Part shown: in pieces, positions 1 to 64,000 of the stretch
Numbering within the stretch: the first letter of the stretch is position 1
How the letters are laid out: each line of letters begins with the position of its first letter
Virus record (IMG/VR): IMGVR_UViG_3300045256_000282
Span: 1-64,000 of that record
Source: a virus
Direction: 5' to 3' (one strand)
Length of the DNA stretch: 64,000 nucleotides
Notes under the pieces: model-generated
What the model was told of the DNA's origin: nothing
Databases searched by the model: none
Seen by the model: only the letters and a program-made list of their open reading frames with translations
Made by a program: the position numbers and the translations under genes

Positions 1-492
1 CTCTCCCTTACCCTTGCCATTATTGGTAAGGGTCTCAAAACACTTCAGATAAAGATTCATCAACTTTGGGTCAATAGAAGCTAAAACTGAAGGATCTCTA
101 GTACTCAGGAAACGAAATACCGTATCTGAGTAATGCTGTTTAATACTATCACAGAAGGAGATGAGAAAACTTTCGTTTTCTGATTTAAAGATCTCTTTTC
201 TGTTATAAATCGATTCTGCCATTGCGCTGAGTTTCTCGTTGCGCTTTTCAAACCACTTATTCTTATCAGCTAACGCTAGGACGTGCTCTTTTTTAGCCCT
301 ATTGTGCAGGGCTATAGCTTGGTAAGTGTATCCTTGCATATACATGCTTTCCATGCTTTTTTCAAGCTCTTGGCCTACAGAAGAGATTCCGGGAAGCCCT
401 CTTTCTTTAAATTTTTCTAAAAGCTCTTGGTCCGATTTAGAAAAATCGTTCTTTGGAGCCTGGATTTGTTCGGGAAGGTTAGAGTCACTCAT
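1..492 (-). CDS. Hypothetical protein, truncated at left edge
   Basis: The reading frame is still open at base 1, so only the N-terminal 164 codons are visible. Its ATG (492-490) overlaps the stop of the upstream gene in an ATGA junction, so it is the last visible cistron of a minus-strand operon. The first 40 residues are polar. Residues about 50-75 (YMQGYTYQAIALHNRA) have the spacing of a homeodomain-like helix, as seen in small terminases and resolvases. The rest is charged and helical. The similarity is too weak to name a function. Confidence 0.8.
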   Translation of the reverse strand, partial: MSDSNLPEQIQAPKNDFSKSDQELLEKFKERGLPGISSVGQELEKSMESMYMQGYTYQAIALHNRAKKEHVLALADKNKWFEKRNEKLSAMAESIYNRKEIFKSENESFLISFCDSIKQHYSDTVFRFLSTRDPSVLASIDPKLMNLYLKCFETLTNNGKGKGE

Positions 493-830
493 TTTAAATC
501 CAACAATTCCTGACCTTTTTGATCTCTAAGTATTACCGTAATTTGTTGTGAGAATAGTATTGACAGTGCCTTCTGTAAGTTTTGAGAACAGTCTTTTATG
601 TTTTCAGGAGTATTCCCCGACTTGAAGGATACGGTATAGGATACCGTAGACTTCTTTCCTGGCTCTGCGTTTGCCGGGTCAGTGATTATGTCGTAAGAAA
701 TCTCCACCTGACTAACATCATCAATGAAGATGAAAGGATAGAGCTTCATATTATTCAGATGGACCTCAGATATTTGTCCACTAAAAATTGAACCCATGGC
801 TAGCTCTTTTGTTATGGAGTTATTACTCAT
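489..830 (-). CDS. Hypothetical protein (113 aa)
   Basis: Not recognised. Alternating hydrophobic residues (LYPFIFIDD, VSYTVSF) suggest a mainly beta structure followed by a helix (residues 78-95). ATGA-type overlaps join it to the metallophosphoesterase gene upstream and the truncated gene downstream, so it is probably co-translated with both. Confidence 0.75.
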   Translation of the reverse strand: MSNNSITKELAMGSIFSGQISEVHLNNMKLYPFIFIDDVSQVEISYDIITDPANAEPGKKSTVSYTVSFKSGNTPENIKDCSQNLQKALSILFSQQITVILRDQKGQELLDLK

Positions 831-1768
831 AAGCTCTCCACGTATCTCATGACTTCCTCGGCAGTTATCGAACCTAAGAACTTAAAATTCTTAGAGTATT
901 GCTCTAGGGTCGACAACTCTTTGTTTTCCTGAGAGGCTCTTGAATCGGTTGGTTTTGAGGAGATTCTTACCTTACCTTTTAAAGCTTTTGAAACCTTTGC
1001 GATCCAAGCACTAGACCCTATCAACTTTACGTGAGTCTTTAAAGAATCTTCAAAATCAGGTATCTCCTCACCTTCCTTGATCTCAAGAGAGATTATGGGA
1101 GAGCAAACTTTTGACGTAGATATAAATGTCTTGGCGTAGGATGTTGTATCAAAGACCCAAATTCCCTTATTTTGATTGGCGTCGGAGATAGAATCCCACC
1201 TAGCAGTTCCTGGAAGCCAGACGTTAGCATACTCTTGTGGCTTATGAATATGGCCGCCGATAACTAGATCAAACTTTTCTACAAGTGTTAGGGGTAATCC
1301 GTCTTTTGCGTAAAAACCATTCTCGTATTGAGACCCATCAAAAGTTTGATGGCAAACTAGGATCTTAGAATTTGCTTCGGACACCCAGTGAGAGAACTTT
1401 TCAGCGCTAGCTGTGTGGGGTAGGTAGGTAATACCCTCTATAATTTTTGGACTATCGACTACGATAAATCCTGGAATATTTCTTAGCACGTCCAAGGCGC
1501 TCATGCGATCTTCGTTTTGATCGTCGCCCGGCTGGTCATGATTGCCCACTATGGCGATGACCGAAAAGTTTTGCCCAAGCCGTTTTGCCCATTTGATCCA
1601 AAAGTTTTGGACTTCCATCCTGATAACCCTATGGGTATGGAAAAGGTCACCCAAGATGACTACAGTCTTTTCTTTTCTATTAAGCGCTTCAGACTCAACA
1701 AAACTCAGTAGCTTTTCTGATTCCTGTATGTTGTCTGGCCTAACGTGAGGGTCTCCTAAAATTAGCAT
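827..1768 (-). CDS. SbcD/Mre11/T4 gp47-like metallophosphoesterase
   Basis: Calcineurin-like phosphoesterase with the full set of metal motifs: GDPHVR (residues 5-10), GDLFHTH (about 40-46), GNHDQ (about 75-79), CHQTF in the middle and GGHIHKPQ. The order and length (313 aa) match the nuclease subunit of SbcCD/Mre11-Rad50 and T4 gp47, which processes DNA ends during recombination-dependent replication. By analogy it should need an SbcC/gp46 ATPase partner, which is not seen here and may lie beyond the left edge. It is in a minus-strand operon with a helicase and a sigma factor. Known family: metal-dependent nuclease. Inference: phage recombination or late replication. Confidence 0.88.
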   Translation of the reverse strand: MLILGDPHVRPDNIQESEKLLSFVESEALNRKEKTVVILGDLFHTHRVIRMEVQNFWIKWAKRLGQNFSVIAIVGNHDQPGDDQNEDRMSALDVLRNIPGFIVVDSPKIIEGITYLPHTASAEKFSHWVSEANSKILVCHQTFDGSQYENGFYAKDGLPLTLVEKFDLVIGGHIHKPQEYANVWLPGTARWDSISDANQNKGIWVFDTTSYAKTFISTSKVCSPIISLEIKEGEEIPDFEDSLKTHVKLIGSSAWIAKVSKALKGKVRISSKPTDSRASQENKELSTLEQYSKNFKFLGSITAEEVMRYVESL

Positions 1769-1779
1769 TCCTAATCCTA

Positions 1780-2103
1780 TCAGACCGTTTCATTTGTGTC
1801 AACGATGTTTACAAACTTAAGTTCGACTATGATAAACTTCTGATCTTTTAAGGCTTCACAAGAAAAAACGTTTTTAGCCCAGGGTTGGGTTGACAGAAGC
1901 TCTTCGGCAATATATACGGTAGATCCCGCCGGGATAAAACTTCCATCCGAAAGTTTAGCCTCGACTAAAACCTTAAGGCCAAAAAGTTCGGTTTTTTGCT
2001 TCACAAAGGCGATCCCGTTTCGAACTTCACCTTTTAATCCCTGACCTTGCTGGTAAGGTTCTAAGATCAACCTATCGTTAAAGCTAAGCATTCCCAACTT
2101 CAT
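1780..2103 (-). CDS. Hypothetical protein (107 aa)
   Basis: Not recognised. Beta-rich; residues about 35-75 (FVKQKTELFGLKVLVEAKL then PAGSTVYIAEE) look like a small barrel. The ATG overlaps the stop of the sigma-factor gene (ATGA), so it is translationally coupled to it and could be an accessory or regulator, but nothing in the sequence proves that. Confidence 0.72.
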   Translation of the reverse strand: MKLGMLSFNDRLILEPYQQGQGLKGEVRNGIAFVKQKTELFGLKVLVEAKLSDGSFIPAGSTVYIAEELLSTQPWAKNVFSCEALKDQKFIIVELKFVNIVDTNETV

Positions 2104-3140
2104 ATCTTTATCCCTTTCAATCGCAAGACTTTCTGATGCATTAGGGGTAAACCTAAAGCAGAGGATATCATATGGTTCATAGAATCTCTTTGAACAATGT
2201 CATTCTCCATATCCACTTCGGAGTTAAGATCTTGCATCTCATACACTTCCGCAGGGGTTTCCCCTTCTTGACCCGGCAGGGTCGTGCTCATCGTAGAGGC
2301 AGCTTTCATTAAAGATGCAAGTTCTGAGCCATTTATCTTCTTAAAATTTGTTTTCTTTCCTTCTTCTTTGTCTTGCACAAAACTTTTATTGATAGCCTCG
2401 GCTAGCTCGTTAAAATCTTGTATGTCTTGCCTGTAAGCAATTGAGTTGGCTCGATAAAGAACATGCCTATCTGATGGGTAGAAGTGAAGCATCGTTTCGG
2501 AGTAACTCTCGATCAGGTTTCCGGCCATTCTTCCGATGCAAACGCTTCGGAACACGGGACTATAGTCACCAACCCATTTATCAACCCCGGATATAAGGCC
2601 CATAGCTGCAATACCTATCATGTCCATCAGCGATACATGGTTCCTAGGCACTTTTCTATAAAAAAGCTTAGCTCGGTTGATGGCCAACGGCATGTTGTTT
2701 TCTATTAGGCGACGTCTGGCCTCAACAACTTGATCAAAAAATTTCTGAGATTTTTCTGGAAATGGACCAACCCAGTTGTCTCTAACGAACTTTATAAGAA
2801 GATAATTTATATGAAACTTCTGTAAAACCCTGATCTTACCGTCTTTGATGGCTGGGGTAATTTGTGAACTAAAAATATCAGCCTTTTCCCTAAAAAATGG
2901 CCTAGCAGACAAGATATTTCTGTTTTGAACCACAACCAAAAGTATGAACTTTCTATAGATCTCGTTTGCTTGTTTGAACTTTAGTATCGAGTTCTTAAAG
3001 CTTTTTTCTAAAGCCATGAGTTTTTCGACCTGTTTTTTCTGGTCGCTGCCATCCTCATTATTGCCAATAGCCCGAGTAAGCTCGTCGGCTAATATGTACA
3101 AGCTGTTGTCGAAGTAATTTGGCTTGCTTTGTTCGCTCAT
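2100..3140 (-). CDS. Phage RNA polymerase sigma factor (sigma-70 family)
   Basis: Residues about 140-225 match sigma region 2: NNMPLAINRAKLF, then DMIGIAAMGLISGVDKW, then FRSVCIGRMAGNLIES, corresponding to the 2.1-2.4 helices that bind core polymerase and the -10 element. The C-terminus (LPLMHQKVLRLKGI) looks like a remnant of region 4. The long N-terminal 130 residues are helical and not recognised. At 346 aa it is larger than T4 gp55. It overlaps the helicase gene upstream and the next gene downstream by ATGA, so all are one operon. Inference: it directs host RNA polymerase to phage late promoters, perhaps the AATCTT elements reported here. Confidence 0.82.
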   Translation of the reverse strand: MSEQSKPNYFDNSLYILADELTRAIGNNEDGSDQKKQVEKLMALEKSFKNSILKFKQANEIYRKFILLVVVQNRNILSARPFFREKADIFSSQITPAIKDGKIRVLQKFHINYLLIKFVRDNWVGPFPEKSQKFFDQVVEARRRLIENNMPLAINRAKLFYRKVPRNHVSLMDMIGIAAMGLISGVDKWVGDYSPVFRSVCIGRMAGNLIESYSETMLHFYPSDRHVLYRANSIAYRQDIQDFNELAEAINKSFVQDKEEGKKTNFKKINGSELASLMKAASTMSTTLPGQEGETPAEVYEMQDLNSEVDMENDIVQRDSMNHMISSALGLPLMHQKVLRLKGIKI

Positions 3141-4630
3141 CCCACTGCCTTTATTTCTGTGCCGCTATCGCTGTAGTATTCTATTCTTTCCTTAAGATGC
3201 CTACCCATTATATCAACAGACTGGACGTCAAAGTCCCATATCACAGCCTTTTCTTTTGGCTGATGATATTTTTCAAAACCGCTGCCTTCTAGCTTTCGCA
3301 CACTTCTGCCTACAGCACCCTGCTTAGTTTTGATCTCGCTAGTACCTCCTTGCCAGTTTACGGTGTGATGGGTCGGAAATATGTTGGTTCCGGTTGATAT
3401 ACAACTAGTGCCCAACAATATCTTTGCCTCTCCCTTATTAAACTTTAAGACAGCGCTTTCTGGGTCTGTATCCCCAAGATCGGGTTCTTTGCTTCCTGTT
3501 GCGCAGGCGTACGGGATCTTGAGTAAGGGCAATATTCTCCTTATCTGATCAATCTCATCAACTAGTACTAGTGTTTGCTCTCCTTTAACGGAACTAACGG
3601 AATTAGCAAGATTGGCTATAAACTTAGCTATGTTGTCATTATGTAGAAAGTGCTTTCTTTTCATGGCCAGAGCATCGTCAGAATCATATCCTGGAGCTGT
3701 CGTTTTGACAGTTACGATCCTAAACTCGTGGTCGCAGATAAAACCACCCTTAATAGCATCCTCTGTTGTTAGGGTGGAGACTGTTTGTCCTATTATGCTA
3801 TGCAAGAGCTTTTCCGTACCGTCACCCCTCGTTTGGGTTCCGCTAAAAAACATCCGATATGGAACTTTTGAGAACAGATTGTGGCAAACCTCATCCAGGG
3901 TTGTCGCTCCCCATAGGTGAGACTCGTCTACTAGCAAAACTTGTGCCGAAGATATCTCCTCAAACTCTTTTGTTCCTGGTTTAAGGTTTGTTAAGGATTT
4001 AGATATGGCTACCGTGAACAGTTTTCCAAGGCGTTTCTTGCCATCCCCTAGGGCACCTACCGAGGATTTGCCTAAATGTTTCTCAAACTTATCGAGCATC
4101 TCTGCGAAGATGCTTTGAGAAGGTACGGCTATAACAGTTTTAAGACCCAATTTTTGAGCAATGGTTAATATAATCGCAGACTTACCCGCTCCGGTACAAA
4201 GTTGAACATTTCCGTGTCTTATGTCTATAAGTTTTTCAATTGATTCTTTTTGATAATCATATAGTGAGAATGGTATTTTCTTATACCATGGGAATGGCTT
4301 GGGTTTTGCAAAAGATTTTTCATAAGACGGCAAGGTTTTAACTTTTACTTGACCAAACTTTTCAATTATGTACGGTATCGATCCGGGCCGCAAGCAGGGC
4401 TTGTTATCAGATTTAAACATCAGGCACACGTTTAAACCCTGTTTAAGCTCGTTTGCCCTCGCTTGCCAGGCGTCCGGGCTGCTTTGTTTCCACCAGCGGT
4501 TGCGCATATGCTTTTTGTACTGGAATTGGGCATTATTATTAGTATAGGATAGGAACTTGGCAAGGGACGACATCTCCTCAGGTGAGGCGTCTACATAAGC
4601 TTCGGTGGGTGTTTTTATGACAATTTCCAT
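3137..4630 (-). CDS. SF2 DNA/RNA helicase, T4 UvsW-like
   Basis: Superfamily 2 helicase. Visible motifs (numbered from this start): Q/LYDYQKESI about 123-130, Walker A CTGAGKS about 145-151, DESH box 235-238, FSGTQTRGDG (motif III-like), and QGAVGRSVRK (motif VI) near residue 455. UvsW of T4 remodels recombination and R-loop intermediates, which fits the SbcD-like neighbour. A GTG start at 4645 is possible, but the ATG at 4630 has an AGGA Shine-Dalgarno 6 nt upstream and is preferred. It is divergent from the GroEL gene, with about 60 bp between them. Confidence 0.85.
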   Translation of the reverse strand: MEIVIKTPTEAYVDASPEEMSSLAKFLSYTNNNAQFQYKKHMRNRWWKQSSPDAWQARANELKQGLNVCLMFKSDNKPCLRPGSIPYIIEKFGQVKVKTLPSYEKSFAKPKPFPWYKKIPFSLYDYQKESIEKLIDIRHGNVQLCTGAGKSAIILTIAQKLGLKTVIAVPSQSIFAEMLDKFEKHLGKSSVGALGDGKKRLGKLFTVAISKSLTNLKPGTKEFEEISSAQVLLVDESHLWGATTLDEVCHNLFSKVPYRMFFSGTQTRGDGTEKLLHSIIGQTVSTLTTEDAIKGGFICDHEFRIVTVKTTAPGYDSDDALAMKRKHFLHNDNIAKFIANLANSVSSVKGEQTLVLVDEIDQIRRILPLLKIPYACATGSKEPDLGDTDPESAVLKFNKGEAKILLGTSCISTGTNIFPTHHTVNWQGGTSEIKTKQGAVGRSVRKLEGSGFEKYHQPKEKAVIWDFDVQSVDIMGRHLKERIEYYSDSGTEIKAVG

Positions 4631-4649
4631 GATTAATCCTACCACGCTA

Positions 4650-4657
4650 TGATATCA
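4650..4657. promoter_or_regulatory. Palindromic TGATATCA in the divergent helicase/GroEL spacer
   Basis: The 8-bp palindrome lies between the divergent helicase and GroEL starts. TGATATCATT also occurs at 52866, 55330 and 60974. Read as TGA plus TATCAT it resembles an extended -10 box that can work in both directions. No convincing -35 is seen 17 bp upstream. Confidence 0.35.
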
Positions 4658-4688
4658 TTGCTATAGACTTTTGGAGGTCTTAAAAAAT

Positions 4689-6455
4689 ATGATTCGTAAA
4701 GTAAAGACAAGTCCTAAGATTTTCGTGTCGGACCAGACAAAACTTCAAGAGATCGTAGTATCTACAATGGAGCGTATCAGTGAGATAGTGGGTTCCACGT
4801 TTGGCCCAGGCGGAAGAAACGTTTTGATTGAGAGCGATTACCCTGGCATTCCAAACAAGAACACTAAGGACGGGGTCACCGTCTTTAAAGCCTTAGGGTC
4901 TTCTAACTCCTACGAGCACCTGATCATCGAGCAGGCCCGAGATTCTGCGCAAAGAACGGCTAGTGAAGCGGGAGATGGCACCACGACAGCGACCATCCTA
5001 TCTGCGGCTATGGTTCGCTATCTTTATGATTTTTGTAATAACAACCCACGATACAGCCCTCAAAAGGCTGCTCGCGAGATGTCTAAGATCGTCCGTGAAA
5101 AGCTGGTTCCAAAGATCCGGGAAAAAGCGATAAAGATTGATACCGAGAATCAGCATCTTCTCAAGATGGTCGCCAAGATATCTGCGAACGGGGATGAGGA
5201 CATGGCGACCGCTGTCATTAAAGCTTTTGAGCTTGTGGGTTACGGAGAGTCTTCACATGTGACGATCAAGGAACTTTCAGGTCCTTACGGATACGAGGTT
5301 GGTTTGATCGAAGGTTTTCCTATTCCTATCGGTTACGAAGAATCTATTGGCAAGTTTCACACGGCGTTTATTAACGATCAAGCAAACCAACGCTGCGCTT
5401 TGGATAAGCCTCTCTTTCTTCTTTACGATGGTCGGATGAACGACATCGTAATGTTTTCAAGACTTTTTGAAGAACTAGGAAAAGCTTACGTCGAAGAAGG
5501 AAAGTCAGAGTATAAGAATCTTGTCATTATTGCTCATGGGTTTAGCGATCACGTCTTGACGCAACTCGCATACAACTTCTCGAACCCTAACACCATGAAC
5601 ATCGTTCCGGTTGTCACTCCCATGGCGCAGTTCATCAACTCCCAATTACAATTTCTTATGGACGTGTCGGCTTTTACCGGAGCAAAGATCTTTGGGATGA
5701 AGGACAATGTTTCGGAGGCAACTCCAAATGACCTTGGGGCTAATATGGAGATGTTTGAATCTTATAGATTCAGAAGCACTATCGTAGGTAACCCTGACGA
5801 GATGAACGTAGAAGTTCGGGCGGATGAGCTTAAAAAACAAAAAGAACACGCCGAAAGCCAAGCAGAGCAGATCTGGATTGAGGAGCGTCTTGGCAAGATC
5901 ACTAACGGTATCGCAAAATTAACGATCTTTGGTGGATCTAACGGTGAGCTTAAGGAAGCGCACGATCGATGTGAGGATGCGGTTTGTGCGGTAAGAAGTG
6001 CGATCTCAAAGGGCGCTTTGCCTGGAGGATGCCGGGTATTGATTGACCTGGCGGTCGAGCTTGGAGAAACAGAGGCTAGTGAGGTTGTTCAAGAGATCAT
6101 AATCCCAGCCTTGTTTACACCGATCAACCGATTGCTGGAGAATGCTGGGTATACTAGTGACGAATCTATGGCGATCACAGAGAAGATGATTGAAAATCCA
6201 GACCTGGTATACGATGTAGAAAATCAAGTTTTTGGAAAAGCAGAAGAGCTTGGCGTATTTGACTCCGCCCCAGCGGTTGAAGAAGCTCTCAAAAACGCAG
6301 CCTCGATCGCAACGGTTATGGGAACTATTGGTGGTATGGTTGCATATCCTAGAGATGAAGCTTTTGAACGAAGTGAAGCAAAGGATGATGCGGCTTTTAA
6401 AAGAGCTGTAGATAGTCCAGAACAGTTTGTTAACGAGGCAGATCAGCGACCATAA
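4689..6455 (+). CDS. groL: Phage-encoded GroEL-like chaperonin
   Basis: Group I chaperonin of 588 aa. Equatorial motifs: GPGGRNVLIE (residues 39-48), KDGVTV (60-65), nucleotide-binding GDGTTTA (95-101). The C-terminal equatorial half shows ERLGKITNGIA, DRCEDAVCAVRSA (with the catalytic-Asp position of GroEL D398) and SAPAVEEALKNAASIA. The apical domain is divergent and the GGM-repeat tail is missing. The ATG at 4689 is chosen because the upstream in-frame TTG (4671) lies in the GGAGG Shine-Dalgarno site. Phage GroELs are known from phages EL and OBP and fold phage proteins; no GroES gene is seen here, so it may work without one. The TAATG overlap with the terminase gene links it to packaging genes. 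Confidence 0.93.
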   Translation: MIRKVKTSPKIFVSDQTKLQEIVVSTMERISEIVGSTFGPGGRNVLIESDYPGIPNKNTKDGVTVFKALGSSNSYEHLIIEQARDSAQRTASEAGDGTTTATILSAAMVRYLYDFCNNNPRYSPQKAAREMSKIVREKLVPKIREKAIKIDTENQHLLKMVAKISANGDEDMATAVIKAFELVGYGESSHVTIKELSGPYGYEVGLIEGFPIPIGYEESIGKFHTAFINDQANQRCALDKPLFLLYDGRMNDIVMFSRLFEELGKAYVEEGKSEYKNLVIIAHGFSDHVLTQLAYNFSNPNTMNIVPVVTPMAQFINSQLQFLMDVSAFTGAKIFGMKDNVSEATPNDLGANMEMFESYRFRSTIVGNPDEMNVEVRADELKKQKEHAESQAEQIWIEERLGKITNGIAKLTIFGGSNGELKEAHDRCEDAVCAVRSAISKGALPGGCRVLIDLAVELGETEASEVVQEIIIPALFTPINRLLENAGYTSDESMAITEKMIENPDLVYDVENQVFGKAEELGVFDSAPAVEEALKNAASIATVMGTIGGMVAYPRDEAFERSEAKDDAAFKRAVDSPEQFVNEADQRP

Positions 6456-8293
6456 TGGTAGACCTAAGTAATCCCGCAGAAAAGCTTAAGGCTAAAAACC
6501 TTCTCAGGGTGCTTCAAAACAAGGAGCAGCTCAGGGACTGGTATCGCGCTTATTTTGGTATCGAGATGGTTGGAGATACGATTGATCCAGATTCAAACTC
6601 TAACCCTCTAGACGCTGCGTGGCAGATCTACGAGGCCGTCCGGGACAATAAGGGCGAAGAGGTTGATGGCTTTATCATGCTTTCAGCTCGAGAAGCCTAT
6701 AAGACCCTCTCTGCTGCTATGCTGGAAGTTTTACTTTTACTGCATTTCCAGGTAACCATATCGCACATGGCGGCTATTCTGAAACAGTCGGACAAAGCCG
6801 TTGCGTATATTACTTCGTTTTTGAACAAACTAAAGCCGTACATAGATTATAACGGGTGGAAACAGGTATCGGAATCCAAAACGATGCTTGAGTTCCAGAC
6901 CCCAGAAGGGCACAGGCCATATATTCTTGTGGTCGTGTGCTCTATGGCTGGCGCTAACGGGCCTCACACGAACCTGATGTTTGTCGATGAGATCGACGTT
7001 ATCCGAGATCCGGTCGCTTACGAGGAGTCAAAACTCATTCCTGGTATGGAAAGAGGAAGACTACCCATCACAGTTAAGCTTTCAACAAGAAAGTTTGCGT
7101 TCGGACTCATGGAAAAAGAGCTTAACGATGCTAAGGAAACTGGAGAGAAGATCCTTAGGTGGAACATCATAGATATAGCTGAGAAATGCCAGCCCTCCAG
7201 GTTTCAGCCGAACGCAGACGGGTCTAGAATCACCGCTTACGTGGCTAAGAAGCTTCCGCTGACTACCATAACGCCTGCGGAGTTTGAGGCTAAGCACCCA
7301 CAAGAAAAAGCCGATTGGGAAAAAGTTGAGGCGCACCCAGGGTGCTTGGGTTGTAAACTTTTGCCAGTTTGTAAGACTAGGCTAGCCGATAAGCCGGAGT
7401 CATCTGTTAAGAACCTATACAAACCAATAGCGGCCCTTCTAAAATCTTTCAAAAAGGTTAGTCCAGACATGGCCGAAGCCCAGTTGATGTGTTGGAAACC
7501 TTCCTCCAAGGGTCTGGTGTATCCAAGATTTGATACTCACAAGAACGTTTTAAGCGTAGATCAGGCTTTGGAGCTTTTGACTGGAGATAAGGTCAGTGGG
7601 GCTAGTTTTGATGAGCTGATACAAACCCTTAAAAAACTAGAAGCAAGGTTTTACGCTGGGGTTGACTGGGGATACACCCATGAGGCGACGATAGTCGTCA
7701 TGGCAGTAACGTCTAGTGGCTATAGCCTGATAGTAGAGACGTTTGGTAGCCCCGGACTAGAAATTCATGATTTTAAGATGCTAGGGTTGCGTTTTCAAGA
7801 AAAGTACGGGATCTCAAAGTGGTTTTATGACCAAGCATCTCCCTCAAACATCAAGACGTTTACAAAGGCTGGTATGAAAGGCCCAGAGTTTACAAAGGAC
7901 GTTCTTGGGGGCATTGAGGCTATACGCTCTCAGATCGTAGACACTATGGGTCAAAGACGGCTTTTCGTCATAAATACGGAAGAGAACCGTAAGATCATAC
8001 AGGGATTTAAGGTTCACCATTTCAAACTAGACAATGCCGGAAACCCCACCAAACACCCTGACGACGAGGAATTCGCCGACGTTATGGACAGTTTACGATA
8101 CATAGGGCAGAACGTTCACGGACCCAAGAACTCAAATAAGATCATAATTGGTTCTGATAATCCTCAAGAAGGTCGGCAACACCCTACTATGGCTGAGCAA
8201 TTAAGTCAAGAAATAAGGGTTAGGGTTGTGGAAACTGGCGTAAAGACTGAGGAAACTGTTAAAAAGAAGCGCGGTCTGATTTGGGACATGTGA
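6455..8293 (+). CDS. terL: Terminase large subunit (packaging ATPase/nuclease)
   Basis: Motor that pumps DNA through the portal. The ATPase domain has a deviant Walker A (SAREAYKT, residues 77-84) and Walker B NLMFVDE (173-179). The RNase H-like nuclease starts at AGVDWGYTH (about residue 403) and ends with the acidic motif FADVMDSLRY (about 540). Between them (about 295-308) is HPGCLGCKLLPVC, a cysteine cluster that could bind zinc and is not part of the canonical TerL core. It overlaps GroEL by TAATG. No small terminase is evident beside it. Confidence 0.93.
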   Translation: MVDLSNPAEKLKAKNLLRVLQNKEQLRDWYRAYFGIEMVGDTIDPDSNSNPLDAAWQIYEAVRDNKGEEVDGFIMLSAREAYKTLSAAMLEVLLLLHFQVTISHMAAILKQSDKAVAYITSFLNKLKPYIDYNGWKQVSESKTMLEFQTPEGHRPYILVVVCSMAGANGPHTNLMFVDEIDVIRDPVAYEESKLIPGMERGRLPITVKLSTRKFAFGLMEKELNDAKETGEKILRWNIIDIAEKCQPSRFQPNADGSRITAYVAKKLPLTTITPAEFEAKHPQEKADWEKVEAHPGCLGCKLLPVCKTRLADKPESSVKNLYKPIAALLKSFKKVSPDMAEAQLMCWKPSSKGLVYPRFDTHKNVLSVDQALELLTGDKVSGASFDELIQTLKKLEARFYAGVDWGYTHEATIVVMAVTSSGYSLIVETFGSPGLEIHDFKMLGLRFQEKYGISKWFYDQASPSNIKTFTKAGMKGPEFTKDVLGGIEAIRSQIVDTMGQRRLFVINTEENRKIIQGFKVHHFKLDNAGNPTKHPDDEEFADVMDSLRYIGQNVHGPKNSNKIIIGSDNPQEGRQHPTMAEQLSQEIRVRVVETGVKTEETVKKKRGLIWDM

Positions 8294-8298
8294 GCCGC

Positions 8299-8304
8299 AA
8301 TCTT
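8299..8304 (+). promoter_or_regulatory. AATCTT late-promoter candidate
   Basis: AATCTTTAATCTA runs directly into the AGGAG Shine-Dalgarno site of the gene at 8329, in the 35-bp terminase/structural-gene spacer. Confidence 0.45.
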
Positions 8305-8328
8305 TAATCTAGGAGCTAAAGAGTAAAA

Positions 8329-9276
8329 ATGGCAAAATTAAATTTCCTTTTAAATATAAATAGTTACCTCGACGCCAACTCGTCCAATAATCCTAGCCTG
8401 AACGTTATAAAGTGGGCTAGGGATTTTCAAGGTATCGCAGTCGAGAAGCCTCAAAGCGCACAGTTTTCTTTAGCCCCAGGAGAAAGTCGAACGGTATTCG
8501 ATGGAACCCGAACCCTGCTTCAAGATGGCACTACGCAGTATCAGCTTTCGCTGAAACCCGGTACCACAAGTACCTATGTGCTGAAGCATGTGAGTGGCAC
8601 TGCTCCCCAGTTTCGTGCATCACGAAATACTGGTGCTGATGCCACGACTCAGGTGTCGGTAACAAAGAATGGCAACGTTTTGACCTTCGCTAGCACTGGC
8701 GGCACCCCTTTAGATCTCATCGTAGGCTCTGTTGTTGTTGGAGACAAGGTTAGTCTTGGATCTGTATTTTCGACAGCCAACCGTGGAGTTTTTACGATAA
8801 TCGCTAGAACCGCAACCAGCCTTTCCGTGGAAAACAGCGGGGGCGTAGTGGAGTCTGGTGTTGTTTTAGGGGCATCTTTTCAGGACGAGATCCGCATCTT
8901 TGGTGCTTCGGGCGTTCAGGCTGGGGATACGATTCGCATATTTGGCGCTTTCTCACCCTCTACCCAAGGATCGTACGAGGTTTCTTATGCTCAGGATAAT
9001 CTCGTAGAGTTTTACTCAACTTCTTCTCTTCCAGAAGAGACGGTTACCACAAACTCGGTGGCTATTTACAGTCAGGCCAAAAGGGTGATATACATAGAAA
9101 CAGACAAGAAGCTTAGCATCCAAGCAAATGGTGCGCAGCAAGGAAAGGTTGAGCCTCTAGTCTCTGGTTCCGATATTAAGCCCGGTATGCTTTTTAAGAT
9201 CGAGACCATCTGGTCATTAGTGGTGACCAACGATAGTTTAGAAGTTGCAAATATTTACTGCGCATCGGTAGAGTAA
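8329..9276 (+). CDS. Predicted virion structural protein, beta-rich
   Basis: 315 aa, not assigned to a named family. It is rich in Thr, Ser, Gly and Val with regular beta-strand alternation. Two internal segments read alike (GDKVSLGSVFSTANRGVFTII near 150 and GDTIRIFGAFSPSTQGSYEV near 205), suggesting repeated Ig-like or barrel modules. It lies between terminase and portal and starts after a clear AGGAG site. Candidate head, vertex or neck protein. Confidence 0.75.
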   Translation: MAKLNFLLNINSYLDANSSNNPSLNVIKWARDFQGIAVEKPQSAQFSLAPGESRTVFDGTRTLLQDGTTQYQLSLKPGTTSTYVLKHVSGTAPQFRASRNTGADATTQVSVTKNGNVLTFASTGGTPLDLIVGSVVVGDKVSLGSVFSTANRGVFTIIARTATSLSVENSGGVVESGVVLGASFQDEIRIFGASGVQAGDTIRIFGAFSPSTQGSYEVSYAQDNLVEFYSTSSLPEETVTTNSVAIYSQAKRVIYIETDKKLSIQANGAQQGKVEPLVSGSDIKPGMLFKIETIWSLVVTNDSLEVANIYCASVE

Positions 9277-9277
9277 T

Positions 9278-11131
9278 ATGTCAGATAATCAATCTTCAGA
9301 CGAAAAGAATCCAGAAAAGGAAAAGAAGTCTGTCCGTCAAGTGATGGTAGATTTTGATCCTAACGGATCTCAGTCCTTAGAAGACCAGCTCCAGGGCGTT
9401 CTTGAGAAATCTTCAATTCGTGAAGGAGAAGGTCCGTTTTCATCTATGATGAAAAACGTTCCGCTTCTCGCCGGACAAGAGAAAAAGAATAAGGGTGGAG
9501 TAAAGCTTGCTTTTTACGAAGATCCTGTAGAAACATCTGACTACGCCGGACTTTATAAGACAAAGCGAAGACTACTACCTGACAAAGTTATTAAGATGAT
9601 CCGCATCCAGAACCATCTGGTTGCTTCTATCTTGCGTGCCCGTGGAAACACGATGGCTATGCATGGCCATAAGCGCAAGGATCGTTTCGATATCGGTTTT
9701 GAAGTTGATATCAAGCCAGAATTTGAACAGTACATTAAGCCGGAGCAGATGGCAAAGATCCGTGAAAGAATTGAGCGATTAGAAAAGCTCATTCTTAATT
9801 GCGGAAGTAACGAGGGACTAAGCCCAGATGAGCACATGAGCTTGTCAGATTTCCTCGATCAGCAAGCTAGAAACGGTCTTGCCTTTGGAAGATTTGCAAC
9901 TGAGATAATTTACAACGGAGATCACGATAATAAGAAGTTTCATTCGTTTAGGCCAGTTGACGCTGGGACTATCTATAACGTTGTTAGAAACGGCGATTTT
10001 GGAGCCCAGGCTGTCCGAGACGGATCTATCAAGAGACTCCAGGAAGTTACCGGGGACAAGATCGATATCGATTTTAAACAACTTCAAGAAGATAATTACG
10101 CCTACATTCAAAACGTAGACGGTACTCCCGTTCAAGCTTTTACTCCAGAAGAGTTGATTGTCTATAACATGTTTCCTTCAACGGACATCGAGCACGCTGG
10201 ATATCCGGTAACCCCGATCGATACTTGTATTAGCTCTATTACTACGCACTTGTCTATCGATGCTTACAACCGACTATATTTTCAAAATGGAAGAGCCGCA
10301 AAGGGTATCTTGGTCGTAAAGTCTGAAGAGATTGATCAAGGTACTATCCAAAAGATCCGTCAAGATTTCATGGCCTCGATCAATAACGTCAATAACTCGT
10401 TCAGAGCACCTGTCTTTGGTGTGGGACCAGAAGATGACGTCAACTGGTTACCCATGGTTTCAAGTGCTGGAGATGGAGAATTTCAGTTCTTATACGATCA
10501 GGTTGCACGCAACATCCTGTCTACCTTCAACATCTCCCCAGATGAACTTCCTGGGTATGGCCACCTTTCTCGCGGTACCAATCAACAAACTCTTTCGGAA
10601 TCTAGTAACGAGTTTAAGCTTACTGCAGCCAGAGATACCGGGCTTCGTCCCTTGATCTTAAAGTTTCAAGCTTTCTTTAACGAAAAACTACTTCCAATTG
10701 TTGATCCAGAACTAGCTCAGATATGCTACATTCAGCTTTCCGGCTTAGATGCTCAGAGTCGGGAACAGGAGTCTCTCCGTTTACAACAGGATATGCCTCT
10801 TCACATGACCTACGACGAAGTTTTGGGTGATGTTGATAAGCATCCTATTGGCGAAAGGCTTGGAGGCTCTGTACCTTTCAACGAGAGATATCAGCTTATT
10901 GCTGATAAACTACTTAAGGTAGCTGAAGTTCGAGAAGCTTTTATGGAAGATCCTGCGGCGTTGGTAGATCCAACACTTCAGTTCATGAGAGACCCGTTTT
11001 GGTTACAGCATATGCAGATACTTATGCAGGTAAACCCCGTAGCTGTTCAGGCTTATTATGCATCCAGACCATATGCGTATGAGCTGTTACGAATGATGAT
11101 TCAAGATCATATTGATGAGGATGAAACATGA
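9278..11131 (+). CDS. Portal protein
   Basis: 617 aa. The middle has the typical portal layout: LSDFLDQQARNGLAFGRFATEI, then GYPVTPIDTCISSITTHLSIDAYNRLYFQNG (helical stem region, about residues 300-340), then DEVNWLP-like and SRGTNQQTLSESSNEFKL sequences and a long C-terminal helical crown. The charged N-terminus (about 60 residues) is disordered-looking. Portals form the dodecameric ring where DNA enters and the tail attaches. Position after terminase and before the Mu-F-like protein agrees. It overlaps the next gene by ATGA. Confidence 0.93.
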   Translation: MSDNQSSDEKNPEKEKKSVRQVMVDFDPNGSQSLEDQLQGVLEKSSIREGEGPFSSMMKNVPLLAGQEKKNKGGVKLAFYEDPVETSDYAGLYKTKRRLLPDKVIKMIRIQNHLVASILRARGNTMAMHGHKRKDRFDIGFEVDIKPEFEQYIKPEQMAKIRERIERLEKLILNCGSNEGLSPDEHMSLSDFLDQQARNGLAFGRFATEIIYNGDHDNKKFHSFRPVDAGTIYNVVRNGDFGAQAVRDGSIKRLQEVTGDKIDIDFKQLQEDNYAYIQNVDGTPVQAFTPEELIVYNMFPSTDIEHAGYPVTPIDTCISSITTHLSIDAYNRLYFQNGRAAKGILVVKSEEIDQGTIQKIRQDFMASINNVNNSFRAPVFGVGPEDDVNWLPMVSSAGDGEFQFLYDQVARNILSTFNISPDELPGYGHLSRGTNQQTLSESSNEFKLTAARDTGLRPLILKFQAFFNEKLLPIVDPELAQICYIQLSGLDAQSREQESLRLQQDMPLHMTYDEVLGDVDKHPIGERLGGSVPFNERYQLIADKLLKVAEVREAFMEDPAALVDPTLQFMRDPFWLQHMQILMQVNPVAVQAYYASRPYAYELLRMMIQDHIDEDET

Positions 11132-11709
11132 GAGACTCAGTAGATTATAAAAAGAAATACCTAGATCTTAGGGCTAAGATGGTGTCATCTATGGACGCCG
11201 CTTTCAGGATGGGGTACGAAAAAGGTGCTTCGGAAGCAGCACAACAACAGGCGCAACAACAGGCTCAGCAGATGATGGCTGCTACTCAGGGCGGTATGGT
11301 GCCAGGCCAAGACCAGTCTCAGGCTGCGCCTCAAGAAGATGCTGGCCAACAAGATATGTCTGCCCAGGGTGGTCCACAACCTGAGGAACTTGATCAATAT
11401 ATTAGCGAACTAGAAAACCTTGTTAATAAAGGTGAAATCTCTTCGGATGATCTAAAAAAATCTCTTGATAAGATCAAGAATTTTCAAACTAACGTTCGTC
11501 TTACCAAATCATTAAAAGCGATTAAGTCTCTTCCTATTAAGTTTTCCGCAAAAGCTTCTGCAAATTTGACCGCAAATGATAAGAGCAATCTGTCTATGCA
11601 GGAAAAGATCGTTGAAGACATCATGAAAAAATGGGAATCGGAAACGACAAAAACTACCAGCCAAGCGATGCAAACTTTGGGAGTCGAAGCGCTTACGAAA
11701 GGGGAATAA
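11128..11709 (+). CDS. Gln-rich helical protein, unknown function
   Basis: 193 aa. Residues about 35-90 are a low-complexity Gln/Ala/Met segment (QQAQQQAQQ, then QDQSQAAPQED). The C-terminal half is a Lys-rich helical region with LKKSLDKI and SLKAIKSL. It is coupled to the portal gene by ATGA. Composition suggests an assembly helper or internal protein, but the function is unknown. Confidence 0.7.
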   Translation: MRDSVDYKKKYLDLRAKMVSSMDAAFRMGYEKGASEAAQQQAQQQAQQMMAATQGGMVPGQDQSQAAPQEDAGQQDMSAQGGPQPEELDQYISELENLVNKGEISSDDLKKSLDKIKNFQTNVRLTKSLKAIKSLPIKFSAKASANLTANDKSNLSMQEKIVEDIMKKWESETTKTTSQAMQTLGVEALTKGE

Positions 11710-11712
11710 CCC

Positions 11713-13659
11713 TTGCGCGGCATAAGTAACAACACCAAAGAAGCTTTGGGAAAAATCGTAGAAGAGATGTTTGATCGAGTGGCGGTCGGACTTCTTGGCC
11801 ATATTCCCCCTCTTCGTAACAAGAAGTCCATACTTTTTAGTTACAATCCAAACATGACTCTTGCCCACCTGTTTGTTCAGGCTCTAGGAGGCTCAAGACC
11901 TCTTCCAAAAGAACAAGAGGTTATGAAGAACTTGCTTTCTACTGCCCATGACTACATCGAGTCTCTTAAGAGTAAAACAAAGGCAAATCTTACCGAGTCT
12001 ATTGACTCCTACGTAAAAGAGGCGAGAGCAAAAGGCGAAGCGCCTACCGAAAAAGAAATAAGAGACAGAATTACGAACTCTCTTGTTGTTGCCGGAAAAC
12101 ATCTAAAGACTATCTCTGAAGCAGAATCCACCAAGACTAGGAACATGGGCAAGCTCATGAACATAGCAAGAGCTGGTGCTTCTACAGGAGAATCTGACCC
12201 AAACGTATTTTTTGTTGTGGTTAGAGACCAGCAAACTTGCGAAGAATGCTTAAGACTTCACATGATGCCAGATAAGGTTACTCCGAAAGTCTGGAAGATG
12301 AGCGAGCTTAAGTACTCTTATCACAAGAAGGGTGAGGATCTCCCCAGTGTTGCTGGGTTACATCCTCATTGTTTTACCGGAGACACACTCCTGTACACTT
12401 CCGAGGGCGTATTTGCCTTTGAAGAATTATTTAAAACTCAAAAGAACGTCATGGTCACCGTCGATAAGAGGGTTGTTAACAGAAAATCTCCCTCTAATCA
12501 GTTCGGTAAGGCTATTCCCGGTGAGGTCTGGTTAAACAGACATGAGAGCGGTTCTAAGTTTATGGAAGCCACTACCGTATACGATACTGGGGTTCAAGAA
12601 TGTTATGAGATAGAGCTTGAGAGTGGTCATACCTTAAAAGTTTCTGAAGGCCATGAAATGTGGGTCGATGATGACGGTATGGGCAAAAAGGTAAGAGCCG
12701 TAGACTTAAAAGTGGGCGATAAGATTCCTCTACTGTCTGGGGAGTCGGGTTTTGGAAAAGATAACTTTGAAGACCTCGCCGAGTTGATGGGTAACCTAAT
12801 GGGTGACGGCGTAATGGGTGAAACAGCTCAATGGAATTTTTTTGGCGAAGACATACCCTACGGTGAAAATCTTTTGCAAAAAGCTAAAAACTTCCTATCT
12901 GATTACTCTAAGGAATCGTTTAAGAAGATAAGCGAACATCTTAGGATTTTTCCTCCCAATGAAAAGTACAGTGTTCCTAGGGCTACCTTCAACAGTACTG
13001 TTCTTGCTAATATTTTTAAGGAAGAATTTGGCCTGTCGAAAAAACCAAAGCGTGTTCCTAAGAAACTTTGGACTGCTGACAAGAAGACCGTATCGGCTTT
13101 TTTAAGAGGTCTATATGCAGCAGATGGGCACTCAGAGCTTTCTTCGGTAGTTTTGGCACAAAATGACTTAGAATTCTTAAAAGAAATTCAATTGCTCTTA
13201 GCTAATTACGGAATAGTGTCTAGAATTTTTAACCACGGGTCTGATCAAATAAATAAAACTATAACTTACGCAAACGGCGATAATTTTGATACGGCTAGGA
13301 AGCCTTGCTGGAGACTTGTTATCGGTGGTAATGAGCAATGTGAGCTGTTCTCTGTTGAGATAGGTATGGGTGTTAAGACCAAACAAGACAAGTTATTGTC
13401 TTTCATAGAAAACGGTAAGCAAGAAAACAAGTCTAGATTTTTCTGGCGGACAACTAGGGTTAAGTCTATTAAAGCTATTGGTAAGATTCAAACTTACTGT
13501 CTGACGGAGCCCATGACCAATTCTGTTACGGCGAACGGTATAGTTACTGGAAATTGCCGCTGTACCCTCACTCTGCTAACTCCTGGTTTTGGGTTCAAGA
13601 ACGGTATGGTGTCCTACATATCTCCAGACCATAACGAATACGAAAAGCAGAAAGAATGA
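11713..13659 (+). CDS. Head morphogenesis protein (Mu F / SPP1 gp7 type) interrupted by an intein
   Basis: The host protein is minor head protein of the Mu F/SPP1 gp7 family: DQQTCEECLRLHMMP (residues 172-186) and, after joining the exteins, LHPHCRCTLTLL, the family's conserved HPxCRC motif. An intein of 395 aa sits between HPH (219) and CRC, so the mature protein would be 253 aa. Start is TTG at 11713 after GGGGA; no better in-frame start exists. These proteins enter with the portal and are needed for head assembly or DNA ejection. The order portal, small helical protein, Mu-F protein is classical. Confidence 0.92.
   Translation: MRGISNNTKEALGKIVEEMFDRVAVGLLGHIPPLRNKKSILFSYNPNMTLAHLFVQALGGSRPLPKEQEVMKNLLSTAHDYIESLKSKTKANLTESIDSYVKEARAKGEAPTEKEIRDRITNSLVVAGKHLKTISEAESTKTRNMGKLMNIARAGASTGESDPNVFFVVVRDQQTCEECLRLHMMPDKVTPKVWKMSELKYSYHKKGEDLPSVAGLHPHCFTGDTLLYTSEGVFAFEELFKTQKNVMVTVDKRVVNRKSPSNQFGKAIPGEVWLNRHESGSKFMEATTVYDTGVQECYEIELESGHTLKVSEGHEMWVDDDGMGKKVRAVDLKVGDKIPLLSGESGFGKDNFEDLAELMGNLMGDGVMGETAQWNFFGEDIPYGENLLQKAKNFLSDYSKESFKKISEHLRIFPPNEKYSVPRATFNSTVLANIFKEEFGLSKKPKRVPKKLWTADKKTVSAFLRGLYAADGHSELSSVVLAQNDLEFLKEIQLLLANYGIVSRIFNHGSDQINKTITYANGDNFDTARKPCWRLVIGGNEQCELFSVEIGMGVKTKQDKLLSFIENGKQENKSRFFWRTTRVKSIKAIGKIQTYCLTEPMTNSVTANGIVTGNCRCTLTLLTPGFGFKNGMVSYISPDHNEYEKQKE
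12370..13554 (+). other. Intein with LAGLIDADG endonuclease domain
   Basis: In-frame 395-residue insertion starting at Cys1 (CFTGDTLLYT, block A) and ending TANGIVTGN with terminal Asn, followed by Cys+1. Block B is SGHTLKVSEGHEMW (TxxH-like). Dodecapeptide endonuclease motifs are LMGNLMGDGVM (block C) and FLRGLYAADGHSE (block E). Block F/G is TYCLTEPMTNSVTANG. The penultimate residue is Gly rather than the usual His, a known variation. It should self-splice by the class 1 Cys1 route and home to intein-free alleles. The site is the most conserved motif of the host protein, as is typical for inteins. Confidence 0.93.
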
Positions 13660-13660
13660 T

Positions 13661-14281
13661 ATGTTAAAAATCTTAATTCAGATACTCCAAATGTTTTTTG
13701 GTGGAAATCAAGAACAGGAAGTCCAAGCTGCTCAGCCGCAGCCAAAACAGCCTACTCCCCCACAACCTGATCCTTCTGAAAAAAAAGAAAAGCCTCAAGG
13801 TATAGATTGGACTGATCCAAATGCGGAAATTTCTCGGTACTTTACTGTAAAAAACGCTATCTGGTTACCGCAATGGAACAGACTGGCAAATCCAGAGCAG
13901 GATAGCCTAACACAAGACTCTAAAGATGCTCTCGTAAAACTTTTTACAGAAGTTATGGACCCAGTTAGAGAACTGATTGGTAAGCCTATCAAGGTTCACG
14001 TAGCTTTTAGATCCCCAGAATACAACGTATTGATCGGCGGTGCTCGTATGTCAATTCATATGGCTAGAAAGTACGAGGACGGAAGTCTTGTGGCCGCATG
14101 TGATTGGTCTGCAGACATGGGTAAGGGGTCTCCTGGGGCAAACTGCGACGAGCTTAAGAGTATCTTAACGCCTAAGCTTGAAGAGCTGGGTGTTCGTATG
14201 GAGAATAATGGCCAGGGAGCTACTTGGATTCATCTAGATAACAGGAAGCCTGGGCCTGGCGGACGATTCTTTAAGCCTTAG
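13661..14281 (+). CDS. M15-family peptidase, probable endolysin or virion lysin
   Basis: 206 aa. N-terminus is short and hydrophobic (MLKILIQILQMFF), then a Pro/Gln/Lys linker (about 20-50). The catalytic part resembles peptidase M15A (D-Ala-D-Ala or L-Ala-D-Glu carboxypeptidases): EISRYFTVKNAIWLPQW, AFRSPEYN, GARMSIHMARK with zinc-ligand His, AACDWSAD with zinc-ligand Asp, and the final WIHLDNR. The start at 13661 follows the stop of the previous gene; an upstream ATG at 13589 lies inside that gene in another frame and lacks a ribosome site. It ends convergently on the protease gene, stop codons overlapping. Confidence 0.8.
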   Translation: MLKILIQILQMFFGGNQEQEVQAAQPQPKQPTPPQPDPSEKKEKPQGIDWTDPNAEISRYFTVKNAIWLPQWNRLANPEQDSLTQDSKDALVKLFTEVMDPVRELIGKPIKVHVAFRSPEYNVLIGGARMSIHMARKYEDGSLVAACDWSADMGKGSPGANCDELKSILTPKLEELGVRMENNGQGATWIHLDNRKPGPGGRFFKP

Positions 14282-16230
14282 CTGCATTTCCAGCGCTTAA
14301 GTGCCGCGCCTTTAGGGGTTAATTTTCCGTCTTTTGAAGTTGGACCTTTAACCCCAGACATGCGTGCGCAGAAAGACTTGCGTCTCCCAGCAGCCTCAGA
14401 TCCTGGCTTAGCTTTTCCTGTAACCGGACGCTTAAGATGAGAACCATTTTCCCTGTTATACTTCTCGCGATACTTATCGTTCAAGCCGCCCTCTTTTGAG
14501 TGCTTCTTAGGGTTATAGTCTTCAAACGGCTTATCTTTCTTCTCAACTTCTTCAGACTTTTTGGCAGGCTTGCAGCTACCCTTAGAATAGTCTGCCTTAC
14601 CGGGGACTTTCTCGTAGCCTTCCCAACAAGGACCCTTGGCTTTTTTCATCTTAGAGTCTTGTGCAAGCTCTTCCTTGCTTATCTTTTCAGGCAGATTCTT
14701 ACCTTTTGTTGCACTGTCCCATTCCTTGACAGCTTTTTCTCCACCTAGGGCTTTTTTGCCTGCTGGGGTATGAGCCCAACGACGTTGTGCTTCTGACCTA
14801 TAAGGTTTTTGAAGCTCTTCTTTTTCAGATCCTTCATGGGTGGGTTCACACTCAGAAGCTGTTAAAGCTTTAAGAGCCTCTTCAGCCTTCTTAGTTTTCT
14901 TCCAGGCCATCATCTTTGCCAATGCAACTGTTTCGGACTTAGTAAGGTCTGGCCTTTTGTGTTGTATAAACTTAACAAGCTCTTCTGCTTTAGGCCAGGT
15001 AGAAAAAGCTTCTTCGATAGACTTCTTCATCTTCCTAACAAGATCTTCCCTGGTAAGAGCTGCCGTACCAGTAAGAGCGCCGGGTGCTGCGCCTAGGTTC
15101 TTTTTGACGCTTTTCATCTTTAGGTTTTCCTTGTCGATGAAACTGCCAATTTCTTTAGGGTGCTTAGCAAACAGGGTCTCAGTTTTGCCGGATTCCTTGT
15201 GTACTAGGTGGTATGCCTTGTGGTCTGAAGGAGTTTTGGGATGCTTAGTCTCTGTAAAATTCCAACCAGCATGATGCCAGATCTCTTTTGCCTTCTTAAG
15301 AGAAGGCTTAACTTCTTGAGAACTTTTGAGTTTTCCTCCGGTTGCAGCTCCAGATGGTATATTGTGCATCTGCTTAGGTGCAACCGTACCCTGTGAAACT
15401 GCTTGGGTATATGCTTTTGCATGCCCAAGAGCTTCCTTGGCGCTTCCAAACGAACCCTTGACGCCTTTTAGTCCAGCCAAGCTTCCTGCGTGTTTGACAT
15501 GAAACTGGCCGCCTTGCTGATGAACCGTAACGATGCCATGCTCAGGGTGAGTAAAAGAAACAACGTGACCTGCGCCCTTGGTGTTGCTTATACTTGGTTT
15601 CCAGGTTTTCTCCATCATTTCGGGTTCGTATTTTTCTAAAACCTTAATTTCTTGAGATTCTTCTGATTTGAACATACCGCTTAGGGGGTTTGAGTTTTTT
15701 TGAACCGGCTCGGAAGGCTGCTGTAGCATTTCCTCGGCTACGGCTGCCTTATTGCATGGGGTAACTGTGACGGTTACCTTTCTAGCGATAGACTTTACGA
15801 TGTCGTTCCCTTGTTTTTCTAGCTTGGCACCTTCTACAGAAAAATTGATAGTATTCTTCTTAGAGGTACCTTCTGATCTAGACATAGAATCATACTTAAG
15901 CATTGCTGCAATTTCTTGAGCTTGCTGGTGGCCAACGCCGTCAAAAAGCTCGCCAACTATGTAAACGAATGGGGCCTTGCCTTTGTTCCAAAAGTGGAGC
16001 TGGTTCTGATCTTCGCAATCTTCTTCAGAGAAAATCTTCTTTGCTTTCAATATCTTGCCTACAATATGGGAGGCGTTTTCATTCTTATGCTCCCAATTAA
16101 GGACTCCCTCACCGCGCTCTAAAGACGAGATGTCCATTCCCTTTACTATGATGCGCTCTCCAGAGCTGTCCATGTGCTCTGAGGCTGCTACTCCGTGAAT
16201 GAAGGTTCCGCGCTGAGATGGTTTGTTCAT
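14278..16230 (-). CDS. Prohead maturation protease with long C-terminal extension
   Basis: The N-terminal 170 residues resemble prohead proteases of the herpesvirus-assemblin/S77-like fold: LNWEHKN (candidate His48), VGKILKAKKI, VYIVGELFDG and INFSVEGAKLE (candidate nucleophile Ser131). The middle is variable and Lys-rich, with two HxxG/KEALGHAKA-type modules. The last 90 residues (GGLNDKYREKYNREN, then RRKSFCARMSG and PKGAALKRWKC) form the small Cys/Lys-rich domain seen at the ends of many phage proteins (DUF6321 type). Unusually it is on the minus strand inside the plus-strand head operon, with its own upstream elements. Inference: it cleaves scaffold and head proteins. Confidence 0.78.
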   Translation of the reverse strand: MNKPSQRGTFIHGVAASEHMDSSGERIIVKGMDISSLERGEGVLNWEHKNENASHIVGKILKAKKIFSEEDCEDQNQLHFWNKGKAPFVYIVGELFDGVGHQQAQEIAAMLKYDSMSRSEGTSKKNTINFSVEGAKLEKQGNDIVKSIARKVTVTVTPCNKAAVAEEMLQQPSEPVQKNSNPLSGMFKSEESQEIKVLEKYEPEMMEKTWKPSISNTKGAGHVVSFTHPEHGIVTVHQQGGQFHVKHAGSLAGLKGVKGSFGSAKEALGHAKAYTQAVSQGTVAPKQMHNIPSGAATGGKLKSSQEVKPSLKKAKEIWHHAGWNFTETKHPKTPSDHKAYHLVHKESGKTETLFAKHPKEIGSFIDKENLKMKSVKKNLGAAPGALTGTAALTREDLVRKMKKSIEEAFSTWPKAEELVKFIQHKRPDLTKSETVALAKMMAWKKTKKAEEALKALTASECEPTHEGSEKEELQKPYRSEAQRRWAHTPAGKKALGGEKAVKEWDSATKGKNLPEKISKEELAQDSKMKKAKGPCWEGYEKVPGKADYSKGSCKPAKKSEEVEKKDKPFEDYNPKKHSKEGGLNDKYREKYNRENGSHLKRPVTGKAKPGSEAAGRRKSFCARMSGVKGPTSKDGKLTPKGAALKRWKCS

Positions 16231-16252
16231 ATTTTTCCAATCCTACAATATC

Positions 16253-16288
16253 AAGATTGTTGTCCTTGAAATTTTAATTCGTAAGATT
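16253..16288 (-). promoter_or_regulatory. Two AATCTT elements upstream of the prohead protease gene
   Basis: On the minus strand ACAACAATCTT occurs twice (16288-16283 and 16258-16253 carry the AATCTT cores). The nearer copy continues GATATTGTAGGATT toward the start at 16230. The 11-bp unit AAGATTGTTGT is an exact direct repeat with a 30-bp period. Confidence 0.45.
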
Positions 16289-16329
16289 GTTGTTCAAAAG
16301 ATCTGAGACCAAAAATGGCTTGTAAGTAC

Positions 16330-16356
16330 TTGAAATTGTAGTAAATTTTCTATAAT
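16330..16356 (+). promoter_or_regulatory. Possible sigma-70-like promoter for the capsid operon
   Basis: TTGAAA (16330-16335) and TATAAT (16351-16356) with a 15-bp spacer, shorter than ideal, in the AT-rich 220-bp spacer between the divergent protease and capsid-operon genes. Confidence 0.35.
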
Positions 16357-16450
16357 AAGATACTTTAACATATAAGTCAAGAGATTCCGCTACTTACTTG
16401 TTAAATAGCTGACCCTCTTAGTCAACTAACCAATCAGAAGGAGCTAAAAA

Positions 16451-16909
16451 ATGGCAATCAAGAATCTTGCTAAAGCCGAAGCCCTGATTCGTGAACTCAA
16501 AGAGCGTCTGGAAATTCGAACCGCAGGTTCGGGTTCTGGTCGTGTTAATACGGTTCGTGAAGCACGGGACACTGAAGGTTATCCTGCATTGTTTCTTTCG
16601 CGTGGAGCGAATGAAGCTGCTGGTCAACCTGTACTCGCAATTCGCATTAAGCAAATTGACGCTGTTTCGAAAGATGTTTTCGGAAACGGCCTCAACGCTT
16701 ATGCACCACACGTTTGTGAATTTGCTTATGAAACTGGGCAAGTAGACAAGAAAGACATCGAAACTGCGATGTTCGAACTTGTTCGCAATGGCGTTAAGAT
16801 CCAAGTTAAAGAAATCGCTGCATCAACGGCTGTTACTTTCTCTTCAATCGACGCTGCCACACCCGCTTTGGAACTCGACGATCTTCGTTGGCCCACCAAG
16901 GGCGTTTAA
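16451..16909 (+). CDS. Hypothetical head protein upstream of scaffold
   Basis: 152 aa, strong AGAAGGAGCT site before the ATG. N-terminal helix (AKAEALIRELKERLEI), then a beta-rich domain (ALFLSRGANEAAGQPVLAIRIKQID, FELVRNGVKIQVKEI). Not recognised. First gene of the scaffold-capsid operon, so a head completion or decoration role is possible. Confidence 0.75.
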   Translation: MAIKNLAKAEALIRELKERLEIRTAGSGSGRVNTVREARDTEGYPALFLSRGANEAAGQPVLAIRIKQIDAVSKDVFGNGLNAYAPHVCEFAYETGQVDKKDIETAMFELVRNGVKIQVKEIAASTAVTFSSIDAATPALELDDLRWPTKGV

Positions 16910-16934
16910 TTAAATGCCTAAGGAGGGTTTACCT

Positions 16935-17732
16935 ATGAAACTGACTCAAGCTGATTTTGAAAAATTAGTGTCCGATGTTGAAAAAGAGTTCGATCTCTTT
17001 TTGGCTAAGACTGAGTCTGAGGCTAAACCCGAAGTAACTTTGGCTAAATCTGAAGACAAGTCTGAAGGCGAAAAGAAGGATGAAAAATCCGAAGAAAAGC
17101 ACGAAGACAAAAAAGAAGACGAAGCTAAGGAAGCATCGGCAGAAGCCGACGACAAGAAAGAAGATAAGAAAGAAGACAAGAAAGAAGACGAAGAACATCA
17201 CGATTACGACGAAAACGATATGGCTGAAATGCACAAGATGTACGGTGCCATGTCTAAAGCTGAGTTGAATCTTCATAAGGGCGCTATGGAAAAGTGCTGG
17301 ATGGAGAAATGTGGAGATATGTCTGTGATGAAATCTGAAGAGAAAGCTGTTGAACAGCCTCTCGCAAAGTCTGAAGATGCTGAATCTATCAAGAAATCTG
17401 AGCTAGAAGCTAAGGTTAAAGAACTTGATGGAGTTAAGGAAGAGAACGAAAAACTCAAGAAAAACCTTGAGGAAGTCGTTTCGGCCATGAATGGCTATTT
17501 CACTAAGAAGGGTCCTACGCGTAAGGCTGTAACCTCAATCGAGTACGTTAAAAAGTCCGAGATTGAAGATAAAAAGCCTGAAGCTAAAGATCTGAAAAAG
17601 TCTGAAATCACAGCAATCTTGTCAAGAAAAGCAGCGGACCCTACGTTGTCCAAAGCTGATCGTGAAGCAATCAACAAATACTACCTCAAGAACGCAGGGA
17701 TTGAAGTAGTTAAGCACCTGTTAACGCAGTAA
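16935..17732 (+). CDS. Scaffolding protein candidate, highly charged coiled coil
   Basis: 265 aa. Residues 20-100 are almost only Lys, Glu, Asp and Ser; residues about 150-190 form a heptad helix (ELEAKVKELDGVKEENEKLKKNLEEVV). KSE occurs eight times, often after a hydrophobic-x (LAKSE, VMKSE, IKKSE, VKKSE, LKKSE). Position directly before the capsid gene and composition are those of a scaffold. The ATG at 16935 is chosen over the one at 16914 because AAGGAGG (16919-16925) sits 9 nt upstream of it and would be within the coding region otherwise. It would line the prohead and be removed by the protease. Confidence 0.82.
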   Translation: MKLTQADFEKLVSDVEKEFDLFLAKTESEAKPEVTLAKSEDKSEGEKKDEKSEEKHEDKKEDEAKEASAEADDKKEDKKEDKKEDEEHHDYDENDMAEMHKMYGAMSKAELNLHKGAMEKCWMEKCGDMSVMKSEEKAVEQPLAKSEDAESIKKSELEAKVKELDGVKEENEKLKKNLEEVVSAMNGYFTKKGPTRKAVTSIEYVKKSEIEDKKPEAKDLKKSEITAILSRKAADPTLSKADREAINKYYLKNAGIEVVKHLLTQ

Positions 17733-17744
17733 GGAGCAAATACA

Positions 17745-19127
17745 ATGGAACAACTGCAAGCACTCATTAAGGCGCTGGAAGCGGGTAGCTACAATGCTGC
17801 TCCTGGATCTCTGGTTCAGGGCTCAGCATTGCAGCACGAAGATCTCTCTCCAGTCATGCAAAACGTCACTTTTGGTGACGAGCACATCAAGTTGCAGAAG
17901 GCGTTGAAAATCGAAGACGCTAAATCTCAACTTGTTCAATTTAACCGTCAGCTTAGCTACGGTACCTTCGGCGGAAGCGCCCAGTATGAAGGTGGTATTG
18001 GTGAAGAAGACACCAGTGACTACATTCGTGCGGTGGTACCAATGGCCTACTACAGCACGACTCGTCGTGTCACAGTGGCTGCTAACATGATCGGTGCTTT
18101 CGACGGCGTAAAAGCTGAAGATCGCGCATCGGAAGATGCTGCTAAGAAAATCGTTGGCGATATCGAGTTGGACATCCTTAAAGGTATGTCTGATTTCTCT
18201 AACGCTGGTGTTTTCGACGGTAACCCAGGCGCAATTGCTGCCCTCCCGAACATGTTCGGTTTGGATCAGCAAGTTCGCCAATCTGACGCTCAAGCTTCTA
18301 CTCAGGATCTCATGTTCGCTGAGTACGGCTCTGACCAATCGGTCGTTCTTTCGGCTGACGGATCGCTCACGCAATCCATCATCGAAGATTCGGCTGTCCG
18401 TTCAGCAATGAACATGGGTCATGCCGATAAGTTCATGCTTGATCCGATCTCGTTGTCCGCATACAACAAGATCTCTCACGCTAAGGAACGCATCGTTCTC
18501 GCTGGCTCTCCTCAAGAAGCTAGCGGCGCTGCTCTCCGCCAACAGTGGACCAGTTCGGGCGCTGTCAGTCTTGAAGCTTCGCGCTTCATCTCTGGCAAAA
18601 CGCGTCCTGCTAAGGCCCGCGCTGGAAGCCCAGCAGCTCCTGCTGCTCCTTCTGACGCTGCAGTCTTGGCTGCTGGATCGCTGCTCGAAGCTGGTAGCTA
18701 CGTTTATTACGTAACTGCTGCTAACGAGCGTGGTGAATCACTTCGTTCTCCTTCGATTTCTAGCGCTGTAGCTTCGGCTGGCGATGCTGTTGATCTCACG
18801 ATCACGGCTGTTGCTAACGCCAAATACTACAACGTGTATCGTTCGGACGTTGGTGGTTCGGCTGCCGATGCTAAGTTCATCGGTCGCGTGAAGCAAGCCC
18901 TTGGAAACCCTGTGTTCCGTGACCTCGGCAATCGTAGCCCTGGCTCGGTCACTGGCTACCTCCTCCAGATGGACACTTGGTCACTTCATCAGTTGGCTCC
19001 TTACAGCAAGCTCAAACTTGCTGTTAGCGATCTCAGCTTGCCTGAAGCGCACTTCCGTTTCCTCTGCTTGGCTGGTCTCCAACCTCGCAAAAACGTCTTG
19101 ATCGACAATATTGACGGTCAGCTTTAA
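17745..19127 (+). CDS. Major capsid protein with inserted Ig/FN3-like domain
   Basis: 460 aa, ideal AAGGAG site. Assigned by position (after scaffold, before terminator), by its strongly optimised codon use compared with neighbours, and by the HK97-fold pattern: N-arm, ALKIEDAKSQLVQFNRQLSYG, MAYYSTTRRVTVAANM, LDILKGMSDF, MLDPISLSAYNKI. Residues about 305-385 form a separate beta domain (AGSYVYYVTAANERGES, then YYNVYRSD) like Ig/FN3 insertions that decorate capsids. The C-terminus (LPEAHFRFLCLAGLQPRK) returns to the core. A strong terminator follows. Confidence 0.88.
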   Translation: MEQLQALIKALEAGSYNAAPGSLVQGSALQHEDLSPVMQNVTFGDEHIKLQKALKIEDAKSQLVQFNRQLSYGTFGGSAQYEGGIGEEDTSDYIRAVVPMAYYSTTRRVTVAANMIGAFDGVKAEDRASEDAAKKIVGDIELDILKGMSDFSNAGVFDGNPGAIAALPNMFGLDQQVRQSDAQASTQDLMFAEYGSDQSVVLSADGSLTQSIIEDSAVRSAMNMGHADKFMLDPISLSAYNKISHAKERIVLAGSPQEASGAALRQQWTSSGAVSLEASRFISGKTRPAKARAGSPAAPAAPSDAAVLAAGSLLEAGSYVYYVTAANERGESLRSPSISSAVASAGDAVDLTITAVANAKYYNVYRSDVGGSAADAKFIGRVKQALGNPVFRDLGNRSPGSVTGYLLQMDTWSLHQLAPYSKLKLAVSDLSLPEAHFRFLCLAGLQPRKNVLIDNIDGQL

Positions 19128-19151
19128 TTAGTTGATTTAGTTAAGAAATTT

Positions 19152-19186
19152 GGCCTCGGTTGTCTCTGACAACCGGGGCCTTTTTT
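19152..19186 (+). terminator. Rho-independent terminator after the capsid gene
   Basis: GGCCTCGGTTGTC and GACAACCGGGGCC form a long stem with a TCT loop, followed by TTTTTT. It separates the capsid transcript from the homing endonuclease gene. Confidence 0.92.
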
Positions 19187-19243
19187 ATGCAAAATTGATT
19201 ATTTTGGCTTTAGATCAACCTTGACAGGTATGATATACTTAAT

Positions 19244-20770
19244 ATGATGAAGGCTAAGGATCAAACTACAGAACGGATCGTTGCAGAAAGGTTTCCCAAA
19301 GGGGATACTGCTGAGAAGATCGCCTTAGATTTGAACCTAACAATATCCGCTATAAATTATCATATTAATAAGCTAAAACTCAGAAAGCCTATAGATAGGT
19401 CCAGACCATGCACAATATGTGGGATTGTCTTTGTACCTAAATATAGCGATGGTGTAAAGAAGAACAAGTATAAAACATGCTCTGTAGAATGTTATAGTGC
19501 ATTCCTGAGTAAGAGCCGTACTAAGTACTCCGAAGATGATATTCAAAAAGTTAAGGACCTAAAGAGTAGGGGTGTTGAAAACTTTTTGATTTCTAAACAA
19601 ACTGGGGTAGACATAAATAAGGTCAAAGAGATAGTAAGGAAAAACAACCTATTCTTAGACACTGCCGTTAAGACTAAAAATTCTCAAAAAGGTAAGGCAT
19701 TAAAAAACCCAGACCATATGTCCCACATGAGAAGCGGCCATATGGAACTTTCTGAGGAACAGTTTTACAAAAAAATTAAACTCATTGAGAAGGACATAGA
19801 ATTAGGTTTAGGCACAGCTTCTGGTTTGGCTGTAAAGTACGGATTGGTACCGGCCTCCGTAGTAGCAGTACTTAATAGGCAGGGAAAGAAGAGCCTTTTA
19901 AACGTCAAGGAGTCAACCGGACAAGTTGGTGTTAAAGAGTTTTTAGAAAGTATTGGCTTAAAAGTTTCCTACAACGACAGGAAAGCAATAAAACCCAAGG
20001 AGATTGACATCTACGTTGAGAGCAAGAAGATCGGTATCGAGTACTGCGGTATATACTGGCACTCAGACCTGTTCATAGACGATAATACCCACCTGGACAA
20101 GATGAAGATGGCCAATGCTGCGGGAATTCGTCTGATAACGATATTTGAGGATGAGTGGTTGAATAGGCAGGATCAGGTTAAGAACTTCCTTAAGGCTACA
20201 CTTGGTGTTAGCGATAGGAAGCTACACGGTCGAAAATGCACCGTTAAGATCATACCTGCCCTTGTCGGTAAGACCTTCATGGAAAACTATCATATACAAG
20301 GTGCTGCCATTAGGAGCATGGTCTATCTAGGGCTTTGGCATGAGGATGAACTGGTAGGTGTTATGAGTCTAGGTAGGCATCATAGGCGCTCAGCTAACGG
20401 TGAAGTGGTGTTGGATAGGTTATGTTTTAAGGATGGGGTTACCGTGTCAGGAGGATCCTCAAAGCTTCTGTGTGTAGCAATAGGGTGGGCTAAAAAACAA
20501 GGTTTTACGAAGATGGTAAGTTGGTCCGACAACAGGTGGTCCCAGGGTGACGTATACCGGGCCTGTGGCTTTAAGCTTGAAGAGGAGCTTAGGAGGGACT
20601 ATAGCTACGTTAAGCAAGCCGGGCGTGTCTCCAAGCAATCCTGCACCAAGGCAGCCTTAGCTAGGCTGGGTGCGGTAGGGGCTACTGAGAAGGAGATGGC
20701 CGAAAGCCTTGGGTATGCTAGGATTTGGGATTGCGGCAAGAAGCGATGGGTACTGGAAATCGAGCAATAA
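19244..20770 (+). CDS. Free-standing EDxHD (Vsr-like) homing endonuclease
   Basis: 508 aa. Order: helix-turn-helix (residues about 5-45), zinc finger CTIC...CSVEC (about 55-82), a second DNA-binding helical region, then a very-short-patch-repair-like nuclease core: EIDIYVESKKIGIEYCGIYWHSD, HLDKMKMANAAGIRLITIFEDEW (about 254-310). This is the EDxHD family exemplified by I-Bth0305I. The C-terminal 180 residues (RSMVYLGLWHEDELVGVMSLGR, YRACGFKLEEE) look like a GNAT-type fold often fused to these enzymes. It sits alone between the capsid terminator and a head gene, typical of a mobile insertion next to a conserved gene. Its codon use and AGG/AGA-rich arginines differ from the capsid gene. Confidence 0.87.
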   Translation: MMKAKDQTTERIVAERFPKGDTAEKIALDLNLTISAINYHINKLKLRKPIDRSRPCTICGIVFVPKYSDGVKKNKYKTCSVECYSAFLSKSRTKYSEDDIQKVKDLKSRGVENFLISKQTGVDINKVKEIVRKNNLFLDTAVKTKNSQKGKALKNPDHMSHMRSGHMELSEEQFYKKIKLIEKDIELGLGTASGLAVKYGLVPASVVAVLNRQGKKSLLNVKESTGQVGVKEFLESIGLKVSYNDRKAIKPKEIDIYVESKKIGIEYCGIYWHSDLFIDDNTHLDKMKMANAAGIRLITIFEDEWLNRQDQVKNFLKATLGVSDRKLHGRKCTVKIIPALVGKTFMENYHIQGAAIRSMVYLGLWHEDELVGVMSLGRHHRRSANGEVVLDRLCFKDGVTVSGGSSKLLCVAIGWAKKQGFTKMVSWSDNRWSQGDVYRACGFKLEEELRRDYSYVKQAGRVSKQSCTKAALARLGAVGATEKEMAESLGYARIWDCGKKRWVLEIEQ

Positions 20771-20774
20771 TCTT
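20769..20774 (+). promoter_or_regulatory. AATCTT late-promoter candidate
   Basis: AATCTTATATAGG begins inside the stop of the endonuclease gene and would transcribe the small head gene at 20847 with a leader of about 65 nt. Confidence 0.4.
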
Positions 20775-20788
20775 ATATAGGTAACATG

Positions 20789-20812
20789 ACTGGTTCCCTG
20801 GAATTAACCAGT
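20789..20812 (+). other. Stem-loop in the leader of the 20847 gene
   Basis: ACTGGTT and AACCAGT form a perfect 7-bp stem with a 10-nt loop, 34 nt before the start. No T tract follows, so it is not a terminator; it may stabilise or regulate the leader. Confidence 0.55.
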
Positions 20813-20846
20813 GGTACCTGATTATCGATAACAAAGGAGATGAATC

Positions 20847-21140
20847 ATGGCACTGTCAAAAGACGCAAAACGAAGACTCGAATCCGCAATCTGTGATCGT
20901 AAAGCTGCAGCAGAAATCGCTGCCGCTATCGACGCTGGTAAAAATGCTAAGGCTGCCTCTATCGCAGCTTTGGGCGTTACAGCAAACCTCCCTGCAGTCC
21001 CAGGAAGCTTTGCCGACCTCGCAGCAGCTCGCACCGCTGTTGAGGCTCAACGCGCCGCTGCAGAAGCTCGCTTGGATGCTATCGAAGCTAAGATCGATGC
21101 TACCCTTGCCGCTCTTAAAGCTGCTAAATTGATGGCTTAA
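20847..21140 (+). CDS. Ala-rich head fibre/decoration-type protein
   Basis: 97 aa. The N-terminus (MALSKDAKRRLESAICDRKAAAEIAAAID) resembles the capsid-binding start of small post-capsid head fibre or decoration proteins. Residues 60-95 are a regular Ala-rich coiled coil (RTAVEAQRAAAEARLDAIEAKID). Codon use is as optimised as in the capsid gene, suggesting high expression. AAAGGAG site. It is followed by its own terminator, so it is a single-gene transcript. Confidence 0.72.
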   Translation: MALSKDAKRRLESAICDRKAAAEIAAAIDAGKNAKAASIAALGVTANLPAVPGSFADLAAARTAVEAQRAAAEARLDAIEAKIDATLAALKAAKLMA

Positions 21141-21164
21141 TACTATATCAAATTAGTATACTAA

Positions 21165-21196
21165 GGGGCTGCTAGGAAACTAGCGGCCCTTTTTTA
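21165..21196 (+). terminator. Rho-independent terminator
   Basis: GGGCTGCTAG, GAAA tetraloop, CTAGCGGCCC (one G-U pair), then TTTTTTATTTT. It ends the plus transcript before the convergent thymidylate kinase gene. Confidence 0.92.
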
Positions 21197-21198
21197 TT

Positions 21199-21879
21199 TT
21201 ATAGACCGCCAACATGGGCCGCATGAGAGTGGGCAAGGATATTGTCCATATCGTTCAAAACGGCGTCAAGCTGCCTACGAACGCCCTCAATGTCCTGGTT
21301 TGCGTCGATCTCGTAGAACTGCGTGGCGGTGCCATTAAACTTATCCTGATCGATATACTTGCGAAAACTAGATCGCACCTTCTCCTGAAAAGGAACGCCC
21401 TTCATTTCTATGACGTCCATACCCTCTCCACGCTTGATCCGGCGAGCAAGTGCGGTTTCAGTGTTGACCGAGAAGTAGATTACCACGTCCGGTAGTAGGG
21501 TGCTGTTCTTAAGAAGTCCGTTATACAGGCTGTTAGTAAACTCTTCCGAAACGTTATGGTCAGTGTAGGAAAGGTGGCTATACCAGCCTCGGTCAGAAAC
21601 AACCAGGTGTGGTATGTTTGAGCTTTCGGCCAAGGATCTGAACCAGGCGTCGTTCTCGTATCGCATGGCCGAGAAGATAAGCTCCATGGATTCGCCGCGA
21701 AGGTTGCTTTCTGGGTTTAAAACGAATTCTCGCATCTTGACGCAAGACTGGATATGTGGATTCCCGACCTCTCGGGTCTCAACGACCTTCAAACCCCTGG
21801 CTTGTGCGGCCTCAATAAAGTATTTAAGACCCGTAGTCTTCCCTGCGCCGTCAGTGCCTTCGAACTCAATTTTAAGCAT
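21199..21879 (-). CDS. tmk: Thymidylate kinase
   Basis: 226 aa, the usual length. P-loop FEGTDGAGKTT (residues 6-16), DR-type motif SDRGWYSHLSY with the catalytic Arg and the dTMP-binding Tyr, and the LID RRIKRGEG. It phosphorylates dTMP to dTDP to supply dTTP for phage DNA synthesis. It lies on the minus strand between late head and neck genes, so it must be transcribed independently; an AATCTT element lies upstream in its orientation. The C-terminal tail ends in a His-rich stretch (AHSHAAHVGG) not typical of the family. Confidence 0.93.
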   Translation of the reverse strand: MLKIEFEGTDGAGKTTGLKYFIEAAQARGLKVVETREVGNPHIQSCVKMREFVLNPESNLRGESMELIFSAMRYENDAWFRSLAESSNIPHLVVSDRGWYSHLSYTDHNVSEEFTNSLYNGLLKNSTLLPDVVIYFSVNTETALARRIKRGEGMDVIEMKGVPFQEKVRSSFRKYIDQDKFNGTATQFYEIDANQDIEGVRRQLDAVLNDMDNILAHSHAAHVGGL

Positions 21880-21916
21880 CCTCTAACTCCTTGTTTTTAT
21901 TAAATAACCCGTAGCT

Positions 21917-21922
21917 AAGATT
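21917..21922 (-). promoter_or_regulatory. AATCTT late-promoter candidate for tmk
   Basis: Minus-strand AAATCTTAGCTACGG lies 38 nt upstream of the tmk ATG. Together with the plus-strand element at 21986 it forms a divergent pair, each pointing at its own gene. Confidence 0.45.
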
Positions 21923-21985
21923 TACGTCAGCCTCCGTATTTACAATACTACCCTTTGTGATATTATGAAGTCAAGGGTCGATGGC

Positions 21986-21991
21986 AATCTT
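21986..21991 (+). promoter_or_regulatory. AATCTT late-promoter candidate
   Basis: CAATCTTAAACAGAG lies 27 nt upstream of the GTG start at 22018, before its TTTTGGAGG ribosome site. Confidence 0.45.
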
Positions 21992-22017
21992 AAACAGAGA
22001 ACCCTTTTGGAGGCACT

Positions 22018-22404
22018 GTGAGATTATACGCCAAACCGATTAAAAATTTTGCAAACATCAACCAGTTTGATTATGCAACCGAGTGGAATGTCCGTAAAGA
22101 TGAGGACAATTCCCTTTATTTTCAACTAGTTGACCTTGACCAGGACGGCTTAAGATACCTTCCTACCGACCCATCCTATTCTGTTGTTGTGACCTTTCCA
22201 TCCCTGAATACGGCTGGGACCCTAGTAAAAAGCGCCGTTCAGGCAAGCCCCCTAGATAACTCGATCTGGCGGGTGGACCTTTCTTCGACTGAAGTTCCTT
22301 TTAGCGGGAACGTTCAGTTTGCCCTAACTGAAGGTACCAAGGTCCGAAGGTTCTCCTTGATCGATGGTATCGTTGTAGAGGGTGTCGATAACGGAGGTTG
22401 CTGA
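22018..22404 (+). CDS. Small virion/neck protein, unknown
   Basis: 128 aa with a GTG start after GGAGG. Beta-rich with a typical Ig or barrel pattern (YSVVVTFPSLNTAGTLV, NSIWRVDLSSTEVPF, VRRFSLIDGIVVE). Not recognised. First gene of the neck and virion-protein operon; its stop overlaps the next start. Confidence 0.72.
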   Translation: MRLYAKPIKNFANINQFDYATEWNVRKDEDNSLYFQLVDLDQDGLRYLPTDPSYSVVVTFPSLNTAGTLVKSAVQASPLDNSIWRVDLSSTEVPFSGNVQFALTEGTKVRRFSLIDGIVVEGVDNGGC

Positions 22405-22565
22405 TGGCTAAAAGACGACGTGCCTCAAAACGTTCCGTAAGATGCACCCTATGCACAACCCACAGGTGGTTTGGTAACTCTAAGGGTCGTTTTAAAGCAA
22501 AAGATGAACAGCTTAAAAAGCTAAGCAAAAAAGAGATCAAAGATGTCAGACTACACAAAGAGTAA
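22404..22565 (+). CDS. Small basic zinc-ribbon-like phage protein (53 aa)
   Basis: MAKRRRASKRSVRC then CTLCTTHRWFGNSKGRF and a Lys-rich helix. A Cys-x-x-Cys-x-x-His arrangement suggests metal binding. CGGAGG site, TGATG overlap with the previous gene and a 23-nt overlap with the next. Small basic proteins with a C-x2-C-x2-HRW motif are common next to head-tail genes of large phages; the role is unknown. Confidence 0.75.
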   Translation: MAKRRRASKRSVRCTLCTTHRWFGNSKGRFKAKDEQLKKLSKKEIKDVRLHKE

Positions 22566-23379
22566 AAGTTTTCCAACGACGACGTACCCGATACATGCCA
22601 ACGGCACCTCAGGCCTACTTAAGCGGGTTGAGCCCCTACTCACCCCAGAGAAGTTAAAAAGTCGCCATTTAAAAGGCGTACTCGAGTTGGCAAAAAGGTT
22701 TGGAATTACCTACACGAACGATGAGCTTAAGGATAGGATCAACCTAGCAACAAATCAGACCGAGATTGAGCTTGGCGTACCGATCTTTGCGGAGCAATTT
22801 AAGGAAAAGCATCCTTTTGACGTAAACTTGTACCGGGCATTTATTCATATCAGGACAGAACAAGGTCCGATCGTTTCTTTAGAAGACTTCTCCATCGTTT
22901 CCTCTGATCAACAAACAATTTTCAACGTGCCGATCCAGTGGGTTGAGACTGCTCAATTCCATCAGCGACAGATCAACGTAATTCCGCTACTCTCAAACTT
23001 CGGCGGCACTACGGTGAACACCCCAGTAGCTTCTGGCGGTATCGCATATCTTAGCATCTTACTTAACCAGTTTGGCTTTATTCCAAGTTACTGGCAGGTT
23101 ACCTATACCGCTGGAGTTTGTAAAGATCCAGGATGTGTTCCTGTTGTAGTAAATGAGCTTATCGGGACGATAGCCGCCATGGAAATGCTTAGCAGCATCG
23201 CCCCAAACAACCTACACACCTCCGTGAGCCTTTCTCAAGACGGTATCGGGCAAAGCTCAAGCAATCCTGGGCCTCAGTTATTTCAGATGAGGATGCAAGA
23301 ACTTGAAGCAAAGAAGAAAACTCTGATGGGACAAATTAAGAGGGTTTTCAGCGCCAAGTACTTTCTTTCGAACATCTAA
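22543..23379 (+). CDS. Candidate head-tail adaptor/neck protein
   Basis: 278 aa. The N-terminal third is helical (LKGVLELAKRFGITYTNDELKDRINLATNQTEIELGVPI), similar in feel to head-completion adaptors that bind under the portal, followed by a beta domain (YRAFIHIRTEQGPIVSLEDFSIV, NVPIQWVETAQFHQRQINVIPL). Not assigned to a named family. Its place after the portal/capsid block and before virion-associated enzymes supports a neck role. Confidence 0.72.
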   Translation: MSDYTKSKSFPTTTYPIHANGTSGLLKRVEPLLTPEKLKSRHLKGVLELAKRFGITYTNDELKDRINLATNQTEIELGVPIFAEQFKEKHPFDVNLYRAFIHIRTEQGPIVSLEDFSIVSSDQQTIFNVPIQWVETAQFHQRQINVIPLLSNFGGTTVNTPVASGGIAYLSILLNQFGFIPSYWQVTYTAGVCKDPGCVPVVVNELIGTIAAMEMLSSIAPNNLHTSVSLSQDGIGQSSSNPGPQLFQMRMQELEAKKKTLMGQIKRVFSAKYFLSNI

Positions 23380-23387
23380 GAGGAATC

Positions 23388-24446
23388 ATGAGAAACCTAG
23401 TTTCAAGACCACACATCATTCTTTCGGTAGAAAATCCGGGTTACCCCGCATCTTCTCCCGTATCTCACGATGTGGCCGTTAAGAGTCTAGAAAAATTAGG
23501 TGGTGGCAAGGTTCATACGATCAAAGGGCATTACGGGAAGCCTGAGCAGAGTATCTTGATAAGCGATCCTAGTGACGAGCAGGCGCAGTTTGCAAGGCAC
23601 CTTGCCCACTCTACCGGGCAGGAATCCCACATAGAGAGTGACGGACATAGTCACAAGATGTATTTTAATAACGGACCTAAGGCTGGCTCTATCGTACATG
23701 GTCGCGGAACTAAGTGGCACTCAAAGGCACCAAAAGACTACTTCACCACCCTTCCGTCTGGGGAAACTTTTACTCATAACTTTGAGATGGAGAAGGCTGA
23801 AAAAACACCGGGCTCAGGTGTAAAGATTAATCCTCAGCATGGAGCACAGATTGCTCAGGCATATGAAAGCATGAAACATGACCCTTCTCATCCCGATGTT
23901 AAGGCGGCGTATGGGGCACTTATAAGCGAGACTAAGGATCAGTTCAAAAAGATCTTGGGTTCTGGATTTAAGATTTCTAAGATAAAACCAGGCCAGGCAA
24001 ACCCATACAAAACTTCTAAAGATATGCATCACGATATAGAACACAACAAGCATCTTTGGTATTTTCCAACAGAGGCTGGGTTTGGTTCTAGTGATCAATC
24101 AAGTTCTGATCATCCCATGCTTGCGCCTACGGAGTTTACACACGGAGATCACAAGCTTCTTGCTAATGACATGTTCAGGATAGTACATGACATAAATGGG
24201 CACCATCTGGGTGGAAAAAGTGGATTTGGTCCAAAGGGAGAGCATGAGGCATACCTTCATCACAAGACTATGTACTCACCTATGGCAGGGAAGGCTTTGG
24301 CTACCGAAACGATGGGACAAAATAATACAGTTAATTTTGGACGTCATGGTGAAAATAATCGTAAGAATCCTTCTAAAACGATATATGCTGATCAAAAAGC
24401 TGGACTTTTGCCTGATAACATCATAAACGGAGATTGGCACAAATGA
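23388..24446 (+). CDS. Polyvalent-type virion protein with HDxxGH motif
   Basis: 352 aa. The first 90 residues (GGKVHTIKGHYG, EQAQFARHLAHSTGQESHI, MYFNNG) resemble small domains found in polyvalent phage proteins. The C-terminal half holds FRIVHDINGHHLGG, GEHEAYLHHKTMYSP and ATETMGQN, a His/Glu-rich set conserved among unrelated phages and plausible as a metal site; no enzyme activity is known to me. It ends ATGA into the next gene and so heads a four-gene coupled cassette (23388-28529). Confidence 0.68.
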   Translation: MRNLVSRPHIILSVENPGYPASSPVSHDVAVKSLEKLGGGKVHTIKGHYGKPEQSILISDPSDEQAQFARHLAHSTGQESHIESDGHSHKMYFNNGPKAGSIVHGRGTKWHSKAPKDYFTTLPSGETFTHNFEMEKAEKTPGSGVKINPQHGAQIAQAYESMKHDPSHPDVKAAYGALISETKDQFKKILGSGFKISKIKPGQANPYKTSKDMHHDIEHNKHLWYFPTEAGFGSSDQSSSDHPMLAPTEFTHGDHKLLANDMFRIVHDINGHHLGGKSGFGPKGEHEAYLHHKTMYSPMAGKALATETMGQNNTVNFGRHGENNRKNPSKTIYADQKAGLLPDNIINGDWHK

Positions 24447-26878
24447 AACACCGTCATTACCGTAGGATGATGTCCGATTCCTTAAAAGAGATACAGGATC
24501 TTGATAAGGCAGATGTAAAAATCTCAGAAAAAGATTTTGTTGATGAGCATAAGAAGCTTTTAGATGTACTTGAACATCCTACTAAGAAAAAACTTAAAGA
24601 AGAGGCCAAAGATCAGGGTAAGGAACTTAAAGAAGAACTTGCTAAAGCCCCAATCGCATACCACGGCAGCACCGTTCCTTTTGAGGAACATGCGAAGCCT
24701 AAGAAGGACCCTAAGAGTCAACTTAACTATGGACCCGGCATATACTACGCTACGGACCCCGAAGAAGCTTCTAGTTACGCAGAGCCTCAGATTGCTAGGA
24801 TCAATGATCACTCTAGCGCACTTACTGAGGTTCAAAAAGAGCCCGGATATAGAGAATACCGCGACTCTGTTGCATCTAAGATGGGGTTGTCTAGCTCCGT
24901 AGATACGAAACATAAAAACTGGGATAAATTTGCAGATCATATGCTTTCTTACGACAAGCAGAAGATCAACGAAAAGCTTAAGCTTGCTCCAAACGTAAGG
25001 CGATCGGATGTTCAAGTTAATAAACCTTTTGATCCCTACAACAAGAAACACGCGCTAGCAGTCTATCAGGCACTAGGCATAGAACCAGACCACTTCAGGC
25101 TTGGTCAGGAGCATAAGGCCGGTTCCAACCTTTATGGACAGATCGCAAACCACGATAAGTTTGACAATCTAAAGTGGGGAGAAAAAACTCATAAAGTAAA
25201 TCAGGCAATAAAAAGAGCTGGGTTTGACGGTATCCACGACAAGAAGCTCGGGCACATTATCGCTTTTGACCCTAAGCAGATCAAGCCAGCATATGGTGCT
25301 GCTAAAAAACCTAAGAAGCTTGCCGCATCTGAGCTTGAGAAGTCTAAAAACGTTCGCGAACAGCGAAAGAAGGTGTTCGGTACTGACGCGAATGCTCCTA
25401 GAACGTCTGAGAAGCGCATGAAGATGATGCAGATGATTAGACAATACGCTCAAAAGAAGTACGGCCTTCCTCTTGTAACAGCTTCTGGTAAGAGAGATGA
25501 GTCCGGTAAGCTTAAGGAGCAAAAAGGAATTGAGGGTCAGCCTTACGACGTATTTACTCCTAAAGGCGTGGCTCAAGAAAAGAAGCGCCTGGCTCAGATT
25601 AAAGAAAAAGGAACCAAGCGAGTAGATCCAAAACCTGACTGGCGTTCTGGTCAGCTTGAGACTCAGCCGTCTCCAGATGCTGCCGTACACGAGCTTTCAC
25701 ATCTTGACCTTGCTCCAGAGGGTATGACGGCTCCAAAATTTCAAACTGAGATGGATCGTCTTTGGGGAGATTCTCAAAGCAAATACGGTCATATGCAGCA
25801 AAAGAAGACTCGCGGTGAAATTCAGCCGATGTCTATCGAAAATCCAATACGAAGAGAAATGGGCCTACCCGCTAATAAGCAAACAAAACCAGTTACTGCT
25901 AACCAGTCAGTTCTTGATGACCCTACTGGAAAAGAAAAACGTTTTGTTGAAGGTAAAGATGCTAACGGCAAAAAAGCTTTTTACGATCGTCAATCTAGGC
26001 TTCAAAATCAAGATACTAAAGACAGACGACAGCAGATTCAAGAAGGAAGCTTAAAATTTCATCCTGAAAAGGGATGGCAACAAGCTTCGGACACCAATGC
26101 CCTTATTAATTTGAGGGGTAGAGGTTTGAAGGAAGAGGCTGCAAACAGACTTAAGGCAAGGCTTGGATTTCAGTCCCAACCAAAGAAGTTGGCGGCAAGT
26201 GAAGATTTAAAAAAAGAACAGTGGGAAAGAAAAAGAACAGGATCTTCTCTTAACCCTTTGCACGGCGTAATATCGCCGGAAGGAAAGTTTTATCCTATGA
26301 ATGCAGATGAGATGCATTCTAACAAGATAATTCAAGCAAGTCTCCCTCCTTACGCCAAGGTTAGCTATACGCCTGGCGAGCTTGAAAACGAAGTAAACAA
26401 AAAGATGGGCGAAGGATGGATTTCTGTTGGAACCGCTGGGGAACCTAGCTTCATCGGACACTCTTCTGTATTAAGCAACCCAAGACATCCCGCCACCGCC
26501 GCACTTAGGGGTCTTATTCGTGAAGCTCAAAATGATCCAAAAAACACCGCTGGTTTTTGGACTGGTCATGTTGAAGTTTCTCATAGTGACAAGAAGCCCA
26601 TCAAGGGTGCAGAAACTCTTGAGCACGCCCCTCATGTGGGTTATGTAAGTGCTGATCACTTTGTCAGGCACGGCACGTTTAAGCCACACAAAGATTTGGG
26701 ACGATCCGAAATTGAAAAAAGCTGGTCGGCAAAGCTTGCAGCGAAATACAAGGCCCAAAGACCTCAAACTCCTCAAGAAATTAAAGAATCAAAAGAAAAA
26801 CACAAGAAGGCAATGGAAGCTGCACTGGCTGCTATAGACAAGATCAAAAAGCCAACTAAGCCTGGAGGTCAGAAATGA
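24443..26878 (+). CDS. Polyvalent protein: ADP-ribosyltransferase-like plus HExxH metallopeptidase-like
   Basis: 811 aa. After a Lys-rich helical N-terminus, residues about 70-275 look like the ADP-ribosyltransferase fold of polyvalent proteins: AYHGSTVPF (His74), NYGPGIYYATDPEEASSYA (Tyr101/102), and the closing GFDGIHD...HIIAFDPKQIK. The middle holds AAVHELSHLDLAPEG, an HExxH zinc motif at residues 416-420 as in MPTase-PolyVal domains. A third globular region (about 625-760) is not recognised. ATG at 24443 is chosen over TTG 24434 because of the ATGA overlap. Known for such proteins: packaged and injected to modify host targets. Inference: same here. Confidence 0.78.
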   Translation: MKHRHYRRMMSDSLKEIQDLDKADVKISEKDFVDEHKKLLDVLEHPTKKKLKEEAKDQGKELKEELAKAPIAYHGSTVPFEEHAKPKKDPKSQLNYGPGIYYATDPEEASSYAEPQIARINDHSSALTEVQKEPGYREYRDSVASKMGLSSSVDTKHKNWDKFADHMLSYDKQKINEKLKLAPNVRRSDVQVNKPFDPYNKKHALAVYQALGIEPDHFRLGQEHKAGSNLYGQIANHDKFDNLKWGEKTHKVNQAIKRAGFDGIHDKKLGHIIAFDPKQIKPAYGAAKKPKKLAASELEKSKNVREQRKKVFGTDANAPRTSEKRMKMMQMIRQYAQKKYGLPLVTASGKRDESGKLKEQKGIEGQPYDVFTPKGVAQEKKRLAQIKEKGTKRVDPKPDWRSGQLETQPSPDAAVHELSHLDLAPEGMTAPKFQTEMDRLWGDSQSKYGHMQQKKTRGEIQPMSIENPIRREMGLPANKQTKPVTANQSVLDDPTGKEKRFVEGKDANGKKAFYDRQSRLQNQDTKDRRQQIQEGSLKFHPEKGWQQASDTNALINLRGRGLKEEAANRLKARLGFQSQPKKLAASEDLKKEQWERKRTGSSLNPLHGVISPEGKFYPMNADEMHSNKIIQASLPPYAKVSYTPGELENEVNKKMGEGWISVGTAGEPSFIGHSSVLSNPRHPATAALRGLIREAQNDPKNTAGFWTGHVEVSHSDKKPIKGAETLEHAPHVGYVSADHFVRHGTFKPHKDLGRSEIEKSWSAKLAAKYKAQRPQTPQEIKESKEKHKKAMEAALAAIDKIKKPTKPGGQK

Positions 26879-27426
26879 TCTGGGGAAGACTAAAAAAGAA
26901 CATTGAAGATAAGTTGATACCGGCAGCTCACAAGGAAAAGCTTTTTAAACAAAGAGAAAAATTCTCCAAGTCTGCAAAAGATGAGTCTTTAAAGCTTGAA
27001 CACTATTCTCATGAGCAAAACTTAAAAGAGATCGACCCCAAGAAGATGGGCTCTGGGGCAGACGCTCAAACAAAAAGAGGTGGCCCTATGGAGCACCCTC
27101 ATAGCTTTTTTTATAGAAGCGGCCATCCCCTACCCGAAGAAGATTCTCATATTCATCGTCAGGCTAGTAGCAAGTATCATGTTGAGTTGCCTTCAGATGT
27201 AAAACTTTACGACCTATCTACAGATCCTCATAGACTCAGAGAAAAACTAATACAAGAAACAAAGCATAGACAGGTAAACCCTGGGCACCCAACACCAGAC
27301 GAGCTTCATGAAAGACTCAAAAGCCACGGCTATCATGGGTTTTACTATTCTAAACATCCCTCAATGTCCAGCGTAGTTGCTCTATATGACAAGGTTCCAG
27401 TAAAATCTGAGGAGAAGAAAAAATGA
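26875..27426 (+). CDS. Second ADP-ribosyltransferase-like polyvalent protein
   Basis: 183 aa. LEHYSHEQNLKEIDPKKMGSG, then HSFFYRSG, and a C-terminal GYHGFYYS...SVVALYDKVPV match the outline of ART-PolyVal domains (HYS start, aromatic centre, final beta strand). It is smaller than and not obviously derived from the upstream ART. It overlaps both neighbours by ATGA, so it is made together with them. Enzymatic activity is unproven. Confidence 0.65.
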   Translation: MIWGRLKKNIEDKLIPAAHKEKLFKQREKFSKSAKDESLKLEHYSHEQNLKEIDPKKMGSGADAQTKRGGPMEHPHSFFYRSGHPLPEEDSHIHRQASSKYHVELPSDVKLYDLSTDPHRLREKLIQETKHRQVNPGHPTPDELHERLKSHGYHGFYYSKHPSMSSVVALYDKVPVKSEEKKK

Positions 27427-28529
27427 TGGATTCTCTAAAGAAATCTCATGAAAAGAACATGGCTCACAATGGCCTAGCGTTGTTGTACCCGGTCTCTGTT
27501 ATGGGAAGACACATGAGATCTAACGGGATACCACACCATGTTACGGTGAAGTTTTTTGATAAGCCAGAGATTACCGCAGATGATGCTCATGACTACGCTC
27601 AAAACGAAAATTTAAAAACTCCAAACCCTTACGACATTATGGTTACTCCTAAGGTTTTTAAAAATAGATTTGGCGAAGACGTACATGTTCTTGCTCTTGA
27701 AGGGTCGGGAATTGATCACGTAAAACAAGCAAACGCAAATGGCTCCCATCTTGGCCAGCCCGTAAATTACAAGTTTACCCCTCACATAAGTGTGGACAAA
27801 GAAACTCACGATAGGGTTGCCTCTATGGGAAGGCCAGTAAAAGCCAGTGAGCTGGGTATTAAGTTTGGCCCACCAGAACTTAGACATGGTCCCAGAGTGG
27901 TTGCCACCTATAATAAGATCGAAAAGAATATGTTTGGTATTGAGATTGAGGATGTTGAACTTAAAAAGTCCTTAAAACATACGGCTGCCGCGACCGCCGC
28001 GCTGATGGGTCTTATGGGTAATCCAAACATGGCTGGCTCTATTTCTGAAAAACCGCCTGTGGTTGCCCAACCTCAGGCAAACAAGGGCAGGATGCTTAGC
28101 GCTATAGCTGCTGTAGAATCTAGCTCAGGTAAAGATACACATCACGAGCCTTTGCATGGTATGCATCAAGGTGAAAGCGCTTATGGAAAGTACGGACTTA
28201 CGCCGATTACGGTTAGGGAAACCGTAGGTCGACACCCGGATCTTAAAAGAGCACACAGAGGAGTTTTATCTTTAAAAGGCAAGGATTTTCAATCCTACAT
28301 GCAAAAAAATCCAAAACTAGAGGAAGAGGTGGCCTCACGCCATTACGACAGATTAAACAAGCTCTTCCACGGAGACCCTGGAAAAATGGGTTATGCCTGG
28401 TTAAATGGGATAACTGGGGGTCTTAGAGCCGCCAAACAAGGGTTTGATTTTGACAACCATTGGCATGTTAAAAAGATCAAAAATGCGTATCAAACTATTG
28501 AAAACACTAAGAATTCTCAAAAAAAGTAA
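27423..28529 (+). CDS. 2H phosphoesterase fused to a lytic transglycosylase-like domain
   Basis: 368 aa. N-terminal part carries two HxT/S motifs: HHVTVKFF (His39-x-Thr41) and FTPHISVD (His121-x-Ser123), 82 residues apart, the signature of 2H phosphoesterases (LigT, CPDase, anti-CBASS Acb1). Residues about 220-360 resemble a goose-lysozyme/SLT fold: MLSAIAAVESSSG (candidate Glu232), YGKYGLTPITVRE, then a region rich in aromatics. A hydrophobic Ala/Met stretch (186-205) links the two. A combined RNA- or cyclic-nucleotide-cleaving and wall-cutting virion protein would be unusual. Fourth gene of the coupled cassette. Confidence 0.75.
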   Translation: MMDSLKKSHEKNMAHNGLALLYPVSVMGRHMRSNGIPHHVTVKFFDKPEITADDAHDYAQNENLKTPNPYDIMVTPKVFKNRFGEDVHVLALEGSGIDHVKQANANGSHLGQPVNYKFTPHISVDKETHDRVASMGRPVKASELGIKFGPPELRHGPRVVATYNKIEKNMFGIEIEDVELKKSLKHTAAATAALMGLMGNPNMAGSISEKPPVVAQPQANKGRMLSAIAAVESSSGKDTHHEPLHGMHQGESAYGKYGLTPITVRETVGRHPDLKRAHRGVLSLKGKDFQSYMQKNPKLEEEVASRHYDRLNKLFHGDPGKMGYAWLNGITGGLRAAKQGFDFDNHWHVKKIKNAYQTIENTKNSQKK

Positions 28530-28533
28530 TCTT
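28528..28533 (+). promoter_or_regulatory. AATCTT late-promoter candidate
   Basis: GTAATCTTAACCTAT runs straight into TGGAG of the gene at 28551; it overlaps the stop codon of the previous gene. Confidence 0.45.
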
Positions 28534-28550
28534 AACCTATTGGAGACGAT

Positions 28551-29105
28551 ATGGAACTAAAACCTAGTGAAATTGAAGCGATCGAAGAAATTGGTGAATT
28601 AGACGGAAGCCCGGTCAAGATGATCAGAACCATCGGTGGTTTTTGGATCGCCGTTGGTAAGCCTAAAGGCAAAAAAGACCAAGAGGCGCTTGGTGCAGGA
28701 AGTCATCCGGCCATCGTGAAGTACAACGTTGAAAAGCAATTTTCCGCTTTCCAGCCCACCTTAGCTAAAAGCGAGCTAACTGGGTCCTCTGAGAGCGTAA
28801 CTGGCTATACCGAGCTTCTACCTCAAGAGATGCGAAAAAACGGATATGAGATGTTCTCTCTTACAAAAAGTAATGAGATCGAATACGTCCTTACTAAGCA
28901 TGGCGCTCAAGTTCATGTATTTAAAGCCGAAGTGCAAACTGATAAGATCAAGTTTGACAAAGCTGCAAAACCACTCCCGAGCAACTTAAAAGGGTTTTCA
29001 AAAGCAGCTACGACCGTAGCCACCCACAAAGCAAAAGAGCTTGGTAAAGAATTTATCGAATATGACAACGTAAAGTTTCCTATCAAGAAGTTGTTGAAAG
29101 GTTAA
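28551..29105 (+). CDS. Hypothetical virion-region protein (184 aa)
   Basis: Not recognised. N-terminal small beta domain (SPVKMIRTIGGFWIAVGKPKG), then LAKSELTGSS, then a domain about 80-184 (GYEMFSLTKSNEIEYVLTKHGAQVHVFKAE). Clear TTGGAG site. Only 1 bp separates it from the next gene. Confidence 0.7.
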   Translation: MELKPSEIEAIEEIGELDGSPVKMIRTIGGFWIAVGKPKGKKDQEALGAGSHPAIVKYNVEKQFSAFQPTLAKSELTGSSESVTGYTELLPQEMRKNGYEMFSLTKSNEIEYVLTKHGAQVHVFKAEVQTDKIKFDKAAKPLPSNLKGFSKAATTVATHKAKELGKEFIEYDNVKFPIKKLLKG

Positions 29106-29106
29106 G

Positions 29107-29304
29107 ATGCCAGATACAGCAAGGAAGCTTAAATTGGCTTCAAAACTTAAAGAATCAAAGAATACTAAGCCCGCAGAAAAAATGTGCAAGGAAGATAAGA
29201 AGGCACTGGCTTGCTGGGTAGGAAAAAGACTGCTTGAAAGTCAGGAAAAGATAGAAAAAACTTTGAATGAGATGCGGTTGATTTGCGAGAGGGCAAAAAA
29301 GTAA
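29107..29304 (+). CDS. Small Lys-rich helical protein (65 aa)
   Basis: Basic and helical, with two cysteines (MCKEDKKALACW). Not recognised. Kept because it fits exactly between its neighbours: 1-nt gap before it and a TAATG overlap with the next gene. Confidence 0.6.
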   Translation: MPDTARKLKLASKLKESKNTKPAEKMCKEDKKALACWVGKRLLESQEKIEKTLNEMRLICERAKK

Positions 29305-30242
29305 TGTCAAAAAGAAAGCCCAAGGGAACACAACTAGATGCCATCAATAGGGGGAGTCAGCCTTTTCAGGTTACTTTTGATCTGTTGAAACAGGATCAGT
29401 TCGTAAACTCCTTAGGGGTTGACTTTATCCACTATAAGGCTATGCCCTCCCCTATAGGACTGAAGGATAGAGGAGATTATCGTCGAAGTGACGGTTTGGA
29501 CACCATAAGCTCAAACGGCATGCTTTACTTTAAAGCTGGGTGTTTTACGGCGACCATGGTTGATAATTCTAAGTCTCAAAAAGCCTCAGAAGGTGCCTTA
29601 CTAGATTACTCAACTTCTAGACTTATAATGCCTAGATTTTACAATACCCAAGAAGAGCAGTCAGACGGCAAAAGAATTTACATGGCCCCTGGCGATAGAG
29701 TCTACATCGCAGACCCGGCAGCCGACATCCTAGTTCCTAACTATCAACGAATGGACTATGAGCCGGACACAGACAACGTTCCCATGTTCCCTATAGCGCA
29801 GATAGAGTTTGTTGAAGATAGTCGCGGAATAATCTACCAAGAAGGTCGGGATTTTGAGATAACCTGCCAAGGAAACATCCGGTGGATACCTTCTGGGCAA
29901 AACCCAGGAATCGACCCTGACACTAAGAAGGGTCGAGTTTATTCGACCAGATACCTCTATAAAGCTTTTTGGTACGTAGTAGCCATTCCCAAAGAGGTGA
30001 GGGTTACGAATGTAACAAACGGGGACGAAAGAGTTCCAGAACGAATGGCCTATCATGCCGTAGTTCAAAGAGAATACATATACCTTAACGTTAACCGTGG
30101 CCAAAACAGCGATGGAAGCACTGGCGCGGGAGACGTAAAGACTCAAGATCAAAAGAGAATCGTAAAGAAACCTAAATCGGGTATCGACCCAGGAGGCCCT
30201 AGCATAAAGGTCAACATGGACGATATCGAGCAGGAATCTTGA
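29304..30242 (+). CDS. Virion structural protein, unknown role
   Basis: 312 aa. ATG at 29304 (TAATG overlap) preferred to the in-frame ATG at 29283. Residues about 30-110 (GVDFIHYKAMPSPIGLKDRGDYRR, NGMLYFKAGCFTATM, DYSTSRLIMPRFY) are a dense, conserved-looking beta domain; the last 50 residues are Gly/Lys rich and flexible. It resembles neck or baseplate-hub-associated proteins of large myophages by size and place, but no family name is secure. Confidence 0.7.
   Translation: MSKRKPKGTQLDAINRGSQPFQVTFDLLKQDQFVNSLGVDFIHYKAMPSPIGLKDRGDYRRSDGLDTISSNGMLYFKAGCFTATMVDNSKSQKASEGALLDYSTSRLIMPRFYNTQEEQSDGKRIYMAPGDRVYIADPAADILVPNYQRMDYEPDTDNVPMFPIAQIEFVEDSRGIIYQEGRDFEITCQGNIRWIPSGQNPGIDPDTKKGRVYSTRYLYKAFWYVVAIPKEVRVTNVTNGDERVPERMAYHAVVQREYIYLNVNRGQNSDGSTGAGDVKTQDQKRIVKKPKSGIDPGGPSIKVNMDDIEQES
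30235..30240 (+). promoter_or_regulatory. AATCTT late-promoter candidate
   Basis: GGAATCTTGATATAGTACG overlaps the end of the previous gene; the gene at 30269 starts 28 nt downstream behind GAAAGGG. Confidence 0.4.
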
Positions 30243-30268
30243 TATAGTACGTAACGAAAGGGCTTAAA

Positions 30269-30724
30269 ATGACAGTTCCAGCAAATAAGAAGATTCGTCA
30301 GATGAAGGGGTCGACCGTAGAGGACGTCCTTAACGCAGCCAGCCTTACCTTTAATAGGGCCTCTGGTGGACAAAAGAACCTTGGGGTTGGACCTCATCTC
30401 AAGCCCCTTCTGGTAGACCCTGCCACGAACACCTATTCAACGGACGCTACCACGGCTAGAACGTTGAGGCCTGGTGTCCTGCTAGCTATCTTCAACAAGG
30501 GTAGCTCTGTATACTCTGTTACATTAGGAAGCGATACCTCGGTTGCTGCTCTTGCAGTGGGTGTGACCAACTCTAACGGAGAAGTTGGCATTCCATGTAA
30601 GCCCGGTGATTGGACCTATCTCTCCACGTTTGATAAGCGTACGGTCATCACTAACAACAACAACCTGGTTGTTTTTGTTGTCGAAGACGATACTTACATC
30701 GTAGACGAAAACCCTAGCCGATAA
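30269..30724 (+). CDS. Small beta-rich virion protein
   Basis: 151 aa, not recognised. The C-terminal 100 residues alternate regularly (GVLLAIFNKGSSVYSVTLGS, NNNLVVFVVEDDTYIV), consistent with a jelly-roll or barrel used in decoration or tail proteins. Confidence 0.7.
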   Translation: MTVPANKKIRQMKGSTVEDVLNAASLTFNRASGGQKNLGVGPHLKPLLVDPATNTYSTDATTARTLRPGVLLAIFNKGSSVYSVTLGSDTSVAALAVGVTNSNGEVGIPCKPGDWTYLSTFDKRTVITNNNNLVVFVVEDDTYIVDENPSR

Positions 30725-30733
30725 GGAATTCTG

Positions 30734-31642
30734 ATGAAGATCACAGCTTCTGCAGAACAGTTCCTTTCTAAGGCGCTGGGCCAAGATGGCCTAGATGCAC
30801 TGCAGAAGTCTGAGCTTTTTAAGCTAAAGGCCAATAAGGTCGTTCCTATAGACGAGATCAAGACTGCTATGCAGATCGTACCTCGGACTGTAATCACACT
30901 ACTCCACAAAGAACTTGGCGCGATGAAGATCGGTGAAGGCAAGGACGTAGTTCTTCCAGTTCAACCAGAAGCCATCTTACATGTAACCAAATACGACAAC
31001 GACGTTTATAGCGGGGATATCCATAGACCTGGAAACGTTATGGCTAAGTTTCAAGATCGATCACTCCCTGGCGTTGGTTTGATCATCATGTCTACTTTTG
31101 AGCTTTACGATGTATCAGACCTAGCATCGGCAGCTCCAAGCTCCGTGCCTAGCTTAGAAGAGGCTAACGTTCAAAAGATCATTGATGAAAGAATGGGCCT
31201 ACGAGATCTTGTAAGACAAGTAGTTGACCAAAGAATTACGGAAAGAGAAGCGATTGACAGCATCATAAGGATGAGGTTAACTCAAGCTATGGCCGAAGCT
31301 ACTCAAAAAAAAACAGAAAAGCCTGAAGAGGCACCTATGGAATCTAAAAAACCTACGAGTAAGCTTAAAGAGTTTATTGAACGAAGAGCTAGGAAAGCTC
31401 CTAAAGAATTTCAGATCAGCATGGCTAAGAACGAAACCGTTGTATGTGAAGATTGTAAAAAAGAGATCTTCACCAAAGGCGCGTTCTCTGGCTGCATCTG
31501 CTATGGTGACGATCGAAACAACAAGATCTTCATTACTAAGAATGAGAACGGATTTACTATGCGGTTTCCTCGTAGTTGGGATGTGGAAAACGTCCAGATG
31601 CTTTTGGAAACTTTGCGAGATAAGAACAGGGGTTCCAAATGA
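30734..31642 (+). CDS. Virion-region protein with C-terminal zinc ribbon
   Basis: 302 aa. Helical N-terminus with LQKSELFKLK, a middle domain (VTKYDNDVYSGDIHRPGNVMAKF), a charged helical linker, then CEDCKKEIFTKGAFSGCICYG near residue 236, a four-cysteine ribbon. Not assigned to a family. Coupled by ATGA to the palm-domain protein that follows. Confidence 0.7.
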   Translation: MKITASAEQFLSKALGQDGLDALQKSELFKLKANKVVPIDEIKTAMQIVPRTVITLLHKELGAMKIGEGKDVVLPVQPEAILHVTKYDNDVYSGDIHRPGNVMAKFQDRSLPGVGLIIMSTFELYDVSDLASAAPSSVPSLEEANVQKIIDERMGLRDLVRQVVDQRITEREAIDSIIRMRLTQAMAEATQKKTEKPEEAPMESKKPTSKLKEFIERRARKAPKEFQISMAKNETVVCEDCKKEIFTKGAFSGCICYGDDRNNKIFITKNENGFTMRFPRSWDVENVQMLLETLRDKNRGSK

Positions 31643-33114
31643 ACAGATTATTCGTAGCTTTTGATGGCGATAATATGGGCTCACAAGTTGGTCAGGCTGT
31701 CCTTATGGACGATGCTCAACAACTTCACGAGATCTCTCGTCGAATTGATAGCGCTGGACGAGCGATACAGGATTGGGTGGAATCTAACGGAGGCCAGATG
31801 GTCTCGGTTGGTGGGGATGAAGGAACTTTTGTTATCGATCCTTCTATGGAAGAACATCTTGAGGAGTTGAGAGGAGTTTACCAACAGATCAGTGGTGGTA
31901 CCGTAACGTTTGGCGTAGGATACTCTCTAAGTCAAGCCGGTAAGGCTTTGATGGCTGGAAAACTTATGGGAAAAGATATTCTGGTTAGGTATGACGACCA
32001 GGTAGACCACATCCTTTCTGATGCGCATGATCAGGTTCAAACTGGTGGTGGAAGTCCCGAAGCTCAGAAACAAGATGAGCATTATCTTAGCCACGTTGTG
32101 CTAGGCGATGCTGGAAACGGCGAAGAGGATGTTAGCCAAGAATCTGCTGATGAATACGACATGGCTCCAACCTCTAATTCTCCAGATGACCAAGAAATTA
32201 CTCCTGAAGGCGCTGCTGCCGCACAAGAGATGGTAGATGACGCAGCAAATTCAGAAGGCTGCAATTGTCCTGCTTGCCAAGAGCGCCATGCTATGGAGGC
32301 TCAGGGTCAGGGGCCGGAAGAAGAAGCAACTGAGGGTTGCGATTGTCCTGCTTGCCAAGAGCGTCATGCTATGGAGAGTGGTGCTGAAGAGCCTATGCCA
32401 GAGATGGCTACTCAGAATGAAGAAGATCTTCCAGAACAAGACTCTATGCAGATGATTCCAGATGCTCAAGCTGAGGGTTCGGACCTTCCTCCTATGCAGA
32501 TGCCAGAATCTCAAGAAGATCCTCAAAGCGCTATGGGAGAAATGGGCGAAGAAGATGCTATCGAGATTCCAGAGAACGAGTCTTTAGACGAGCAAAAAGA
32601 TCCAGAAGAGATGGTTGCTGCCGCAGTAGGGCCTAATGAAGATCCTGAGCAAGAGGGCGCTGTTCCTGAAGAAAACATGTCAGAAGACGGCTTTCCAGGC
32701 GCAATTCCTGGTGAAGGTGAAGAACCCGTAAATCAAGAAGATCTAGAAGAGATGCAAGATCCTTCAAACGAACAGATGCCTCCCCAACAAGACATGGGAG
32801 CCATGGGTGAATCCCAGGAACAACCTGGGGACCTAGACCTATTGTCCGAACTTTTATCAGATGCAGGATCTACTGATGAGCTTAAACAAAGAATTGCAGC
32901 TATACTTGAAAAGTTTAAAGCGAACAGGGATTCAATCATCTCGATGAAAGATCAGAACCCCGAGATGTACCAATCGATCATACTCATGCTTAAGCAGATG
33001 ATCGACATGGCGAGACATCTAGCCCCATCATCGCCAGAGGAAGATATGCCTCAAGATGAGCAGTCTGTTCCAGAGGAAGCTTCTCAGGAGGAAGCACCTC
33101 TCCCAAAACAGTAG
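31639..33114 (+). CDS. GGDEF/Cas10-like palm-domain protein with long acidic tail
   Basis: 491 aa in the zero frame. Residues 1-125 form a compact palm: LFVAFDGDNMG (Asp9, Asp11), a long helix, GGQMVSVGGDEGTFVI (GGDE 58-61), VTFGVGYSLSQAGKAL, then AGKLMGKDILVRYD. The D-x-D strand followed by a GGDE hairpin and a Lys-containing GKD strand is the layout of GGDEF and minimal Cas10-like (mCpol) nucleotidyl cyclases. The rest is acidic, with a 78-bp duplication encoding CNCPACQERHAME/CDCPACQERHAME (32254-32376). The gene ends at a -1 frameshift site. A catalytic role is inferred only. Confidence 0.75.
   Translation: MNRLFVAFDGDNMGSQVGQAVLMDDAQQLHEISRRIDSAGRAIQDWVESNGGQMVSVGGDEGTFVIDPSMEEHLEELRGVYQQISGGTVTFGVGYSLSQAGKALMAGKLMGKDILVRYDDQVDHILSDAHDQVQTGGGSPEAQKQDEHYLSHVVLGDAGNGEEDVSQESADEYDMAPTSNSPDDQEITPEGAAAAQEMVDDAANSEGCNCPACQERHAMEAQGQGPEEEATEGCDCPACQERHAMESGAEEPMPEMATQNEEDLPEQDSMQMIPDAQAEGSDLPPMQMPESQEDPQSAMGEMGEEDAIEIPENESLDEQKDPEEMVAAAVGPNEDPEQEGAVPEENMSEDGFPGAIPGEGEEPVNQEDLEEMQDPSNEQMPPQQDMGAMGESQEQPGDLDLLSELLSDAGSTDELKQRIAAILEKFKANRDSIISMKDQNPEMYQSIILMLKQMIDMARHLAPSSPEEDMPQDEQSVPEEASQEEAPLPKQ
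32254..32376 (+). repeat. Tandem repeat encoding a CxCPACQERHAME metal-knuckle-like motif
   Basis: Two copies of about 45 bp, nearly identical and in frame with a 78-bp period, give EGCNCPACQERHAME and EGCDCPACQERHAME. Cys-x-Cys-x-x-Cys plus His could bind zinc. Confidence 0.8.
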
Positions 33115-33146
33115 GGTCGGTAGAAAAAGGCGGGAAACTGCCGACC
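33102..33146 (+). other. Programmed -1 ribosomal frameshift signal
   Basis: Slippery heptamer C_CCA_AAA (33102-33108) in the correct register, 3 nt before the zero-frame stop TAG (33112-33114). Spacer of 6 nt (33109-33114), then a hairpin: GGTCGGTAG (33115-33123) pairs with CTGCCGACC (33138-33146), 9 bp with one G-U. The -1 frame stays open for 68 codons and its TAA overlaps the next gene's ATG at 33314 (TAATG). Confidence 0.88.
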
Positions 33147-33314
33147 AAGCAAACAACTCGCCACGTAGCAAGAACTAGACAACCCGAAGGTGCTATTAAC
33201 CGTAAGGGTTTTGAAAAAGTCATCGATAACGAGACTGGCAAAACTAGATGGGTAGATCGTAAGAAGCCTGTTGCCCTTGACCTACAGGGCGATCCTACTC
33301 ACGAGAGATTCTAA
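33108..33314 (+). CDS. -1 frameshift extension of the palm-domain protein
   Basis: Frame without any ATG, GTG or TTG start of its own that lies outside the upstream gene, so it can be reached only by the -1 shift at 33102-33108. It adds 68 residues (TVGSVEKGGKLPTK, then RQPEGAINRKGFEKVIDNE and KKPVALDLQGDPTHERF), giving a 558-aa product. The extension is basic while the upstream tail is acidic. It fills what would otherwise be a 200-bp gap. Confidence 0.82.
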   Translation, partial: TVGSVEKGGKLPTKQTTRHVARTRQPEGAINRKGFEKVIDNETGKTRWVDRKKPVALDLQGDPTHERF

Positions 33315-34066
33315 TGAACCTTAAGTTTTTTGTTAACGCAGATGATATAGCCAACGAGATGAAGGCTTTTAAAGAAGAGGCTAAGCAGGCGATAGAAGAG
33401 TCTGTTAAGCAACTATCTGCGATGACGCACGCTAAGGTTGTTGAGCTTGCACAAGAAAAGTTAAAAAGTACACGCAAGATCTATACCGACAATTTGGATT
33501 ATCAAGAGCTTGTCCCAGGCTTGTGGGTTGTTAGTTTAGATCAGCCAGCGTTGTGGATCGAAGAAGGCCGTAAATCTGGGGACATGACACAAGACCTGCT
33601 CAAGACTGGCGCTCACATAGCTAAAGATGGAAGTCGATATAAGGCGATTCCTTTTGATCACGGTAAGCCTCCATCTCAGATGGACCCCTTCAGCAGAAAC
33701 TTGGTGGCAAAGATCAAGTCTGAGCTTAAGAAAGCAAACATACCCTTTAAGAAGCTTGAGCTTAACGCAGATGGAAGTCCGAGGATAGGTCGGCTTCATA
33801 CCATGAACATCTCTAGTCCTCACCCAAGCTCGAGGGCTAGTCATCCGGCACTTTCTGGTTTGACCATATATCAAACAAAAGGTGCAAATGGCAAGGTTCG
33901 TCGCGATATAATGACCTTTAGAATGGTAAGCGATAAACATAAAGGCTCTAAGTGGATTCATCCTGGAAGAGACGCCGAGGGCTTCTTTGAAAAAGCTTTA
34001 CAGTGGGCCGAAGATCAGTGGGAAAGAGAGATCCTACCTCAGATCATGGCGAGGTTTGACAAATGA
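33314..34066 (+). CDS. Tail completion protein, HK97 gp10-like
   Basis: 250 aa. ALWIEEGRKSGDM, AKDGSRYKAIPFDHG, and the C-terminal MVSDKHKGSKWIHPG followed by FFEKALQWAEDQWEREI are the landmarks of the gp10-like neck/tail completion family (WxHPG motif near the end). Such proteins join the finished tail to the head. The start overlaps the stop of the frameshift product (TAATG) and the end overlaps the next gene (ATGA). Confidence 0.78.
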   Translation: MNLKFFVNADDIANEMKAFKEEAKQAIEESVKQLSAMTHAKVVELAQEKLKSTRKIYTDNLDYQELVPGLWVVSLDQPALWIEEGRKSGDMTQDLLKTGAHIAKDGSRYKAIPFDHGKPPSQMDPFSRNLVAKIKSELKKANIPFKKLELNADGSPRIGRLHTMNISSPHPSSRASHPALSGLTIYQTKGANGKVRRDIMTFRMVSDKHKGSKWIHPGRDAEGFFEKALQWAEDQWEREILPQIMARFDK

Positions 34067-35052
34067 TATTTGCTGGCGATGTCATCATCAAAGCGGCTAT
34101 AGAGCAAGGTCTTGAAGACATGCGAAAAAACGTGTGGCTTTTAGATGACGTTCTTTCTCAGTTTGTAAAAGAAGAGTCTTTAAAGAACAAGTATGGCCAA
34201 AAAGAGATTGATGCCGCCAAAGAATGGTTCTTGAACAACAACATTTCTGTCTATCTGCAACATCGTATTGATAAGGACCAGCTTCCTGCCGTCATCATTG
34301 GTCTTGGATACTCGAATGAGTTAGATGAGATGAAGCATATGGGAGACCTATCTACCGAGGTAGAAACCCTGATGCCCTCTCAGATCGGAAAACCAATACC
34401 CTACGTCGTTAAGCCCTTCACCCCTACTTCGTACGACGATTCTGAAGGTACCGTAGGATTTCCAAAAGAACTAAATATCCAGCCAATCGCTCCTGGCATG
34501 ATTCTTGTCGATCCAGATACAGGGAATGGCTATGAGATTAAGGCCATACTGCCTGGAAGAAAGATCCAGATCGAGCCTAACTTAGACTTAGATTCTACTA
34601 GGTTGGCTGTTGTTCCTAAATATCAGTTTTATAGGGTTAGAAGAGAACACAGCTTTTTTGCTGAAAGTTACACGATCGGTTGCCACGTCCATGGGGATGT
34701 TGCCCCCCTTCTTTGGCTCCATGCGATAGTGGCATACATTCTTCTACGTTATCGAGAAAGCCTACTTGAAGGCAGATGCTTTAGCCAAAGCAAGATCTCA
34801 AGCTCCGACCTTATGCCAAACCAGGATATGAACGTCCCTGGAGGGGAAAACGTGTATTCAAGGTATATAACCCTTACGGGTCAGGTGGAGAACTCGTGGT
34901 TAAAAACCCCTAAAAGGGTTATCGAGTCTGCGATTTTGGAAAATGAGCCGGACAAAGAAGAGGGTTTTAAGGGTGGAATCAAGATCATAAGCCAACAAGC
35001 CCCTGATTTTTTAGACTCTGAAGAAGAGCCCTGGACCACAATCGATGAGTAA
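34063..35052 (+). CDS. Neck/tail terminator-region protein
   Basis: 329 aa, not firmly recognised. N-terminal helical third (FAGDVIIKAAIEQGLEDMRKNVWLLDDVLSQF), QLPAVIIGLGYSNE (the P-x-I-I-x-L strand common in tail terminators), a barrel about 150-210 (NIQPIAPGMILVDPDTGNGYEIKAI), and a helical segment DVAPLLWLHAIVAYILLRYRESL. Gene order (after gp10-like, before sheath) supports a tail-tip or terminator role. Confidence 0.68.
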   Translation: MIFAGDVIIKAAIEQGLEDMRKNVWLLDDVLSQFVKEESLKNKYGQKEIDAAKEWFLNNNISVYLQHRIDKDQLPAVIIGLGYSNELDEMKHMGDLSTEVETLMPSQIGKPIPYVVKPFTPTSYDDSEGTVGFPKELNIQPIAPGMILVDPDTGNGYEIKAILPGRKIQIEPNLDLDSTRLAVVPKYQFYRVRREHSFFAESYTIGCHVHGDVAPLLWLHAIVAYILLRYRESLLEGRCFSQSKISSSDLMPNQDMNVPGGENVYSRYITLTGQVENSWLKTPKRVIESAILENEPDKEEGFKGGIKIISQQAPDFLDSEEEPWTTIDE

Positions 35053-35057
35053 GAGGT

Positions 35058-35063
35058 AATCTT
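35058..35063 (+). promoter_or_regulatory. AATCTT late-promoter candidate
   Basis: GTAATCTTTAGCATATG: the element ends only 6 nt before the ATG at 35070, so a transcript from here would be leaderless; alternatively the AGAGG just upstream serves readthrough mRNA. Confidence 0.35.
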
Positions 35064-35069
35064 TAGCAT

Positions 35070-35462
35070 ATGACCGTCAAGGATAATTTAAAGAAAGCGT
35101 TACATAAGGCTATCTTAAAGGCTTACCAAAATGGTAAGAAGTCTAAGGTCGTAGCCGACGTTATACACGATATAAGAGATCCTAACAACGTTCCTCAGGT
35201 ACCCGCTAAAGATCTTCCGGCTCCTGCTGAGGGCGTTTTAAACAAAGACATATCTCTATCAGAAATTCATCAACAAAAACAAGCTAATGCCATGGCTAAG
35301 CTAGGCCAGGCCCCAAAGGCACCAAGTCAATCTGGCGCGTTTAAGCAGGCCTCTATGGGCGCAAGTCCTAAGATGCCTAAAAGTTCAAAGCCTTTACAAT
35401 CCTTCATGCAAAAAAAGGAAGAAAAAAGGAACCTTAGCAAGAAATCAGCGAAAGGTATATAA
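35070..35462 (+). CDS. Hypothetical low-complexity protein (130 aa)
   Basis: N-terminal helix (KALHKAILKAYQNGKKSKVVADVIHDIRD), then a Pro/Ala/Lys/Ser-rich unfolded tail (QAPKAPSQSGAFKQASMG). Not recognised. Basic overall; could be an internal or assembly protein. Confidence 0.62.
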   Translation: MTVKDNLKKALHKAILKAYQNGKKSKVVADVIHDIRDPNNVPQVPAKDLPAPAEGVLNKDISLSEIHQQKQANAMAKLGQAPKAPSQSGAFKQASMGASPKMPKSSKPLQSFMQKKEEKRNLSKKSAKGI

Positions 35463-35496
35463 CTTATTGATTTTTAAAGGCTTTTTTTGAGCCCAG

Positions 35497-35502
35497 AATC
35501 TT
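35497..35502 (+). promoter_or_regulatory. AATCTT late-promoter candidate
   Basis: AGAATCTTTATTAGGTTAGGAG leads into the GTG gene at 35525, in a 62-bp spacer. Confidence 0.45.
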
Positions 35503-35524
35503 TATTAGGTTAGGAGAGTACAAC

Positions 35525-35809
35525 GTGAGCAAAAAAGAGTATACCGCAAAAGAAGCTGCCGTCGCCCTTCTTGACAAGATCAAGGCAAAGGCGCAGGTAC
35601 GAATGGCAAAGTCTGAGCCTGTAAAAGGCGAGAGTTTACAAAAAGCAAGCCCTGAGAACCAAAACATGGCCCAGGTTGCTGATATTAAAGCCCCACAGGC
35701 GGAAGCTCCTAAGGCTAACGAGAAGATGATTCCGAAGCAAAAAGAGCTTAAGCTTAAAAAGTTTATGGAACATATGACGGCTAAACGGAGCAAAAAACAT
35801 GGGTCGTAA
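35525..35809 (+). CDS. Hypothetical protein (94 aa), GTG start
   Basis: GTG start behind AGGAG. Helical and Lys/Ala-rich, with RMAKSEPVKGES. Overlaps the next gene by 11 nt. Not recognised. Confidence 0.62.
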   Translation: MSKKEYTAKEAAVALLDKIKAKAQVRMAKSEPVKGESLQKASPENQNMAQVADIKAPQAEAPKANEKMIPKQKELKLKKFMEHMTAKRSKKHGS

Positions 35810-36071
35810 GCGTAATCCAGAAAATAAAACTCGAGTGGAAGACATTCGAGAAAAGCTGGAGCAGAGCAAGCAAAACTATGCTGCTCCTCAGATCAGTTCT
35901 AACGAGCTGACTGCCCGTGACGCGTTCTCAGAGTTTTGGTCTCGTGTACGCAAAGAATATAATCGTCCTCGTGAATTGGAACCAATCATTTGGGCGCATT
36001 TGAAATCATCGGGTCATGATCAACCTCAGTTATTTGAGGAAGGTTTGACTCATTTTGGTCTAAAGAAGTAA
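35799..36071 (+). CDS. Hypothetical helical protein (90 aa) upstream of sheath
   Basis: Charged N-terminus, then DAFSEFWSRVRKEYNRPRELEPIIWAHLKSSGH, a compact helical domain. Not recognised. Same operon as the sheath gene, 14 bp upstream of it. Confidence 0.7.
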   Translation: MGRKRNPENKTRVEDIREKLEQSKQNYAAPQISSNELTARDAFSEFWSRVRKEYNRPRELEPIIWAHLKSSGHDQPQLFEEGLTHFGLKK

Positions 36072-36085
36072 GGGAGTAGGAAAAA

Positions 36086-38239
36086 ATGGCACAACGACTA
36101 ACTACCTCGTTTATCAACACGGTAATTCCTGGAGCTTATCCGAATGTTTCGGTTAAGTCTGTACCAGTAGGCGTAGCAAGCACTGGGGTAATCGCGATCA
36201 TCGGCGAAGCAGCCGGTGGAGCTGATTTCTCAAGCGAAGATATCAAGAACAACTTTTTTACTCCCGATCAAGCTGATCGCGTAGCTGCTAAGTATGTTTC
36301 TGGACCTATCGTCGATGCTATGCGAGCCCTCGCAGCACCGTCTGCGGACGCAAACATTGCTGGATCTGCAACCCGTATCTTTATCGTCAAAACAAACGCT
36401 GGCGACAAGGCTTCGGCGATTGTTGATACAGATTTTGGATCTCTTTCTGCTAAGAACTTTGGTATCGGTGGAAACCAGATCAAGTACAAGATCGTAGCTA
36501 GCCAGCTTGAAGATACTCCTGAAACGACCTCTTCGGTTGCCATCCCTGCTTTCGGGGCTGCGCTGGATGGCTTGAGCTTCTCGATCAGATTAAACGGTGG
36601 AGCTGTCAGTGTTGTAACTTTAAGCAACACCCCTGCTAACCACTCTAACATCGCGACTCTTGTCACTGAACTGGCTGGACTCCTTCCTTCTGGAATCTCA
36701 GCGAGTGCTGGTACTGCGGCAAATACACTTAAGTTAAAAATCGACACGGACAGCGCTAACTATCGCAAAGGCTGGGGAAAAAGCTTTGAGCTTATCGACT
36801 CTACGCCTGGCGATTTAGATCTGGTTAAACTTGCTCCTGGCTTGTTTAGCAGTGCTTCTGAGTCTGCTGTTGAGATTAACGTAGTTCGTCAAGATGCTGG
36901 ATTAAACGAAACTCTTGAAGCAAAGGGTGAAGTTGCCCTCCAAGTGGGTTATTTGGGCACTACAGCTACCCTGACTATTGCTGGAAGCACGCTTTCAACG
37001 GTGGTTACTGGTGGAGCTGGCGCAGCTCTGAGCGTAGACCTAAGCTCTTTCAGTACGGTTGCAGATCTTGCAGCTTTCATCGCAAGCAAGCCAGGCTACT
37101 CGGCATCTGCCTCAGCTTTGGCTCAGCAGATGAAACCTGCTGACCTTGATAGGGTTTCGGCTATTGGTATCTGCTCTAGCGGAGCTGGACTCAAGGCTGG
37201 ACGAGTTAAAAAATCTCTTGCAAACGTTAAAGCCGCCATCGCAACAAGCGCTGCTGTTGACCTAGAGCCAACCGCTACGGCTGGTCTTCCTTCTCCGATT
37301 TCAAGCTTCAGCTTCTTGTCGGGTGGAGCAAAAGGTAGTACTAGCGGTGCAGATATCGTAGACGCCTTAGGTAAGCTTGAAGCTGTTGTGGTGAACTTCA
37401 TTGTTCCTCTTTTCAGCCAAGACGCTTCTGACGATATTGCTGAAGGTTTGACCGACTCAGCTTCTACTTATACGATCGACGCAATTCACGCTGCTGTTAA
37501 ATCGCATGTATTGAAGATGAGCGTTCCTAGCTTGAAGCGCTACCGTTTGGCAGTACTTTCTTACTTCGGTTCTTATGCAAACGCTAAGACCAAGGCTCAA
37601 ACTCTGGCTAATTATCGATGCAGCATGACTTTCCAAAAAGTCAGCGAAGTTGATAGTCAAGGGTCTGTTGTTGAGTTTCAACCTTGGATGGGAGCTTGTT
37701 TGGCTGCAGGAATGCAGGCTGCTGGTTTCTACAAAGGAATCACTAACAAGTTTGCAAACTTGATCAGCTTTAAAGATCCTAGCGGATTTGACAGCGGAAG
37801 TCCTGGTGACGTGGAAGACGCGTTACTTGCTGGCTTACTCATCCTTCAGCGCGAAACGGCTGGAAGTAAATGGGTATCTGACCAAACGACGTATGGTTTT
37901 GATACTAACTTCGTTTACAACAGTTTGCAGGCAACATACCTTGCAGATATCGTAGCGGCTGACTTGGCAGATTCGTTGCAAAGAGCTTTCGTTGGTCAAT
38001 CATTGGCTGACGTCGACGCTGCAACGGCTTTGGCTTTTATCGCTACTAAGATGGAAGAGTATCGTCGAATCAAAGCTATTACTGGCGATGATGAGGCACC
38101 TCTTGGATACCGTAACGCTAAGGTCAAGATTTCTGGACCAACCATGTCGGTTGCTATTGAAATTAAGCTAAGCACAACGATCTACTTCATCCCGATCGAA
38201 CTGACGATCTCTCAAGTTCAGTCATCGGCTAGTCAGTAA
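36086..38239 (+). CDS. Contractile tail sheath protein
   Basis: 717 aa. N-terminus VIPGAYPNVSVKSVPVGVASTGVIAIIGEAAGG and C-terminus YRNAKVKISGPTMSVAIEIKLSTTIYFIPIELTISQ are the two ends that interlock sheath subunits in myophages (handshake strands). The central 250 residues are a Ser/Ala/Thr-rich surface insertion domain. Optimised codons and a GGGAG site fit very high expression. With the tube gene following, it proves a contractile tail. Confidence 0.93.
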   Translation: MAQRLTTSFINTVIPGAYPNVSVKSVPVGVASTGVIAIIGEAAGGADFSSEDIKNNFFTPDQADRVAAKYVSGPIVDAMRALAAPSADANIAGSATRIFIVKTNAGDKASAIVDTDFGSLSAKNFGIGGNQIKYKIVASQLEDTPETTSSVAIPAFGAALDGLSFSIRLNGGAVSVVTLSNTPANHSNIATLVTELAGLLPSGISASAGTAANTLKLKIDTDSANYRKGWGKSFELIDSTPGDLDLVKLAPGLFSSASESAVEINVVRQDAGLNETLEAKGEVALQVGYLGTTATLTIAGSTLSTVVTGGAGAALSVDLSSFSTVADLAAFIASKPGYSASASALAQQMKPADLDRVSAIGICSSGAGLKAGRVKKSLANVKAAIATSAAVDLEPTATAGLPSPISSFSFLSGGAKGSTSGADIVDALGKLEAVVVNFIVPLFSQDASDDIAEGLTDSASTYTIDAIHAAVKSHVLKMSVPSLKRYRLAVLSYFGSYANAKTKAQTLANYRCSMTFQKVSEVDSQGSVVEFQPWMGACLAAGMQAAGFYKGITNKFANLISFKDPSGFDSGSPGDVEDALLAGLLILQRETAGSKWVSDQTTYGFDTNFVYNSLQATYLADIVAADLADSLQRAFVGQSLADVDAATALAFIATKMEEYRRIKAITGDDEAPLGYRNAKVKISGPTMSVAIEIKLSTTIYFIPIELTISQVQSSASQ

Positions 38240-38261
38240 TAGGGAGTAAAGGAGAAATAAG

Positions 38262-38711
38262 ATGTCAACCAAGGTAATGACTGGCGGCAGGGCCGTCGTA
38301 AGCGTAGATAATCAGGTTGTCGGGATCTTTGAATCTTGCACCTACGGAGCAAACGTGAGTGTGGAGCCTATCCACATTCTCGGTCGCTACGGACCTGCTG
38401 AGATTACTCAGACGGCATACGAGGCTGTTGCGATCAACTGCAACGGTTTCCGTACGATCGGAAACGGAGCACACGTTCTTCCTAAGTTCCCTAAGCTTCA
38501 AGATCTCTTGAACCTGGGAGCGGTTACGATTTCTATCCGTGACCGTCAAACAGGGGAGCTTATCATGACAGCTATTGGATGCGTTCCAACCTCATACAAT
38601 ACTGGTGTTAATGCTCGTCAAACAAGCCGTGTTTCTGTGACTTATACTGGCCTTAAGGTTACCGATGAGTCGGGCGACCAAGAAGAGTCAGGGGCAACTT
38701 CGCTTCCCTAA
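38262..38711 (+). CDS. Tail tube protein
   Basis: 149 aa, the usual size. GGRAVVSVDNQVVGIFESCTYG, EPIHILGRYGPAEI, NGFRTIGNGAHVLPKFPKLQDLL and DRQTGELIMTAIGCVP follow the gp19-type tube fold. Follows the sheath gene directly with AAAGGAG and is closed by a strong terminator, so sheath and tube form one late transcript. Confidence 0.9.
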   Translation: MSTKVMTGGRAVVSVDNQVVGIFESCTYGANVSVEPIHILGRYGPAEITQTAYEAVAINCNGFRTIGNGAHVLPKFPKLQDLLNLGAVTISIRDRQTGELIMTAIGCVPTSYNTGVNARQTSRVSVTYTGLKVTDESGDQEESGATSLP

Positions 38712-38743
38712 GTTCTTAGATATTACATCGATAGTGGGAAGCA

Positions 38744-38776
38744 GGGGCGGCCTAAAAAGCCGCCCCTTTTCTTTTC
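38744..38776 (+). terminator. Rho-independent terminator after tail tube
   Basis: GGGGCGGC, CTAAAAA loop, GCCGCCCC, then TTTTCTTTT. Perfect 8-bp GC stem. Confidence 0.95.
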
Positions 38777-38785
38777 AAGCGACCT

Positions 38786-38791
38786 AATCTT
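38786..38791 (+). promoter_or_regulatory. AATCTT late-promoter candidate
   Basis: CTAATCTTTAACTATG lies 10 bp after the tube terminator and 64 bp before the next gene (38855), where a new promoter is required. Confidence 0.5.
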
Positions 38792-38854
38792 TAACTATGT
38801 AGAGTTATATCTGCATACTTAGAACGGTTTAAGTATTAGGAATGGTTAGGGAAT

Positions 38855-39448
38855 ATGTTTATTGAGAAGAAGCTCAAACAGGTGCTTCCTCGTCCTCTTA
38901 TCGCGGACGGAAGCAAGTACGGTTTAGTTCGGGTGGCAGACATCCGAGGCTTCTATGTTAAACAAAAGATCACTCTAGTCTCTCCTGTAGCTCCCCCAGT
39001 TGAGCTTGAAGTCAAAAGATTTGAATCCCTAACATCCTTCTACGTAGGTCCCCTGCCAGCAAACGGCGGTAAGATAGGTGACCGTTCTGACATCACAGCA
39101 TACAAGGTAGCAGACGGCGCTGTTATAGCGGCTGGCGAACAAGACCGCCCAGGGATCAAGCCAGACGAGCATGAGCGAGCTGTTTACATGGAGGAGCCGA
39201 TAGTCGCCAAGCGCGTTATATCGGTTGATGAGTATGGCTCCGTTTACGGTAAAGATAATCCTATCCCTGTAGCCGTCACCGATACGGCAGGGTTTGCCCC
39301 ATCTGATTTTGATGAGGTTACCATAACAAGAGATGTGGAAGAATACCCCACATCGTACAACTTTTTTAAGAATTCCTCTCCTGTTGGTGTAATAGCCGTT
39401 ACATACAACCAAGAGAAGTCTGCAATCAAATATAAGAGGACGTCATGA
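38855..39448 (+). CDS. Virion structural protein, baseplate/fibre region
   Basis: 197 aa, beta-rich (VRVADIRGFYVKQKITLVS, PVELEVKRFESLTSFYVGP). The middle (IAAGEQDRPGIKPDEHERAVYMEEP) is conserved-looking. Not assigned. It begins the fibre operon and overlaps the next gene by ATGA. Confidence 0.72.
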   Translation: MFIEKKLKQVLPRPLIADGSKYGLVRVADIRGFYVKQKITLVSPVAPPVELEVKRFESLTSFYVGPLPANGGKIGDRSDITAYKVADGAVIAAGEQDRPGIKPDEHERAVYMEEPIVAKRVISVDEYGSVYGKDNPIPVAVTDTAGFAPSDFDEVTITRDVEEYPTSYNFFKNSSPVGVIAVTYNQEKSAIKYKRTS

Positions 39449-39657
39449 GTAGCCCTAAAGATAGAGAAGAGCTAGTCTTAAATCCTATTACGGGTAAGCT
39501 TGATGTAGTTAGGATCTTTAATCCTGATAGAATAGTTACAGCAGAAAGAAATTCTGCTGGCCATAGGTTTCAAACCTGGGATGCTGCCTCTGGGACCTTC
39601 ATTGACGACGCTCCGGTCGTAGTCATTGACAATAACGGCAACGTGGTAACCACCTGA
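39445..39657 (+). CDS. Small fibre-operon protein (70 aa)
   Basis: LVLNPITGKLDVVRIFNPDRIVT and a final VVVIDNNGNVVTT suggest a small beta protein like N-terminal connector pieces of tail fibres. ATGA overlap before and TAATG-like adjacency after. Not recognised further. Confidence 0.68.
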   Translation: MSSPKDREELVLNPITGKLDVVRIFNPDRIVTAERNSAGHRFQTWDAASGTFIDDAPVVVIDNNGNVVTT

Positions 39658-40619
39658 TGTTTCACTCAAGATTAAAAGGTAGAGACCTACACAGCCCATC
39701 TAACGAGATCGTTGAAAACCAAACAGGTGTCACGATACCGGCCCTGCGGGTTATTCGCCTGCTATCTCAGGGAACTGTATACCCCCAAGTAACTCTTGCA
39801 AACCCTAGTTTATATGTAAATTTTGCAGTTACTTACGACGCAATTCCTAACGGTAAGAGCGGACAAGCCTGCGCTTTTGGATTCATGGTTGGAGTGGATA
39901 CCTCCGTTTGGCCAGTGGGAACCATCCTGTATAGCGATAACTCTGGAAACCTAACAACCGTAGCCAATGGCGGAATAGTAGCCTTAGTAATAAAACAAGA
40001 CCCTGAAGATGGGGTTATGTACGTTACCACGGAATCTAATGGTAGTGGTGGTTCAAGTAATGCTTGGAGATTGACCGGCAATATTAGCACGAATGAGAAT
40101 ACCAACTTTCTTGGGACTACGGACAATCAAGACCTAAGATTTAAGACAAATAACCAATTAAACTTAAACCTTACCAAACAGGGTAGACTCGGTTTAGGGC
40201 CAAATCTTACAACTCCAGACTCTCATTTTCATCAAAAAAGCCATACCGGGTACTCTAAAAGCGGTTTAAGACAAGAAACTTTTGCTTTAACTACTAACTC
40301 AAACAGTTTTGAACAAGCTTGTGCTGTAAACCTACCAAACCCATCGGTTGTAAGGATTGAATACGTAGTCGTAGGAAGATCTGCCGATGGAACTAAAAGG
40401 TGTATGTTTAAGAGAACAGGCCTATTTTACAGGGAGCTTGGGAACGTAGAAAACGAAGGAATATGGCTATCAGACCAAACTATCAAAAGCGATAACAATC
40501 TTGATGTAGGGTATGCAAAAACTGTGTCAGATGTGATATTGACGGTAAAGGGGGCTTCTTCAGACCCTATGTACTGGACGGGTCACGTTATGATTGAGGT
40601 ATTGGTAGATAATACTTAA
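39657..40619 (+). CDS. Tail fibre protein
   Basis: 320 aa. GRDLHSPSNEIVENQTGVTIPALRVI is a typical phage fibre attachment start. Then a beta region, a repeat-like module (NFLGTTDNQDLRFKTNNQLNLNLTKQGRLGLG) also found in the 42971 protein, and a C-terminal receptor- or trimer-like domain. Confidence 0.75.
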   Translation: MFHSRLKGRDLHSPSNEIVENQTGVTIPALRVIRLLSQGTVYPQVTLANPSLYVNFAVTYDAIPNGKSGQACAFGFMVGVDTSVWPVGTILYSDNSGNLTTVANGGIVALVIKQDPEDGVMYVTTESNGSGGSSNAWRLTGNISTNENTNFLGTTDNQDLRFKTNNQLNLNLTKQGRLGLGPNLTTPDSHFHQKSHTGYSKSGLRQETFALTTNSNSFEQACAVNLPNPSVVRIEYVVVGRSADGTKRCMFKRTGLFYRELGNVENEGIWLSDQTIKSDNNLDVGYAKTVSDVILTVKGASSDPMYWTGHVMIEVLVDNT

Positions 40620-40653
40620 ATACATGATTTTAAAAGAGTTTTTTATAAAAAGT

Positions 40654-40659
40654 AATCTT
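40654..40659 (+). promoter_or_regulatory. AATCTT late-promoter candidate
   Basis: AGTAATCTTTAAAAGACTTAGGAG, directly before the fibre gene at 40686, in a 66-bp AT-rich spacer. Confidence 0.5.
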
Positions 40660-40685
40660 TAAAAGACTTAGGAGAGAACAAACCA

Positions 40686-42893
40686 ATGGCTAACATTTTA
40701 AACTTGATCACTATAGGCGAAAAGACATACCGGGTTGTAGACGCAGACCCGTCTTCGGCTGGGGGTACTGCCGCTGAGATTGGCTCATTAGCCATCTGGG
40801 ATAACGGAACTGTTGGTCGTGCCTACCTCAAAACAGGCTCTGCTGATACCGCATGGGATCAGGTTAGTACGTCTGGGGCTAACGGGACAGTAAACTCGGG
40901 TACTGCTGGCCGCGTAGGTGTTTATGCTGCTTCCAGCAACGCTATCAGCGACACTTATACTCAAAACTCTCAGGGAATGACGGTTAGTCACGTTTCCCAG
41001 CCTTCTCGTTCTGCTGCGATCGTTTATCAGATCCCAAATCCTGGGAATGCTGTTACTTCTGCGGATTTTGTTCTTACAGAGGGCGCTCAAACTATCAACG
41101 GAGCAAAAACCCTTACCTCTCCTTTAAACATGGGCGGCAATGCGATCAACGCAGTCGCAGATCCATCTTCAGCTCAAGATGCTGCTACTAAAGCGTATGT
41201 TGATGCTGTTGCTCAGGGCTTATCGTGGAAACAAGAAGCTCGAGCTGCAACTACTGCAAACATCACGCTAAGTGGCGCTCAAACGATCGACGGAGTCTCT
41301 GTAATCGCTGGCGATCGAGTTTTGGTTAAGAATCAATCGACTCAATCTCAAAACGGTATATATGTTGCTGCTGCCGGAGCATGGTCTCGTGCGCTTGATA
41401 TGGACACCGCTGTTGAATTCTTGGGCGCTGCGGTATTCGTTGGTGAAGGTACTATCAACGGAGACACTGCGTGGACACAGATCACAGACGCTCCGATCAC
41501 CGTAGGGACGACAGCCATAGTTTGGACACAATTTGCTGGTGCAGGTACTTACACTGCCGGAAACGGTTTAAGCCTTACTGGCACTCAGTTCAGCATCAAC
41601 CTTGCAACGGCTTCTGGTTTACAATTTACTAGCGGTGCTCTTGATCACTTGCTTGATTCGACCCCTTACGCAACCTTAAGCAAATCTGCTTCTGGTCTTC
41701 GTGTGGCTGCTGGTGGTATTCGTGATAACGAAATCGCTGCTGCAGGTACTGCGAACATTGCACGAAACAAGCTTGCTTCGGGTACTGCAAACCACGTAAT
41801 CATTAACGATGCTTCGGGCGTTCTATCGTCAGAAGCTCAACTTGCTCTTTCTCGTGGCGGCACAAACGCTAACTTGACCGCCGTTGCTGGTGGTATTGTA
41901 TATTCTGGAGCCTCTGCTCTTGCAATCTCAGCAGCAGGAACAACTGGACAAGCGCTACTTTCTGGTGGAACAGGCGCTCCAAGCTGGTTTACAGCTACTG
42001 GTGTTGTAAAGGCTACGGCGGGCGTACTCTCTACGAGCAACGTTTCGCTAACCTCAGAAGTCTCTGGCGTTCTTCCTATCGCTAACGGCGGTACTAACAG
42101 TTCCACTGCACTTAACAACAACCGAATCATGGTATCGTCTGGTGGTGCAATAGTAGAAGCCGCTGCGCTCACAAACGGACAACTCCTTATCGGTTCAACT
42201 GGAGCAGCTCCAGTTGCTGCCGCTATCTCAGGAACGGCTAACCAGGTCATAGTTACAAACGGAGCTGGTTCTATAACGTTAAGCTTGCCTCAAAACATCA
42301 ACACAGGTGCCTCTCCTACGTTTGTAGGGTTGACCTTGAGCGGATTAACTGCGGGTTCTGTAACTTTTGCAGGAGTTGGTGGACTAATCTCTCAAAATAA
42401 CACCAACTTCTTTTGGGATAATACGAATACCCGTTTGGGTCTTGGTACAAACACCCCAGGAAGATTGCTTGATGTTAACGGAAGCTCGATCTTCCGTGCA
42501 TCGTGGCGCTTAGCTAGTGCTGCGGCGACAAAAGCAAACTATGAGATGTTTCAGGCTCAGGTATCTACTACAGATGCTACGGTTACAACTCTTGACAGCG
42601 TCACTATTGCTACAGATTCTGCGGCATTGATCGAAGCCAAGATCGTTGGACGTCGTACCGGCGGTACTTCTGGTACCGCTCAAGATGCGGCAGTGTACGT
42701 AAGATCAGCTCGTTTTAGGAACCAAGCTGGAACTCTTACTATCCAAAACTTGCAGTCTGACTATACCTCTGAAGATCAGAATCCGTGGAACGCTACTTTG
42801 GACGTTAACGGAACCTCTGCTCGTATCAGGGTTACGGGTGCTGCAAACAACAACATTGATTGGACTGTAACTTATTCTGTCATTACTCTGTAA
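40686..42893 (+). CDS. Large tail fibre protein
   Basis: 735 aa, Gly/Ala/Ser/Thr-rich. N-terminal 60-residue module (VVDADPSSAGGTAAEIGSL) shared with the 42971 protein. KTLTSPLNMGGNAINAVADPSSAQDAATKAYVDA is the classic fibre shaft hinge; repeated GTANHVIINDASG / GTANQVIVTNGAG and LALSRGGTNA / PIANGGTNS units make a beta-helical shaft; C-terminal 130 residues form a separate beta domain. Trimeric host-recognition fibre is inferred. Confidence 0.88.
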   Translation: MANILNLITIGEKTYRVVDADPSSAGGTAAEIGSLAIWDNGTVGRAYLKTGSADTAWDQVSTSGANGTVNSGTAGRVGVYAASSNAISDTYTQNSQGMTVSHVSQPSRSAAIVYQIPNPGNAVTSADFVLTEGAQTINGAKTLTSPLNMGGNAINAVADPSSAQDAATKAYVDAVAQGLSWKQEARAATTANITLSGAQTIDGVSVIAGDRVLVKNQSTQSQNGIYVAAAGAWSRALDMDTAVEFLGAAVFVGEGTINGDTAWTQITDAPITVGTTAIVWTQFAGAGTYTAGNGLSLTGTQFSINLATASGLQFTSGALDHLLDSTPYATLSKSASGLRVAAGGIRDNEIAAAGTANIARNKLASGTANHVIINDASGVLSSEAQLALSRGGTNANLTAVAGGIVYSGASALAISAAGTTGQALLSGGTGAPSWFTATGVVKATAGVLSTSNVSLTSEVSGVLPIANGGTNSSTALNNNRIMVSSGGAIVEAAALTNGQLLIGSTGAAPVAAAISGTANQVIVTNGAGSITLSLPQNINTGASPTFVGLTLSGLTAGSVTFAGVGGLISQNNTNFFWDNTNTRLGLGTNTPGRLLDVNGSSIFRASWRLASAAATKANYEMFQAQVSTTDATVTTLDSVTIATDSAALIEAKIVGRRTGGTSGTAQDAAVYVRSARFRNQAGTLTIQNLQSDYTSEDQNPWNATLDVNGTSARIRVTGAANNNIDWTVTYSVITL

Positions 42894-42922
42894 TATCGGA
42901 TAAAAGCTTGATAGTATAACTC

Positions 42923-42958
42923 GGGGGAACTGGGCCAAACCCGTTCCCCTTAGTTTTT
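42923..42958 (+). terminator. Rho-independent terminator between fibre genes
   Basis: GGGGAAC(T)GGG pairs with CCCGTTCCCC around a CCAAA loop with one bulge, then TTAGTTTTT. Confidence 0.85.
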
Positions 42959-42970
42959 AATAGGAGTCAA

Positions 42971-44959
42971 ATGGCAAACGTAACTGGTCAACTAACCCTA
43001 AACCAGCTCAGTGTTTTAGAAGTCGACGCAGACCCCTCTGCTGGCGGCGGTACACCCGCACCCATCGGATCTTTTGCCTACTTTAATAACGGAACTATTG
43101 GGGTTTCATACGTCAAGGTGGGTTCTTCTAATACGGCTTGGAATGCTGTATCTTCTCAGTCAGGAACTTTATCTGTTGGATCTGTAACTTTTTCGGACTC
43201 AAACGGATACATGGCTCAAGACAACGCCAACTTCTTTTGGGACAATACTAATAAAAGACTTGGTTTGGGTATCGCTTCTCCAGCCACAAGGCTACACCTT
43301 GACGGTGGAAATGCGACTGCTACTTATCTAAAATTGACCGCTGGAACAACTACCGGACAAACCTCAACCGATGGTTTTGACTTGGGAGTATCTGCTTCTG
43401 GTATCGCAGAACTAAGACAGAGAGAAAACTTAGATCTTCGATTTTTTACAAATAATACGGATCGAATGAGAATTGACGGCTCTGGTCGTGTTATAATTGG
43501 TTCCGGTGCTGTTGCACAAGACATTACTGGCGCTTCTATCTTTCCTACTTTTCAAATATTAGGAACGGTAGCCACTCAAATGGTCGCTGCTCAGTATAGC
43601 GCCGATATCAACCCTCCAGCATTCAACTTGTTAAAATCAAGAGGTGCTACCTTAAACAGTCAGGGCCTGGTCTCAGCAGATGATGAGGTTGGTCGTTTAC
43701 AATTTAGAGCTTCTGACGGCGCTAACTTTCAAGCTGCAGCCTCGATCAGAACACTAGTAGATGGAACCGCCGCTGCAGGTTCTATGCCTGGAAGATTAGT
43801 TTTTCTTACCACCCCTTCGGGCTCTACCTCTCCTTCAGAAAGAATGAGAATAAGTCAAGCTGGTGAGGTTACTATCGGTGGTGTTTTAGGATCAACGCTC
43901 ACAAACAATCTCTTGTCAGTAAACGGTAACGTAAACGACTTCTTTCAAGCAAACATACAGAACTTAAATGCAGGAACGTCAGCTTCAAGCGATTGGATCG
44001 CAACTGCAAACAACGGAACAGACACTGCTAATTACGCGGATTTTGGGATAAACAGTTCTGCCTATAGCGATCCAGCCTTCACTATAGTTGGTGCTTTGGG
44101 GGCTTATCTTTATTCTGCTTCTTCAGAACTTGCTTTGGGTACAGCCTCAGCGAACGCTTTAAAGTTTTTTACTGGAGACACACTAGCAGCTAATGAGAGG
44201 GCTCGGTTTACTCCGGCTGGGTTATTCTTGCTTGGAACCACTACTGATAATGGTATCGATACCTTTCAGCTATCCAGAACTGGATCTGTTAACTTTCCGA
44301 TTCTTGAGTGTTTTGACGACTGTCAGTGGACTACGGCAGGTACTGCAAACAATCCCTACGATGTTATTGCCACAACTGCTGCGGGTGGATCGCTAACTCC
44401 AGAAACGACCCCAACTGCTGCAAACTATCACGGCTTACTTTCTATCGCAACAGGTACCACGAATAACAATACAGGCTCGGCTGCGGCGGACTATTTTGGT
44501 GGAGTTGGTAAGATACGACTTGGTGGTCAGCGAATTTTCATAGAAAAAAGAGTCAGAATTCCTACACTATCTACGGGTACGGTTAACTTTTTAGTCATAT
44601 GTGGTTTAACGGATCAGGCAACAGCAGGAGCGCCTACAAACGGTGTCTATTTTTCTTATAATCACGCGGTCAGCAGTGGCGCGTGGCTTGGTGTTACTAA
44701 CTCTGCTGGTACCATCACCTCTGTAACGGGTCCTACCGTAGTTGCTGGTAACTGGTACACCTTAAGAGCAGAGATAACAGCGGCTAGGGATAGCGTTTCT
44801 TTTTACGTGAACGGTGTACTTATCGGTTCAAATACGGCAAACATACCAGCAAGCACGATCAATTTGAGACCTGTTTCTAAGATCAACAAACAAACAACAA
44901 ACACAAACAATTCTAGCATTCTTCAGCTAGATTATACTTATTGGAAGATGTTCAGGTAA
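42971..44959 (+). CDS. Second tail fibre/tailspike protein with LamG-like end
   Basis: 662 aa. Shares the N-terminal attachment module of the previous fibre (VDADPSAGGGTPAPIGS, SNTAWNAVSS) and the NFFWDNTN-RLGLG unit. Residues about 490-660 (FFIEKRVRIPTL-like strand, GNWYTLRAEITAARDSVSFYVNGVLIGS) resemble a LamG/jelly-roll carbohydrate-binding domain, a likely receptor-binding tip. AGGAG site right behind the terminator. Confidence 0.85.
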   Translation: MANVTGQLTLNQLSVLEVDADPSAGGGTPAPIGSFAYFNNGTIGVSYVKVGSSNTAWNAVSSQSGTLSVGSVTFSDSNGYMAQDNANFFWDNTNKRLGLGIASPATRLHLDGGNATATYLKLTAGTTTGQTSTDGFDLGVSASGIAELRQRENLDLRFFTNNTDRMRIDGSGRVIIGSGAVAQDITGASIFPTFQILGTVATQMVAAQYSADINPPAFNLLKSRGATLNSQGLVSADDEVGRLQFRASDGANFQAAASIRTLVDGTAAAGSMPGRLVFLTTPSGSTSPSERMRISQAGEVTIGGVLGSTLTNNLLSVNGNVNDFFQANIQNLNAGTSASSDWIATANNGTDTANYADFGINSSAYSDPAFTIVGALGAYLYSASSELALGTASANALKFFTGDTLAANERARFTPAGLFLLGTTTDNGIDTFQLSRTGSVNFPILECFDDCQWTTAGTANNPYDVIATTAAGGSLTPETTPTAANYHGLLSIATGTTNNNTGSAAADYFGGVGKIRLGGQRIFIEKRVRIPTLSTGTVNFLVICGLTDQATAGAPTNGVYFSYNHAVSSGAWLGVTNSAGTITSVTGPTVVAGNWYTLRAEITAARDSVSFYVNGVLIGSNTANIPASTINLRPVSKINKQTTNTNNSSILQLDYTYWKMFR

Positions 44960-44968
44960 GGAGATATC

Positions 44969-45679
44969 ATGAACTTAGCTGTAAAACTATACTCAAACGC
45001 GCCATCAAATCCGTTAAATATTCCCGGAGCTTGGCCTTACGAAGTTATAGAGCTTGGAGAGTCCACAACGCTTCCTGATAATACCTATCAATTAATGACA
45101 TCCCAAGAGCTTGTGGAGTACAGAAGTAATCATCAAGCGGAGTATGATGCGTGGTACGTTCCCTACGTAGCCTCTTTGCCAGTAAGCACACCTCAACCGG
45201 CGGCAGTTATTGTTACTTCTCAACCAGATCCCGTTCCCTTTGCTCAGCCAACCTATAGGACTAAAAGGGATGCTCTTCCGAATCTAGTGTCTTGTGCAAA
45301 AGGCGAAACTGCAGACATTGATTTTGTTTTAACCTCCGAAAGATATGTCTCAGGCGGAGAGATCATAGTTGAGAATGCAGAGATAGGCGACTATATCGTA
45401 GCTAGCGTTCAAGACCCAAACGGTTTGATTCCAGCACCTTACAGATCGGTGGTTTGCGAAAATTGGCCGATGGTTGCAGAGTACATCTCTAAGTGTTTCA
45501 TGCCAATTTCTGTCCCTGGAACTATTCAGGCTGGTTCTATCAGTACTTACAGCATCGACACTTACCCTTTAAACGCAAAAATATCTCAGGGATTATCGCT
45601 TCGTATATCTTACCATGCTGTAAACTCTGGGCTAACTCGCAGAGTTGCAGTTAATTATCATCTAACTAAGAAGATGTAG
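44969..45679 (+). CDS. Fibre-associated protein, possible fibre chaperone
   Basis: 236 aa. The first 80 residues (WPYEVIELGESTTLPDNTYQLMTSQELVEYRSNHQAEYDAWY) resemble the small domain that ends many fibre assembly proteins; the rest is a beta domain (GEIIVENAEIGDYIVASVQDPNG, LSLRISYHAVNSGLTRRVAVNYHL). No secure family. Confidence 0.7.
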   Translation: MNLAVKLYSNAPSNPLNIPGAWPYEVIELGESTTLPDNTYQLMTSQELVEYRSNHQAEYDAWYVPYVASLPVSTPQPAAVIVTSQPDPVPFAQPTYRTKRDALPNLVSCAKGETADIDFVLTSERYVSGGEIIVENAEIGDYIVASVQDPNGLIPAPYRSVVCENWPMVAEYISKCFMPISVPGTIQAGSISTYSIDTYPLNAKISQGLSLRISYHAVNSGLTRRVAVNYHLTKKM

Positions 45680-45688
45680 GAATCTAAG

Positions 45689-46189
45689 ATGAAACTTGTA
45701 GTCGGTTTTTCAAGACCAAGATCAGGTTTCGTTCCTTTCGCAAAGGCCATAATGTGGTTTGAGGGTACAGACTATTCTCACGTCTACTTAAAGTTTAAAT
45801 CCGACTCCCTAAACAGAACCATCATATATCAAGCAAGTTCGACCATGGTTAACTTTATGGGTTCAAACGTTTTTGATGGACACGCTCAAATCGTTGCAGA
45901 ATATGAAATTGAGATTCCCGAAGATAGTAGGGTTGCACTGATGCAGATGCTGATCGATAGAGCGGGCATGCCTTACGGCATCAAAGAAGTGATAGGTATA
46001 TTTTTCTACAAAACCTTAGGGTGGAAAATTTTTCAAGACGGAGAAAAAAGCTTTGTATGCTCTGAGCTTGTGGCTAGGATACTTTATGGTCTGGCCATCC
46101 CTGGCAACTTCAGCCATCTAGACTTTGTAACCCCAAAAGATATCCGATCTTTTGTAGATTCTGACGTTCGTTTCTTGAAAATAGCTTAA
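45689..46189 (+). CDS. Permuted NlpC/P60 (YiiX-like) papain-fold protein
   Basis: 166 aa. DYSHVYLKF (His31) near the start and SFVCSELVARIL (Cys124) near the end are the catalytic His and Cys of permuted NlpC/P60 proteins, with GMPYGIKEVIGIFFY between. The family includes peptidases and amidases acting on peptidoglycan or lipids. After the fibre genes it may be a virion-associated or lysis enzyme. It ends convergently with the lysis cassette. Confidence 0.78.
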   Translation: MKLVVGFSRPRSGFVPFAKAIMWFEGTDYSHVYLKFKSDSLNRTIIYQASSTMVNFMGSNVFDGHAQIVAEYEIEIPEDSRVALMQMLIDRAGMPYGIKEVIGIFFYKTLGWKIFQDGEKSFVCSELVARILYGLAIPGNFSHLDFVTPKDIRSFVDSDVRFLKIA

Positions 46190-46566
46190 CTTTCAACTAC
46201 AAGATCATCCAACAGCAGAAGCTGCTCGGTGGTCATCGTAAGTTTTTCTCCTAGGTCTGCCACAGTAAGTCTTGGAAGATCGATGTCGCTTTGAAGAAGA
46301 TCTTGAAGCTCCTTAATAAAGTTATCCATTCCTTCCTTAGAAAGCTTAACGTTACCTTGATCATCTTGGACAACGTTTCCGGCCTGGTCTTTTTCTCCAA
46401 AACGGCTTAGAGCGTCCTTACGACACTCTTCGTACTTCATATACTCTTCGTCAACTCGCTTTAAGATTCCTTTCAACTTAAATCCGGTCTTGAGGGGAAT
46501 ATCTTGCTTTGCAAGGATTGTTAGTGCTTTTCTAAAATCTTGATTAACTACTAGCATTAGTTTCAT
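46186..46566 (-). CDS. DUF1617-type phage protein
   Basis: 126 aa. FRKALTILAKQDIPLKTGFKLKGILKRVDEEYMKYEECRKDALSRFGEKD matches the pattern of DUF1617-like phage proteins; function unknown. Last gene of the minus-strand lysis cassette, stop overlapping that of the convergent NlpC-like gene. Confidence 0.72.
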   Translation of the reverse strand: MKLMLVVNQDFRKALTILAKQDIPLKTGFKLKGILKRVDEEYMKYEECRKDALSRFGEKDQAGNVVQDDQGNVKLSKEGMDNFIKELQDLLQSDIDLPRLTVADLGEKLTMTTEQLLLLDDLVVES

Positions 46567-46576
46567 TTGTATCTCC

Positions 46577-46975
46577 TTATTTTTGAACGAGTTGTCCTGC
46601 AGCCCAAACCGACAATACTGTCACAGCTACGCCCAATCCAAAGTGTACCCAATCACTCTTGCTGGATGCTGCCTCATAAGCCTGAAGCTTGTCGTTCATC
46701 TTAAAGCTGGTATCCATCCAAAGATCTGCTCGCTCTTTTTGCTTTACCAGGGCAAGATCCTTAAGTTCAATGGTCTTTTCAAGCTCTACAACCTGCTGTT
46801 CAACTAAGGCAAGTCTTTTCACTCTCTTACCGACCTCTACGTGACAATCTCGAGTATAGCTGTACGTGCCGTCTGGCATAGCCTTAATATCGTTTGCAAA
46901 ATCGCAAGCAGCAAAGCTTTGCGCTGGGAGGGACAAGATCATGGTAAATGCTATAAAACTACTTAACTTCTTCAC
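46577..46975 (-). CDS. Signal-peptide plus C-terminal TM protein, unimolecular-spanin candidate
   Basis: 132 aa, GTG start. MKKLSSFIAFTMILSLPAQSF then AAC24 is a signal peptide (possible lipobox, although Phe at -3 is not ideal). The middle (residues 50-105) is a coiled coil, and residues about 108-130 are a transmembrane helix. An exported or lipidated N-terminus with a C-terminal membrane anchor is the u-spanin design of T1 gp11, which fuses inner and outer membranes during lysis. The 17-nt overlap with the upstream gene supports the start. Confidence 0.65.
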   Translation of the reverse strand: MKKLSSFIAFTMILSLPAQSFAACDFANDIKAMPDGTYSYTRDCHVEVGKRVKRLALVEQQVVELEKTIELKDLALVKQKERADLWMDTSFKMNDKLQAYEAASSKSDWVHFGLGVAVTVLSVWAAGQLVQK

Positions 46976-47288
46976 AGTTCACCTTGATATAACCTTTCAA
47001 TCTTAAACCTTCGTAGCTAGCCTCAACTGGTACGGTAAACAAGTTATAAACGTTCACCTCGACCACAGCAAAGCCTTCTTTGAAGTTGTTTGATAGGACC
47101 TTACCCATAACAAGCTCTGTTGGGGTTCCTTCGTTACCCTGATTAAGGTCCATTATGATGCAAGCCCCTACTGGCTCCAACGGAACATGCCTAACGTACT
47201 TCGTGTAACCCATAAAAGAGATGGCTAAGAACGCTAGTCCTGACAATACTAGCACCAAAGCCTTTCTAAGTTTTTTGAGTAGGTTCAT
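46959..47288 (-). CDS. Small membrane protein of lysis cassette
   Basis: 109 aa; ATG at 47288 chosen for the ATGA overlap. One N-terminal TM helix (ALVLVLSGLAFLAISFMGY), then a periplasmic-looking beta domain (GFAVVEVNVYNLFTVPVEASYEGLRLKG). Not recognised. Flanked by spanin-like genes, so lysis or lysis control is likely. Confidence 0.68.
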   Translation of the reverse strand: MNLLKKLRKALVLVLSGLAFLAISFMGYTKYVRHVPLEPVGACIIMDLNQGNEGTPTELVMGKVLSNNFKEGFAVVEVNVYNLFTVPVEASYEGLRLKGYIKVNCEEVK

Positions 47289-47581
47289 AACTTCTTGTTC
47301 CAATCCGCATCATCGTCTGACTTAACGGCTTCAGCTTTCTTGCCAAGATCGTCGGCTTTTGCTTTATGCTCCTCAGCTTCCTGGTTTGCCTTGTCTGCCT
47401 CTTTTGAGATATCGGCGTCCTTCTTAACGGTATTATCTAAAAGCTTCTTAGCCGTAGCGACCAGGTAGGCTCTGTAGCCTTTCAGGAAGATCGATGCCAA
47501 TAATAGGATGATAATTGGTGCAGCAACCAAGATCACCTTAAGCTTATTTTCTTTCCATGCATTACTTACTTGATCCAGCAT
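47285..47581 (-). CDS. Rz/i-spanin-like membrane protein
   Basis: 98 aa from the ATG at 47581, which follows GGAGGAGG inside the end of the holin gene. One TM helix (KVILVAAPIIILLLASIFL, about 18-36) then a long charged coiled coil (KKDADISKEADKANQEAEEHKAKADDL), the design of inner-membrane spanins. Confidence 0.68.
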   Translation of the reverse strand: MLDQVSNAWKENKLKVILVAAPIIILLLASIFLKGYRAYLVATAKKLLDNTVKKDADISKEADKANQEAEEHKAKADDLGKKAEAVKSDDDADWNKKL

Positions 47582-47915
47582 CTTCGCCTCCTCCATCTTG
47601 CGCTTTTTGCGCCTGAACAGTGCTTGTGATGCTTTGAACATCGGCACCCAAGGTAACCTGTTTACCATTCTTTTGATACTGTCTTCCGAGATAGGTGCTC
47701 AAAGTTAACCCCAACAACCAGAGTGCATTATCATAATCAACATTTCCGATCACCTTGGTCAGTCTTCCTGCCAACAGTATAACGCAGATACCAAATGATA
47801 CCACAGCCATGGTAAAAGTCAAGCTACCAGCACCAGTCTTTGGATCTCTTGCTAAAGGGATGGGAATCCCCTTACTGTTCATGTCGGATATAAACTTCTC
47901 TAGTTTGTCAAGCAT
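47562..47915 (-). CDS. Holin candidate (two TM helices)
   Basis: 117 aa; ATG at 47915 has AGAGG upstream. The conserved-looking DMNSKGIPIPLARDPKTGAGS precedes TM1 (FTMAVVSFGICVILLAGRL) and TM2 (DNALWLLGLTLSTYLGRQY), ending in a polar tail. Two-helix proteins of this type open many large-phage lysis cassettes and let endolysin out. First gene of the minus-strand group. Confidence 0.7.
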   Translation of the reverse strand: MLDKLEKFISDMNSKGIPIPLARDPKTGAGSLTFTMAVVSFGICVILLAGRLTKVIGNVDYDNALWLLGLTLSTYLGRQYQKNGKQVTLGADVQSITSTVQAQKAQDGGGEDAGSSK

Positions 47916-47943
47916 TAGATACACCTCTACCTTCATTTAATAT

Positions 47944-47968
47944 AGTATTCTCTGTAAAGAGAAATACT
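47944..47968. other. Inverted repeat in the divergent lysis/early spacer
   Basis: AGTATTCTCT and AGAGAAATACT pair around GTAA with one bulge, 29 nt upstream of the holin start. Could be an operator or leader hairpin. No T tract. Confidence 0.5.
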
Positions 47969-48036
47969 CACAAGAATATTCATATCATGAGTTTTAGACA
48001 CTTTTCAGACTTTCAGAAAAAATATTTTTATTAAGA

Positions 48037-48065
48037 TTGACTGCTAAGATCAGTTATGAGATCCT
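48037..48065 (+). promoter_or_regulatory. TTGACT-N17-GATCCT promoter
   Basis: -35 TTGACT (48037-48042), 17-bp spacer ending TATGA, -10 GATCCT (48060-48065). It would start the mRNA just before the AGGAG of the gene at 48083. Confidence 0.62.
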
Positions 48066-48082
48066 GTTTACAGGAGAAACTT

Positions 48083-48349
48083 ATGTTTGAAAAGATTCAT
48101 CAGACTTCTTACGATTTAATCAGGCACATGGGCGGAAACTTTAGCCTCATTGGAGCAGATGGCACACTTTTTTCCCACGGCTCATTAAACGTGGTGGTAA
48201 AGTACATGGTGGCAAATCTTGATTTTGACATAGATCAGATCGAGTATGCTGTAGAGCAGCTTGAGGACAATGATCACCTTAGAGCACATTTTGGTTGTTA
48301 TCGTAAGTTTATCTTTACAGATACGCCCATGATGCAAGGTGTTGCTTGA
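48083..48349 (+). CDS. Hypothetical small protein (88 aa)
   Basis: ATG at 48083 behind ACAGGAG; an upstream in-frame ATG (48056) overlaps the promoter and is rejected. Acidic and His-rich; LDFDIDQIEYAVEQLEDNDHLRAHF. Not recognised. TTGA overlap with the next gene. Confidence 0.7.
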   Translation: MFEKIHQTSYDLIRHMGGNFSLIGADGTLFSHGSLNVVVKYMVANLDFDIDQIEYAVEQLEDNDHLRAHFGCYRKFIFTDTPMMQGVA

Positions 48350-48723
48350 AGATCTTGTTCTTAGGCCAGTCTCCAGCCAAGAACTACATAGGTTTGGCGT
48401 TTTTGGGCACTAAGTCTGGTAGAACTCTTTTTTCTTGGATAAGAGATTCTGGCACGAAACTTGATCAGTGTGGTTTTGCAAACGCTTCAGAGTACACTTC
48501 AAAAGAACTTCGCGAACTAATAAGAAGCTTTGACGGAATAGTTTTGTGCGGCAAGTTTGCAGCAAAAGCTTTTAATAATGCTAACTTAACTGTTCCTTGT
48601 GTAACCATAGAGCATCCTAGCGGGCTCAACAGAAACCTTAACGATCCGTTAAAGGTTAAGAACTGCATATCTTTGATCTCATCTTTACGAGAATCTTTAA
48701 ACCTAAGAGGACAAGCTTCATGA
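48346..48723 (+). CDS. Uracil-DNA glycosylase-superfamily protein
   Basis: 125 aa, TTG start overlapping the previous stop. FLGQSPAKN (motif 1, residues 5-13), DGIVLCGKFAAKAF (central strand) and IEHPSGLNR (motif 2, His90) follow the UDG fold seen in short phage members. Motif 1 lacks the usual Asp (Q-S-P instead of Q-D-P), so base excision activity is doubtful; a DNA-binding or modified-base role is possible. Confidence 0.7.
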   Translation: MKILFLGQSPAKNYIGLAFLGTKSGRTLFSWIRDSGTKLDQCGFANASEYTSKELRELIRSFDGIVLCGKFAAKAFNNANLTVPCVTIEHPSGLNRNLNDPLKVKNCISLISSLRESLNLRGQAS

Positions 48724-48971
48724 CGCTAGATTGCAACAAGTACAGGATACCCTTAGACGCAACGTTACGTTTGATCAAAGGTAGGCTAGAAAAGGGTGAG
48801 TCTCCAAGGGATGTCGCATCCTCTCTATGCATGATGACTTCCATACCTATTGCTGTTTGCCAGATGTACGTTTTAAGACCTGAGGTACACGGCCCGGATG
48901 CTGAGTTAGAAGCAAACCTAAAATCAGTAATGGATTTCTACGGTTACGACGATATCGTACCTTTTATTTGA
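48720..48971 (+). CDS. Hypothetical protein (83 aa)
   Basis: Starts ATGA over the stop of the UDG-like gene. Residues 10-60 (LDATLRLIKGRLEKGESPRDVASSLCMMTSIPIAVCQMYVL) have a helix-turn-helix-like spacing. Not recognised. Confidence 0.68.
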   Translation: MTLDCNKYRIPLDATLRLIKGRLEKGESPRDVASSLCMMTSIPIAVCQMYVLRPEVHGPDAELEANLKSVMDFYGYDDIVPFI

Positions 48972-48996
48972 CATCCTAACAAAAACTTGATATGCT
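48968..48996 (+). promoter_or_regulatory. TTGACA-N17-TATGCT promoter
   Basis: -35 TTGACA (48968-48973) overlaps the stop of the previous gene; spacer of 17 ends CTTGA; -10 TATGCT (48991-48996); ATG of the transglycosylase gene 22 nt later. Confidence 0.68.
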
Positions 48997-49018
48997 GTAC
49001 TAGAAAGGTCGGTGTTTC

Positions 49019-49432
49019 ATGGCTAAAGAAGCTATCATAGCCCTTATCATAGCTTATTCAAAGATCTTCGGAGTTGATCCGCAGGTTGCGATAAGCGTTG
49101 CCGAGGTAGAGTCGAAGTTTAACGTAAGCGCGGTCGGAGGACTGGGCGAGGTTGGACTTTTTCAGATCAGACCAGAATTCTATCCTATGTTTACCAGGAA
49201 GCAACTAGCTATTCCAGAAACTAACATCATGCTGGGTGTTCAGAAGATCGCCCTATATCAGAAGACATGTTTTCACAAGAACGACATCAACTTCCTGATA
49301 TGCTATAACTACGGTCCTGCGAACGCTAAGAAGGTTAAGTACCCACATCTTTTTCCTTACATCAAGAAGGTGAAGGCTCAGATGATCAACTGGAAGCATT
49401 TTTCTGAACTTGCTCACGTAACACAAAAGTAG
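49019..49432 (+). CDS. Lytic transglycosylase, SLT-like
   Basis: 137 aa. ISVAEVESKFNVSAV (candidate catalytic Glu31), GGLGEVGLFQIRPEFY and LICYNYGPANAKKV are the ES, GLMQI and NYG motifs of the SLT/goose-lysozyme fold. No signal peptide, so it may act with the holin or as part of the virion. It has its own promoter and is apart from the lysis cassette. RBS is AAAGGT. Confidence 0.85.
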   Translation: MAKEAIIALIIAYSKIFGVDPQVAISVAEVESKFNVSAVGGLGEVGLFQIRPEFYPMFTRKQLAIPETNIMLGVQKIALYQKTCFHKNDINFLICYNYGPANAKKVKYPHLFPYIKKVKAQMINWKHFSELAHVTQK

Positions 49433-49440
49433 AGGCTGTG

Positions 49441-49680
49441 ATGCAGATCAACTGTCAATTTAGACCCCCTTTCTCTTCAATCTGCGATAAACCTGCAGAA
49501 GTGGTCTCCCGAGGGGCTGGAGAAAACGGAAGCGATCTTTATGTCTGCCGAAGACATGACATGTTCTGTTACAAGTGCGGTCGTCAAGCTACGGAGCAGT
49601 GTGAAAGAGTGGTAGATTTTAAATGCTGCGGGGCTCCCGAGTGCTCAAGTCACAGTCATAACGGAGAGCATGAGGAGTGA
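49441..49680 (+). CDS. Small Cys/His-rich zinc protein (79 aa)
   Basis: CDKPAE, VCRRHDMFCYKCGRQATEQCE, FKCCGAPECSSHSH: at least eight Cys and several His, consistent with two zinc sites. Not recognised. GTGA overlap with the kinase gene. Confidence 0.7.
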   Translation: MQINCQFRPPFSSICDKPAEVVSRGAGENGSDLYVCRRHDMFCYKCGRQATEQCERVVDFKCCGAPECSSHSHNGEHEE

Positions 49681-50210
49681 AGAAGCTTCACCTGACTATA
49701 ATGGTAGGATTTCCGGGCTCAGGCAAGTCAACCTGGGTGGAAAACCATATGCCTACAATATACAGAGCTTCTCAAGATGAGCTGGGCTCCAAGGGAAAGT
49801 TCTTTGAGATGGTAGAGAAGAAGCTTAAGGAAGGCAATAGTGTTGTTGCCGACAGATGCAATCACACCAAAAAACATAGGGCTGCCCTAGTACAAATCGC
49901 TAAGAAATATGATGCAACCGTTCACCTGGTATGGATAGCCACACCCGATAAGGAAGCGTGGAACAGGTTAAGAGATCGAAAAGAACATCCCACCATAGAT
50001 TACGAAAGATCGGAGTCTGATAAGGCTAAGATCTACTATAGGTTTAACGCCGAGTTTGAGTACCCAGAGATGATCGAAGAGGATTTTGATACGTTTGAGG
50101 TTATCGGTCCAGTCAACAGATGCCCCGAATGCTCAAGGTTTGTAATACAAGGTCCAGGTCGAAGCTTATGCGCCACATGCCATAATGAAAGAAGGACTGG
50201 AAATGCCTAA
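49677..50210 (+). CDS. P-loop kinase (polynucleotide kinase-like) with zinc ribbon
   Basis: 177 aa, GTG start. Walker A GFPGSGKST (residues 11-19), VVADRCNHTKKHR (the D-R-x-N pattern of T4 Pnk-like and AAA_33 kinases), and VWIATPDKEAWNRLRDR. After the kinase core a ribbon CPECSRF...LCATCHN was added at the end. Substrate unknown; the nucleotidyltransferase two genes downstream makes RNA or nucleotide repair plausible. Confidence 0.8.
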   Translation: MKKLHLTIMVGFPGSGKSTWVENHMPTIYRASQDELGSKGKFFEMVEKKLKEGNSVVADRCNHTKKHRAALVQIAKKYDATVHLVWIATPDKEAWNRLRDRKEHPTIDYERSESDKAKIYYRFNAEFEYPEMIEEDFDTFEVIGPVNRCPECSRFVIQGPGRSLCATCHNERRTGNA

Positions 50211-50352
50211 GAATAAATGTGATAGTTGTAACAAGAAAGAGGCCACTATTGACTGTGGCGAGATGGTCATGTGTAAAGACTGCTTTGATGGGAACGGAGT
50301 ATCTCCTTCAGAGGCGGATCTTGAAAATTATGAAAAGGGCGGAACATGCTGA
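50203..50352 (+). CDS. Tiny zinc-ribbon protein (49 aa)
   Basis: KCDSCNKKEATIDCGEMVMCKDCF gives two Cys-x2-Cys pairs. Overlaps both neighbours (8 nt with the kinase gene, 7 nt with the next). Not recognised beyond the ribbon. Confidence 0.72.
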   Translation: MPKNKCDSCNKKEATIDCGEMVMCKDCFDGNGVSPSEADLENYEKGGTC

Positions 50353-50594
50353 AGTTTTTTATGGTGGTGCTAGCTTTGATCTGCTCTTTTGGCTTGTTTA
50401 AGCAAAGAGTGGACTTTCAGAAGAGATTGGTTGCCTACAAGAATGCTGCAGAGTGGGGATGCTATCAGGGCTACCTTTCTGCCACGAATTCTGTAGAAGA
50501 TGAAATTAAAAGGGGTGAGATCCGAGAAGAAGGTTTGATCAGATGTCCCGTCATGGCGGAAGGTTTTAAGGAATTTATAAGGAACGGCAAATGA
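50346..50594 (+). CDS. Small membrane-anchored protein (82 aa)
   Basis: MLKFFMVVLALICSFGLF is a TM helix or signal anchor, followed by a helical soluble part (FQKRLVAYKNAAEWGCYQGYLSATNSVEDEI). ATGA overlap with the nucleotidyltransferase gene. Not recognised. Confidence 0.7.
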   Translation: MLKFFMVVLALICSFGLFKQRVDFQKRLVAYKNAAEWGCYQGYLSATNSVEDEIKRGEIREEGLIRCPVMAEGFKEFIRNGK

Positions 50595-51592
50595 ACAAGA
50601 TCATGGAGATGCGTTTTGGCAGCCATCTTTATGGCACCAATACCGAAAACTCTGATTTAGACATGAAAGCGATCTATATTCCTTCTGCTCGAGAGATCAT
50701 CTTGGGTAATTACAAGAAAACGATCACGGTCACCAGGAACAAGAAGGAAGGCGAAAGAAACACAAAGGACGACATAGACGTCGAGATGTTCAGTCTTGAT
50801 CGGTATCTCGAGCTTCTTATGGAAGGCCAGACAGTAGCTTTAGACATAACCTTTGGTGTAGGGGTTGACGATATAGAGTCAGATCTTGGATCTGAGATCT
50901 TCATCACCATAATCCAGAACCTAGACAAGTTGTTGACTAGAAACGTCAACGCCTTCGTGGGGTATGCAAGGCAGCAGGCTGCTAAGTACGGTATCAAAGG
51001 ATCTAGAATGGACGCGCTAAAGAGCGTCATGGAGATGCTCGAGCTGTTCTACTACCAGGACAAGTTGATCGACCACAAGGTCGAGCTTGAGGCTTTAGTT
51101 GAGCGATCAAGCGAGCTGATCTCTCTTGAGAAGACGCCGCTGATCGAAATCGTCGACATCAAGGGACCTAACGGTAGTGTGGAGCCCCACCTTCATGTAT
51201 GCGGTAGGAAGATTCCGTTCCACGCCAAGGTTCAGTTCGCCAAGCAAGTATTTGGAAAGATTTTAGAAGGATATGGATCTCGAGCACGCAAGGCAAACCT
51301 TGACGGAGGTATCGACTGGAAAGCGCTATCTCATGCTGTAAGAGTTAATAATGAGGCGCTCGAGTTGCTTAATACGGGAAAGATCACTTTTCCAAGACCG
51401 GAGGCTCAACTCCTATTAGACATAAAGCTTGGAAAGATTGAATACGAAAAAGTTGCGGAGATGATCGAGCAAGGTTTGGCAGACTTGACGGAAGCTCATA
51501 AGACCAGCAAACTCAGAGACGAACCAGACAAAGAGTGGGCTAAAGATTTCTTGTATTCTGTATACCTTGAAGAAATTAAGAGGACAACGTGA
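50591..51592 (+). CDS. Predicted nucleotidyltransferase (Pol-beta-like)
   Basis: 333 aa. RFGSHLYGTNTENSDLDMKAIY (residues 8-27) is the GS-x10-D-x-D signature with Asp22 and Asp24; a third acidic residue is in DDIDVEMFSLDRYLELL. The C-terminal helical half (KVQFAKQVFGKILEGYGSRARKA, HAVRVNNEALELL) fits COG3541-type nucleotidyltransferases found in phages. Possible RNA or nucleotide modification together with the nearby kinase; the substrate is unknown. Confidence 0.82.
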   Translation: MNKIMEMRFGSHLYGTNTENSDLDMKAIYIPSAREIILGNYKKTITVTRNKKEGERNTKDDIDVEMFSLDRYLELLMEGQTVALDITFGVGVDDIESDLGSEIFITIIQNLDKLLTRNVNAFVGYARQQAAKYGIKGSRMDALKSVMEMLELFYYQDKLIDHKVELEALVERSSELISLEKTPLIEIVDIKGPNGSVEPHLHVCGRKIPFHAKVQFAKQVFGKILEGYGSRARKANLDGGIDWKALSHAVRVNNEALELLNTGKITFPRPEAQLLLDIKLGKIEYEKVAEMIEQGLADLTEAHKTSKLRDEPDKEWAKDFLYSVYLEEIKRTT

Positions 51593-51990
51593 AAATTAAC
51601 TACAAGGACGCGTACCTTCAATTGATTGAGTATGTAAACGCAAAGAATGTCTGGGTTTACGATACCGACCTGCATGGTCCTGGTATGGCTTTTGATCTAA
51701 GACGTGGCGGCACACGAAGACTAATCGGCATAGACGGCAGGCTTTCTTGGAAAAGACGGCTTTTTGTACTGATGCATGAGGTTGGGCATCTTTTCTTCCT
51801 GCATATCCCTACTCAAAAACTCAAGTTCAGAAAAAGCACCGGCTCCAGCGAGATCGCTGCCAACAGAACTGCGGTAAGGCTGATCAAGATATTGACAGGT
51901 CGTGACAGGCACAAGCTTCATCTCGAATATGCTCGCTATTATAACAGTGCTGTAAAAGGAACCTCTAGGAACAAGTTCTTGTTGACTTAA
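51589..51990 (+). CDS. ImmA/IrrE-like zinc metallopeptidase
   Basis: 133 aa, GTG start overlapping the previous stop. LFVLMHEVGHLFFL (His63-Glu64-x2-His67) and downstream SSEIAANRTAVRLI with a third ligand Glu are the COG2856 signature. In phages such peptidases often cleave repressors or host factors. No XRE-type partner is beside it. Target unknown. Confidence 0.8.
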   Translation: MKINYKDAYLQLIEYVNAKNVWVYDTDLHGPGMAFDLRRGGTRRLIGIDGRLSWKRRLFVLMHEVGHLFFLHIPTQKLKFRKSTGSSEIAANRTAVRLIKILTGRDRHKLHLEYARYYNSAVKGTSRNKFLLT

Positions 51991-52026
51991 AGGGTCAGAT
52001 TTGTAAAGATACAAGGAGAGGTGCTT

Positions 52027-52377
52027 ATGGGAAAAATGAAAGAGCTTTACATCAACGCTTACGAGTCTGGCATCGATCTTGGTATGGATCATGACGAAGC
52101 TGATCAGTACGCAAGGGAATCATTAGCACAAATGTTCGATATTGAAGATAACAATAGCAGATATGAGTCAAATAAGAAGATCCTAGAGATTTTGGGACGT
52201 TTGAACGAAGAAAATCCTGATCAAAGGTTTGTTCAGTTGTTGTTCAATGCTGACATCTTAGTCTCTAACAGAGGGGAAGACGGTAAGATTTCTGTAGAAA
52301 ACGAGTACAACACAGAATCAGAAGAAACTTTAGAAAGACTTTTGAATTCTAGCATTGTAAATTCAGATAAGGAATAA
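52027..52377 (+). CDS. Hypothetical acidic protein (116 aa)
   Basis: ATG at 52027 after GGAGAGG. Helical, acidic (DLGMDHDEADQYARESLAQMF, NKKILEILGRLNEENPDQRFVQLLF). Not recognised. Confidence 0.7.
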   Translation: MGKMKELYINAYESGIDLGMDHDEADQYARESLAQMFDIEDNNSRYESNKKILEILGRLNEENPDQRFVQLLFNADILVSNRGEDGKISVENEYNTESEETLERLLNSSIVNSDKE

Positions 52378-52386
52378 GGAGATCGC

Positions 52387-52818
52387 ATGTTCGGACTATT
52401 CAATAAACATTTAAAGGCAGAGATTGAAAAACTACAGAAGCAGCTGGCGGAGCACCGTGACCATCAGGGCCGCGCCGACCGATTATTTGCTGAGCTTAAG
52501 GAAGCAAAGCAGGAAAACGAAAATCTTCGGATTTCTCTTGAATCCACCGAAAGACAAGTCGAAGAGCTTAGAAACGAATATTCGGTAAAACTCACCGATG
52601 CTCAGGCTAAAAAGTATTTGAAGGCGCTTGATAAGCGGAATCTTCAGAAGCTTGAGGATATTGTGAACTCTATGCCTAACGATTCCTACTTTTATAGCGA
52701 ATTCATTGTTTACGTCAAGAAGACAAATAAGACCGAGCTTCGTTTGATTGAAGATAAGCTGGGGGCTCTTAAGATCCTAAGTCAGGCTAAGCGAGGAGCT
52801 ATCAAGATCGTGTGCTGA
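52387..52818 (+). CDS. Coiled-coil protein (143 aa)
   Basis: MFGLFNKH then a coiled coil over residues 10-70 (EIEKLQKQLAEHRDHQG, ENENLRISLESTERQVEEL) and a helical C-terminal domain. AGGAG site. Not recognised. Confidence 0.72.
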   Translation: MFGLFNKHLKAEIEKLQKQLAEHRDHQGRADRLFAELKEAKQENENLRISLESTERQVEELRNEYSVKLTDAQAKKYLKALDKRNLQKLEDIVNSMPNDSYFYSEFIVYVKKTNKTELRLIEDKLGALKILSQAKRGAIKIVC

Positions 52819-52896
52819 GAGCTTTAACTTATATTTTTATGGATTGCAAGCACCAAGTATTGCGTGATATCATTAGACCAGAAAGAAGACTATAAA

Positions 52897-53125
52897 ATGA
52901 GTAAAAAAAATAAGCAAAGTCAAAACGAAGAAAAAAGATAAGAAGTATTGGGTACACTACGTTGAAAACTCAACTCCCAAGATCAAAGGGTTTGCCACAC
53001 AACCGTCTTTGAATCGATTCGTAAACAATTTTCCTTCAAACCCAGAAGACGGCTATTGGGTTGATTTTACCTTTAAGGGTAAGATTATCCATGCTGACCA
53101 TTATTACGAGGGCGATATAAAATGA
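52897..53125 (+). pseudogene. Small gene with a frame disruption at an A8 run
   Basis: From ATG 52897 the frame gives only MSKKNKQSQNEEKR. Removing one A from the run of eight (52903-52910) restores a frame of about 75 codons: MSKKISKVKTKKK, then KYWVHYVENSTPKIKGF and GYWVDFTFKGKIIHADHYY, ending TGA at 53125 in an ATGA overlap with the next gene. The downstream frame has no start of its own. Either a real lesion, a homopolymer sequencing error or transcriptional slippage. Confidence 0.72.
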
Positions 53126-53244
53126 GAGCGATTGCCGTAGTCATTGCATCCATTATAATCTACGGCGCTTCTCTGTACCTTGGCGCTAAGCTTGTTAGGG
53201 AGATCGGTAACGTTAAGTTTCATTTAGAGGACCCCGTCCCATGA
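53122..53244 (+). CDS. Tiny membrane protein (40 aa)
   Basis: MRAIAVVIASIIIYGASLYLG is a TM helix, followed by a short polar tail. ATGA overlaps on both sides. Function unknown. Confidence 0.65.
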   Translation: MRAIAVVIASIIIYGASLYLGAKLVREIGNVKFHLEDPVP

Positions 53245-53402
53245 GAGTTGGCGAACTCAAGAAGTTCCTAGAAGCCACCGACGATGAGGTTTTGGTTAAC
53301 CTAGAGGTTTTATTGGACGGCAAGACCATCTGTGTCACTGCGGACACAGTTCAGGACGATGAGGTTGGCTCAATAGTTTTAGTTAGTTACCTCAAAAAAT
53401 AA
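53241..53402 (+). CDS. Small acidic protein (53 aa)
   Basis: VGELKKFLEATDDEVLVNLEVLLDGK, with a pattern seen in small phage proteins with a helix plus beta-hairpin. ATGA overlap with the TM gene. Unknown. Confidence 0.68.
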   Translation: MRVGELKKFLEATDDEVLVNLEVLLDGKTICVTADTVQDDEVGSIVLVSYLKK

Positions 53403-53405
53403 TTG

Positions 53406-53434
53406 TTGACTCTATAGGTCATCTATGAGATGAT
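53406..53434 (+). promoter_or_regulatory. TTGACT-N17-GATGAT promoter, ATG 6 nt downstream
   Basis: -35 TTGACT (53406-53411), spacer 17 ending TATGA, -10 GATGAT (53429-53434). The ATG at 53441 lies where transcription should begin. Confidence 0.62.
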
Positions 53435-53440
53435 TTATAC

Positions 53441-53716
53441 ATGAAAACAATAACACAAGAAAATGCAGTTAAGTTAATCAAGTCAACAGAAGGCCGTATC
53501 TTTACGGTTGAGTTCACCAAGAAAGATGGTAGCCATCGCAAGATGAACTGCCGCTTAGGTGTAACAAAGCACCTCAAGGGTGGTGAGCTTGCTTACGAAC
53601 CCTCTGAGTATGATCTGATCACGGTTTTTGATGTTCAAAAAGGTGGATACCGAATGATCGCTATCGACACTCTTGAACAGGTCGCCATAGATGGCGAAGA
53701 ATACAAGGTGGCATAA
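53441..53716 (+). CDS. SH3-like barrel phage protein (91 aa)
   Basis: TVEFTKKDGSHRKMNCRLGVTKHLKGGEL and YRMIAIDTLEQVAIDGEEY follow the small SH3-fold proteins common in T4-like and other large phages (WYL/SH3b-like, function unknown). First gene of a promoter-led set of six overlapping small genes. Confidence 0.7.
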   Translation: MKTITQENAVKLIKSTEGRIFTVEFTKKDGSHRKMNCRLGVTKHLKGGELAYEPSEYDLITVFDVQKGGYRMIAIDTLEQVAIDGEEYKVA

Positions 53717-53717
53717 T

Positions 53718-53960
53718 ATGAAAAAACTCGTTAGAGACCTAAAACCAAACGACCATTTTCTGGACAGCTTTGGCAACGCTTTAGTTGTTGAAAGTATTGG
53801 ACAGGTCATCGAATCCACCATATCCAGATCTTACCCTAAAGTTAAGATCTTTTTGATTACTCAAAAAGGTAACAGGATGCACATGATTTTCGATGCTAAC
53901 AGGGAGGTTGAGTTTTTTTCAAAACAAGAACTCATTAAAGACCCAGGAAAGGATAGTTGA
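53718..53960 (+). CDS. Hypothetical protein (80 aa)
   Basis: ATG at 53718 directly behind the previous stop, GGTGG upstream. Small beta barrel-like (DHFLDSFGNALVVESIGQVI, KVKIFLITQKGNRMHMIF). Unknown. Confidence 0.68.
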   Translation: MKKLVRDLKPNDHFLDSFGNALVVESIGQVIESTISRSYPKVKIFLITQKGNRMHMIFDANREVEFFSKQELIKDPGKDS

Positions 53961-53961
53961 T

Positions 53962-54159
53962 ATGTACAGCGGAAAGAAGTTGATCGAAGAGACTACGTCT
54001 TTAGTTTATAAGCTTCTCCCTAACTTGACGATTGAAACCGTCCGGTATTTTGTGGTAGATTCATATAGCACCGCAGAATACTTTGACGGAGAACCCGTAA
54101 ACCCTGAGTGGTTTGCAGGGAAGGTGGTTGAGCGGATGAAGTGGAAGGGAGCTGTATGA
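53962..54159 (+). CDS. Hypothetical protein (65 aa)
   Basis: ATG at 53962, 1 nt after the previous stop. LIEETTSLVYKLLPNLTIETVRYFVVDSY. Ends in ATGA into the next gene. Unknown. Confidence 0.65.
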   Translation: MYSGKKLIEETTSLVYKLLPNLTIETVRYFVVDSYSTAEYFDGEPVNPEWFAGKVVERMKWKGAV

Positions 54160-54446
54160 TTACGACTGAAACGAAAAAACTCATCGATCAGCTCGAAAAG
54201 ATGCTAGCAAAGTGCCCACCTTTCCCTTGGGAGTTTGGTGGGAATGTACCTTTTTACGTCGATGTCCGAAAACCTCGCCCGTCTCTTTCAAAGCATGACG
54301 ATGCTCGACCCTCATACTGGCACTACGATGACGGACTATACGTTTCTGCTGCCATACACTCTGTACCAAAGTTGATCGAGGAGATTAAACGCTTGGAACT
54401 TGCTTTAGACCAGGCACTACAAACTAAGGAGAATGCGCATGAATGA
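54156..54446 (+). CDS. Hypothetical protein (96 aa)
   Basis: ATG at 54156 in an ATGA overlap with GGGAG upstream. Pro/aromatic-rich centre (CPPFPWEFGGNVPFYVDV), C-terminal helix. It resembles small phage proteins with a KCPPFPW-type segment; no function known. Confidence 0.68.
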   Translation: MITTETKKLIDQLEKMLAKCPPFPWEFGGNVPFYVDVRKPRPSLSKHDDARPSYWHYDDGLYVSAAIHSVPKLIEEIKRLELALDQALQTKENAHE

Positions 54447-54726
54447 TCTAGAAGTAAGATTTTTTGACCTCGTAAAAGAGTACGAAAGGCTTAACGAGCA
54501 CCGCAAGAAGGCATGGGCTGAGCTTGAGGTGGTTATGCAGAGCCTGGGAGTGGGTACGTATCATCAGGATACAGACCTGACCGTCTACAAGATCACAAAA
54601 CCTACGGGAACTTATGTCGAGTTTCGCCAAGTTGGCTACGACAGGACCGCAAAGGCTCACGAGTCACGAGGCACGCTGTCTAAGAAGGAAGCGGAGGAGA
54701 ACGGCTTTGCCGTTTTTAAGAAGTGA
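54439..54726 (+). CDS. Hypothetical protein (95 aa)
   Basis: ATG at 54439 with AAGGAG 7 nt upstream. N-terminal helix then a beta part (TDLTVYKITKPTGTYVEFRQVGYDRTAK). Unknown. Confidence 0.68.
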   Translation: MNDLEVRFFDLVKEYERLNEHRKKAWAELEVVMQSLGVGTYHQDTDLTVYKITKPTGTYVEFRQVGYDRTAKAHESRGTLSKKEAEENGFAVFKK

Positions 54727-54926
54727 TGTACACGCTATTATCTAAGATGAAGTTCTTGCAGGAAGACCCTGACACTGAGATCGGAAGATTCGAAGGGGTG
54801 GCTGAGGCCATCTTTTATGCCAAAGAGGTGGCGTTTCCGAGCGAAGAGTTTTACGTGGTGGATGATTACGGAACGTTTATGGCAAGTATCGTTACTAAGT
54901 CTGAGGTGCCGAAGGCTTTAGCTTAG
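54726..54926 (+). CDS. Hypothetical protein (66 aa)
   Basis: TGATG junction with the previous gene. EIGRFEGVAEAIFYAKEVAF then EFYVVDDYGTFMASIVTKSE. Converges on the coiled-coil membrane protein gene, stops overlapping. Confidence 0.65.
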   Translation: MYTLLSKMKFLQEDPDTEIGRFEGVAEAIFYAKEVAFPSEEFYVVDDYGTFMASIVTKSEVPKALA

Positions 54927-55294
54927 CGTTCGCTGACCAACTTAGTCAACAATGTAACAAGTTGACTGTGCTGACCACGGACTTCTTCTCTGAGTTCTTC
55001 GATCTTATGTCCTAGGTTCCTGATCTCTGAGTTGTAAGTCTCTCTGATGTGGCTGACATCCTTCTTGAATGAGTCTTCAAGTCTGGTGATCTCCCTGGTC
55101 AGGTTCTCGATCTGGCCTTTCAAGATAGCCACGTCCGTCTGTCCAGTTGCTTTTACAAGGTCTATTGCCTTCTCTGTTTCCTCAGCAAGTTCTTGCTTGA
55201 AACCTGCCTTAAGACGTGATACACTCACGTAGAGTCCGAGTAGGGTGGAGAGTGCGATCAAGAGTTGTGCTATCAGGGTGTGGTCCATGGCCAT
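54923..55294 (-). CDS. Membrane-anchored coiled-coil protein (123 aa)
   Basis: N-terminal TM helix (LIAQLLIALSTLLGLYVSV), then a continuous coiled coil to the end (KGQIENLTREITRLEDSFKKD, NLGHKIEELREEV). Single gene on the minus strand with GAGGAAATT before the ATG and an AATCTT element further upstream, so probably a late gene. Spanin-like in shape but away from the lysis cassette. Confidence 0.7.
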   Translation of the reverse strand: MAMDHTLIAQLLIALSTLLGLYVSVSRLKAGFKQELAEETEKAIDLVKATGQTDVAILKGQIENLTREITRLEDSFKKDVSHIRETYNSEIRNLGHKIEELREEVRGQHSQLVTLLTKLVSER

Positions 55295-55312
55295 AATTTC
55301 CTCACCTTATAA

Positions 55313-55318
55313 AGATTA
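55313..55318 (-). promoter_or_regulatory. AATCTT late-promoter candidate
   Basis: Minus-strand GTAATCTTTATAAGGTGAGG leads directly into the ribosome site of the gene at 55294. Confidence 0.5.
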
Positions 55319-55329
55319 CTGCTTTTTAC

Positions 55330-55339
55330 ATGATATCAT
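55330..55339 (+). promoter_or_regulatory. TGATATCATT element
   Basis: ACATGATATCATTAGG, 18 nt before the ATG at 55357; extended -10-like (TGA TATCAT), no -35 seen. Confidence 0.35.
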
Positions 55340-55356
55340 TAGGTTTAGAGGTTCAA

Positions 55357-55854
55357 ATGGAAGATACCGTAAAAGAGTCCGATATTACTATAGAAAATGA
55401 CACCGCCCTTTGGTCCATCACCCATCAGGGGGAGATCGGGGGGACATACCTGGGCACGTTCAGGTTTAAGACCTTCCTAACTCCATCCCAGGTCCTAGAG
55501 GCCGACAGGGATTTTAGGGAGCTTATCGGCCCTAACGCCCAGTTCGCAGCCACGAACGCCGAGAACATCGCCTACGCCCTTGCCCAGCTCAAGCAGAGGG
55601 TTATCGACTCACCCCCATTCTGGAAGGATGGCTCCAGGTTCCCTGGCTCCTCGATCAAGGACCTAGACGCCCTACAACTTGTCCTAGAGGCTTCCATCAT
55701 GGCTGAGGTCAAGTATCGAAAGGTCCTAACCGAGAAGCACGAGAACGACCTTAAGCGCCTTAAGTCCATAATGGACAAGAAGGCTGAGATGGAGAAGATC
55801 AACGAAGAGTTCAAGGAAAAGAAGGACGAAGACCCTAAGGGGAACAAGCTTTAA
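55357..55854 (+). CDS. Candidate tail-assembly protein (165 aa)
   Basis: ATG at 55357 after AGAGG. GTYLGTFRFKTFLTPSQVLEADRDFRELIG, NAENIAYALAQLKQRV, PFWKDG and LVLEASIMAEVKYRKVL form an all-helical domain like assembly chaperones of large myophages; the end is a charged coil. The three genes 55357-56603 have a distinct, C/G-ending and AGG-rich codon use compared with neighbours, hinting at different origin or expression. Assignment is tentative. Confidence 0.66.
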   Translation: MEDTVKESDITIENDTALWSITHQGEIGGTYLGTFRFKTFLTPSQVLEADRDFRELIGPNAQFAATNAENIAYALAQLKQRVIDSPPFWKDGSRFPGSSIKDLDALQLVLEASIMAEVKYRKVLTEKHENDLKRLKSIMDKKAEMEKINEEFKEKKDEDPKGNKL

Positions 55855-55869
55855 GTTCAAGGAAGGTCC

Positions 55870-56100
55870 ATGGCCAAGCCTACCAAGAAGAAGACTCACA
55901 AGATCACCCTCTACACCTGCGGGGTGGACTGGCAACACGAGATAGGCCAAGCTTCCGACCTATGCGGTAAATCTCCCCTCTACCATTCCGTAAAGGCCCT
56001 GAAGGCTAAGCGAACATGCTGGAAGGAGTGCGGGATAGTTAAGCTTTCCTTAACATTAGACGAGTGGGTTGTTGACCAAGACTTCGGACGTAAGAGATGA
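55870..56100 (+). CDS. Hypothetical protein (76 aa) of possible tail-assembly set
   Basis: Lys-rich start, then ITLYTCGVDWQHEIGQASDLCGKSPLYHSVKALKAKRTCWKECGIVKLSLTLDEWV; three to four Cys. Conserved in style with its neighbours; unknown. AAGGTCC precedes the ATG and ATGA overlaps the next gene. Confidence 0.68.
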   Translation: MAKPTKKKTHKITLYTCGVDWQHEIGQASDLCGKSPLYHSVKALKAKRTCWKECGIVKLSLTLDEWVVDQDFGRKR

Positions 56101-56603
56101 AACCTTCTGATTTCCTAAAGATTCACGATTCAGCCCTGGTGGACACCCTAGAACCAGATATGACCTACCACTACAGGTCTATCTGTAGGTGGTACTCAGA
56201 GAAGTTTCACACCCCTCTTCATACGGTCGAGAACGAGCTTCCTCCCATCTACGTCCTTAGGCACTACTACGAGTCAAACTTCTCCACCATGGAAGAAGAG
56301 GACATGGAGAGGCTCATATTTAAGGCACTCAACCCAGACTGGAACGAGGATGAGGAAGAGGATATCCAAGACTTCATAGACATGGTCGAGAAGGAAGATA
56401 AAGCCCGACAATCCAAGTCAACTAATAAGAAGCAATCTATAGAAGGTAAGTCTAAACCGAGCGGGACTTCGAGTGTTGGTTCTGTAACTAGAACTTTCGA
56501 CGAACCTCCGCCGCCCGAGGCAGGCTCCGATCCAGACAGCACGCTGGGTCCGACACCAGTGATCGGTGATGAGGATGATGACTCTGATCCTCAACAAGAC
56601 TAG
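56097..56603 (+). CDS. Candidate tail-assembly protein (168 aa)
   Basis: YHYRSICRWYSEKFHTPLHTVENELPPIYVLRHYYESNFSTM is typical of proteins encoded near tape-measure genes in large myophages (helical, aromatic-rich). Acidic C-terminal half ending in a DDDSDPQQD tail is unstructured. No function proven; no tape measure gene is in the window. Confidence 0.66.
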   Translation: MKPSDFLKIHDSALVDTLEPDMTYHYRSICRWYSEKFHTPLHTVENELPPIYVLRHYYESNFSTMEEEDMERLIFKALNPDWNEDEEEDIQDFIDMVEKEDKARQSKSTNKKQSIEGKSKPSGTSSVGSVTRTFDEPPPPEAGSDPDSTLGPTPVIGDEDDDSDPQQD

Positions 56604-56696
56604 TAAGGGTTACTAAGCGTTTTTAGGGTCGCCCCTAGAATCGCCCCCCGTATTTCCAGCCCTGGTTGTGGCCAACAGAAAGTTAAAAGTTGGATT

Positions 56697-56936
56697 TCAC
56701 GATCGGGGATTCTTGCGTCTAGAGAGTTTGGTTAACCTCTTAATCTCAAAATTCTTTTCCTGAAGCTTGAGATCCATGATCTTTAACTTAACCATCATCA
56801 ATAAAGCCTTGTGTTCAGCTTCAAAAATTCGCTTTTCTACGGTCAGATTTTTATCGCTCGGATCTGTATTACGTCCGTACGTTGCCTTTACGTGCATCTC
56901 CCAAGCCTTTTTCGTTTCGCTGTTTAAGTTATTCAT
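56697..56936 (-). CDS. Hypothetical helical protein (79 aa)
   Basis: Charged helical protein (EKRIFEAEHKALLMMVKLKIMDLKLQEKNFEIKRLTK). The last gene of the minus-strand small-gene block. The 93-bp spacer to the convergent plus gene holds no clear terminator. Confidence 0.65.
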   Translation of the reverse strand: MNNLNSETKKAWEMHVKATYGRNTDPSDKNLTVEKRIFEAEHKALLMMVKLKIMDLKLQEKNFEIKRLTKLSRRKNPRS

Positions 56937-57090
56937 TTGTTCTCCAGTCCCAGATAGCTCCGATTAAGAAACAGCTACCTGATATGAAGGAGCATACCCT
57001 ACCAAGAGTAACGCTGTCAAGTATTCCTATGAGCGTGGCAGAGAAGAAGGCTATGGCGCAGACTAGTGATAGGGCTTGACGAGGTTTCAT
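56929..57090 (-). CDS. Small two-TM membrane protein (53 aa)
   Basis: ALSLVCAIAFFSATLIGIL and CSFISGSCFLIGAIWDW are hydrophobic helices. ATG at 57090 and an 8-nt overlap with the next gene. Unknown; a small holin-like or membrane modulator shape. Confidence 0.62.
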   Translation of the reverse strand: MKPRQALSLVCAIAFFSATLIGILDSVTLGRVCSFISGSCFLIGAIWDWRTNE

Positions 57091-57091
57091 A

Positions 57092-57220
57092 TTACCTCAA
57101 AAGCAATATAGCCGCAATTGCAGCCCAGGCAATGCAATGGTGACCTGTGTAGTGTTGGACTCCTGCGTAGACAACGATTAGCAGGGAGAGCTTGTAGACG
57201 TGACGGTATAGGGGTTTCAT
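57092..57220 (-). CDS. Tiny membrane protein (42 aa)
   Basis: MKPLYRHVYKLSLLIVVYAGVQHY, then HHCIAWAAIAAILLLR. Two short hydrophobic stretches. TAATG overlap with the previous gene. Unknown. Confidence 0.6.
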   Translation of the reverse strand: MKPLYRHVYKLSLLIVVYAGVQHYTGHHCIAWAAIAAILLLR

Positions 57221-57399
57221 TAGAACATTACCCCAATTGTGAACCTACCCAAAGTAAGCCGGTAGATGTATTTCTTGTCTTTCCTCATAAACGTGCGAGT
57301 AATACCAAACAACGTGTCCATCCTTTGGTTTCTGCTAGTGTTACTCCACCAACAAGTCCCAGGCTTAGCTATTTTGGCGATCACGATAGGCATTTTCAT
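57220..57399 (-). CDS. Small basic protein (59 aa)
   Basis: MKMPIVIAKIAKPGTCWW, then NQRMDTLFGITRTFMRKDKKYIYRL. ATG 57399 lies 4 nt after the previous stop. Unknown. Confidence 0.55.
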   Translation of the reverse strand: MKMPIVIAKIAKPGTCWWSNTSRNQRMDTLFGITRTFMRKDKKYIYRLTLGRFTIGVMF

Positions 57400-57403
57400 A
57401 CGG

Positions 57404-57604
57404 TTACTGCTTTTTTCCTTTAGCTGCCATTTCTTTAGCCGCCGCAAACACCCAGCGTCTTGCTGTATACTGATTCCAGTGAAGATTTAACTCAGTGTCT
57501 GTTTCTTTATGAAAGCCCCAACAGTGAGAGCCGTCGCATAGCACCACCCACCCATCGGGTAGGGGCTTGAATCTTTTTGGGTATTGGTACTCAAAAATTG
57601 TCAT
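57404..57604 (-). CDS. Hypothetical protein (66 aa)
   Basis: KPLPDGWVVLCDGSHCWGFHKETDTELNLHWNQY; Trp/His/Cys-rich. ATGA overlap with the previous gene. Unknown. Confidence 0.65.
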   Translation of the reverse strand: MTIFEYQYPKRFKPLPDGWVVLCDGSHCWGFHKETDTELNLHWNQYTARRWVFAAAKEMAAKGKKQ

Positions 57605-58035
57605 AAACCTTTGTTTTTCCTATCAACTTTCTTCTGCAGCTCTAAAACCTTCTTATCGTGCTCCTCGGTCCACTCTCGAAGGGTGACCTCTCCGAAGACT
57701 GCGTAGGTTCGAACATATTCCGAGGTCGCGTCGTCTAAAACTTTATATCTCAGGTTCATCTGCCAGATTTGGCCGCCAGCTCGAGACAGTAGGCGTTCCA
57801 TGATCGGAAAATTCTTTTTATTGATAACGCCAGTAGAGACCATCTCCTTGACCATCTCGACCTCTTTCGCAGTTTCAGGAGAAGTATAGTACCCCTCAAA
57901 AAGCTTAACCTCACCCCACATCTCCTCATCGATCTCGCCCTGAACATCATTCACGTAGTATTGGCCTGTAGGCGCTCCCCAGCGGTCGGCATACTCCTGG
58001 ATCGAAGGTAACTTGCAGATTCTCTTCATGACCAT
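57601..58035 (-). CDS. Hypothetical protein (144 aa)
   Basis: AAGGAG 8 nt before the ATG. GQYYVNDVQGEIDEEMWGEVKLFEGYY and YVRTYAVFGEVTLREWTEEHD; alpha/beta, no family recognised. Confidence 0.68.
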   Translation of the reverse strand: MVMKRICKLPSIQEYADRWGAPTGQYYVNDVQGEIDEEMWGEVKLFEGYYTSPETAKEVEMVKEMVSTGVINKKNFPIMERLLSRAGGQIWQMNLRYKVLDDATSEYVRTYAVFGEVTLREWTEEHDKKVLELQKKVDRKNKGL

Positions 58036-58300
58036 ACTTAGGGCTCCTTAGTTAAAACTTTGAACCGATGAGGCGCAACCCTCCACTTGCTCGGTATCTA
58101 CACAAGGCGGCATAATTTAAGGAACCACGCCAGCCAAAGGTCCGGTAAAATCATGGGTTCTACCTAGCCCAGGTGAGGTACCTCCCACCAAGTGTTGTCT
58201 ATTGTTACGAGTCCAACTGTGCCTCGGGAGCTGCCGCTCCTATCCCAACTTAGTATCGAGAGCTACCCGACCTATGGTTGGAAAACTTATACATATACTA
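58036..58300. other. 265-bp region without a supported gene; possible structured RNA
   Basis: Neither strand has a convincing start-to-stop frame. On the minus strand GGAGC-GGCA-GCTCC is a perfect hairpin and GGTG...GAGGTACCTCACC a near palindrome, and GC content is higher than in the flanks. A start-less minus-strand frame ending TIDNTWWEVPHLG could be the remnant of a decayed gene. No tRNA fold could be completed. Confidence 0.35.
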
Positions 58301-58444
58301 TCAGAACTCAAAAAAACTTTCAAACACTTTCATCTCTTCATCACTCATCCGGCCCATTATCACTGACACCATACCAGGATTCCCCTTAATGATCCACCCC
58401 ATCTTGGTACCGTCTGTCCTTTTGATGTACCTGATGGCAACCAT
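58301..58444 (-). CDS. Small hypothetical protein (47 aa)
   Basis: AAGGA upstream of the ATG at 58444. MVAIRYIKRTDGTKMGWIIK, then MSDEEMKVFESFFEF. Unknown, but well positioned between the neighbours. Confidence 0.6.
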   Translation of the reverse strand: MVAIRYIKRTDGTKMGWIIKGNPGMVSVIMGRMSDEEMKVFESFFEF

Positions 58445-58479
58445 TAATCCAATTCCTTGTTGAGTTCTTTTAAACCCGG

Positions 58480-58866
58480 TCAGGTATTCTTTTTCTTCTT
58501 TTCAAAAGCCTTACGAACCTTGATGCACTGCTTATACAGCCTCTCGACCTCGGCCATTCGTTCCTTGATCGGAGCGTCACTCCAGAACTGGTCATCCATG
58601 AGATCAGGAAGAAATCTAGGACCCCATGCGATAGGACGACGACCTTGGGTGTGGCCAGGAGCATCAAAGCTATTGTAAAACCCCTGAAAGTTCTGGTCAC
58701 CTGTGGCTAGGTGAAAGAACAACTCTCGGATTGCATAGAACGTGTCAGAGTCCCAATCGCTGTGCTCCAGCTCAAACTTCTTGTAAGAAATTTCTTTTAC
58801 AAGCTTATATGCGTGAGTATGGTGCGCTTTAATAAGTCTGTCTAAGGCTTCTATTGTTGAGGTCAT
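58480..58866 (-). CDS. Hypothetical protein (128 aa)
   Basis: GGAG site. Helical N-terminus (EALDRLIKAHHTHAYKLVKEISYKKFELEHSDWDSD) and a C-terminal RPIAWGPRFLPDLMDDQFWSDAPI segment. Unknown. Confidence 0.68.
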   Translation of the reverse strand: MTSTIEALDRLIKAHHTHAYKLVKEISYKKFELEHSDWDSDTFYAIRELFFHLATGDQNFQGFYNSFDAPGHTQGRRPIAWGPRFLPDLMDDQFWSDAPIKERMAEVERLYKQCIKVRKAFEKKKKNT

Positions 58867-58897
58867 ACTTTTTCTCCAAACAGCTTGAGAAAGCTTC

Positions 58898-59122
58898 TCA
58901 CAAGATCCTCAATCCTCTAAATTCGTTTTCAATATCCTTCTCATACTTTACTACATTGCTTGTGTAAGTCAAGTCCACTTTTCCCCACGGCGTAATCAAA
59001 TCCACACCACGGCGATCTTTAGACTTACCAGACACAACCCACCAATCCAGGCCAAACTTTGGCATATCTGGCTCGATCTCGTTTCTCTTCCACGTTTTAA
59101 GGTATAGCGCTGGAAGCTTCAT
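58898..59122 (-). CDS. Hypothetical protein (74 aa)
   Basis: MKLPALYLKTWKRNEIEP, FGLDWWVVSGKSKDRRGVDLITPWG; beta-rich. ATGA overlap with the zinc-ribbon gene upstream. Unknown. Confidence 0.65.
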   Translation of the reverse strand: MKLPALYLKTWKRNEIEPDMPKFGLDWWVVSGKSKDRRGVDLITPWGKVDLTYTSNVVKYEKDIENEFRGLRIL

Positions 59123-59397
59123 TGCAGATCTCCTTCGTCGTCAAAGTCGTAATCGTAGTAGGAAGGGTCAAAGTCGAGAGGTCCACCTGGGTAACCGCCA
59201 TGGGGTGGATGATATGTGTTCGCGTCCTTACCTCCCTCGGCAACCAAGCGCTCGAACTCTGCAACTAGGTCCTCGTTACCTACCGGAGTCTCGACAGCTT
59301 CTAGCTTGATCTCGTCCTTGCAGGTTCGGCAGTAGTAGTACTTGACCGACATAAGCTCGACAAGTACGCCATCGTTTTTACACTTTGAGCAGATCAT
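59119..59397 (-). CDS. Zinc-ribbon protein (92 aa)
   Basis: ATG at 59397 with GGAGAG upstream. MICSKCKNDGVLVELMSVKYYYCRTCKDEI is a Cys4 ribbon; the tail is acidic and Tyr/Asp-rich (DPSYYDYDFDDEGD). Unknown target. Confidence 0.7.
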   Translation of the reverse strand: MICSKCKNDGVLVELMSVKYYYCRTCKDEIKLEAVETPVGNEDLVAEFERLVAEGGKDANTYHPPHGGYPGGPLDFDPSYYDYDFDDEGDLQ

Positions 59398-59413
59398 AGA
59401 CTCTCCAATACCT

Positions 59414-59650
59414 TCATGATGTTTTACCAAACTTGCCCCGAACCTTTTCCACCAAGAATCCTGGGATAGCGTCAACAAACCTGTAGTCATATCTGGCTGC
59501 ACACTTCTTCAGGTCAGACCTAAGAAAGTCGATGTCGGAGCTTGTCCACTGACCTAGCTGTTGACCCTTCTCGTTCCAAACCTCACCATACACCAGGGTT
59601 TGTCCTGTTTCTAGTTTCAACCATTCTACCGGAAATCCATAGGCTCTCAT
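59414..59650 (-). CDS. Hypothetical protein (78 aa)
   Basis: ATG at 59650 after AGGGAG. PVEWLKLETGQTLVYGEVWNEKGQQLGQW, helical middle. Unknown. Confidence 0.65.
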   Translation of the reverse strand: MRAYGFPVEWLKLETGQTLVYGEVWNEKGQQLGQWTSSDIDFLRSDLKKCAARYDYRFVDAIPGFLVEKVRGKFGKTS

Positions 59651-59675
59651 CGCACATCTCCCTTTAAAATTTGTC

Positions 59676-60101
59676 TCATATCTTGTAAACCTCAACCAAG
59701 GCTTCCGCCTGTTCCTTCGTGAGACGCTCACCTAACTTGAATCCATACTTGTATACGCTAAGGTAGTTTACTATGTTAACTTCTGTCGAGTGTACGTCAA
59801 GTTGCGATAGGCTATCGCCGTGCAGCTTTGCGATGATCTTCTCGTCCAAAACCCCGTTGTCCTCGCATGAGTATCCGCATATGATATCGAGCTTGACCAT
59901 CGTCAATGGTGGGATAGGTTCGCTGGATATGATGAACACATCAAGGGCGTCACCATCCTTGGCTAAGGTGTCAACGATGAAACCGTAGTTGGTGGGGACG
60001 GAGACGTTAAGGGGTCGGTCAATCTCCATGTTTCCGCTGACCTTGCTGATCTCGTACTTGTAGCGTGTTCCTGCTGGCATCTCTATGATTGCTTTGATCA
60101 T
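59676..60101 (-). CDS. ppa: Inorganic pyrophosphatase (family I)
   Basis: 141 aa, shorter than cellular enzymes (about 175). IKAIIEMPAGTRYKYEI (Lys/Tyr/Glu cluster), NYGFI (38-42), DGDALDVF (Asp49, Asp51, Asp54; canonical DGDPLDVL) and the later CEDNGVLDEKIIAK metal/phosphate site are in order. It hydrolyses the pyrophosphate released by DNA and RNA synthesis, and so pulls replication forward. The ATG at 60101 overlaps the previous stop (ATGA). Confidence 0.9.
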   Translation of the reverse strand: MIKAIIEMPAGTRYKYEISKVSGNMEIDRPLNVSVPTNYGFIVDTLAKDGDALDVFIISSEPIPPLTMVKLDIICGYSCEDNGVLDEKIIAKLHGDSLSQLDVHSTEVNIVNYLSVYKYGFKLGERLTKEQAEALVEVYKI

Positions 60102-60349
60102 CGGCAGCAACCGCCTTCCGTGCCTGGGCATCCAGCGCACCTGTCCGATTCCTTGGTCATTAAGGCTTCGCCTCTTTCGCCCATGCCTGCGCCGATCTTC
60201 TCGAGTTCGTCGATCATATTGGTCAAGTAATTGATCGTCTCGTCGCTGTTGTCGATGTTGTGAAGGTTACCGATGGCCTGACTGAGCAGGGCAGCGGCGT
60301 AACCGATGCTCTGGCAGAAGTTTGCGATCTCTAAAACTTGCCTGTTCAT
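60098..60349 (-). CDS. Hypothetical helical protein with Cys-rich end (83 aa)
   Basis: ATG at 60349 in an ATGA overlap. Helical (IANFCQSIGYAAALLSQAIGNLHNI, YLTNMIDELEKIGAGM), ending CAGCPGTEGGCC. Unknown; the final cysteines could bind metal. Confidence 0.65.
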   Translation of the reverse strand: MNRQVLEIANFCQSIGYAAALLSQAIGNLHNIDNSDETINYLTNMIDELEKIGAGMGERGEALMTKESDRCAGCPGTEGGCCR

Positions 60350-60549
60350 ACGGCACCACAAGGGTTGGTAGGTTCAAGCACAACTACGCGAAGGTTCAGG
60401 TGATCAGCCAACTTCTGGAGAAGCTCCTCTGGCGAACCGGCCTCAATCTCGTGCGACGACCCAAGGTAGCCTCCAACCAGGGAGAGTCCATCAGACATCA
60501 CCTGGATAGGTTGCGTAACCTCGTTTACGATCAAGAAATATGTTTTCAT
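60346..60549 (-). CDS. Hypothetical protein (67 aa)
   Basis: YFLIVNEVTQPIQVMSDGLSLV, EELLQKLADHLNLRVVVLEPTN. ATGA overlaps at both ends. Unknown. Confidence 0.65.
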   Translation of the reverse strand: MKTYFLIVNEVTQPIQVMSDGLSLVGGYLGSSHEIEAGSPEELLQKLADHLNLRVVVLEPTNPCGAV

Positions 60550-60932
60550 AAAGCTGCCTCTTTCAAGTAATTTCTATAAGCTTTGCCTTCATTGTCGTGA
60601 AGGCCATCTTTAACCTCTAGGGTGAAGACCAGGTCACGAGCGATGGTAAGGCCCAACCTTACACCCTTATCGTGCCCAGCATCATTACCTAAAACCCAAG
60701 ACAATAAGTTAAACTTACGGGTTTTAATCTCATCCTGAAGCTCGAGATCAAGCTCGTTGATCCTGGAGCTGAACAAGACTGGGTCAAACTTTAGCGGGAA
60801 CCCGTTAAGTCGATCCCTTACGGAAAGCAAACCGTCCATGACCGCCTTGGTCTCAGCTTTAGTTGCGGCAAAGTCGAGTTGTCTTTGCAACATCGTGAAA
60901 ACTTCTAGACCTGACAAATCACTTAGCGACAC
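60546..60932 (-). CDS. Hypothetical protein (128 aa)
   Basis: GTG at 60932 is preferred to TTG 60959 because GGAGG lies 4 nt upstream of it. Helical N-terminal half (LEVFTMLQRQLDFAATKAETKAVMDGLLSVRDRL) and a C-terminal GHDKGVRLGLTIARDLVFTLEVKDGL. Unknown. Confidence 0.62.
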   Translation of the reverse strand: MSLSDLSGLEVFTMLQRQLDFAATKAETKAVMDGLLSVRDRLNGFPLKFDPVLFSSRINELDLELQDEIKTRKFNLLSWVLGNDAGHDKGVRLGLTIARDLVFTLEVKDGLHDNEGKAYRNYLKEAAL

Positions 60933-61014
60933 GCAGCCTCCGAAACTCGGTTTGTTCAACTTCTTCTACTGCCTTGATGATATCATTTATGAACTTAACG
61001 TCAAGCTCTCTCAT
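60919..61014 (-). CDS. Tiny protein (31 aa)
   Basis: MRELDVKFINDIIKAVEEVEQ, a single helix. ATGA overlap upstream and 14-nt overlap downstream; it could serve mainly for translational coupling. The TGATATCAT element lies inside it. Confidence 0.45.
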   Translation of the reverse strand: MRELDVKFINDIIKAVEEVEQTEFRRLRVAK

Positions 61015-61151
61015 GTGCAAACCACTCTCACCTTAGCGTTAGGACGACAGCGCCTAGCCTTCATCAGGTTGTCGTAAGCTTCTTGTTTTGTACTGTAGGC
61101 CTTATATGGCTCCAGTAAGTAGCCGTAGTCGTAAACAATCCACCAAGTCAC
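61011..61151 (-). CDS. Small protein (46 aa), GTG start
   Basis: GTG overlaps the previous stop (GTGA). MTWWIVYDYGYLLEPYKAYSTKQEAYDNLMKARRC has the shape of small phage modules that follow DUF7336-like genes. Unknown. Confidence 0.6.
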   Translation of the reverse strand: MTWWIVYDYGYLLEPYKAYSTKQEAYDNLMKARRCRPNAKVRVVCT

Positions 61152-61393
61152 TCTTCCACCTCGTGGATCGGCTTGTTAAGCTCAATCTCCATCACACGCC
61201 AATGGTATGAAAGCTCCCCGTCAAAGTGATAGACACGGTACTTACCGTTCTTACTTGGTTTACTGTGCTTGAAGTCAGATGTTGTCTCAAGGAAAGCCCA
61301 AGCCTTATCTTCGGAGTCGAACACGCCGACCACCTGCTCGAAGTAACCCTCCATCAGGGTATTGCTGTCTTTAAATGCCAGATAAACTTTCAT
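61148..61393 (-). CDS. Small phage protein, DUF7336-like (81 aa)
   Basis: KVYLAFKDSNTLMEGYFEQVVGVFDSEDKAWAFLE and YHWRVMEIELN resemble the small alpha/beta domain of DUF7336-type proteins. GAGG site. Function unknown. Confidence 0.65.
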   Translation of the reverse strand: MKVYLAFKDSNTLMEGYFEQVVGVFDSEDKAWAFLETTSDFKHSKPSKNGKYRVYHFDGELSYHWRVMEIELNKPIHEVEE

Positions 61394-61417
61394 ACATCCT
61401 CATTTCTGTAGCTAAGG

Positions 61418-61594
61418 TCAGGTTTTTCCTTCGCATTTAGCAGAGTGTTTTACTCCACTAACAATGGCCCGACTTTCTTTTGATATTTTTACAACTATAA
61501 TCTTACAATCTTTTGAACAAGACTTTTTTGTTTCATAAAGAACTTTAAGACTAGTTTCATTTTTTCTTCTATTTCTTAGCCACAATTTTTTCAC
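61418..61594 (-). CDS. Small basic Cys-containing protein (58 aa), GTG start
   Basis: GTG overlaps the stop of the gene upstream (GTGA). MKKLWLRNRRKNETSLKVLYE, then CSKDCKIIVVKIS and HSAKCEGKT. AT-rich and without a ribosome site of its own, so translation would depend on coupling. Otherwise this 197-bp stretch would be empty. Confidence 0.48.
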   Translation of the reverse strand: MKKLWLRNRRKNETSLKVLYETKKSCSKDCKIIVVKISKESRAIVSGVKHSAKCEGKT

Positions 61595-61788
61595 TTGTAA
61601 CCCTGAGCTTTCTCGACATCAGACGCCTTCGGAGCCTTCAACAACGTAACCTTGACCTCGTGGTCGTAAGCGTACCCAAGGGAATGCTCGAGGATGGCCT
61701 CCTTGACTCGCTCTGCCGTAGCCTCGTAGCCATCGGCAACCCAAGTCTCGTCAACCTCGATCTCAACCGTCCATTTGAACTTTTTCAT
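61591..61788 (-). CDS. Hypothetical protein (65 aa)
   Basis: KKFKWTVEIEVDETWVADGYEATAERVKEAIL: a strand-helix pattern of small phage proteins. GGGAG site. Unknown. Confidence 0.68.
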   Translation of the reverse strand: MKKFKWTVEIEVDETWVADGYEATAERVKEAILEHSLGYAYDHEVKVTLLKAPKASDVEKAQGYK

Positions 61789-61789
61789 G

Positions 61790-62092
61790 TTACTCCCAAA
61801 TCACGTTTACGTAAACGCTGCCCTGTCCAGACAGATGTCGTTCAAAACAGCGCAGCTTTAACCGATACCCTTGAGATACAAAGTGCCTGTTTATGATGAA
61901 AAAATCAACTCCTTTGAACACGGTAAGCTCTCCGCTTTGCTTCTTACCTAGCTTTTTCTGTTTGGAGATCCTTTTTTCCATCTTGTTAATAAACTCTTGA
62001 ACCCGATCTCGCATCAGGTAGAGCACCTCTCCGCTGATCTCGCCAAAAACTGGGGTGACTGCCATTTCCTTGCAAGCTTGTCTTAAATCCAT
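61790..62092 (-). CDS. Hypothetical protein (100 aa)
   Basis: ATG at 62092, 2 nt after the previous stop. Helical centre (RDRVQEFINKMEKRISKQKKLGKK), C-terminal beta. Unknown. Confidence 0.66.
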   Translation of the reverse strand: MDLRQACKEMAVTPVFGEISGEVLYLMRDRVQEFINKMEKRISKQKKLGKKQSGELTVFKGVDFFIINRHFVSQGYRLKLRCFERHLSGQGSVYVNVIWE

Positions 62093-62094
62093 AA

Positions 62095-62496
62095 TTAATC
62101 CCACCGCTTCTCGAACATGTACCAGTGATCAGTCCCTGCGGCAGATGCGATGGCTTCCTTAGCCATGATGTCAAACATGTACTCGGTCGTAGGGAGTAAG
62201 AACATAAGCTCAAGAGCCTTGGCTTCGCCATCGGACATCATGCCCGGACCACGCTCTTGGCGAAGCCTATCGTCAAGCTTCATGATGAAGGCTTGATAAA
62301 CGTGCTCAGAATCTTTCCAGCGATGACCATACTCGATCACCTGATCAACACCATAGTCTGTACCGGCATCGCGCTTTAAGTAAGCAGCAAACTCTGACTG
62401 AGGCATAGCCTTGAAAAGGGAAATCTGATTCTCGATCGCAGCGATCGCCTTGGCCTTGAACTCTTTACCAAACTTCTTTGAATGACTGGTATACAT
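62095..62496 (-). CDS. Hypothetical helical protein (133 aa)
   Basis: GAGGAG site, promoter immediately upstream. All-helical (FKAKAIAAIENQISLFKAMPQSEFAAYLKRD, GEAKALELMFLLPTTEYMFDIMAKEAI). Unknown; the first gene of a promoter-led small-gene operon. Confidence 0.7.
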   Translation of the reverse strand: MYTSHSKKFGKEFKAKAIAAIENQISLFKAMPQSEFAAYLKRDAGTDYGVDQVIEYGHRWKDSEHVYQAFIMKLDDRLRQERGPGMMSDGEAKALELMFLLPTTEYMFDIMAKEAIASAAGTDHWYMFEKRWD

Positions 62497-62514
62497 GTCG
62501 ATCTCCTCGGATAC

Positions 62515-62543
62515 AGTATCTCAAAGCCTATCAAACAAGTCAA
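62515..62543 (-). promoter_or_regulatory. TTGACT-N17-GATACT promoter
   Basis: Minus strand: -35 TTGACT (62543-62538), spacer 17 ending TTTGA, -10 GATACT (62520-62515). It reads the operon starting at 62496. Confidence 0.68.
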
Positions 62544-62552
62544 CAATTAATT

Positions 62553-62629
62553 TGGTCCGCCACCAGGGGATTGCACCCTGCTCTAAACCGTTTATAAGAC
62601 GGTTCCAGACCACTAGCCCGCCGTGGCGA
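62553..62629 (-). tRNA. tRNA-like gene, possible tRNA-Ile (anticodon UAU)
   Basis: 77 nt with encoded CCA. Acceptor TCGCCAC/GTGGCGG (one U-G pair), anticodon stem ACCGT/ACGGT with loop CTTATAA (anticodon UAU, codon AUA), T stem CAGGG/CCCTG with loop TGCAATC, discriminator A. Weak points: G instead of U at position 8, a D stem that needs wobble pairs, and G in place of T55. So it may be a divergent or decaying tRNA. Confidence 0.5.
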
Positions 62630-62645
62630 GTTCAAACGTGAATTG

Positions 62646-62888
62646 TTAAGCCTTAGGTGAATCGTTTCGACGAGATGGCCCCTCGATGGGGATGATGTTC
62701 AGGCGAACACCAACGATACGAAAAGCCTGGTCCTTATTGTAAGACCTCGCGTGATACTGCTTGGCGTCTTCATGATTAGAGAACAGTGGGCCTTGTCGGC
62801 CAAACTTACCACGGCTTCCATCCTGAGTTCTCTCCTGAACGAGCAGGTGATATCCAATTTTTTCATGTGTCTTGCGTAGGCGTTTCAT
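62646..62888 (-). CDS. Hypothetical basic protein (80 aa)
   Basis: KIGYHLLVQERTQDGSRGKFGRQGPLFSNHEDAKQYHARSY: Arg/Lys/His-rich, possible nucleic-acid binding. AGAGGAAG site and overlap with the gene upstream. Unknown. Confidence 0.64.
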   Translation of the reverse strand: MKRLRKTHEKIGYHLLVQERTQDGSRGKFGRQGPLFSNHEDAKQYHARSYNKDQAFRIVGVRLNIIPIEGPSRRNDSPKA

Positions 62889-63145
62889 TTGTTCTTCCTC
62901 TTTCTTTCGATTCTCTTGATCGTTTTGATCATACCAATTGACATTAGCACAAAGTGAGACCGAAGCATAGCTCTGTTTGCTAGGATCTTTCGGATCTTGT
63001 TAAACCGTGGATACAGGATAAGGCGCTTCCACAAGGGAAAAGACTCAAGCCTAGCAAGGCCACTAAGCCTGCGCTTCTCGATCCTTTGACCCATCGCCAT
63101 CGTATCTCTCGCCATCTTTCTTGGTCCGTCCATATCTTCGTTCAT
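62885..63145 (-). CDS. Hypothetical basic protein (86 aa)
   Basis: Very Arg/Lys-rich (KRRLSGLARLESFPLWKRLILYPRFNKIRKIL). Might bind nucleic acid. Reads on from the 63434 gene 1 nt after its stop. Unknown. Confidence 0.62.
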   Translation of the reverse strand: MNEDMDGPRKMARDTMAMGQRIEKRRLSGLARLESFPLWKRLILYPRFNKIRKILANRAMLRSHFVLMSIGMIKTIKRIERKRKNK

Positions 63146-63146
63146 T

Positions 63147-63434
63147 TTACGTATTAACCTCCTCTGAAAAATCAGTAAGTTTTGACAGAAAAACTCTCAT
63201 CTCATAACCGTGATCTTTATCAAGGCCCTCAGTGATACCAACATCTCCGAACCTCGAGGCCATGGTCACCCTGACTCTCAGGTTGTTCCAGGTAGCATAG
63301 AGCTTCGGAACTCCCCATCTCCATCGCCTAATCTGCCAGTAAGCAGGGATGCGCTTATACAAGAGGAACTTGCGAAGCGCCTTTGCTTGGCTCTTGTCCC
63401 TGATGTAGTCGTCGCAATGCTTAGGCTCGGTCAT
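63147..63434 (-). CDS. Hypothetical protein (95 aa)
   Basis: HCDDYIRDKSQAKALRKFLLYKRIPAYWQIRRWRWGVPKLYATW: basic and aromatic. Its ATG is only 6 nt from the -10 box, with no ribosome site. Unknown. Confidence 0.64.
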   Translation of the reverse strand: MTEPKHCDDYIRDKSQAKALRKFLLYKRIPAYWQIRRWRWGVPKLYATWNNLRVRVTMASRFGDVGITEGLDKDHGYEMRVFLSKLTDFSEEVNT

Positions 63435-63440
63435 ATCGCA

Positions 63441-63469
63441 ATCATCCCAGAATAATGTTATCAGGTCAA
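63441..63469 (-). promoter_or_regulatory. TTGACC-N17-GATGAT promoter, ATG 6 nt downstream
   Basis: Minus strand: -35 TTGACC (63469-63464), spacer 17 ending CTGG, -10 GATGAT (63446-63441), then 6 nt to the ATG at 63434. Confidence 0.6.
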
Positions 63470-63480
63470 CTCGCAGGTGT

Positions 63481-63681
63481 TTATGCTGCTTCCACCAAGG
63501 TCACTTCAACCTTTCCAAGGAAAGGACGATCAAACGTAGCGCCAATTGCACCCTCTTGAGAAAGCTTGATTACGTGAGCGGTGATCTCAGCAACCATAGG
63601 ATCGGCGAGAGCTTCTTGAGTCGTCATCTCTACCGTGGTGAAGTTACCTGAGAATGTTTTAAACTTAAATTGAACTTTCAT
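63481..63681 (-). CDS. Hypothetical protein (66 aa)
   Basis: VQFKFKTFSGNFTTVEMTTQEALADPMVAEITAHVI: strand-strand-helix, like the 61591 protein. AGGAG site. Single-gene unit between two promoters. Confidence 0.68.
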   Translation of the reverse strand: MKVQFKFKTFSGNFTTVEMTTQEALADPMVAEITAHVIKLSQEGAIGATFDRPFLGKVEVTLVEAA

Positions 63682-63702
63682 ATGCCGATCTCCTATGATT
63701 AG

Positions 63703-63731
63703 AGCATCTCAAATTCGATTAAATCTGTCAA
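63703..63731 (-). promoter_or_regulatory. TTGACA-N17-GATGCT promoter
   Basis: Minus strand: -35 TTGACA (63731-63726), overlapping the stop of the upstream gene, spacer 17 ending TTTGA, -10 GATGCT (63708-63703). Confidence 0.68.
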
Positions 63732-64000
63732 CTATTTTCTTGATCGCAAATCCGCTATGTATTCACCATGGTGTGTCCCGTAACACGCACCCAGCGTATA
63801 CTCGTTCATTATGCTCTTAGGGCATCCGTCAGGGAGAGATGAGTTATCATGTCCCAACCCCATGGCGCAATGTCCAAGCTCGTGGTATATAAGCTCCTCA
63901 CGCGCTAGATCGTCAGACTGATCCCAGAACTCCTTATCGATCTCGATGTCACGTCTTCCGTCGCTGTAGGTTGTACACTGGCCAACTATCGGAGCCTTAG
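63732..64000 (-). CDS. Metzincin/matrixin-like metalloprotease, partial at right edge
   Basis: The frame is open at base 64000; 88 codons and the stop are visible. IYHELGHCAMGLGHDN carries HExxH plus a further His, and KSIMNEY looks like the Met-turn of metzincins. The spacing to the third His is one residue longer than in classical HExxHxxGxxH, as in some bacterial secreted or lipoprotein proteases. The N-terminus, with any signal peptide, is outside the window. Confidence 0.75.
   Translation of the reverse strand, partial: KAPIVGQCTTYSDGRRDIEIDKEFWDQSDDLAREELIYHELGHCAMGLGHDNSSLPDGCPKSIMNEYTLGACYGTHHGEYIADLRSRK

Follow-up and report, generated by a model that had tools for sequence, protein, structure and literature searches.

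Does a pair of short histidine motifs in a late phage gene mark a genuine 2H phosphoesterase, and what would such an enzyme do when joined to a domain that degrades the cell wall? The question is raised by one gene in the first 64,000 nucleotides of IMG/VR virus record IMGVR_UViG_3300045256_000282, a stretch referred to below as the window. The first-pass annotation proposed that this gene encodes a 2H domain, of the family of the anti-CBASS nuclease Acb1, fused to a lytic-transglycosylase (SLT) domain, and that a virion protein of this kind would be new. The gene and its parts are as follows.

27423-28529 (+): 2H-SLT fusion gene, 368 aa; open reading frame with full-length homologues in the related contigs L005, L016, L014 and L019
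27468-27923 (+): 2H phosphoesterase-fold domain, residues 16-167; predicted from an AlphaFold model with Foldseek and VIA-align matches
27537-27545 (+): first 2H motif, H39-V-T41; His invariant and Ser/Thr at +2 across five homologues
27783-27791 (+): second 2H motif, H121-I-S123; His invariant and Ser/Thr at +2 across five homologues
27960-27971 (+): LKKS motif, residues 180-183, in the low-confidence linker; candidate prohead-protease site from motif counts
27972-28016 (+): Ala/Gly-rich hydrophobic, signal- or SAR-like segment, residues 184-198, before the SLT domain; from hydrophobicity in seven proteins
28077-28520 (+): lytic-transglycosylase (SLT) fold domain, residues 219-366; from VIA-align, with Pfam SLT in relatives
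28116-28118 (+): catalytic-type Glu232, invariant across seven SLT-module members

The frame starts with an ATG at 27423, shares its first 4 bp with the upstream gene and ends with a stop codon at 28529. A minus-strand frame within it (27612-27887) is unsupported and was taken as spurious. The protein has no Pfam match, and PHROGs offers one weak family of unknown function only; neither resource recognises the N-terminal half. Searches of the PDB by sequence and by profile gave nothing meaningful. The full-length model (7 sequences, pLDDT 72.8) consists of two confident domains connected by a disordered linker (residues 165-216).

Fold and conservation of the N-terminal domain

The protein contains 23 histidines and exactly two His-x-Ser/Thr motifs, HVT at 39-41 and HIS at 121-123, whose positions, coordinates and frame were all given correctly at first pass. 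Because 32% of 5000 shuffles of the protein contain a motif pair spaced 60-110 residues apart, the pair alone is weak evidence for a 2H enzyme. What lifts the assignment above chance is conservation of the motifs in homologues together with a predicted fold that matches 2H proteins.

Firstly, the four homologues are only 19-41% identical to the window protein within the N-terminal domain, and just 15 columns of this domain are invariant among the five sequences, H39 and H121 being two of them. The motif pairs read HVT/HIS, HVT/HVT, HST/HIT, HMS/HVT and HMS/HVT, with Ser or Thr always at the +2 position. Loss of the histidines in homologues had been named beforehand as an observation that would speak against a 2H enzyme; we looked for it, and both histidines are retained throughout. 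Secondly, when the N-terminal domain is modelled alone (pLDDT 82.6, pTM 0.79), the motifs lie on predicted strands (39-45 and 121-123). Foldseek matches this model to 2H proteins in its first 25 ranks, led by the phosphodiesterase of Burkholderia phage BCSR5 (E 2.2e-4), and all 50 matches listed by VIA-align are 2H enzymes or 2H-like domains. The solved structures that score against residues 16-167 belong to the 2H superfamily only. The full-length model likewise aligns to 2H enzymes over residues ~12-168, with Z up to 9.0.

VIA-align scores of the N-terminal domain include those for plant CPDase (Z 9.7), rotavirus VP3 (9.4), YjcG (8.6), LigT (8.3), Usb1 (7.0-8.2) and Acb1 (7t26 and 7t27, 7.5-7.7), where differences below 1 are counted as ties. 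No single 2H protein is matched more than modestly, with TM about 0.45-0.5 and Z never above 9.7. Judged by the model, the domain is of 2H fold, and no 2H subfamily is singled out among these matches. Profile comparison by hhalign places it with none of T4 Acb1 (E 0.053), E. coli ThpR (0.016) and gp013 of phage ReqiPepy6 (0.056); controls scored 0.5-0.6, and each of the three alignments covers one motif only. Neither of the curated 2H models PF13563 and PF02834 matches the N-domain family, while PF13563 does match ReqiPepy6 gp013; the superfamily is very divergent.

Acb1 and LigT are both found among the 2H matches of the predicted fold, but a special tie to Acb1 is not established: plant CPDase and VP3 score higher, and sequence comparison does not recognise T4 Acb1. 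On the same grounds we consider it unlikely that the protein is Acb1 proper, a virion-borne anti-CBASS nuclease for 3',3'-cGAMP and cyclic trinucleotides, even though 7t26 and 7t27 are structural neighbours and the HxT/HxT chemistry is in common. An injected RNase that cuts or trims host RNA in the manner of Usb1 seems to us similarly improbable. Usb1 is among the structural matches, and such a role was proposed for MuF-2H proteins by Iyer et al. 2017 (PMC5512222), but Usb1 stands out no more than the others and scores below plant CPDase.

The SLT half, the relatives and the effector slot

The assignment of the C-terminal half to SLT domains is well borne out. Residues 219-366 match a Campylobacter lytic transglycosylase (Z 12.2 over 126 residues), Slt70 (11.9) and phiKZ gp144 (9.3); Pfam SLT is detected in two of seven aligned members (best E 9.5e-5), and Glu232 is invariant in all seven. 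Directly in front of the SLT domain, each of the seven proteins has one of its three most hydrophobic 15-mers. This segment is Ala/Gly-rich, in most of the proteins it is preceded by lysines, and its hydrophobicity (Kyte-Doolittle 0.6-1.2 over 19 residues) falls short of that of a typical transmembrane helix. By composition it resembles signal or signal-arrest-release segments.

No relatives were found by a scan of viral contigs with the window protein, by a scan of genome contigs with the N-domain alignment, or by a scan with the neighbouring product of 22543-23379. With a neighbouring virion protein as anchor, nine related phage contigs were recovered, one of which (L005) encodes a homologue that extends over the full length of the window protein with 42% identity. 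A search with the C-terminal-half alignment added three more 2H-SLT fusions (L014, L016 and L019), an apparent duplicate of the first of them (L015) and, in L020, an SLT protein that stands alone. The L011 protein has its SLT module joined to GNAT, not to 2H. In BFVD, A0A6J5KVM0 and A0A6M3SW15 aligned over about 400-500 columns and could span both domains. A match of the N-domain in L013 (35%, ~80 aa) was rejected: the phage is unrelated, the protein concerned is prohead-protease-like, and the alignment runs around a VDKEIHDEL stretch. The 2H-SLT fusion is genuine, and five phages of a single lineage encode it. The particular protein family, like the fusion, appears to be undescribed so far.

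The surroundings of the gene comprise the following features.

14278-16230 (-): prohead protease-like protein with DUF6321 C-terminus (phrog_1028, E 6.6e-5; PF19846)
17745-19127 (+): major head protein (phrog_752, E 2.2e-40)
22543-23379 (+): conserved virion gene (phrog_772), upstream boundary of the slot, syntenic in Mx1, L014, L016 and L019
23388-24446 (+): effector-slot gene, 352 aa (phrog_3170)
24434-26878 (+): effector-slot gene, 814 aa, with ART-PolyVal-like domain (PF18760, E 2.8e-5, below cut-off), HELSH zincin-like motif and two LAASE motifs
26875-27426 (+): upstream effector-slot gene, 183 aa, LEHYS-type domain, overlapping the fusion gene by 4 bp
28551-30242 (+): downstream boundary of the slot, a 184-aa gene (28551-29105) and a 319-aa virion structural gene (29283-30242)

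At all five fusion loci the gene lies directly before a conserved gene of 167-184 aa and a ~310-aa virion protein. In L014, L016 and L019 the fusion is bordered on both sides by the same genes as in the window, and in L005 the two conserved downstream genes come after it. In Myxococcus phage Mx1 these flanks enclose the 1479-aa protein WNM70333, composed of GNAT, ART-PolyVal and NUDIX domains and a homologous SLT module. Because Mx1 and L011 carry other domains, and because the 2H profile found no match in seven related records (mostly fragments), a swappable effector slot fits these data. As in polyvalent proteins, biochemically disparate domains are here combined in one polypeptide encoded among virion genes, and from its gene context we regard the fusion protein as probably virion-packaged.

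One could still imagine a lysis or tail enzyme whose 2H domain is merely a degenerate or binding module. An SLT domain with a signal-like segment would suit it, as would the stand-alone SLT relative; we hold it to be very unlikely, however, since both 2H catalytic motifs are retained despite low overall identity and the gene sits in a head/connector effector slot.

Several other genes of the region deserve mention. The HELSH segment of the 814-aa slot protein is 54-72% identical among relatives and might belong to a self-processing metallopeptidase. Homologues of the LEHYS-type domain are parts of larger proteins in L003, L004, L005 and L008. A phage chaperonin (4671-6455, +; Cpn60/TCP1, Pfam E 7.9e-34) lies upstream of the portal gene. 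The major capsid gene is followed by a 508-aa protein (19244-20770, +) in which a Mom-like acyltransferase domain (PF25680) is accompanied by a weak restriction-endonuclease-like match, and a similar protein occupies the same place in L014 (1507-3210).

Proposed role of the fusion protein

A short motif hints at how the two halves might part. In the late proteins, L.KS occurs 17 times against 5.0 expected, and [LM][AT][AK][ST]E 9 times against 0.27 expected, the candidate cleavage motif LA[A/K][S/T]E having been picked after it was seen. This motif exceeds expectation by far in the protease-like, scaffold-like and polyvalent proteins (14278-16230 on the minus strand, 16914-17732, 24434-26878 and 28551-29105). 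The 2H-SLT linker of L016 contains KLAASE; in the window protein the linker reads LKKS and lacks the Glu. Such motifs may be recognition sites of the phage prohead protease. If so, the 2H and SLT enzymes would be separable before or on delivery. Since the SLT module travels with a signal-like segment and the linker has a protease-site-like motif, we suggest that the two halves work in different compartments.

We think it reasonably probable that this gene of a large tailed phage encodes a late, virion-packaged effector which is injected and whose wall-cutting half acts in the periplasm and nucleotide-phosphodiesterase half in the cytoplasm. In the simplest scenario, the protein would be made late and packed in the phage head, where its linker may be cut by the prohead protease, and it would be injected into the host at infection. 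The hydrophobic segment would then put the SLT module into the membrane or lead it through, and peptidoglycan would be cut in the periplasm by means of Glu232. The 2H domain, a divergent phosphodiesterase presumed to use H39/T41 and H121/S123 in acid-base catalysis, would end in the cytoplasm and, early in infection, hydrolyse either an immune signal, cyclic or 2'-5' oligonucleotide in nature, or the ends of RNA.

Healing of RNA ends is a serious rival, because this phage has an RNA ligase gene at another site (RNA_lig_T4_1, record positions 66912-67514), and two relatives encode RNA ligases as well. The 2H domain would then be a 2',3'-cyclic phosphodiesterase that prepares RNA ends, for example those of tRNAs cut by anticodon nucleases of the host, for the phage ligase, and CPDases, LigT and YjcG are among its best structural matches. 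Yet the ligase gene is ~39 kb away and outside the virion cluster, the 2H domain is seen here only in fusion with the SLT module, and L005 and L019, both shorter and incomplete fragments, gave no ligase match. We take RNA repair as possible, with some reserve. The effector context mildly favours the anti-signal role, as does the argument made for polyvalent 2H domains in PMC5512222.

About three kilobases downstream, in the late virion cluster, lies a gene for a 491-aa protein (31639-33114, +) that begins with a minimal CRISPR polymerase (mCpol) domain; its match to PF18182 (E 1.2e-14) passes the curated threshold. The protein has intact DGDN and GGDE motifs and an acidic repetitive tail with CxCPxC motifs, and is by sequence a predicted nucleotide cyclase. 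Searches of the phage collection and PHROGs with this protein gave no match. The accessible text of two Panoptes papers treats mCpol as a bacterial defence enzyme. All relatives checked encode mCpol-like domains that contain DGDN-like and GGDE-like motifs, and because these relatives include phages devoid of the 2H gene, mCpol and 2H are not strictly linked. A second type of nucleotide cyclase is seen in the head cluster of Mx1, a GGDEF-domain protein (L024:3174-3902, equal to Mx1 17173-17904; Pfam E 1.3e-9).

The fullest version of the proposal strikes us as doubtful: a head-packaged protein would erase cyclic-oligonucleotide alarms pre-emptively during genome entry, and signalling nucleotides might be produced as well as degraded by the phage, whose lineage has its own mCpol-type cyclase in this late cluster. 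With a conserved mCpol gene nearby, the cluster is a good place to seek phage-side nucleotide signalling.

Comparison with known systems

To our knowledge, known anti-CBASS enzymes such as Acb1 are made only after infection begins. A virion-delivered phosphodiesterase, if it is one, would be active before expression of any phage gene. In kind, however, such a protein is not the novelty it was first taken for, because 2H domains in injected phage polyvalent proteins were predicted already in 2017. The accessible text of PMC5512222 describes 2H and lysozyme domains in polyvalent proteins encoded with late virion genes, and proposes their injection alongside DNA with RNase or anti-nucleotide-signal roles. 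There, 2H is joined to MuF or portal, and no 2H-SLT pair was found in that text. What is added here is a family that neither Pfam nor PHROGs detects, its recurrent fusion with SLT, the slot it occupies, and hypotheses of its processing and topology. If virion-delivered, the present protein would make the 2017 prediction testable on a single example. Since both resources overlook the family, phages with such 2H domains are under-counted. A phage late cluster also holds the gene for gp013 of Rhodococcus phage ReqiPepy6 (L021:10681-12273); the protein is unannotated and starts with a 2H domain (PF13563), and its gene adjoins terminase and structural genes.

Among the individual proteins, Acb1 (57B of T4 and its counterpart in Erwinia phage FBB1) shares with the window protein the 2H fold and two His-x-Thr/Ser motifs. 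Its structure and mechanism (PMC9117128) involve a C-terminal lid, base-stacking aromatics (Y12, W74, F107 and W147 in FBB1) and E141. Acb1 stands alone, whereas the window protein is a fusion and structurally no nearer to Acb1 than to other 2H families. The 2',5'-phosphodiesterase domain of rotavirus VP3 and plant CPDase are among the highest, tied scores of the N-domain (Z 9.4-9.7), but with 10-16% identity and unrelated hosts their substrates are not transferable. Slt70, Cj0843, phiKZ gp144 and T7 gp16 resemble residues 219-366 in fold and catalytic-type Glu and are devoid of 2H; the last of these is a head core protein that is ejected into the host. The closest counterpart in position is WNM70333 of Mx1, which occupies the same slot and has a homologous SLT module with a signal-like segment, but carries GNAT, ART and NUDIX domains in place of 2H.

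Follow-up and report, generated by a model that had tools for sequence, protein, structure and literature searches.

In one family of large phages with contractile tails, a gene of the virion module encodes a protein that carries an mCpol domain, a member of the Panoptes-OptS/Cas10-palm family. The gene is fixed at this place in the phage family, where the domain is nearly universal, and the active site is under strong constraint in most members. The active-site residues are intact in the phage described here and in about three quarters of its relatives. Such a virus may itself make or sense an immune signal, using a domain of a bacterial anti-virus alarm. The gene lies in the window, by which we mean the whole stretch analysed (64,000 nucleotides, positions 1 to 64,000 of IMG/VR record IMGVR_UViG_3300045256_000282). 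The initial annotation, which was made from the sequence alone, had described a cyclase-like domain among virion genes, followed by an acidic tail, cysteine knuckles and a frameshift extension. As a whole this observation is confirmed and holds more strongly than first put.

Table 1. The mCpol-bearing gene, its parts and its neighbours (window positions)
Feature	Position	Strand	Description and evidence
Upstream neighbour	30734..31642	+	302 aa, Cys-rich motif in C-terminal part; synteny-conserved
mCpol-bearing gene, zero-frame product	31639..33114	+	491 aa: mCpol domain, acidic tail, Cys knuckles, helical hairpin
mCpol (Cas10 palm) domain	31639..32013	+	residues 1-125; Pfam E 6.1e-16, phmmer, AF2, Foldseek/VIA, residue mapping
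Acidic low-complexity tail	32014..32856	+	composition
Cys-knuckle unit 1, CNCPACQERHAME	32260..32298	+	residues 208-220, read from sequence
Cys-knuckle unit 2, CDCPACQERHAME	32338..32376	+	residues 234-246, read from sequence
Helical hairpin domain, family-conserved	32857..33045	+	own HMM; AF2 of L030 version
Slippery heptamer C_CCA_AAA for predicted -1 frameshift	33102..33108	+	sequence; comparison of junctions
Predicted -1 frame extension, PKTVGSVEKGG...THERF	33102..33314	+	heptamer; own HMM; in-frame fusions in other lineages
Predicted stimulatory hairpin, 9-bp stem (33115-33123 with 33138-33146)	33115..33146	+	folding energy, covariation
Downstream neighbour	33314..34066	+	PHROG 16819 (unknown function); synteny-conserved
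Terminator-like protein	34063..35052	+	PF23932 SP10_terminator, E 9.8e-9
Tail sheath	36086..38239	+	PHROG 279, E 7e-32

The domain had been recognised from three short motifs, all of which are present: FDGDNMG at residues 8-14 (with D9 and D11), GGDE at 58-61 and GKD at 111-113. These motifs are no accident, because the Pfam mCpol model (PF18182) matches residues 5-118 over its entire 114 positions and scores 59.3 bits where the cut-off is 26.4; the fold and the conservation across relatives likewise rule out a chance match. A phmmer search matched the solved Panoptes mCpol sequences 9nwn and 9mnr (E 5e-7 and 8e-7) and aligned D9 with D6, and D60 with D57, of KpOptS. The AlphaFold2 model of the domain, computed with 19 family sequences, has a pLDDT of 96.3, and its strands and helices come in the order of a palm-like fold. 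Its top matches among solved structures (Foldseek/VIA) are Panoptes OptS proteins (Z 18.1-18.8, RMSD 1.6-2.0 Å for 118-119 residues), the best at Z 18.8, RMSD 1.6 Å, 118 residues and 25% identity; Cas10 palms (Z ~13.8), Y-family polymerases and GGDEF domains (~13) rank lower. Structure prediction and structural search, the check that the initial annotation had proposed, thus returned a palm fold with OptS as its nearest match. The best viral fold match, in BFVD, is A0A6J5L1I5, an uncharacterised phage protein that has the fold in common (TM 0.89, 20% identity) and differs in length (365 aa). Pfam mCpol matched 20 of 20 domains at E <= 0.01. Each of 11 long records holds exactly one copy, which scores above the Pfam cut-off in 10 of them, and the record from which the window comes (149,068 bases) has a single mCpol.

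Panoptes OptS is the closest known relative of the domain, and it was absent from the earlier account. The Panoptes OptS/mCpol proteins (KpOptS, 9mnr and 9pd0; ECOR31 mCpol, 9nwn) share with the window domain the PF18182 family, the fold, both catalytic aspartates and the equivalents of K105, K109 and S30. Unlike OptS, the window domain is fused to a phage tail with acidic, helical and frameshift parts, lies in a virion module and has no neighbouring effector gene; N34 is not conserved, and the hairpin reads GGDE where OptS has AADG. The Panoptes arrangement, an mCpol gene beside one for an OptE/2TM-beta (or CARF/SAVED) effector, was not found around the window gene: its neighbours are conserved virion-module genes, and Pfam gave no effector match among the flanking genes of the window.

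Is the domain instead a piece of Cas10, or a GGDEF enzyme? Cas10 proteins are large, combine several domains, two of them palms, and are encoded in type III loci. The window domain shares the palm fold and a weak family match (Cas10-Cmr2 palm2, PF22335, 28.5 bits with the isolated domain and 24.7 bits with the full protein, cut-off 27), but it is a single palm with no other Cas10 domains and no nearby Cas partners. A Cas10 identity was rejected on the strength of this single 125-aa palm and its virion-gene surroundings. The initial annotation had called the fold GGDEF/mCpol type, and the mCpol half of that label stands, by PF18182 and the OptS-like structure. The GGDEF half does not: GGDEF cyclases have the fold and the GGDE motif in common with the window domain, which is shorter and, with 12.3 bits against the PF00990 cut-off of 23.8 (E 0.15), is not a GGDEF diguanylate cyclase.

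The active site is strongly conserved among most relatives. We compared 46 non-redundant phage domains (rows collapsed at 95% identity; L013 and partial domains such as L028, L033, L035 and L104 dropped), whose mean pairwise identity is 41%. Nine of the 125 window positions are invariant among them, namely D11, D60, K108, K112, G14, G52, G92, G94 and L104, and all of these except G52 are identical in KpOptS. By residue mapping, K108 and K112 are K105 and K109 of KpOptS, and S33 is S30. Position 33, which in KpOptS contacts the base, is Ser or Thr in every phage domain. The other base contact, N34 in KpOptS, corresponds to position 37, which varies across the phage domains, and the identity of a product is for this reason not predictable.

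The two metal-binding aspartates said to be kept in the window phage are indeed there, as D9 and D60. Poor conservation of Asp9, Asp11 and Asp60 had been named as grounds for doubt: Asp11 and Asp60 are found in 46 of 46 domains, and position 9 is mixed (34 Asp, 12 Asn). The tree allows a single origin of the Asn state, with weak support (52/58). The corresponding residues of KpOptS, D6 and D57, are reported to hold metals, and changing either to Asn left no cyclic dinucleotide (PMC12657218); D57A likewise abolished cyclic dinucleotide production (PMC12657230). From the behaviour of these mutants we would predict that the Asn clade is inactive or much weakened and that the window phage is competent.

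The named relative that possesses the gene is Myxococcus phage Mx1, described as contractile-tailed with 169,621 bp (PMC10720576), and by the same reasoning its domain is predicted to be inactive. The syntenic Mx1 protein, WNM70340.1 (annotated hypothetical), has a degenerate domain that Pfam scores below its cut-off (E 0.00046) and that tblastn finds from the L024 domain at E 1e-5. Both aspartates and the lysines are gone, a remnant is retained, and the extension is fused in frame. Mx1 therefore indicates that the fold can persist without catalysis.

The gene keeps its place from one phage to the next. Family matches in the window put a portal and a major head protein upstream of it, and a terminator, a sheath and a tube-like protein downstream, which bears out the location among virion genes. 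We retrieved 28 viral loci through the downstream gene, 80 through the terminator gene (the contigs being partly shared) and 5 through the domain. The conserved order is g29283 homologue, (g30269), g30734 homologue, mCpol gene, g33314 homologue, terminator, sheath, tube; as exceptions, L012 is without the g33314 homologue, which is inverted in L030 and L032. Among 51 distinct loci that hold homologues of g30734 and the terminator, 49 have the mCpol domain, each time between both flanks. In the other two, L071 and L074, the gene has the same start, and both helical hairpin and extension are still there, with CxxC repeats in place of the domain. That the domain can be lost while the rest of the gene stays would be expected of an accessory enzyme more than of a structural core.

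Searches started from single sequences reached little further. The domain had no tblastn match in 50,697 phage records, viral contigs searched with a single domain sequence and with DNA patterns gave no result, and scanning found the domain in no genome contigs. The L012 and KpOptS domains found nothing in phage records, and one weak match among plasmids, an annotated mCpol of Sulfitobacter. In another phage protein, L013, an mCpol is coupled to a true GGDEF domain.

Behind the domain, the tail and knuckles are as first described. The tail of the window protein is acidic (D+E 26%, K+R 4%), as it is by composition in the other listed family members, and it holds two Cys-knuckle units. The helical hairpin is matched by our own HMM at E 4.7e-25, the window sequence being among the rows of that HMM. 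AlphaFold2 modelling of the naturally fused C-terminus of L030 gave this hairpin a pLDDT of mostly 88-97 and the extension a small beta-hairpin, with much of the remaining C-terminus at low confidence. Elsewhere in the first set of loci, our HMMs of the hairpin and the extension gave marginal matches only.

The extension itself is well supported, from the nucleotide sequences, as the product of a textbook -1 frameshift, and here too the earlier reading is borne out. An open -1 frame spans 33060-33311 and would be entered at the heptamer CCCAAAA, just 5' of the zero-frame stop; the stop codon of the -1 frame, at 33312-33314, shares sequence with the start codon (ATG) of the gene that follows. 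Separate initiation is unlikely, since no ORF of at least 50 aa with an ATG, GTG or TTG start is listed in that frame. A separate ORF was rejected in view of the missing start codon, the covariation of the hairpin and the in-frame fusions elsewhere. The window hairpin (9 bp, 6-nt spacer) folds at -16.7 kcal/mol with a z-score of -4.51. In the 17 distinct junctions used for folding and covariation (L032, with no clear hairpin, was left out), the stem always starts 5-6 nt past the heptamer, and z is <= -2 in 12. Across their alignment 71.2% of cells pair, and covariation scores 0.337 where shuffles give 0.174 and none of 500 reaches the observed value; the score falls to <= 0.178 when the stem partner is slid by 1-3 columns.

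The same signals recur across the family. Of 46 distinct split junctions, a set that retains close relatives, 43 continue in the -1 frame and three (L068, L069 and L115) in the +1 frame. All 43 have an in-phase heptamer, which is CCCAAA[A/G] or AAAAAAG in 40; the three +1 junctions have none and possibly involve a +1 shift. The -1 junctions of L032 and L084 fold weakly. The extension is fused in frame in 21 loci, some of them the same contig twice, and L079 is without it. A heptamer followed by a long -1 extension was found at 16 of 16 mCpol gene ends compared with 8 of 355 other ORF ends in 17 loci, a comparison that used loci with the heptamer already known and so gauges specificity rather than discovery. 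The elements of a programmed -1 frameshift are therefore all present, an in-phase X_XXY_YYZ heptamer, a short spacer, an RNA structure and a conserved extension, and they predict two forms of the protein, of 491 and 558 aa.

The lambda G/GT tail assembly chaperone is encoded between the tail tube and tape measure genes. The window gene precedes the terminator, sheath and tube-like genes, a different position from that of lambda G/GT. What the window shares with lambda G/GT, T7 gene 10 and the A2 capsid gene is a -1 slip that adds a C-terminal extension in a morphogenesis gene (PMC5009743), a likeness of description. With this family, a conserved -1 frameshift would also be known ahead of the terminator and sheath genes, away from its usual location in tail chaperones.

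What might such a protein do? We lean slightly towards the view that in the window phage this architecture comes with a functional active site, purpose apart, and we think it fairly probable that the domain can bind or cyclise NTPs. An mCpol cyclase domain stands at the N-terminus of a virion-module protein, and as we picture it the acidic linker, helical hairpin and basic extension would connect that protein with the particle or its assembly. The mCpol part would bind NTPs; where both aspartates are kept, it would condense two NTPs into a small cyclic nucleotide. In bacterial and archaeal defence loci mCpol is described as making an inhibitory messenger (PMC12657218, PMC12657230), and mCpol alone as suppressing 2TM-beta toxicity (PMC12657230), so that a phage with its own mCpol could hold such effectors off. 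Our best guess is that the phage would supply a decoy or antidote cyclic nucleotide that silences Panoptes-like or mCpol-CARF/SAVED effectors. The reasons are that mCpol by itself forms the antitoxin side of Panoptes and that no effector gene lies next to it in the phage. Even granted a competent domain, an anti-Panoptes or anti-CBASS purpose is tentative. As a full account, it is improbable that the particle of these phages brings in an active mCpol whose decoy cyclic dinucleotide keeps Panoptes-type effectors off. If it were true, it would be counter-defence by supply of an immune messenger, the reverse of the known sponges and phosphodiesterases, and the effector would be missing from the hosts of those lineages that have lost the catalytic Asp or the entire domain.

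The gene is probably expressed late, given its virion module and its overlap of 4 nt with the upstream gene (ATGA, 31639-31642). A late gene would act late in counter-defence unless its protein is injected.

Other signs of counter-defence were sought in the same phages. Profile searches found Acb2 or Tad1 in none of 12, with T4, the positive control, matched by the Acb2 model; the absence of Acb2 from all 12 gives no sign that these phages trip Panoptes as T4 does. PF18153 (Cap15_CD_rec) matched none of 12 genomes, and no control was matched by this model either. PADLOC, run on 143 of the 147 ORFs of the window's record (four that cross stretch borders were left out), reported 21 families, with names that are partly interpretable, none recognised as an mCpol partner; Pfam matched 39 families in the same 143 ORFs, and beyond the 25 listed there may be an Acb1-like or other gene. 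No phage-encoded mCpol could be recognised from titles and the beginnings of abstracts in the mCpol/Panoptes literature searched, and the section on mCpol associations in PMC12657218 treats prokaryotic genomes only.

The reading of the protein as an enzyme has to be weighed against one in which a captured mCpol fold serves a virion or assembly protein as a module for dimerisation or NTP sensing, with catalysis vestigial or lost. The fold, D60 and both lysines persist in the 12 domains with Asn at position 9, the Mx1 domain is degenerate yet recognisable, and the fixed place in 49 of 51 loci suits such a module. The Asn clade and Mx1 speak against an enzyme. The initial cyclase reading is upheld in part: the fold, aspartates, virion module, tail, knuckles and extension stand, and N9, Mx1 and the two losses count against a general enzymatic role. 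Against a pseudo-enzyme or sensor, the invariant positions are mostly active-site residues or glycines shared with KpOptS, both catalytic aspartates are present in 34 of 46 domains, and two lineages do without the domain yet retain the rest of the gene. Because the invariant positions lie at the active site and the domain-less lineages keep the rest, we favour an enzyme over a purely structural role, and rate a pseudo-enzyme or sensor as unlikely but a serious contender. The natural D-to-N, degenerate and domain-less lineages form a ready comparative set for testing phage-made immune messengers.

An enzyme need not be aimed at defence. An active cyclase might act on host physiology (metabolism, motility, lysis timing) or activate a host effector late, and the active-site evidence serves this proposal equally; mCpol genes are described as coupling also to CARF, SAVED and HEPN proteins (PMC12657218), and L013 provides an mCpol joined to a true GGDEF. 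Fusion to an assembly protein is left unexplained, and we consider such a role quite improbable. Least credible of all, and already disfavoured, is a hitchhiking segment, mobile or exchanged, on which no function is selected: nine positions are invariant at 41% mean identity, and the domain is in 49 of 51 loci.

The one observation that suits a hitchhiking segment comes from L015, where the N-terminal segment has been exchanged. On either side of the exchanged segment, L015 matches L014, L016 and L017 at ~97-100% identity; within it, the first ~90 codons of the mCpol gene are swapped for a divergent version adjoining an inserted 307-aa ORF. Pfam gave no match for this ORF, which we take to carry an HNH-like motif. 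The exchange looks like intronless homing, which, through the HNH-like ORF, explains it as well as an immune arms race would; the latter was rejected as its cause. The divergent version retains D9, D11, D60 and E61.

The mCpol domain also occurs in a long phage protein of the viral locus L013 (E 1.1e-18), where it shares the polypeptide with a full GGDEF domain (E 9.9e-31) and with DNA ligase, primase, sigma-70-like and LigD phosphoesterase domains. HKEAQIGK segments recur in this protein and look like cleavage sites.

The mCpol gene itself varies among related loci. Two of them, L071 and L074, carry the same gene with repeats in the domain's position, and the interrupted copy of L104 is either a pseudogene or an assembly error. 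The mCpol N-terminus of L015 has been exchanged; this exchange and the adjoining insertion look like intronless homing that targets the mCpol gene.

Further along the protein, the acidic tails of L030 and L032, and also of L036 and L037, share the stretch EEID.PA...DGDYGSEEM..AQP.HE..M.EEEEFIHDA.ENR.DELD, around which the remainder is low-complexity. At the L068, L069 and L115 junctions the +1 frame holds the C-terminal extension, close to a CCCCACAGC stretch, and a +1 frameshift may possibly take the place of the -1 signal.

Two other window genes were noted. The 814-aa product is possibly an injected protein, and the terminase gene adjoins the chaperonin gene.

Features in the window and other viral loci
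Location	Feature
L013:7691-13669	1992-aa phage protein
L015:305-1228	inserted HNH-like ORF, immediately 5' of exchanged mCpol N-terminus
L071:3773-5212	CxxC zinc-knuckle-like repeats replacing mCpol domain
L074:3890-5218	CxxC zinc-knuckle-like repeats replacing mCpol domain
L104:3501-4778	mCpol gene interrupted by stop within domain
Window 24434-26878	814-aa protein; weak ADP-ribosyltransferase (ART-PolyVal) match, E 2.8e-5, under curated cut-off
Window 4671-6455	phage GroEL-like chaperonin; PHROG match, E 3e-86

Follow-up and report, generated by a model that had tools for sequence, protein, structure and literature searches.

What happens to a ribosome that reaches the end of a gene when the coding sequence goes on in the -1 frame? 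The question is raised by a gene located between the head and tail genes in the window, that is, the whole stretch of 64,000 nucleotides analysed here (positions 1 to 64,000 of IMG/VR record IMGVR_UViG_3300045256_000282, a virus record of 149,068 bases). The window carries terminase-like, portal, major head protein (17745-19127), terminator-like (34063) and tail sheath (36086) genes, which indicates a contractile-tailed phage. On the evidence of sequence comparison, we consider that the mCpol-domain gene in this region ends in a programmed -1 ribosomal frameshift of the three-part dnaX type, a reading to which we assign a probability of about 0.93.

A probable frameshift signal at the end of the mCpol-domain gene

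The junction and the genes that it joins comprise the following elements:

31639..33114, + strand: mCpol-domain zero-frame gene, short product of 491 aa, 3' end CTC CCA AAA CAG TAG
33086..33091, + strand: AGGAGG, Shine-Dalgarno-like, 10 nt upstream of the heptamer
33102..33108, + strand: slippery heptamer C_CCA_AAA, in register, read from the sequence
33112..33114, + strand: zero-frame stop TAG, inside the 6-nt spacer CAGTAG, beginning 3 nt past the heptamer
33115..33146, + strand: 9-bp stem-loop with a 14-nt loop, arms 33115-33123 and 33138-33146, 6 nt past the heptamer
33102..33314, + strand: -1-frame extension, 70 residues from the slip plus the stop codon TAA (33312-33314)
33314..34066, + strand: next gene, a conserved head-tail-region protein (phrog_16819, E=7e-14), whose start overlaps the extension stop

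An earlier note on this DNA had described a slippery C_CCA_AAA in register followed by a 6-nt spacer with the zero-frame stop, and direct reading confirmed both. The hairpin that it reported pairs at 9 of 9 positions, one of them G-U, between the arms GGTCGGTAG (33115-33123) and CTGCCGACC (33138-33146). Likewise, its 68-codon -1 frame without a start of its own corresponds to the 68 new residues among the 70 of the extension (PKTVGS...THERF), and the stretch between the opening of the -1 frame and a point 45 nt beyond the heptamer contains no ATG, GTG or TTG in that frame. The extension stop shares one base with the next ATG (33314-33316), giving the TAATG overlap at 33312-33316 that had been noted, and a net charge of +7, by count, bears out the claim that a basic tail is added to an acidic protein. 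The junction elements had all been described correctly; what it lacked was the Shine-Dalgarno-like AGGAGG upstream of the heptamer, the recognition of the palm domain as mCpol, and the finding that the frames switch from lineage to lineage. Elsewhere in the window, the A_AAA_AAG TAA that ends gene 27423-28529 (at 28519-28529) leads by reading into a short -1 ORF only, and is probably a chance occurrence.

The layout recurs in 32 distinct loci

Homologues were searched for with the neighbouring genes, and later the extension, as queries, and came from IMG/VR, with one more on a contig of a bacterial MAG and another in Mx1, a named and cultured Myxococcus phage. The mCpol protein found no match in a tblastn search of named phages nor, used alone, in a scan of IMG/VR, where the neighbour gene 33314 succeeded as query; the neighbour-gene search repeated with a wider alignment added zero further viral loci. 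We found 32 distinct loci, which form 21 clusters at 70% identity and share an in-register heptamer, a zero-frame stop and a homologous -1 extension. From the end of the heptamer to the zero-frame stop there are 0-15 nt in 31 of the 32 loci and 18 nt in the remaining one (L126), and codon shuffles would give 2.3 loci with a heptamer within 0-15 nt of the stop, against the 31 observed.

The heptamer is mostly C_CCA_AAG or C_CCA_AAA in the window's half of the tree and mostly A_AAA_AAG in the other half, with G_GGA_AAG once and a longer A run once among the 32 loci. Three loci recovered with an HMM of the extension only, without the heptamer (L022, L030 and L047), all proved to have A_AAA_AAG. 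In E. coli, C_CCA_AAG, G_GGA_AAG and A_AAA_AAG are the most efficient motifs when stimulators are present, with shifts of up to 54% (PMC4066793). No recognisable extension was found in L028 and L037. Aligning the homologues, a check that the earlier note had proposed, found heptamer, stem and extension all conserved. In one related locus (L003), a GIY-YIG-like homing endonuclease ORF, recognised by reading, lies between two conserved head-tail-region genes (6734-7678, minus strand).

Putative stimulatory elements flank the heptamer

Averaged over the 32 loci, the energy of pairing with the anti-Shine-Dalgarno sequence upstream of the heptamer is about -1 kcal/mol, except at a distance of 9-10 nt, where it peaks sharply at -5.6. 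An element about 10 nt upstream, as in dnaX, is thus found both in the window and as a peak of the family, although by the same measure it is weak or absent in L024, L030 and L110. Taken one locus at a time, many of the shuffle tests were weak, owing to the abundance of Glu codons in the gene.

Downstream, the stem of the window folds with -16.7 kcal/mol (z = -3.8), and none of 200 shuffles was equally stable. The 24 loci that were folded typically begin their stem 5-7 nt past the heptamer, inside the range of about 5-9 nt that characterises stimulators of -1 programmed frameshifting, and their z scores are negative in 23 cases, with a mean of about -2.2. Furthermore, among 11 distinct relatives of the window the stem reaches a covariation score of 0.396, compared with 0.244 +/- 0.034 for shuffled alignments (0 of 500), with columns 3 and 4 switching between C-G and U-A, each in 5 of the 11 sequences, and with 88.9% of the stem cells paired, a share that does not exceed 47% once the arms are slid. 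The covariation scoring covered the stem type of the window's clade, and since related sequences can beat shuffles without any structure, we regard it as supporting rather than decisive. Rfam holds no relevant family at the junction.

The extension is conserved as protein

Pairwise pN/pS values of 0.04-0.33 place the extension under strong purifying selection, and invariant positions are found across 17 aligned sequences, although an alignment of 17 extensions proved too diverse for use in scanning. In a structure model it has an extended N-terminal part and a small beta-hairpin (pLDDT 80, pTM 0.50); this model had no match below E = 0.001 in the PDB. By these measures of selection, the extension is a genuine protein segment, and the -1 frame is conserved coding sequence, which in the window and in a further 20 loci has none of the usual start codons near the junction.

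Related phages fuse the frames, or probably reverse or change their roles

Twelve distinct close relatives carry the extension fused in frame to the gene (L031/L032 and L102/L103 each being counted once), and more distant in-frame C-termini homologous to the extension (profile comparison, probability 95.7) occur in Mx1, L035 and L038. Six of the twelve close fusions (L027, L033, L097, L102, L104 and L130) retain the heptamer at the junction, compared with 0.87 expected, and in those six the -1 frame closes within 3-16 codons; with a heptamer and an early -1 stop, it is the short form that would be the frameshift product. L033, L102 and L104 also retain the Shine-Dalgarno-like sequence and a strong hairpin. 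A similar reversal is predicted for Mx1, where an SD-like GGAGGGG lies upstream of C_CCA_AAA and a TGA follows soon after in the -1 frame (L004 7380-7412), so that frameshifting would yield a short form of WNM70340.1. The remaining six close fusions (L023, L031, L039, L096, L133 and L137) are plain, without the cassette, which argues that a ratio of two products is not indispensable everywhere. In L023 and L096 the main frame reads CCC/CCT AAA, as though changing a single base had brought the two frames together.

In two further relatives, L100 and L101 (5950-6010 in each), it is the +1/-2 frame that encodes the extension; AGGAGG precedes CCCCACAGC by 12 nt, and the stop is followed immediately by a 9-bp inverted repeat. 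This is probably a -2 frameshift, with +1 as the alternative; a tRNA-Pro slipping by -2 from CCA to CCC would join the frames. In a tree built from the two genes downstream, some deep nodes of which are weak, the -1 state is found on both main branches and the fusions are nested in several places.

Alternative explanations of the junction

The fusions bear on the simplest alternative, that a sequencing or assembly error or gene decay has broken what is truly one continuous frame. Relatives such as L023, L027, L031 and Mx1 do have the continuous frame, and the earlier note had named in-frame fusions without the slippery site as a finding that would expose an error. In-frame fusions do exist, in separate clades; however, 32 distinct loci share the break together with the heptamer, the stop right after it, the stem and usually the SD-like element, and about half of the close fusions keep the slippery site. 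The same broken layout in so many distinct loci rules out a sequencing error, and we give this explanation practically no chance of being correct. Hardly more probable is that the extension forms a small gene of its own, reached by reinitiation or an internal start and using AGGAGG to bind ribosomes, even though that sequence lies just upstream and stop-to-start overlaps of genes occur in the region. In 21 of the 32 loci, the window among them, none of the usual start codons (ATG, GTG, TTG) occurs in the -1 frame around the junction; the SD-like peak follows the position of the heptamer, and conservation of the heptamer would be needless for such a gene.

The remaining alternatives concern how, or why, the second frame is reached. 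Runs such as A_AAA_AAG could slip in transcription, and one clade has them, whereas the window and about half of the family have CCCAAAA or CCCAAAG, and 3-4 A are short for slippage of RNA polymerase. As the stem and the SD element are furthermore stimulators of ribosomes, transcriptional slippage is a very improbable source of the extra frame. A frameshift that is mainly regulatory, acting through pausing or through coupling to the next gene at TAATG, would suit the overlap of the extension stop with the next start in the window, but it would leave the protein encoded by the extension unimportant. The strong purifying selection on the extension residues and the several clades that keep the extension as an in-frame fusion make this a similarly slim prospect. 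Collectively, the comparisons favour a programmed ribosomal frameshift that is very likely real; the slip itself, its efficiency and its purpose are what we infer.

The gene encodes an mCpol domain within a structural operon

The gene begins with an mCpol/Cas10-palm domain (residues 1-124), followed by a long acidic region, a conserved helical segment and then the junction. The domain was recognised as Pfam PF18182 (E=1.2e-14, above the Pfam cut-off) and matches the PDB mCpol entries 9nwn/9mnr by sequence, and its AlphaFold model (pLDDT 95.5) matches Panoptes OptS 9pd0 with a TM of 0.76-0.91. The frameshift gene has no PHROG match. It shares its palm fold with the Panoptes OptS/mCpol cyclic-dinucleotide synthase (PMC12657218), whose catalytic Asp6/Asp57 have the counterparts D9/D60 in the window protein; it differs from OptS in its place in a phage structural operon, its long acidic C-terminus and its frameshift tail. 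D11 and D60 are invariant in 22 of 22 aligned family proteins, the D9 position is Asn in the clade of L024, L030, L034 and L047, and the motif is lost in Mx1. With catalytic residues altered in that clade and in Mx1, cyclic-dinucleotide synthase activity is plausible in this phage, judging from the residues, and is not required across the family.

An OptS-like mCpol domain thus lies at 31639-32055 within a phage structural operon, an arrangement of which we found no description in the open-access literature. Pfam gave no match for the genes on either side (30734 and 33314), neither of which was recognised with it as a Panoptes effector (2TM-beta, CARF or SAVED), and both recur in relatives as genes of the structural operon. 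Other features of the head region include a phage chaperonin (4671-6455, Cpn60/TCP-1 family, E 8e-34) adjoining the terminase-like gene, a MuF-like head gene split by an intein with a LAGLIDADG domain (11713-13659) and, downstream of the gene for the major head protein, a protein (19244-20770) that combines a Mom-like acetyltransferase domain with an MTES_1575 nuclease-like one and is possibly a homing-type element.

A proposed dnaX-like mechanism in a different gene

According to the mechanism that we propose, a ribosome that approaches the 3' end of the mCpol gene would pair its 16S rRNA tail with AGGAGG and then meet the stem-loop. Paused with tRNA-Pro and tRNA-Lys on C_CCA_AAA, it could slip back by one base. 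Ribosomes that do not slip would halt at TAG and release the acidic protein of 491 residues, and those that slip would make the same protein with 68 new residues added as a conserved basic C-terminal tail that runs up to the next gene.

E. coli dnaX (tau/gamma) likewise combines an SD-like element, a V_VVA_AAR heptamer and a simple downstream stem-loop (PMC5009743, PMC5600365), and its relatives also show a reversal of roles, the shift yielding the long or the short product (PMC5009743). The gene itself is unrelated to dnaX, and in the phage loci it is mostly the long form, and in relatively few the short form, that the shift would produce. The tail-assembly chaperones of lambda (G/GT), P2 and Mu likewise lie in a morphogenesis region and add a C-terminal domain by a shift near the 3' end of the gene, and the Mu frameshift offers a precedent for -2 (PMC5009743). 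Those genes, however, lie between the tail tube and tape measure genes, whereas the gene studied here precedes the terminator-like and sheath genes and encodes an mCpol domain; it does not classify as a tail-assembly chaperone, in agreement with the earlier note, which had placed this frameshift in a different kind of gene. T7 gene 10 and the major head protein of Lactobacillus phage A2 also form two isoforms by a -1 shift and are not tail chaperones (PMC5009743). They differ in gene and in stimulators, and the gene described here is not the capsid gene, the major head protein being encoded elsewhere in the window.

With the SD-like element, heptamer, stem and extension all under selection, and with a two-product layout that outlasts fusion of the frames, the comparisons point to two isoforms needed at a ratio in most, not all, lineages. 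Regarding the purpose, docking is suggested by the basic charge of the tail, the acidity of the protein that bears it and the position of the gene between head and tail genes, and we tentatively propose, as a possibility rather than a probability, that the frameshift sets the ratio of a short and a long form, with the basic tail docking onto the virion or onto an assembly partner in the head-tail region. A bolder and considerably less likely proposal is that this virion or assembly protein is an active cyclic-dinucleotide synthase, that the frameshift sets the number of tailed, particle-mounted copies, perhaps with decoy or signalling nucleotides released on entry, and that the frames have flipped repeatedly, including to -2.

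Taken together, the mechanism is known and the gene family is new. The locus adds to the programmed frameshifts of phages a clear and deeply sampled case outside the tail chaperones, and shows that the mCpol domain, hitherto known from anti-phage defence, also occurs within the structural operon of a phage. As the junction varies among related phages between -1, reversed -1, probable -2 and plain fusion, the family offers a natural experiment on why frameshifting persists.
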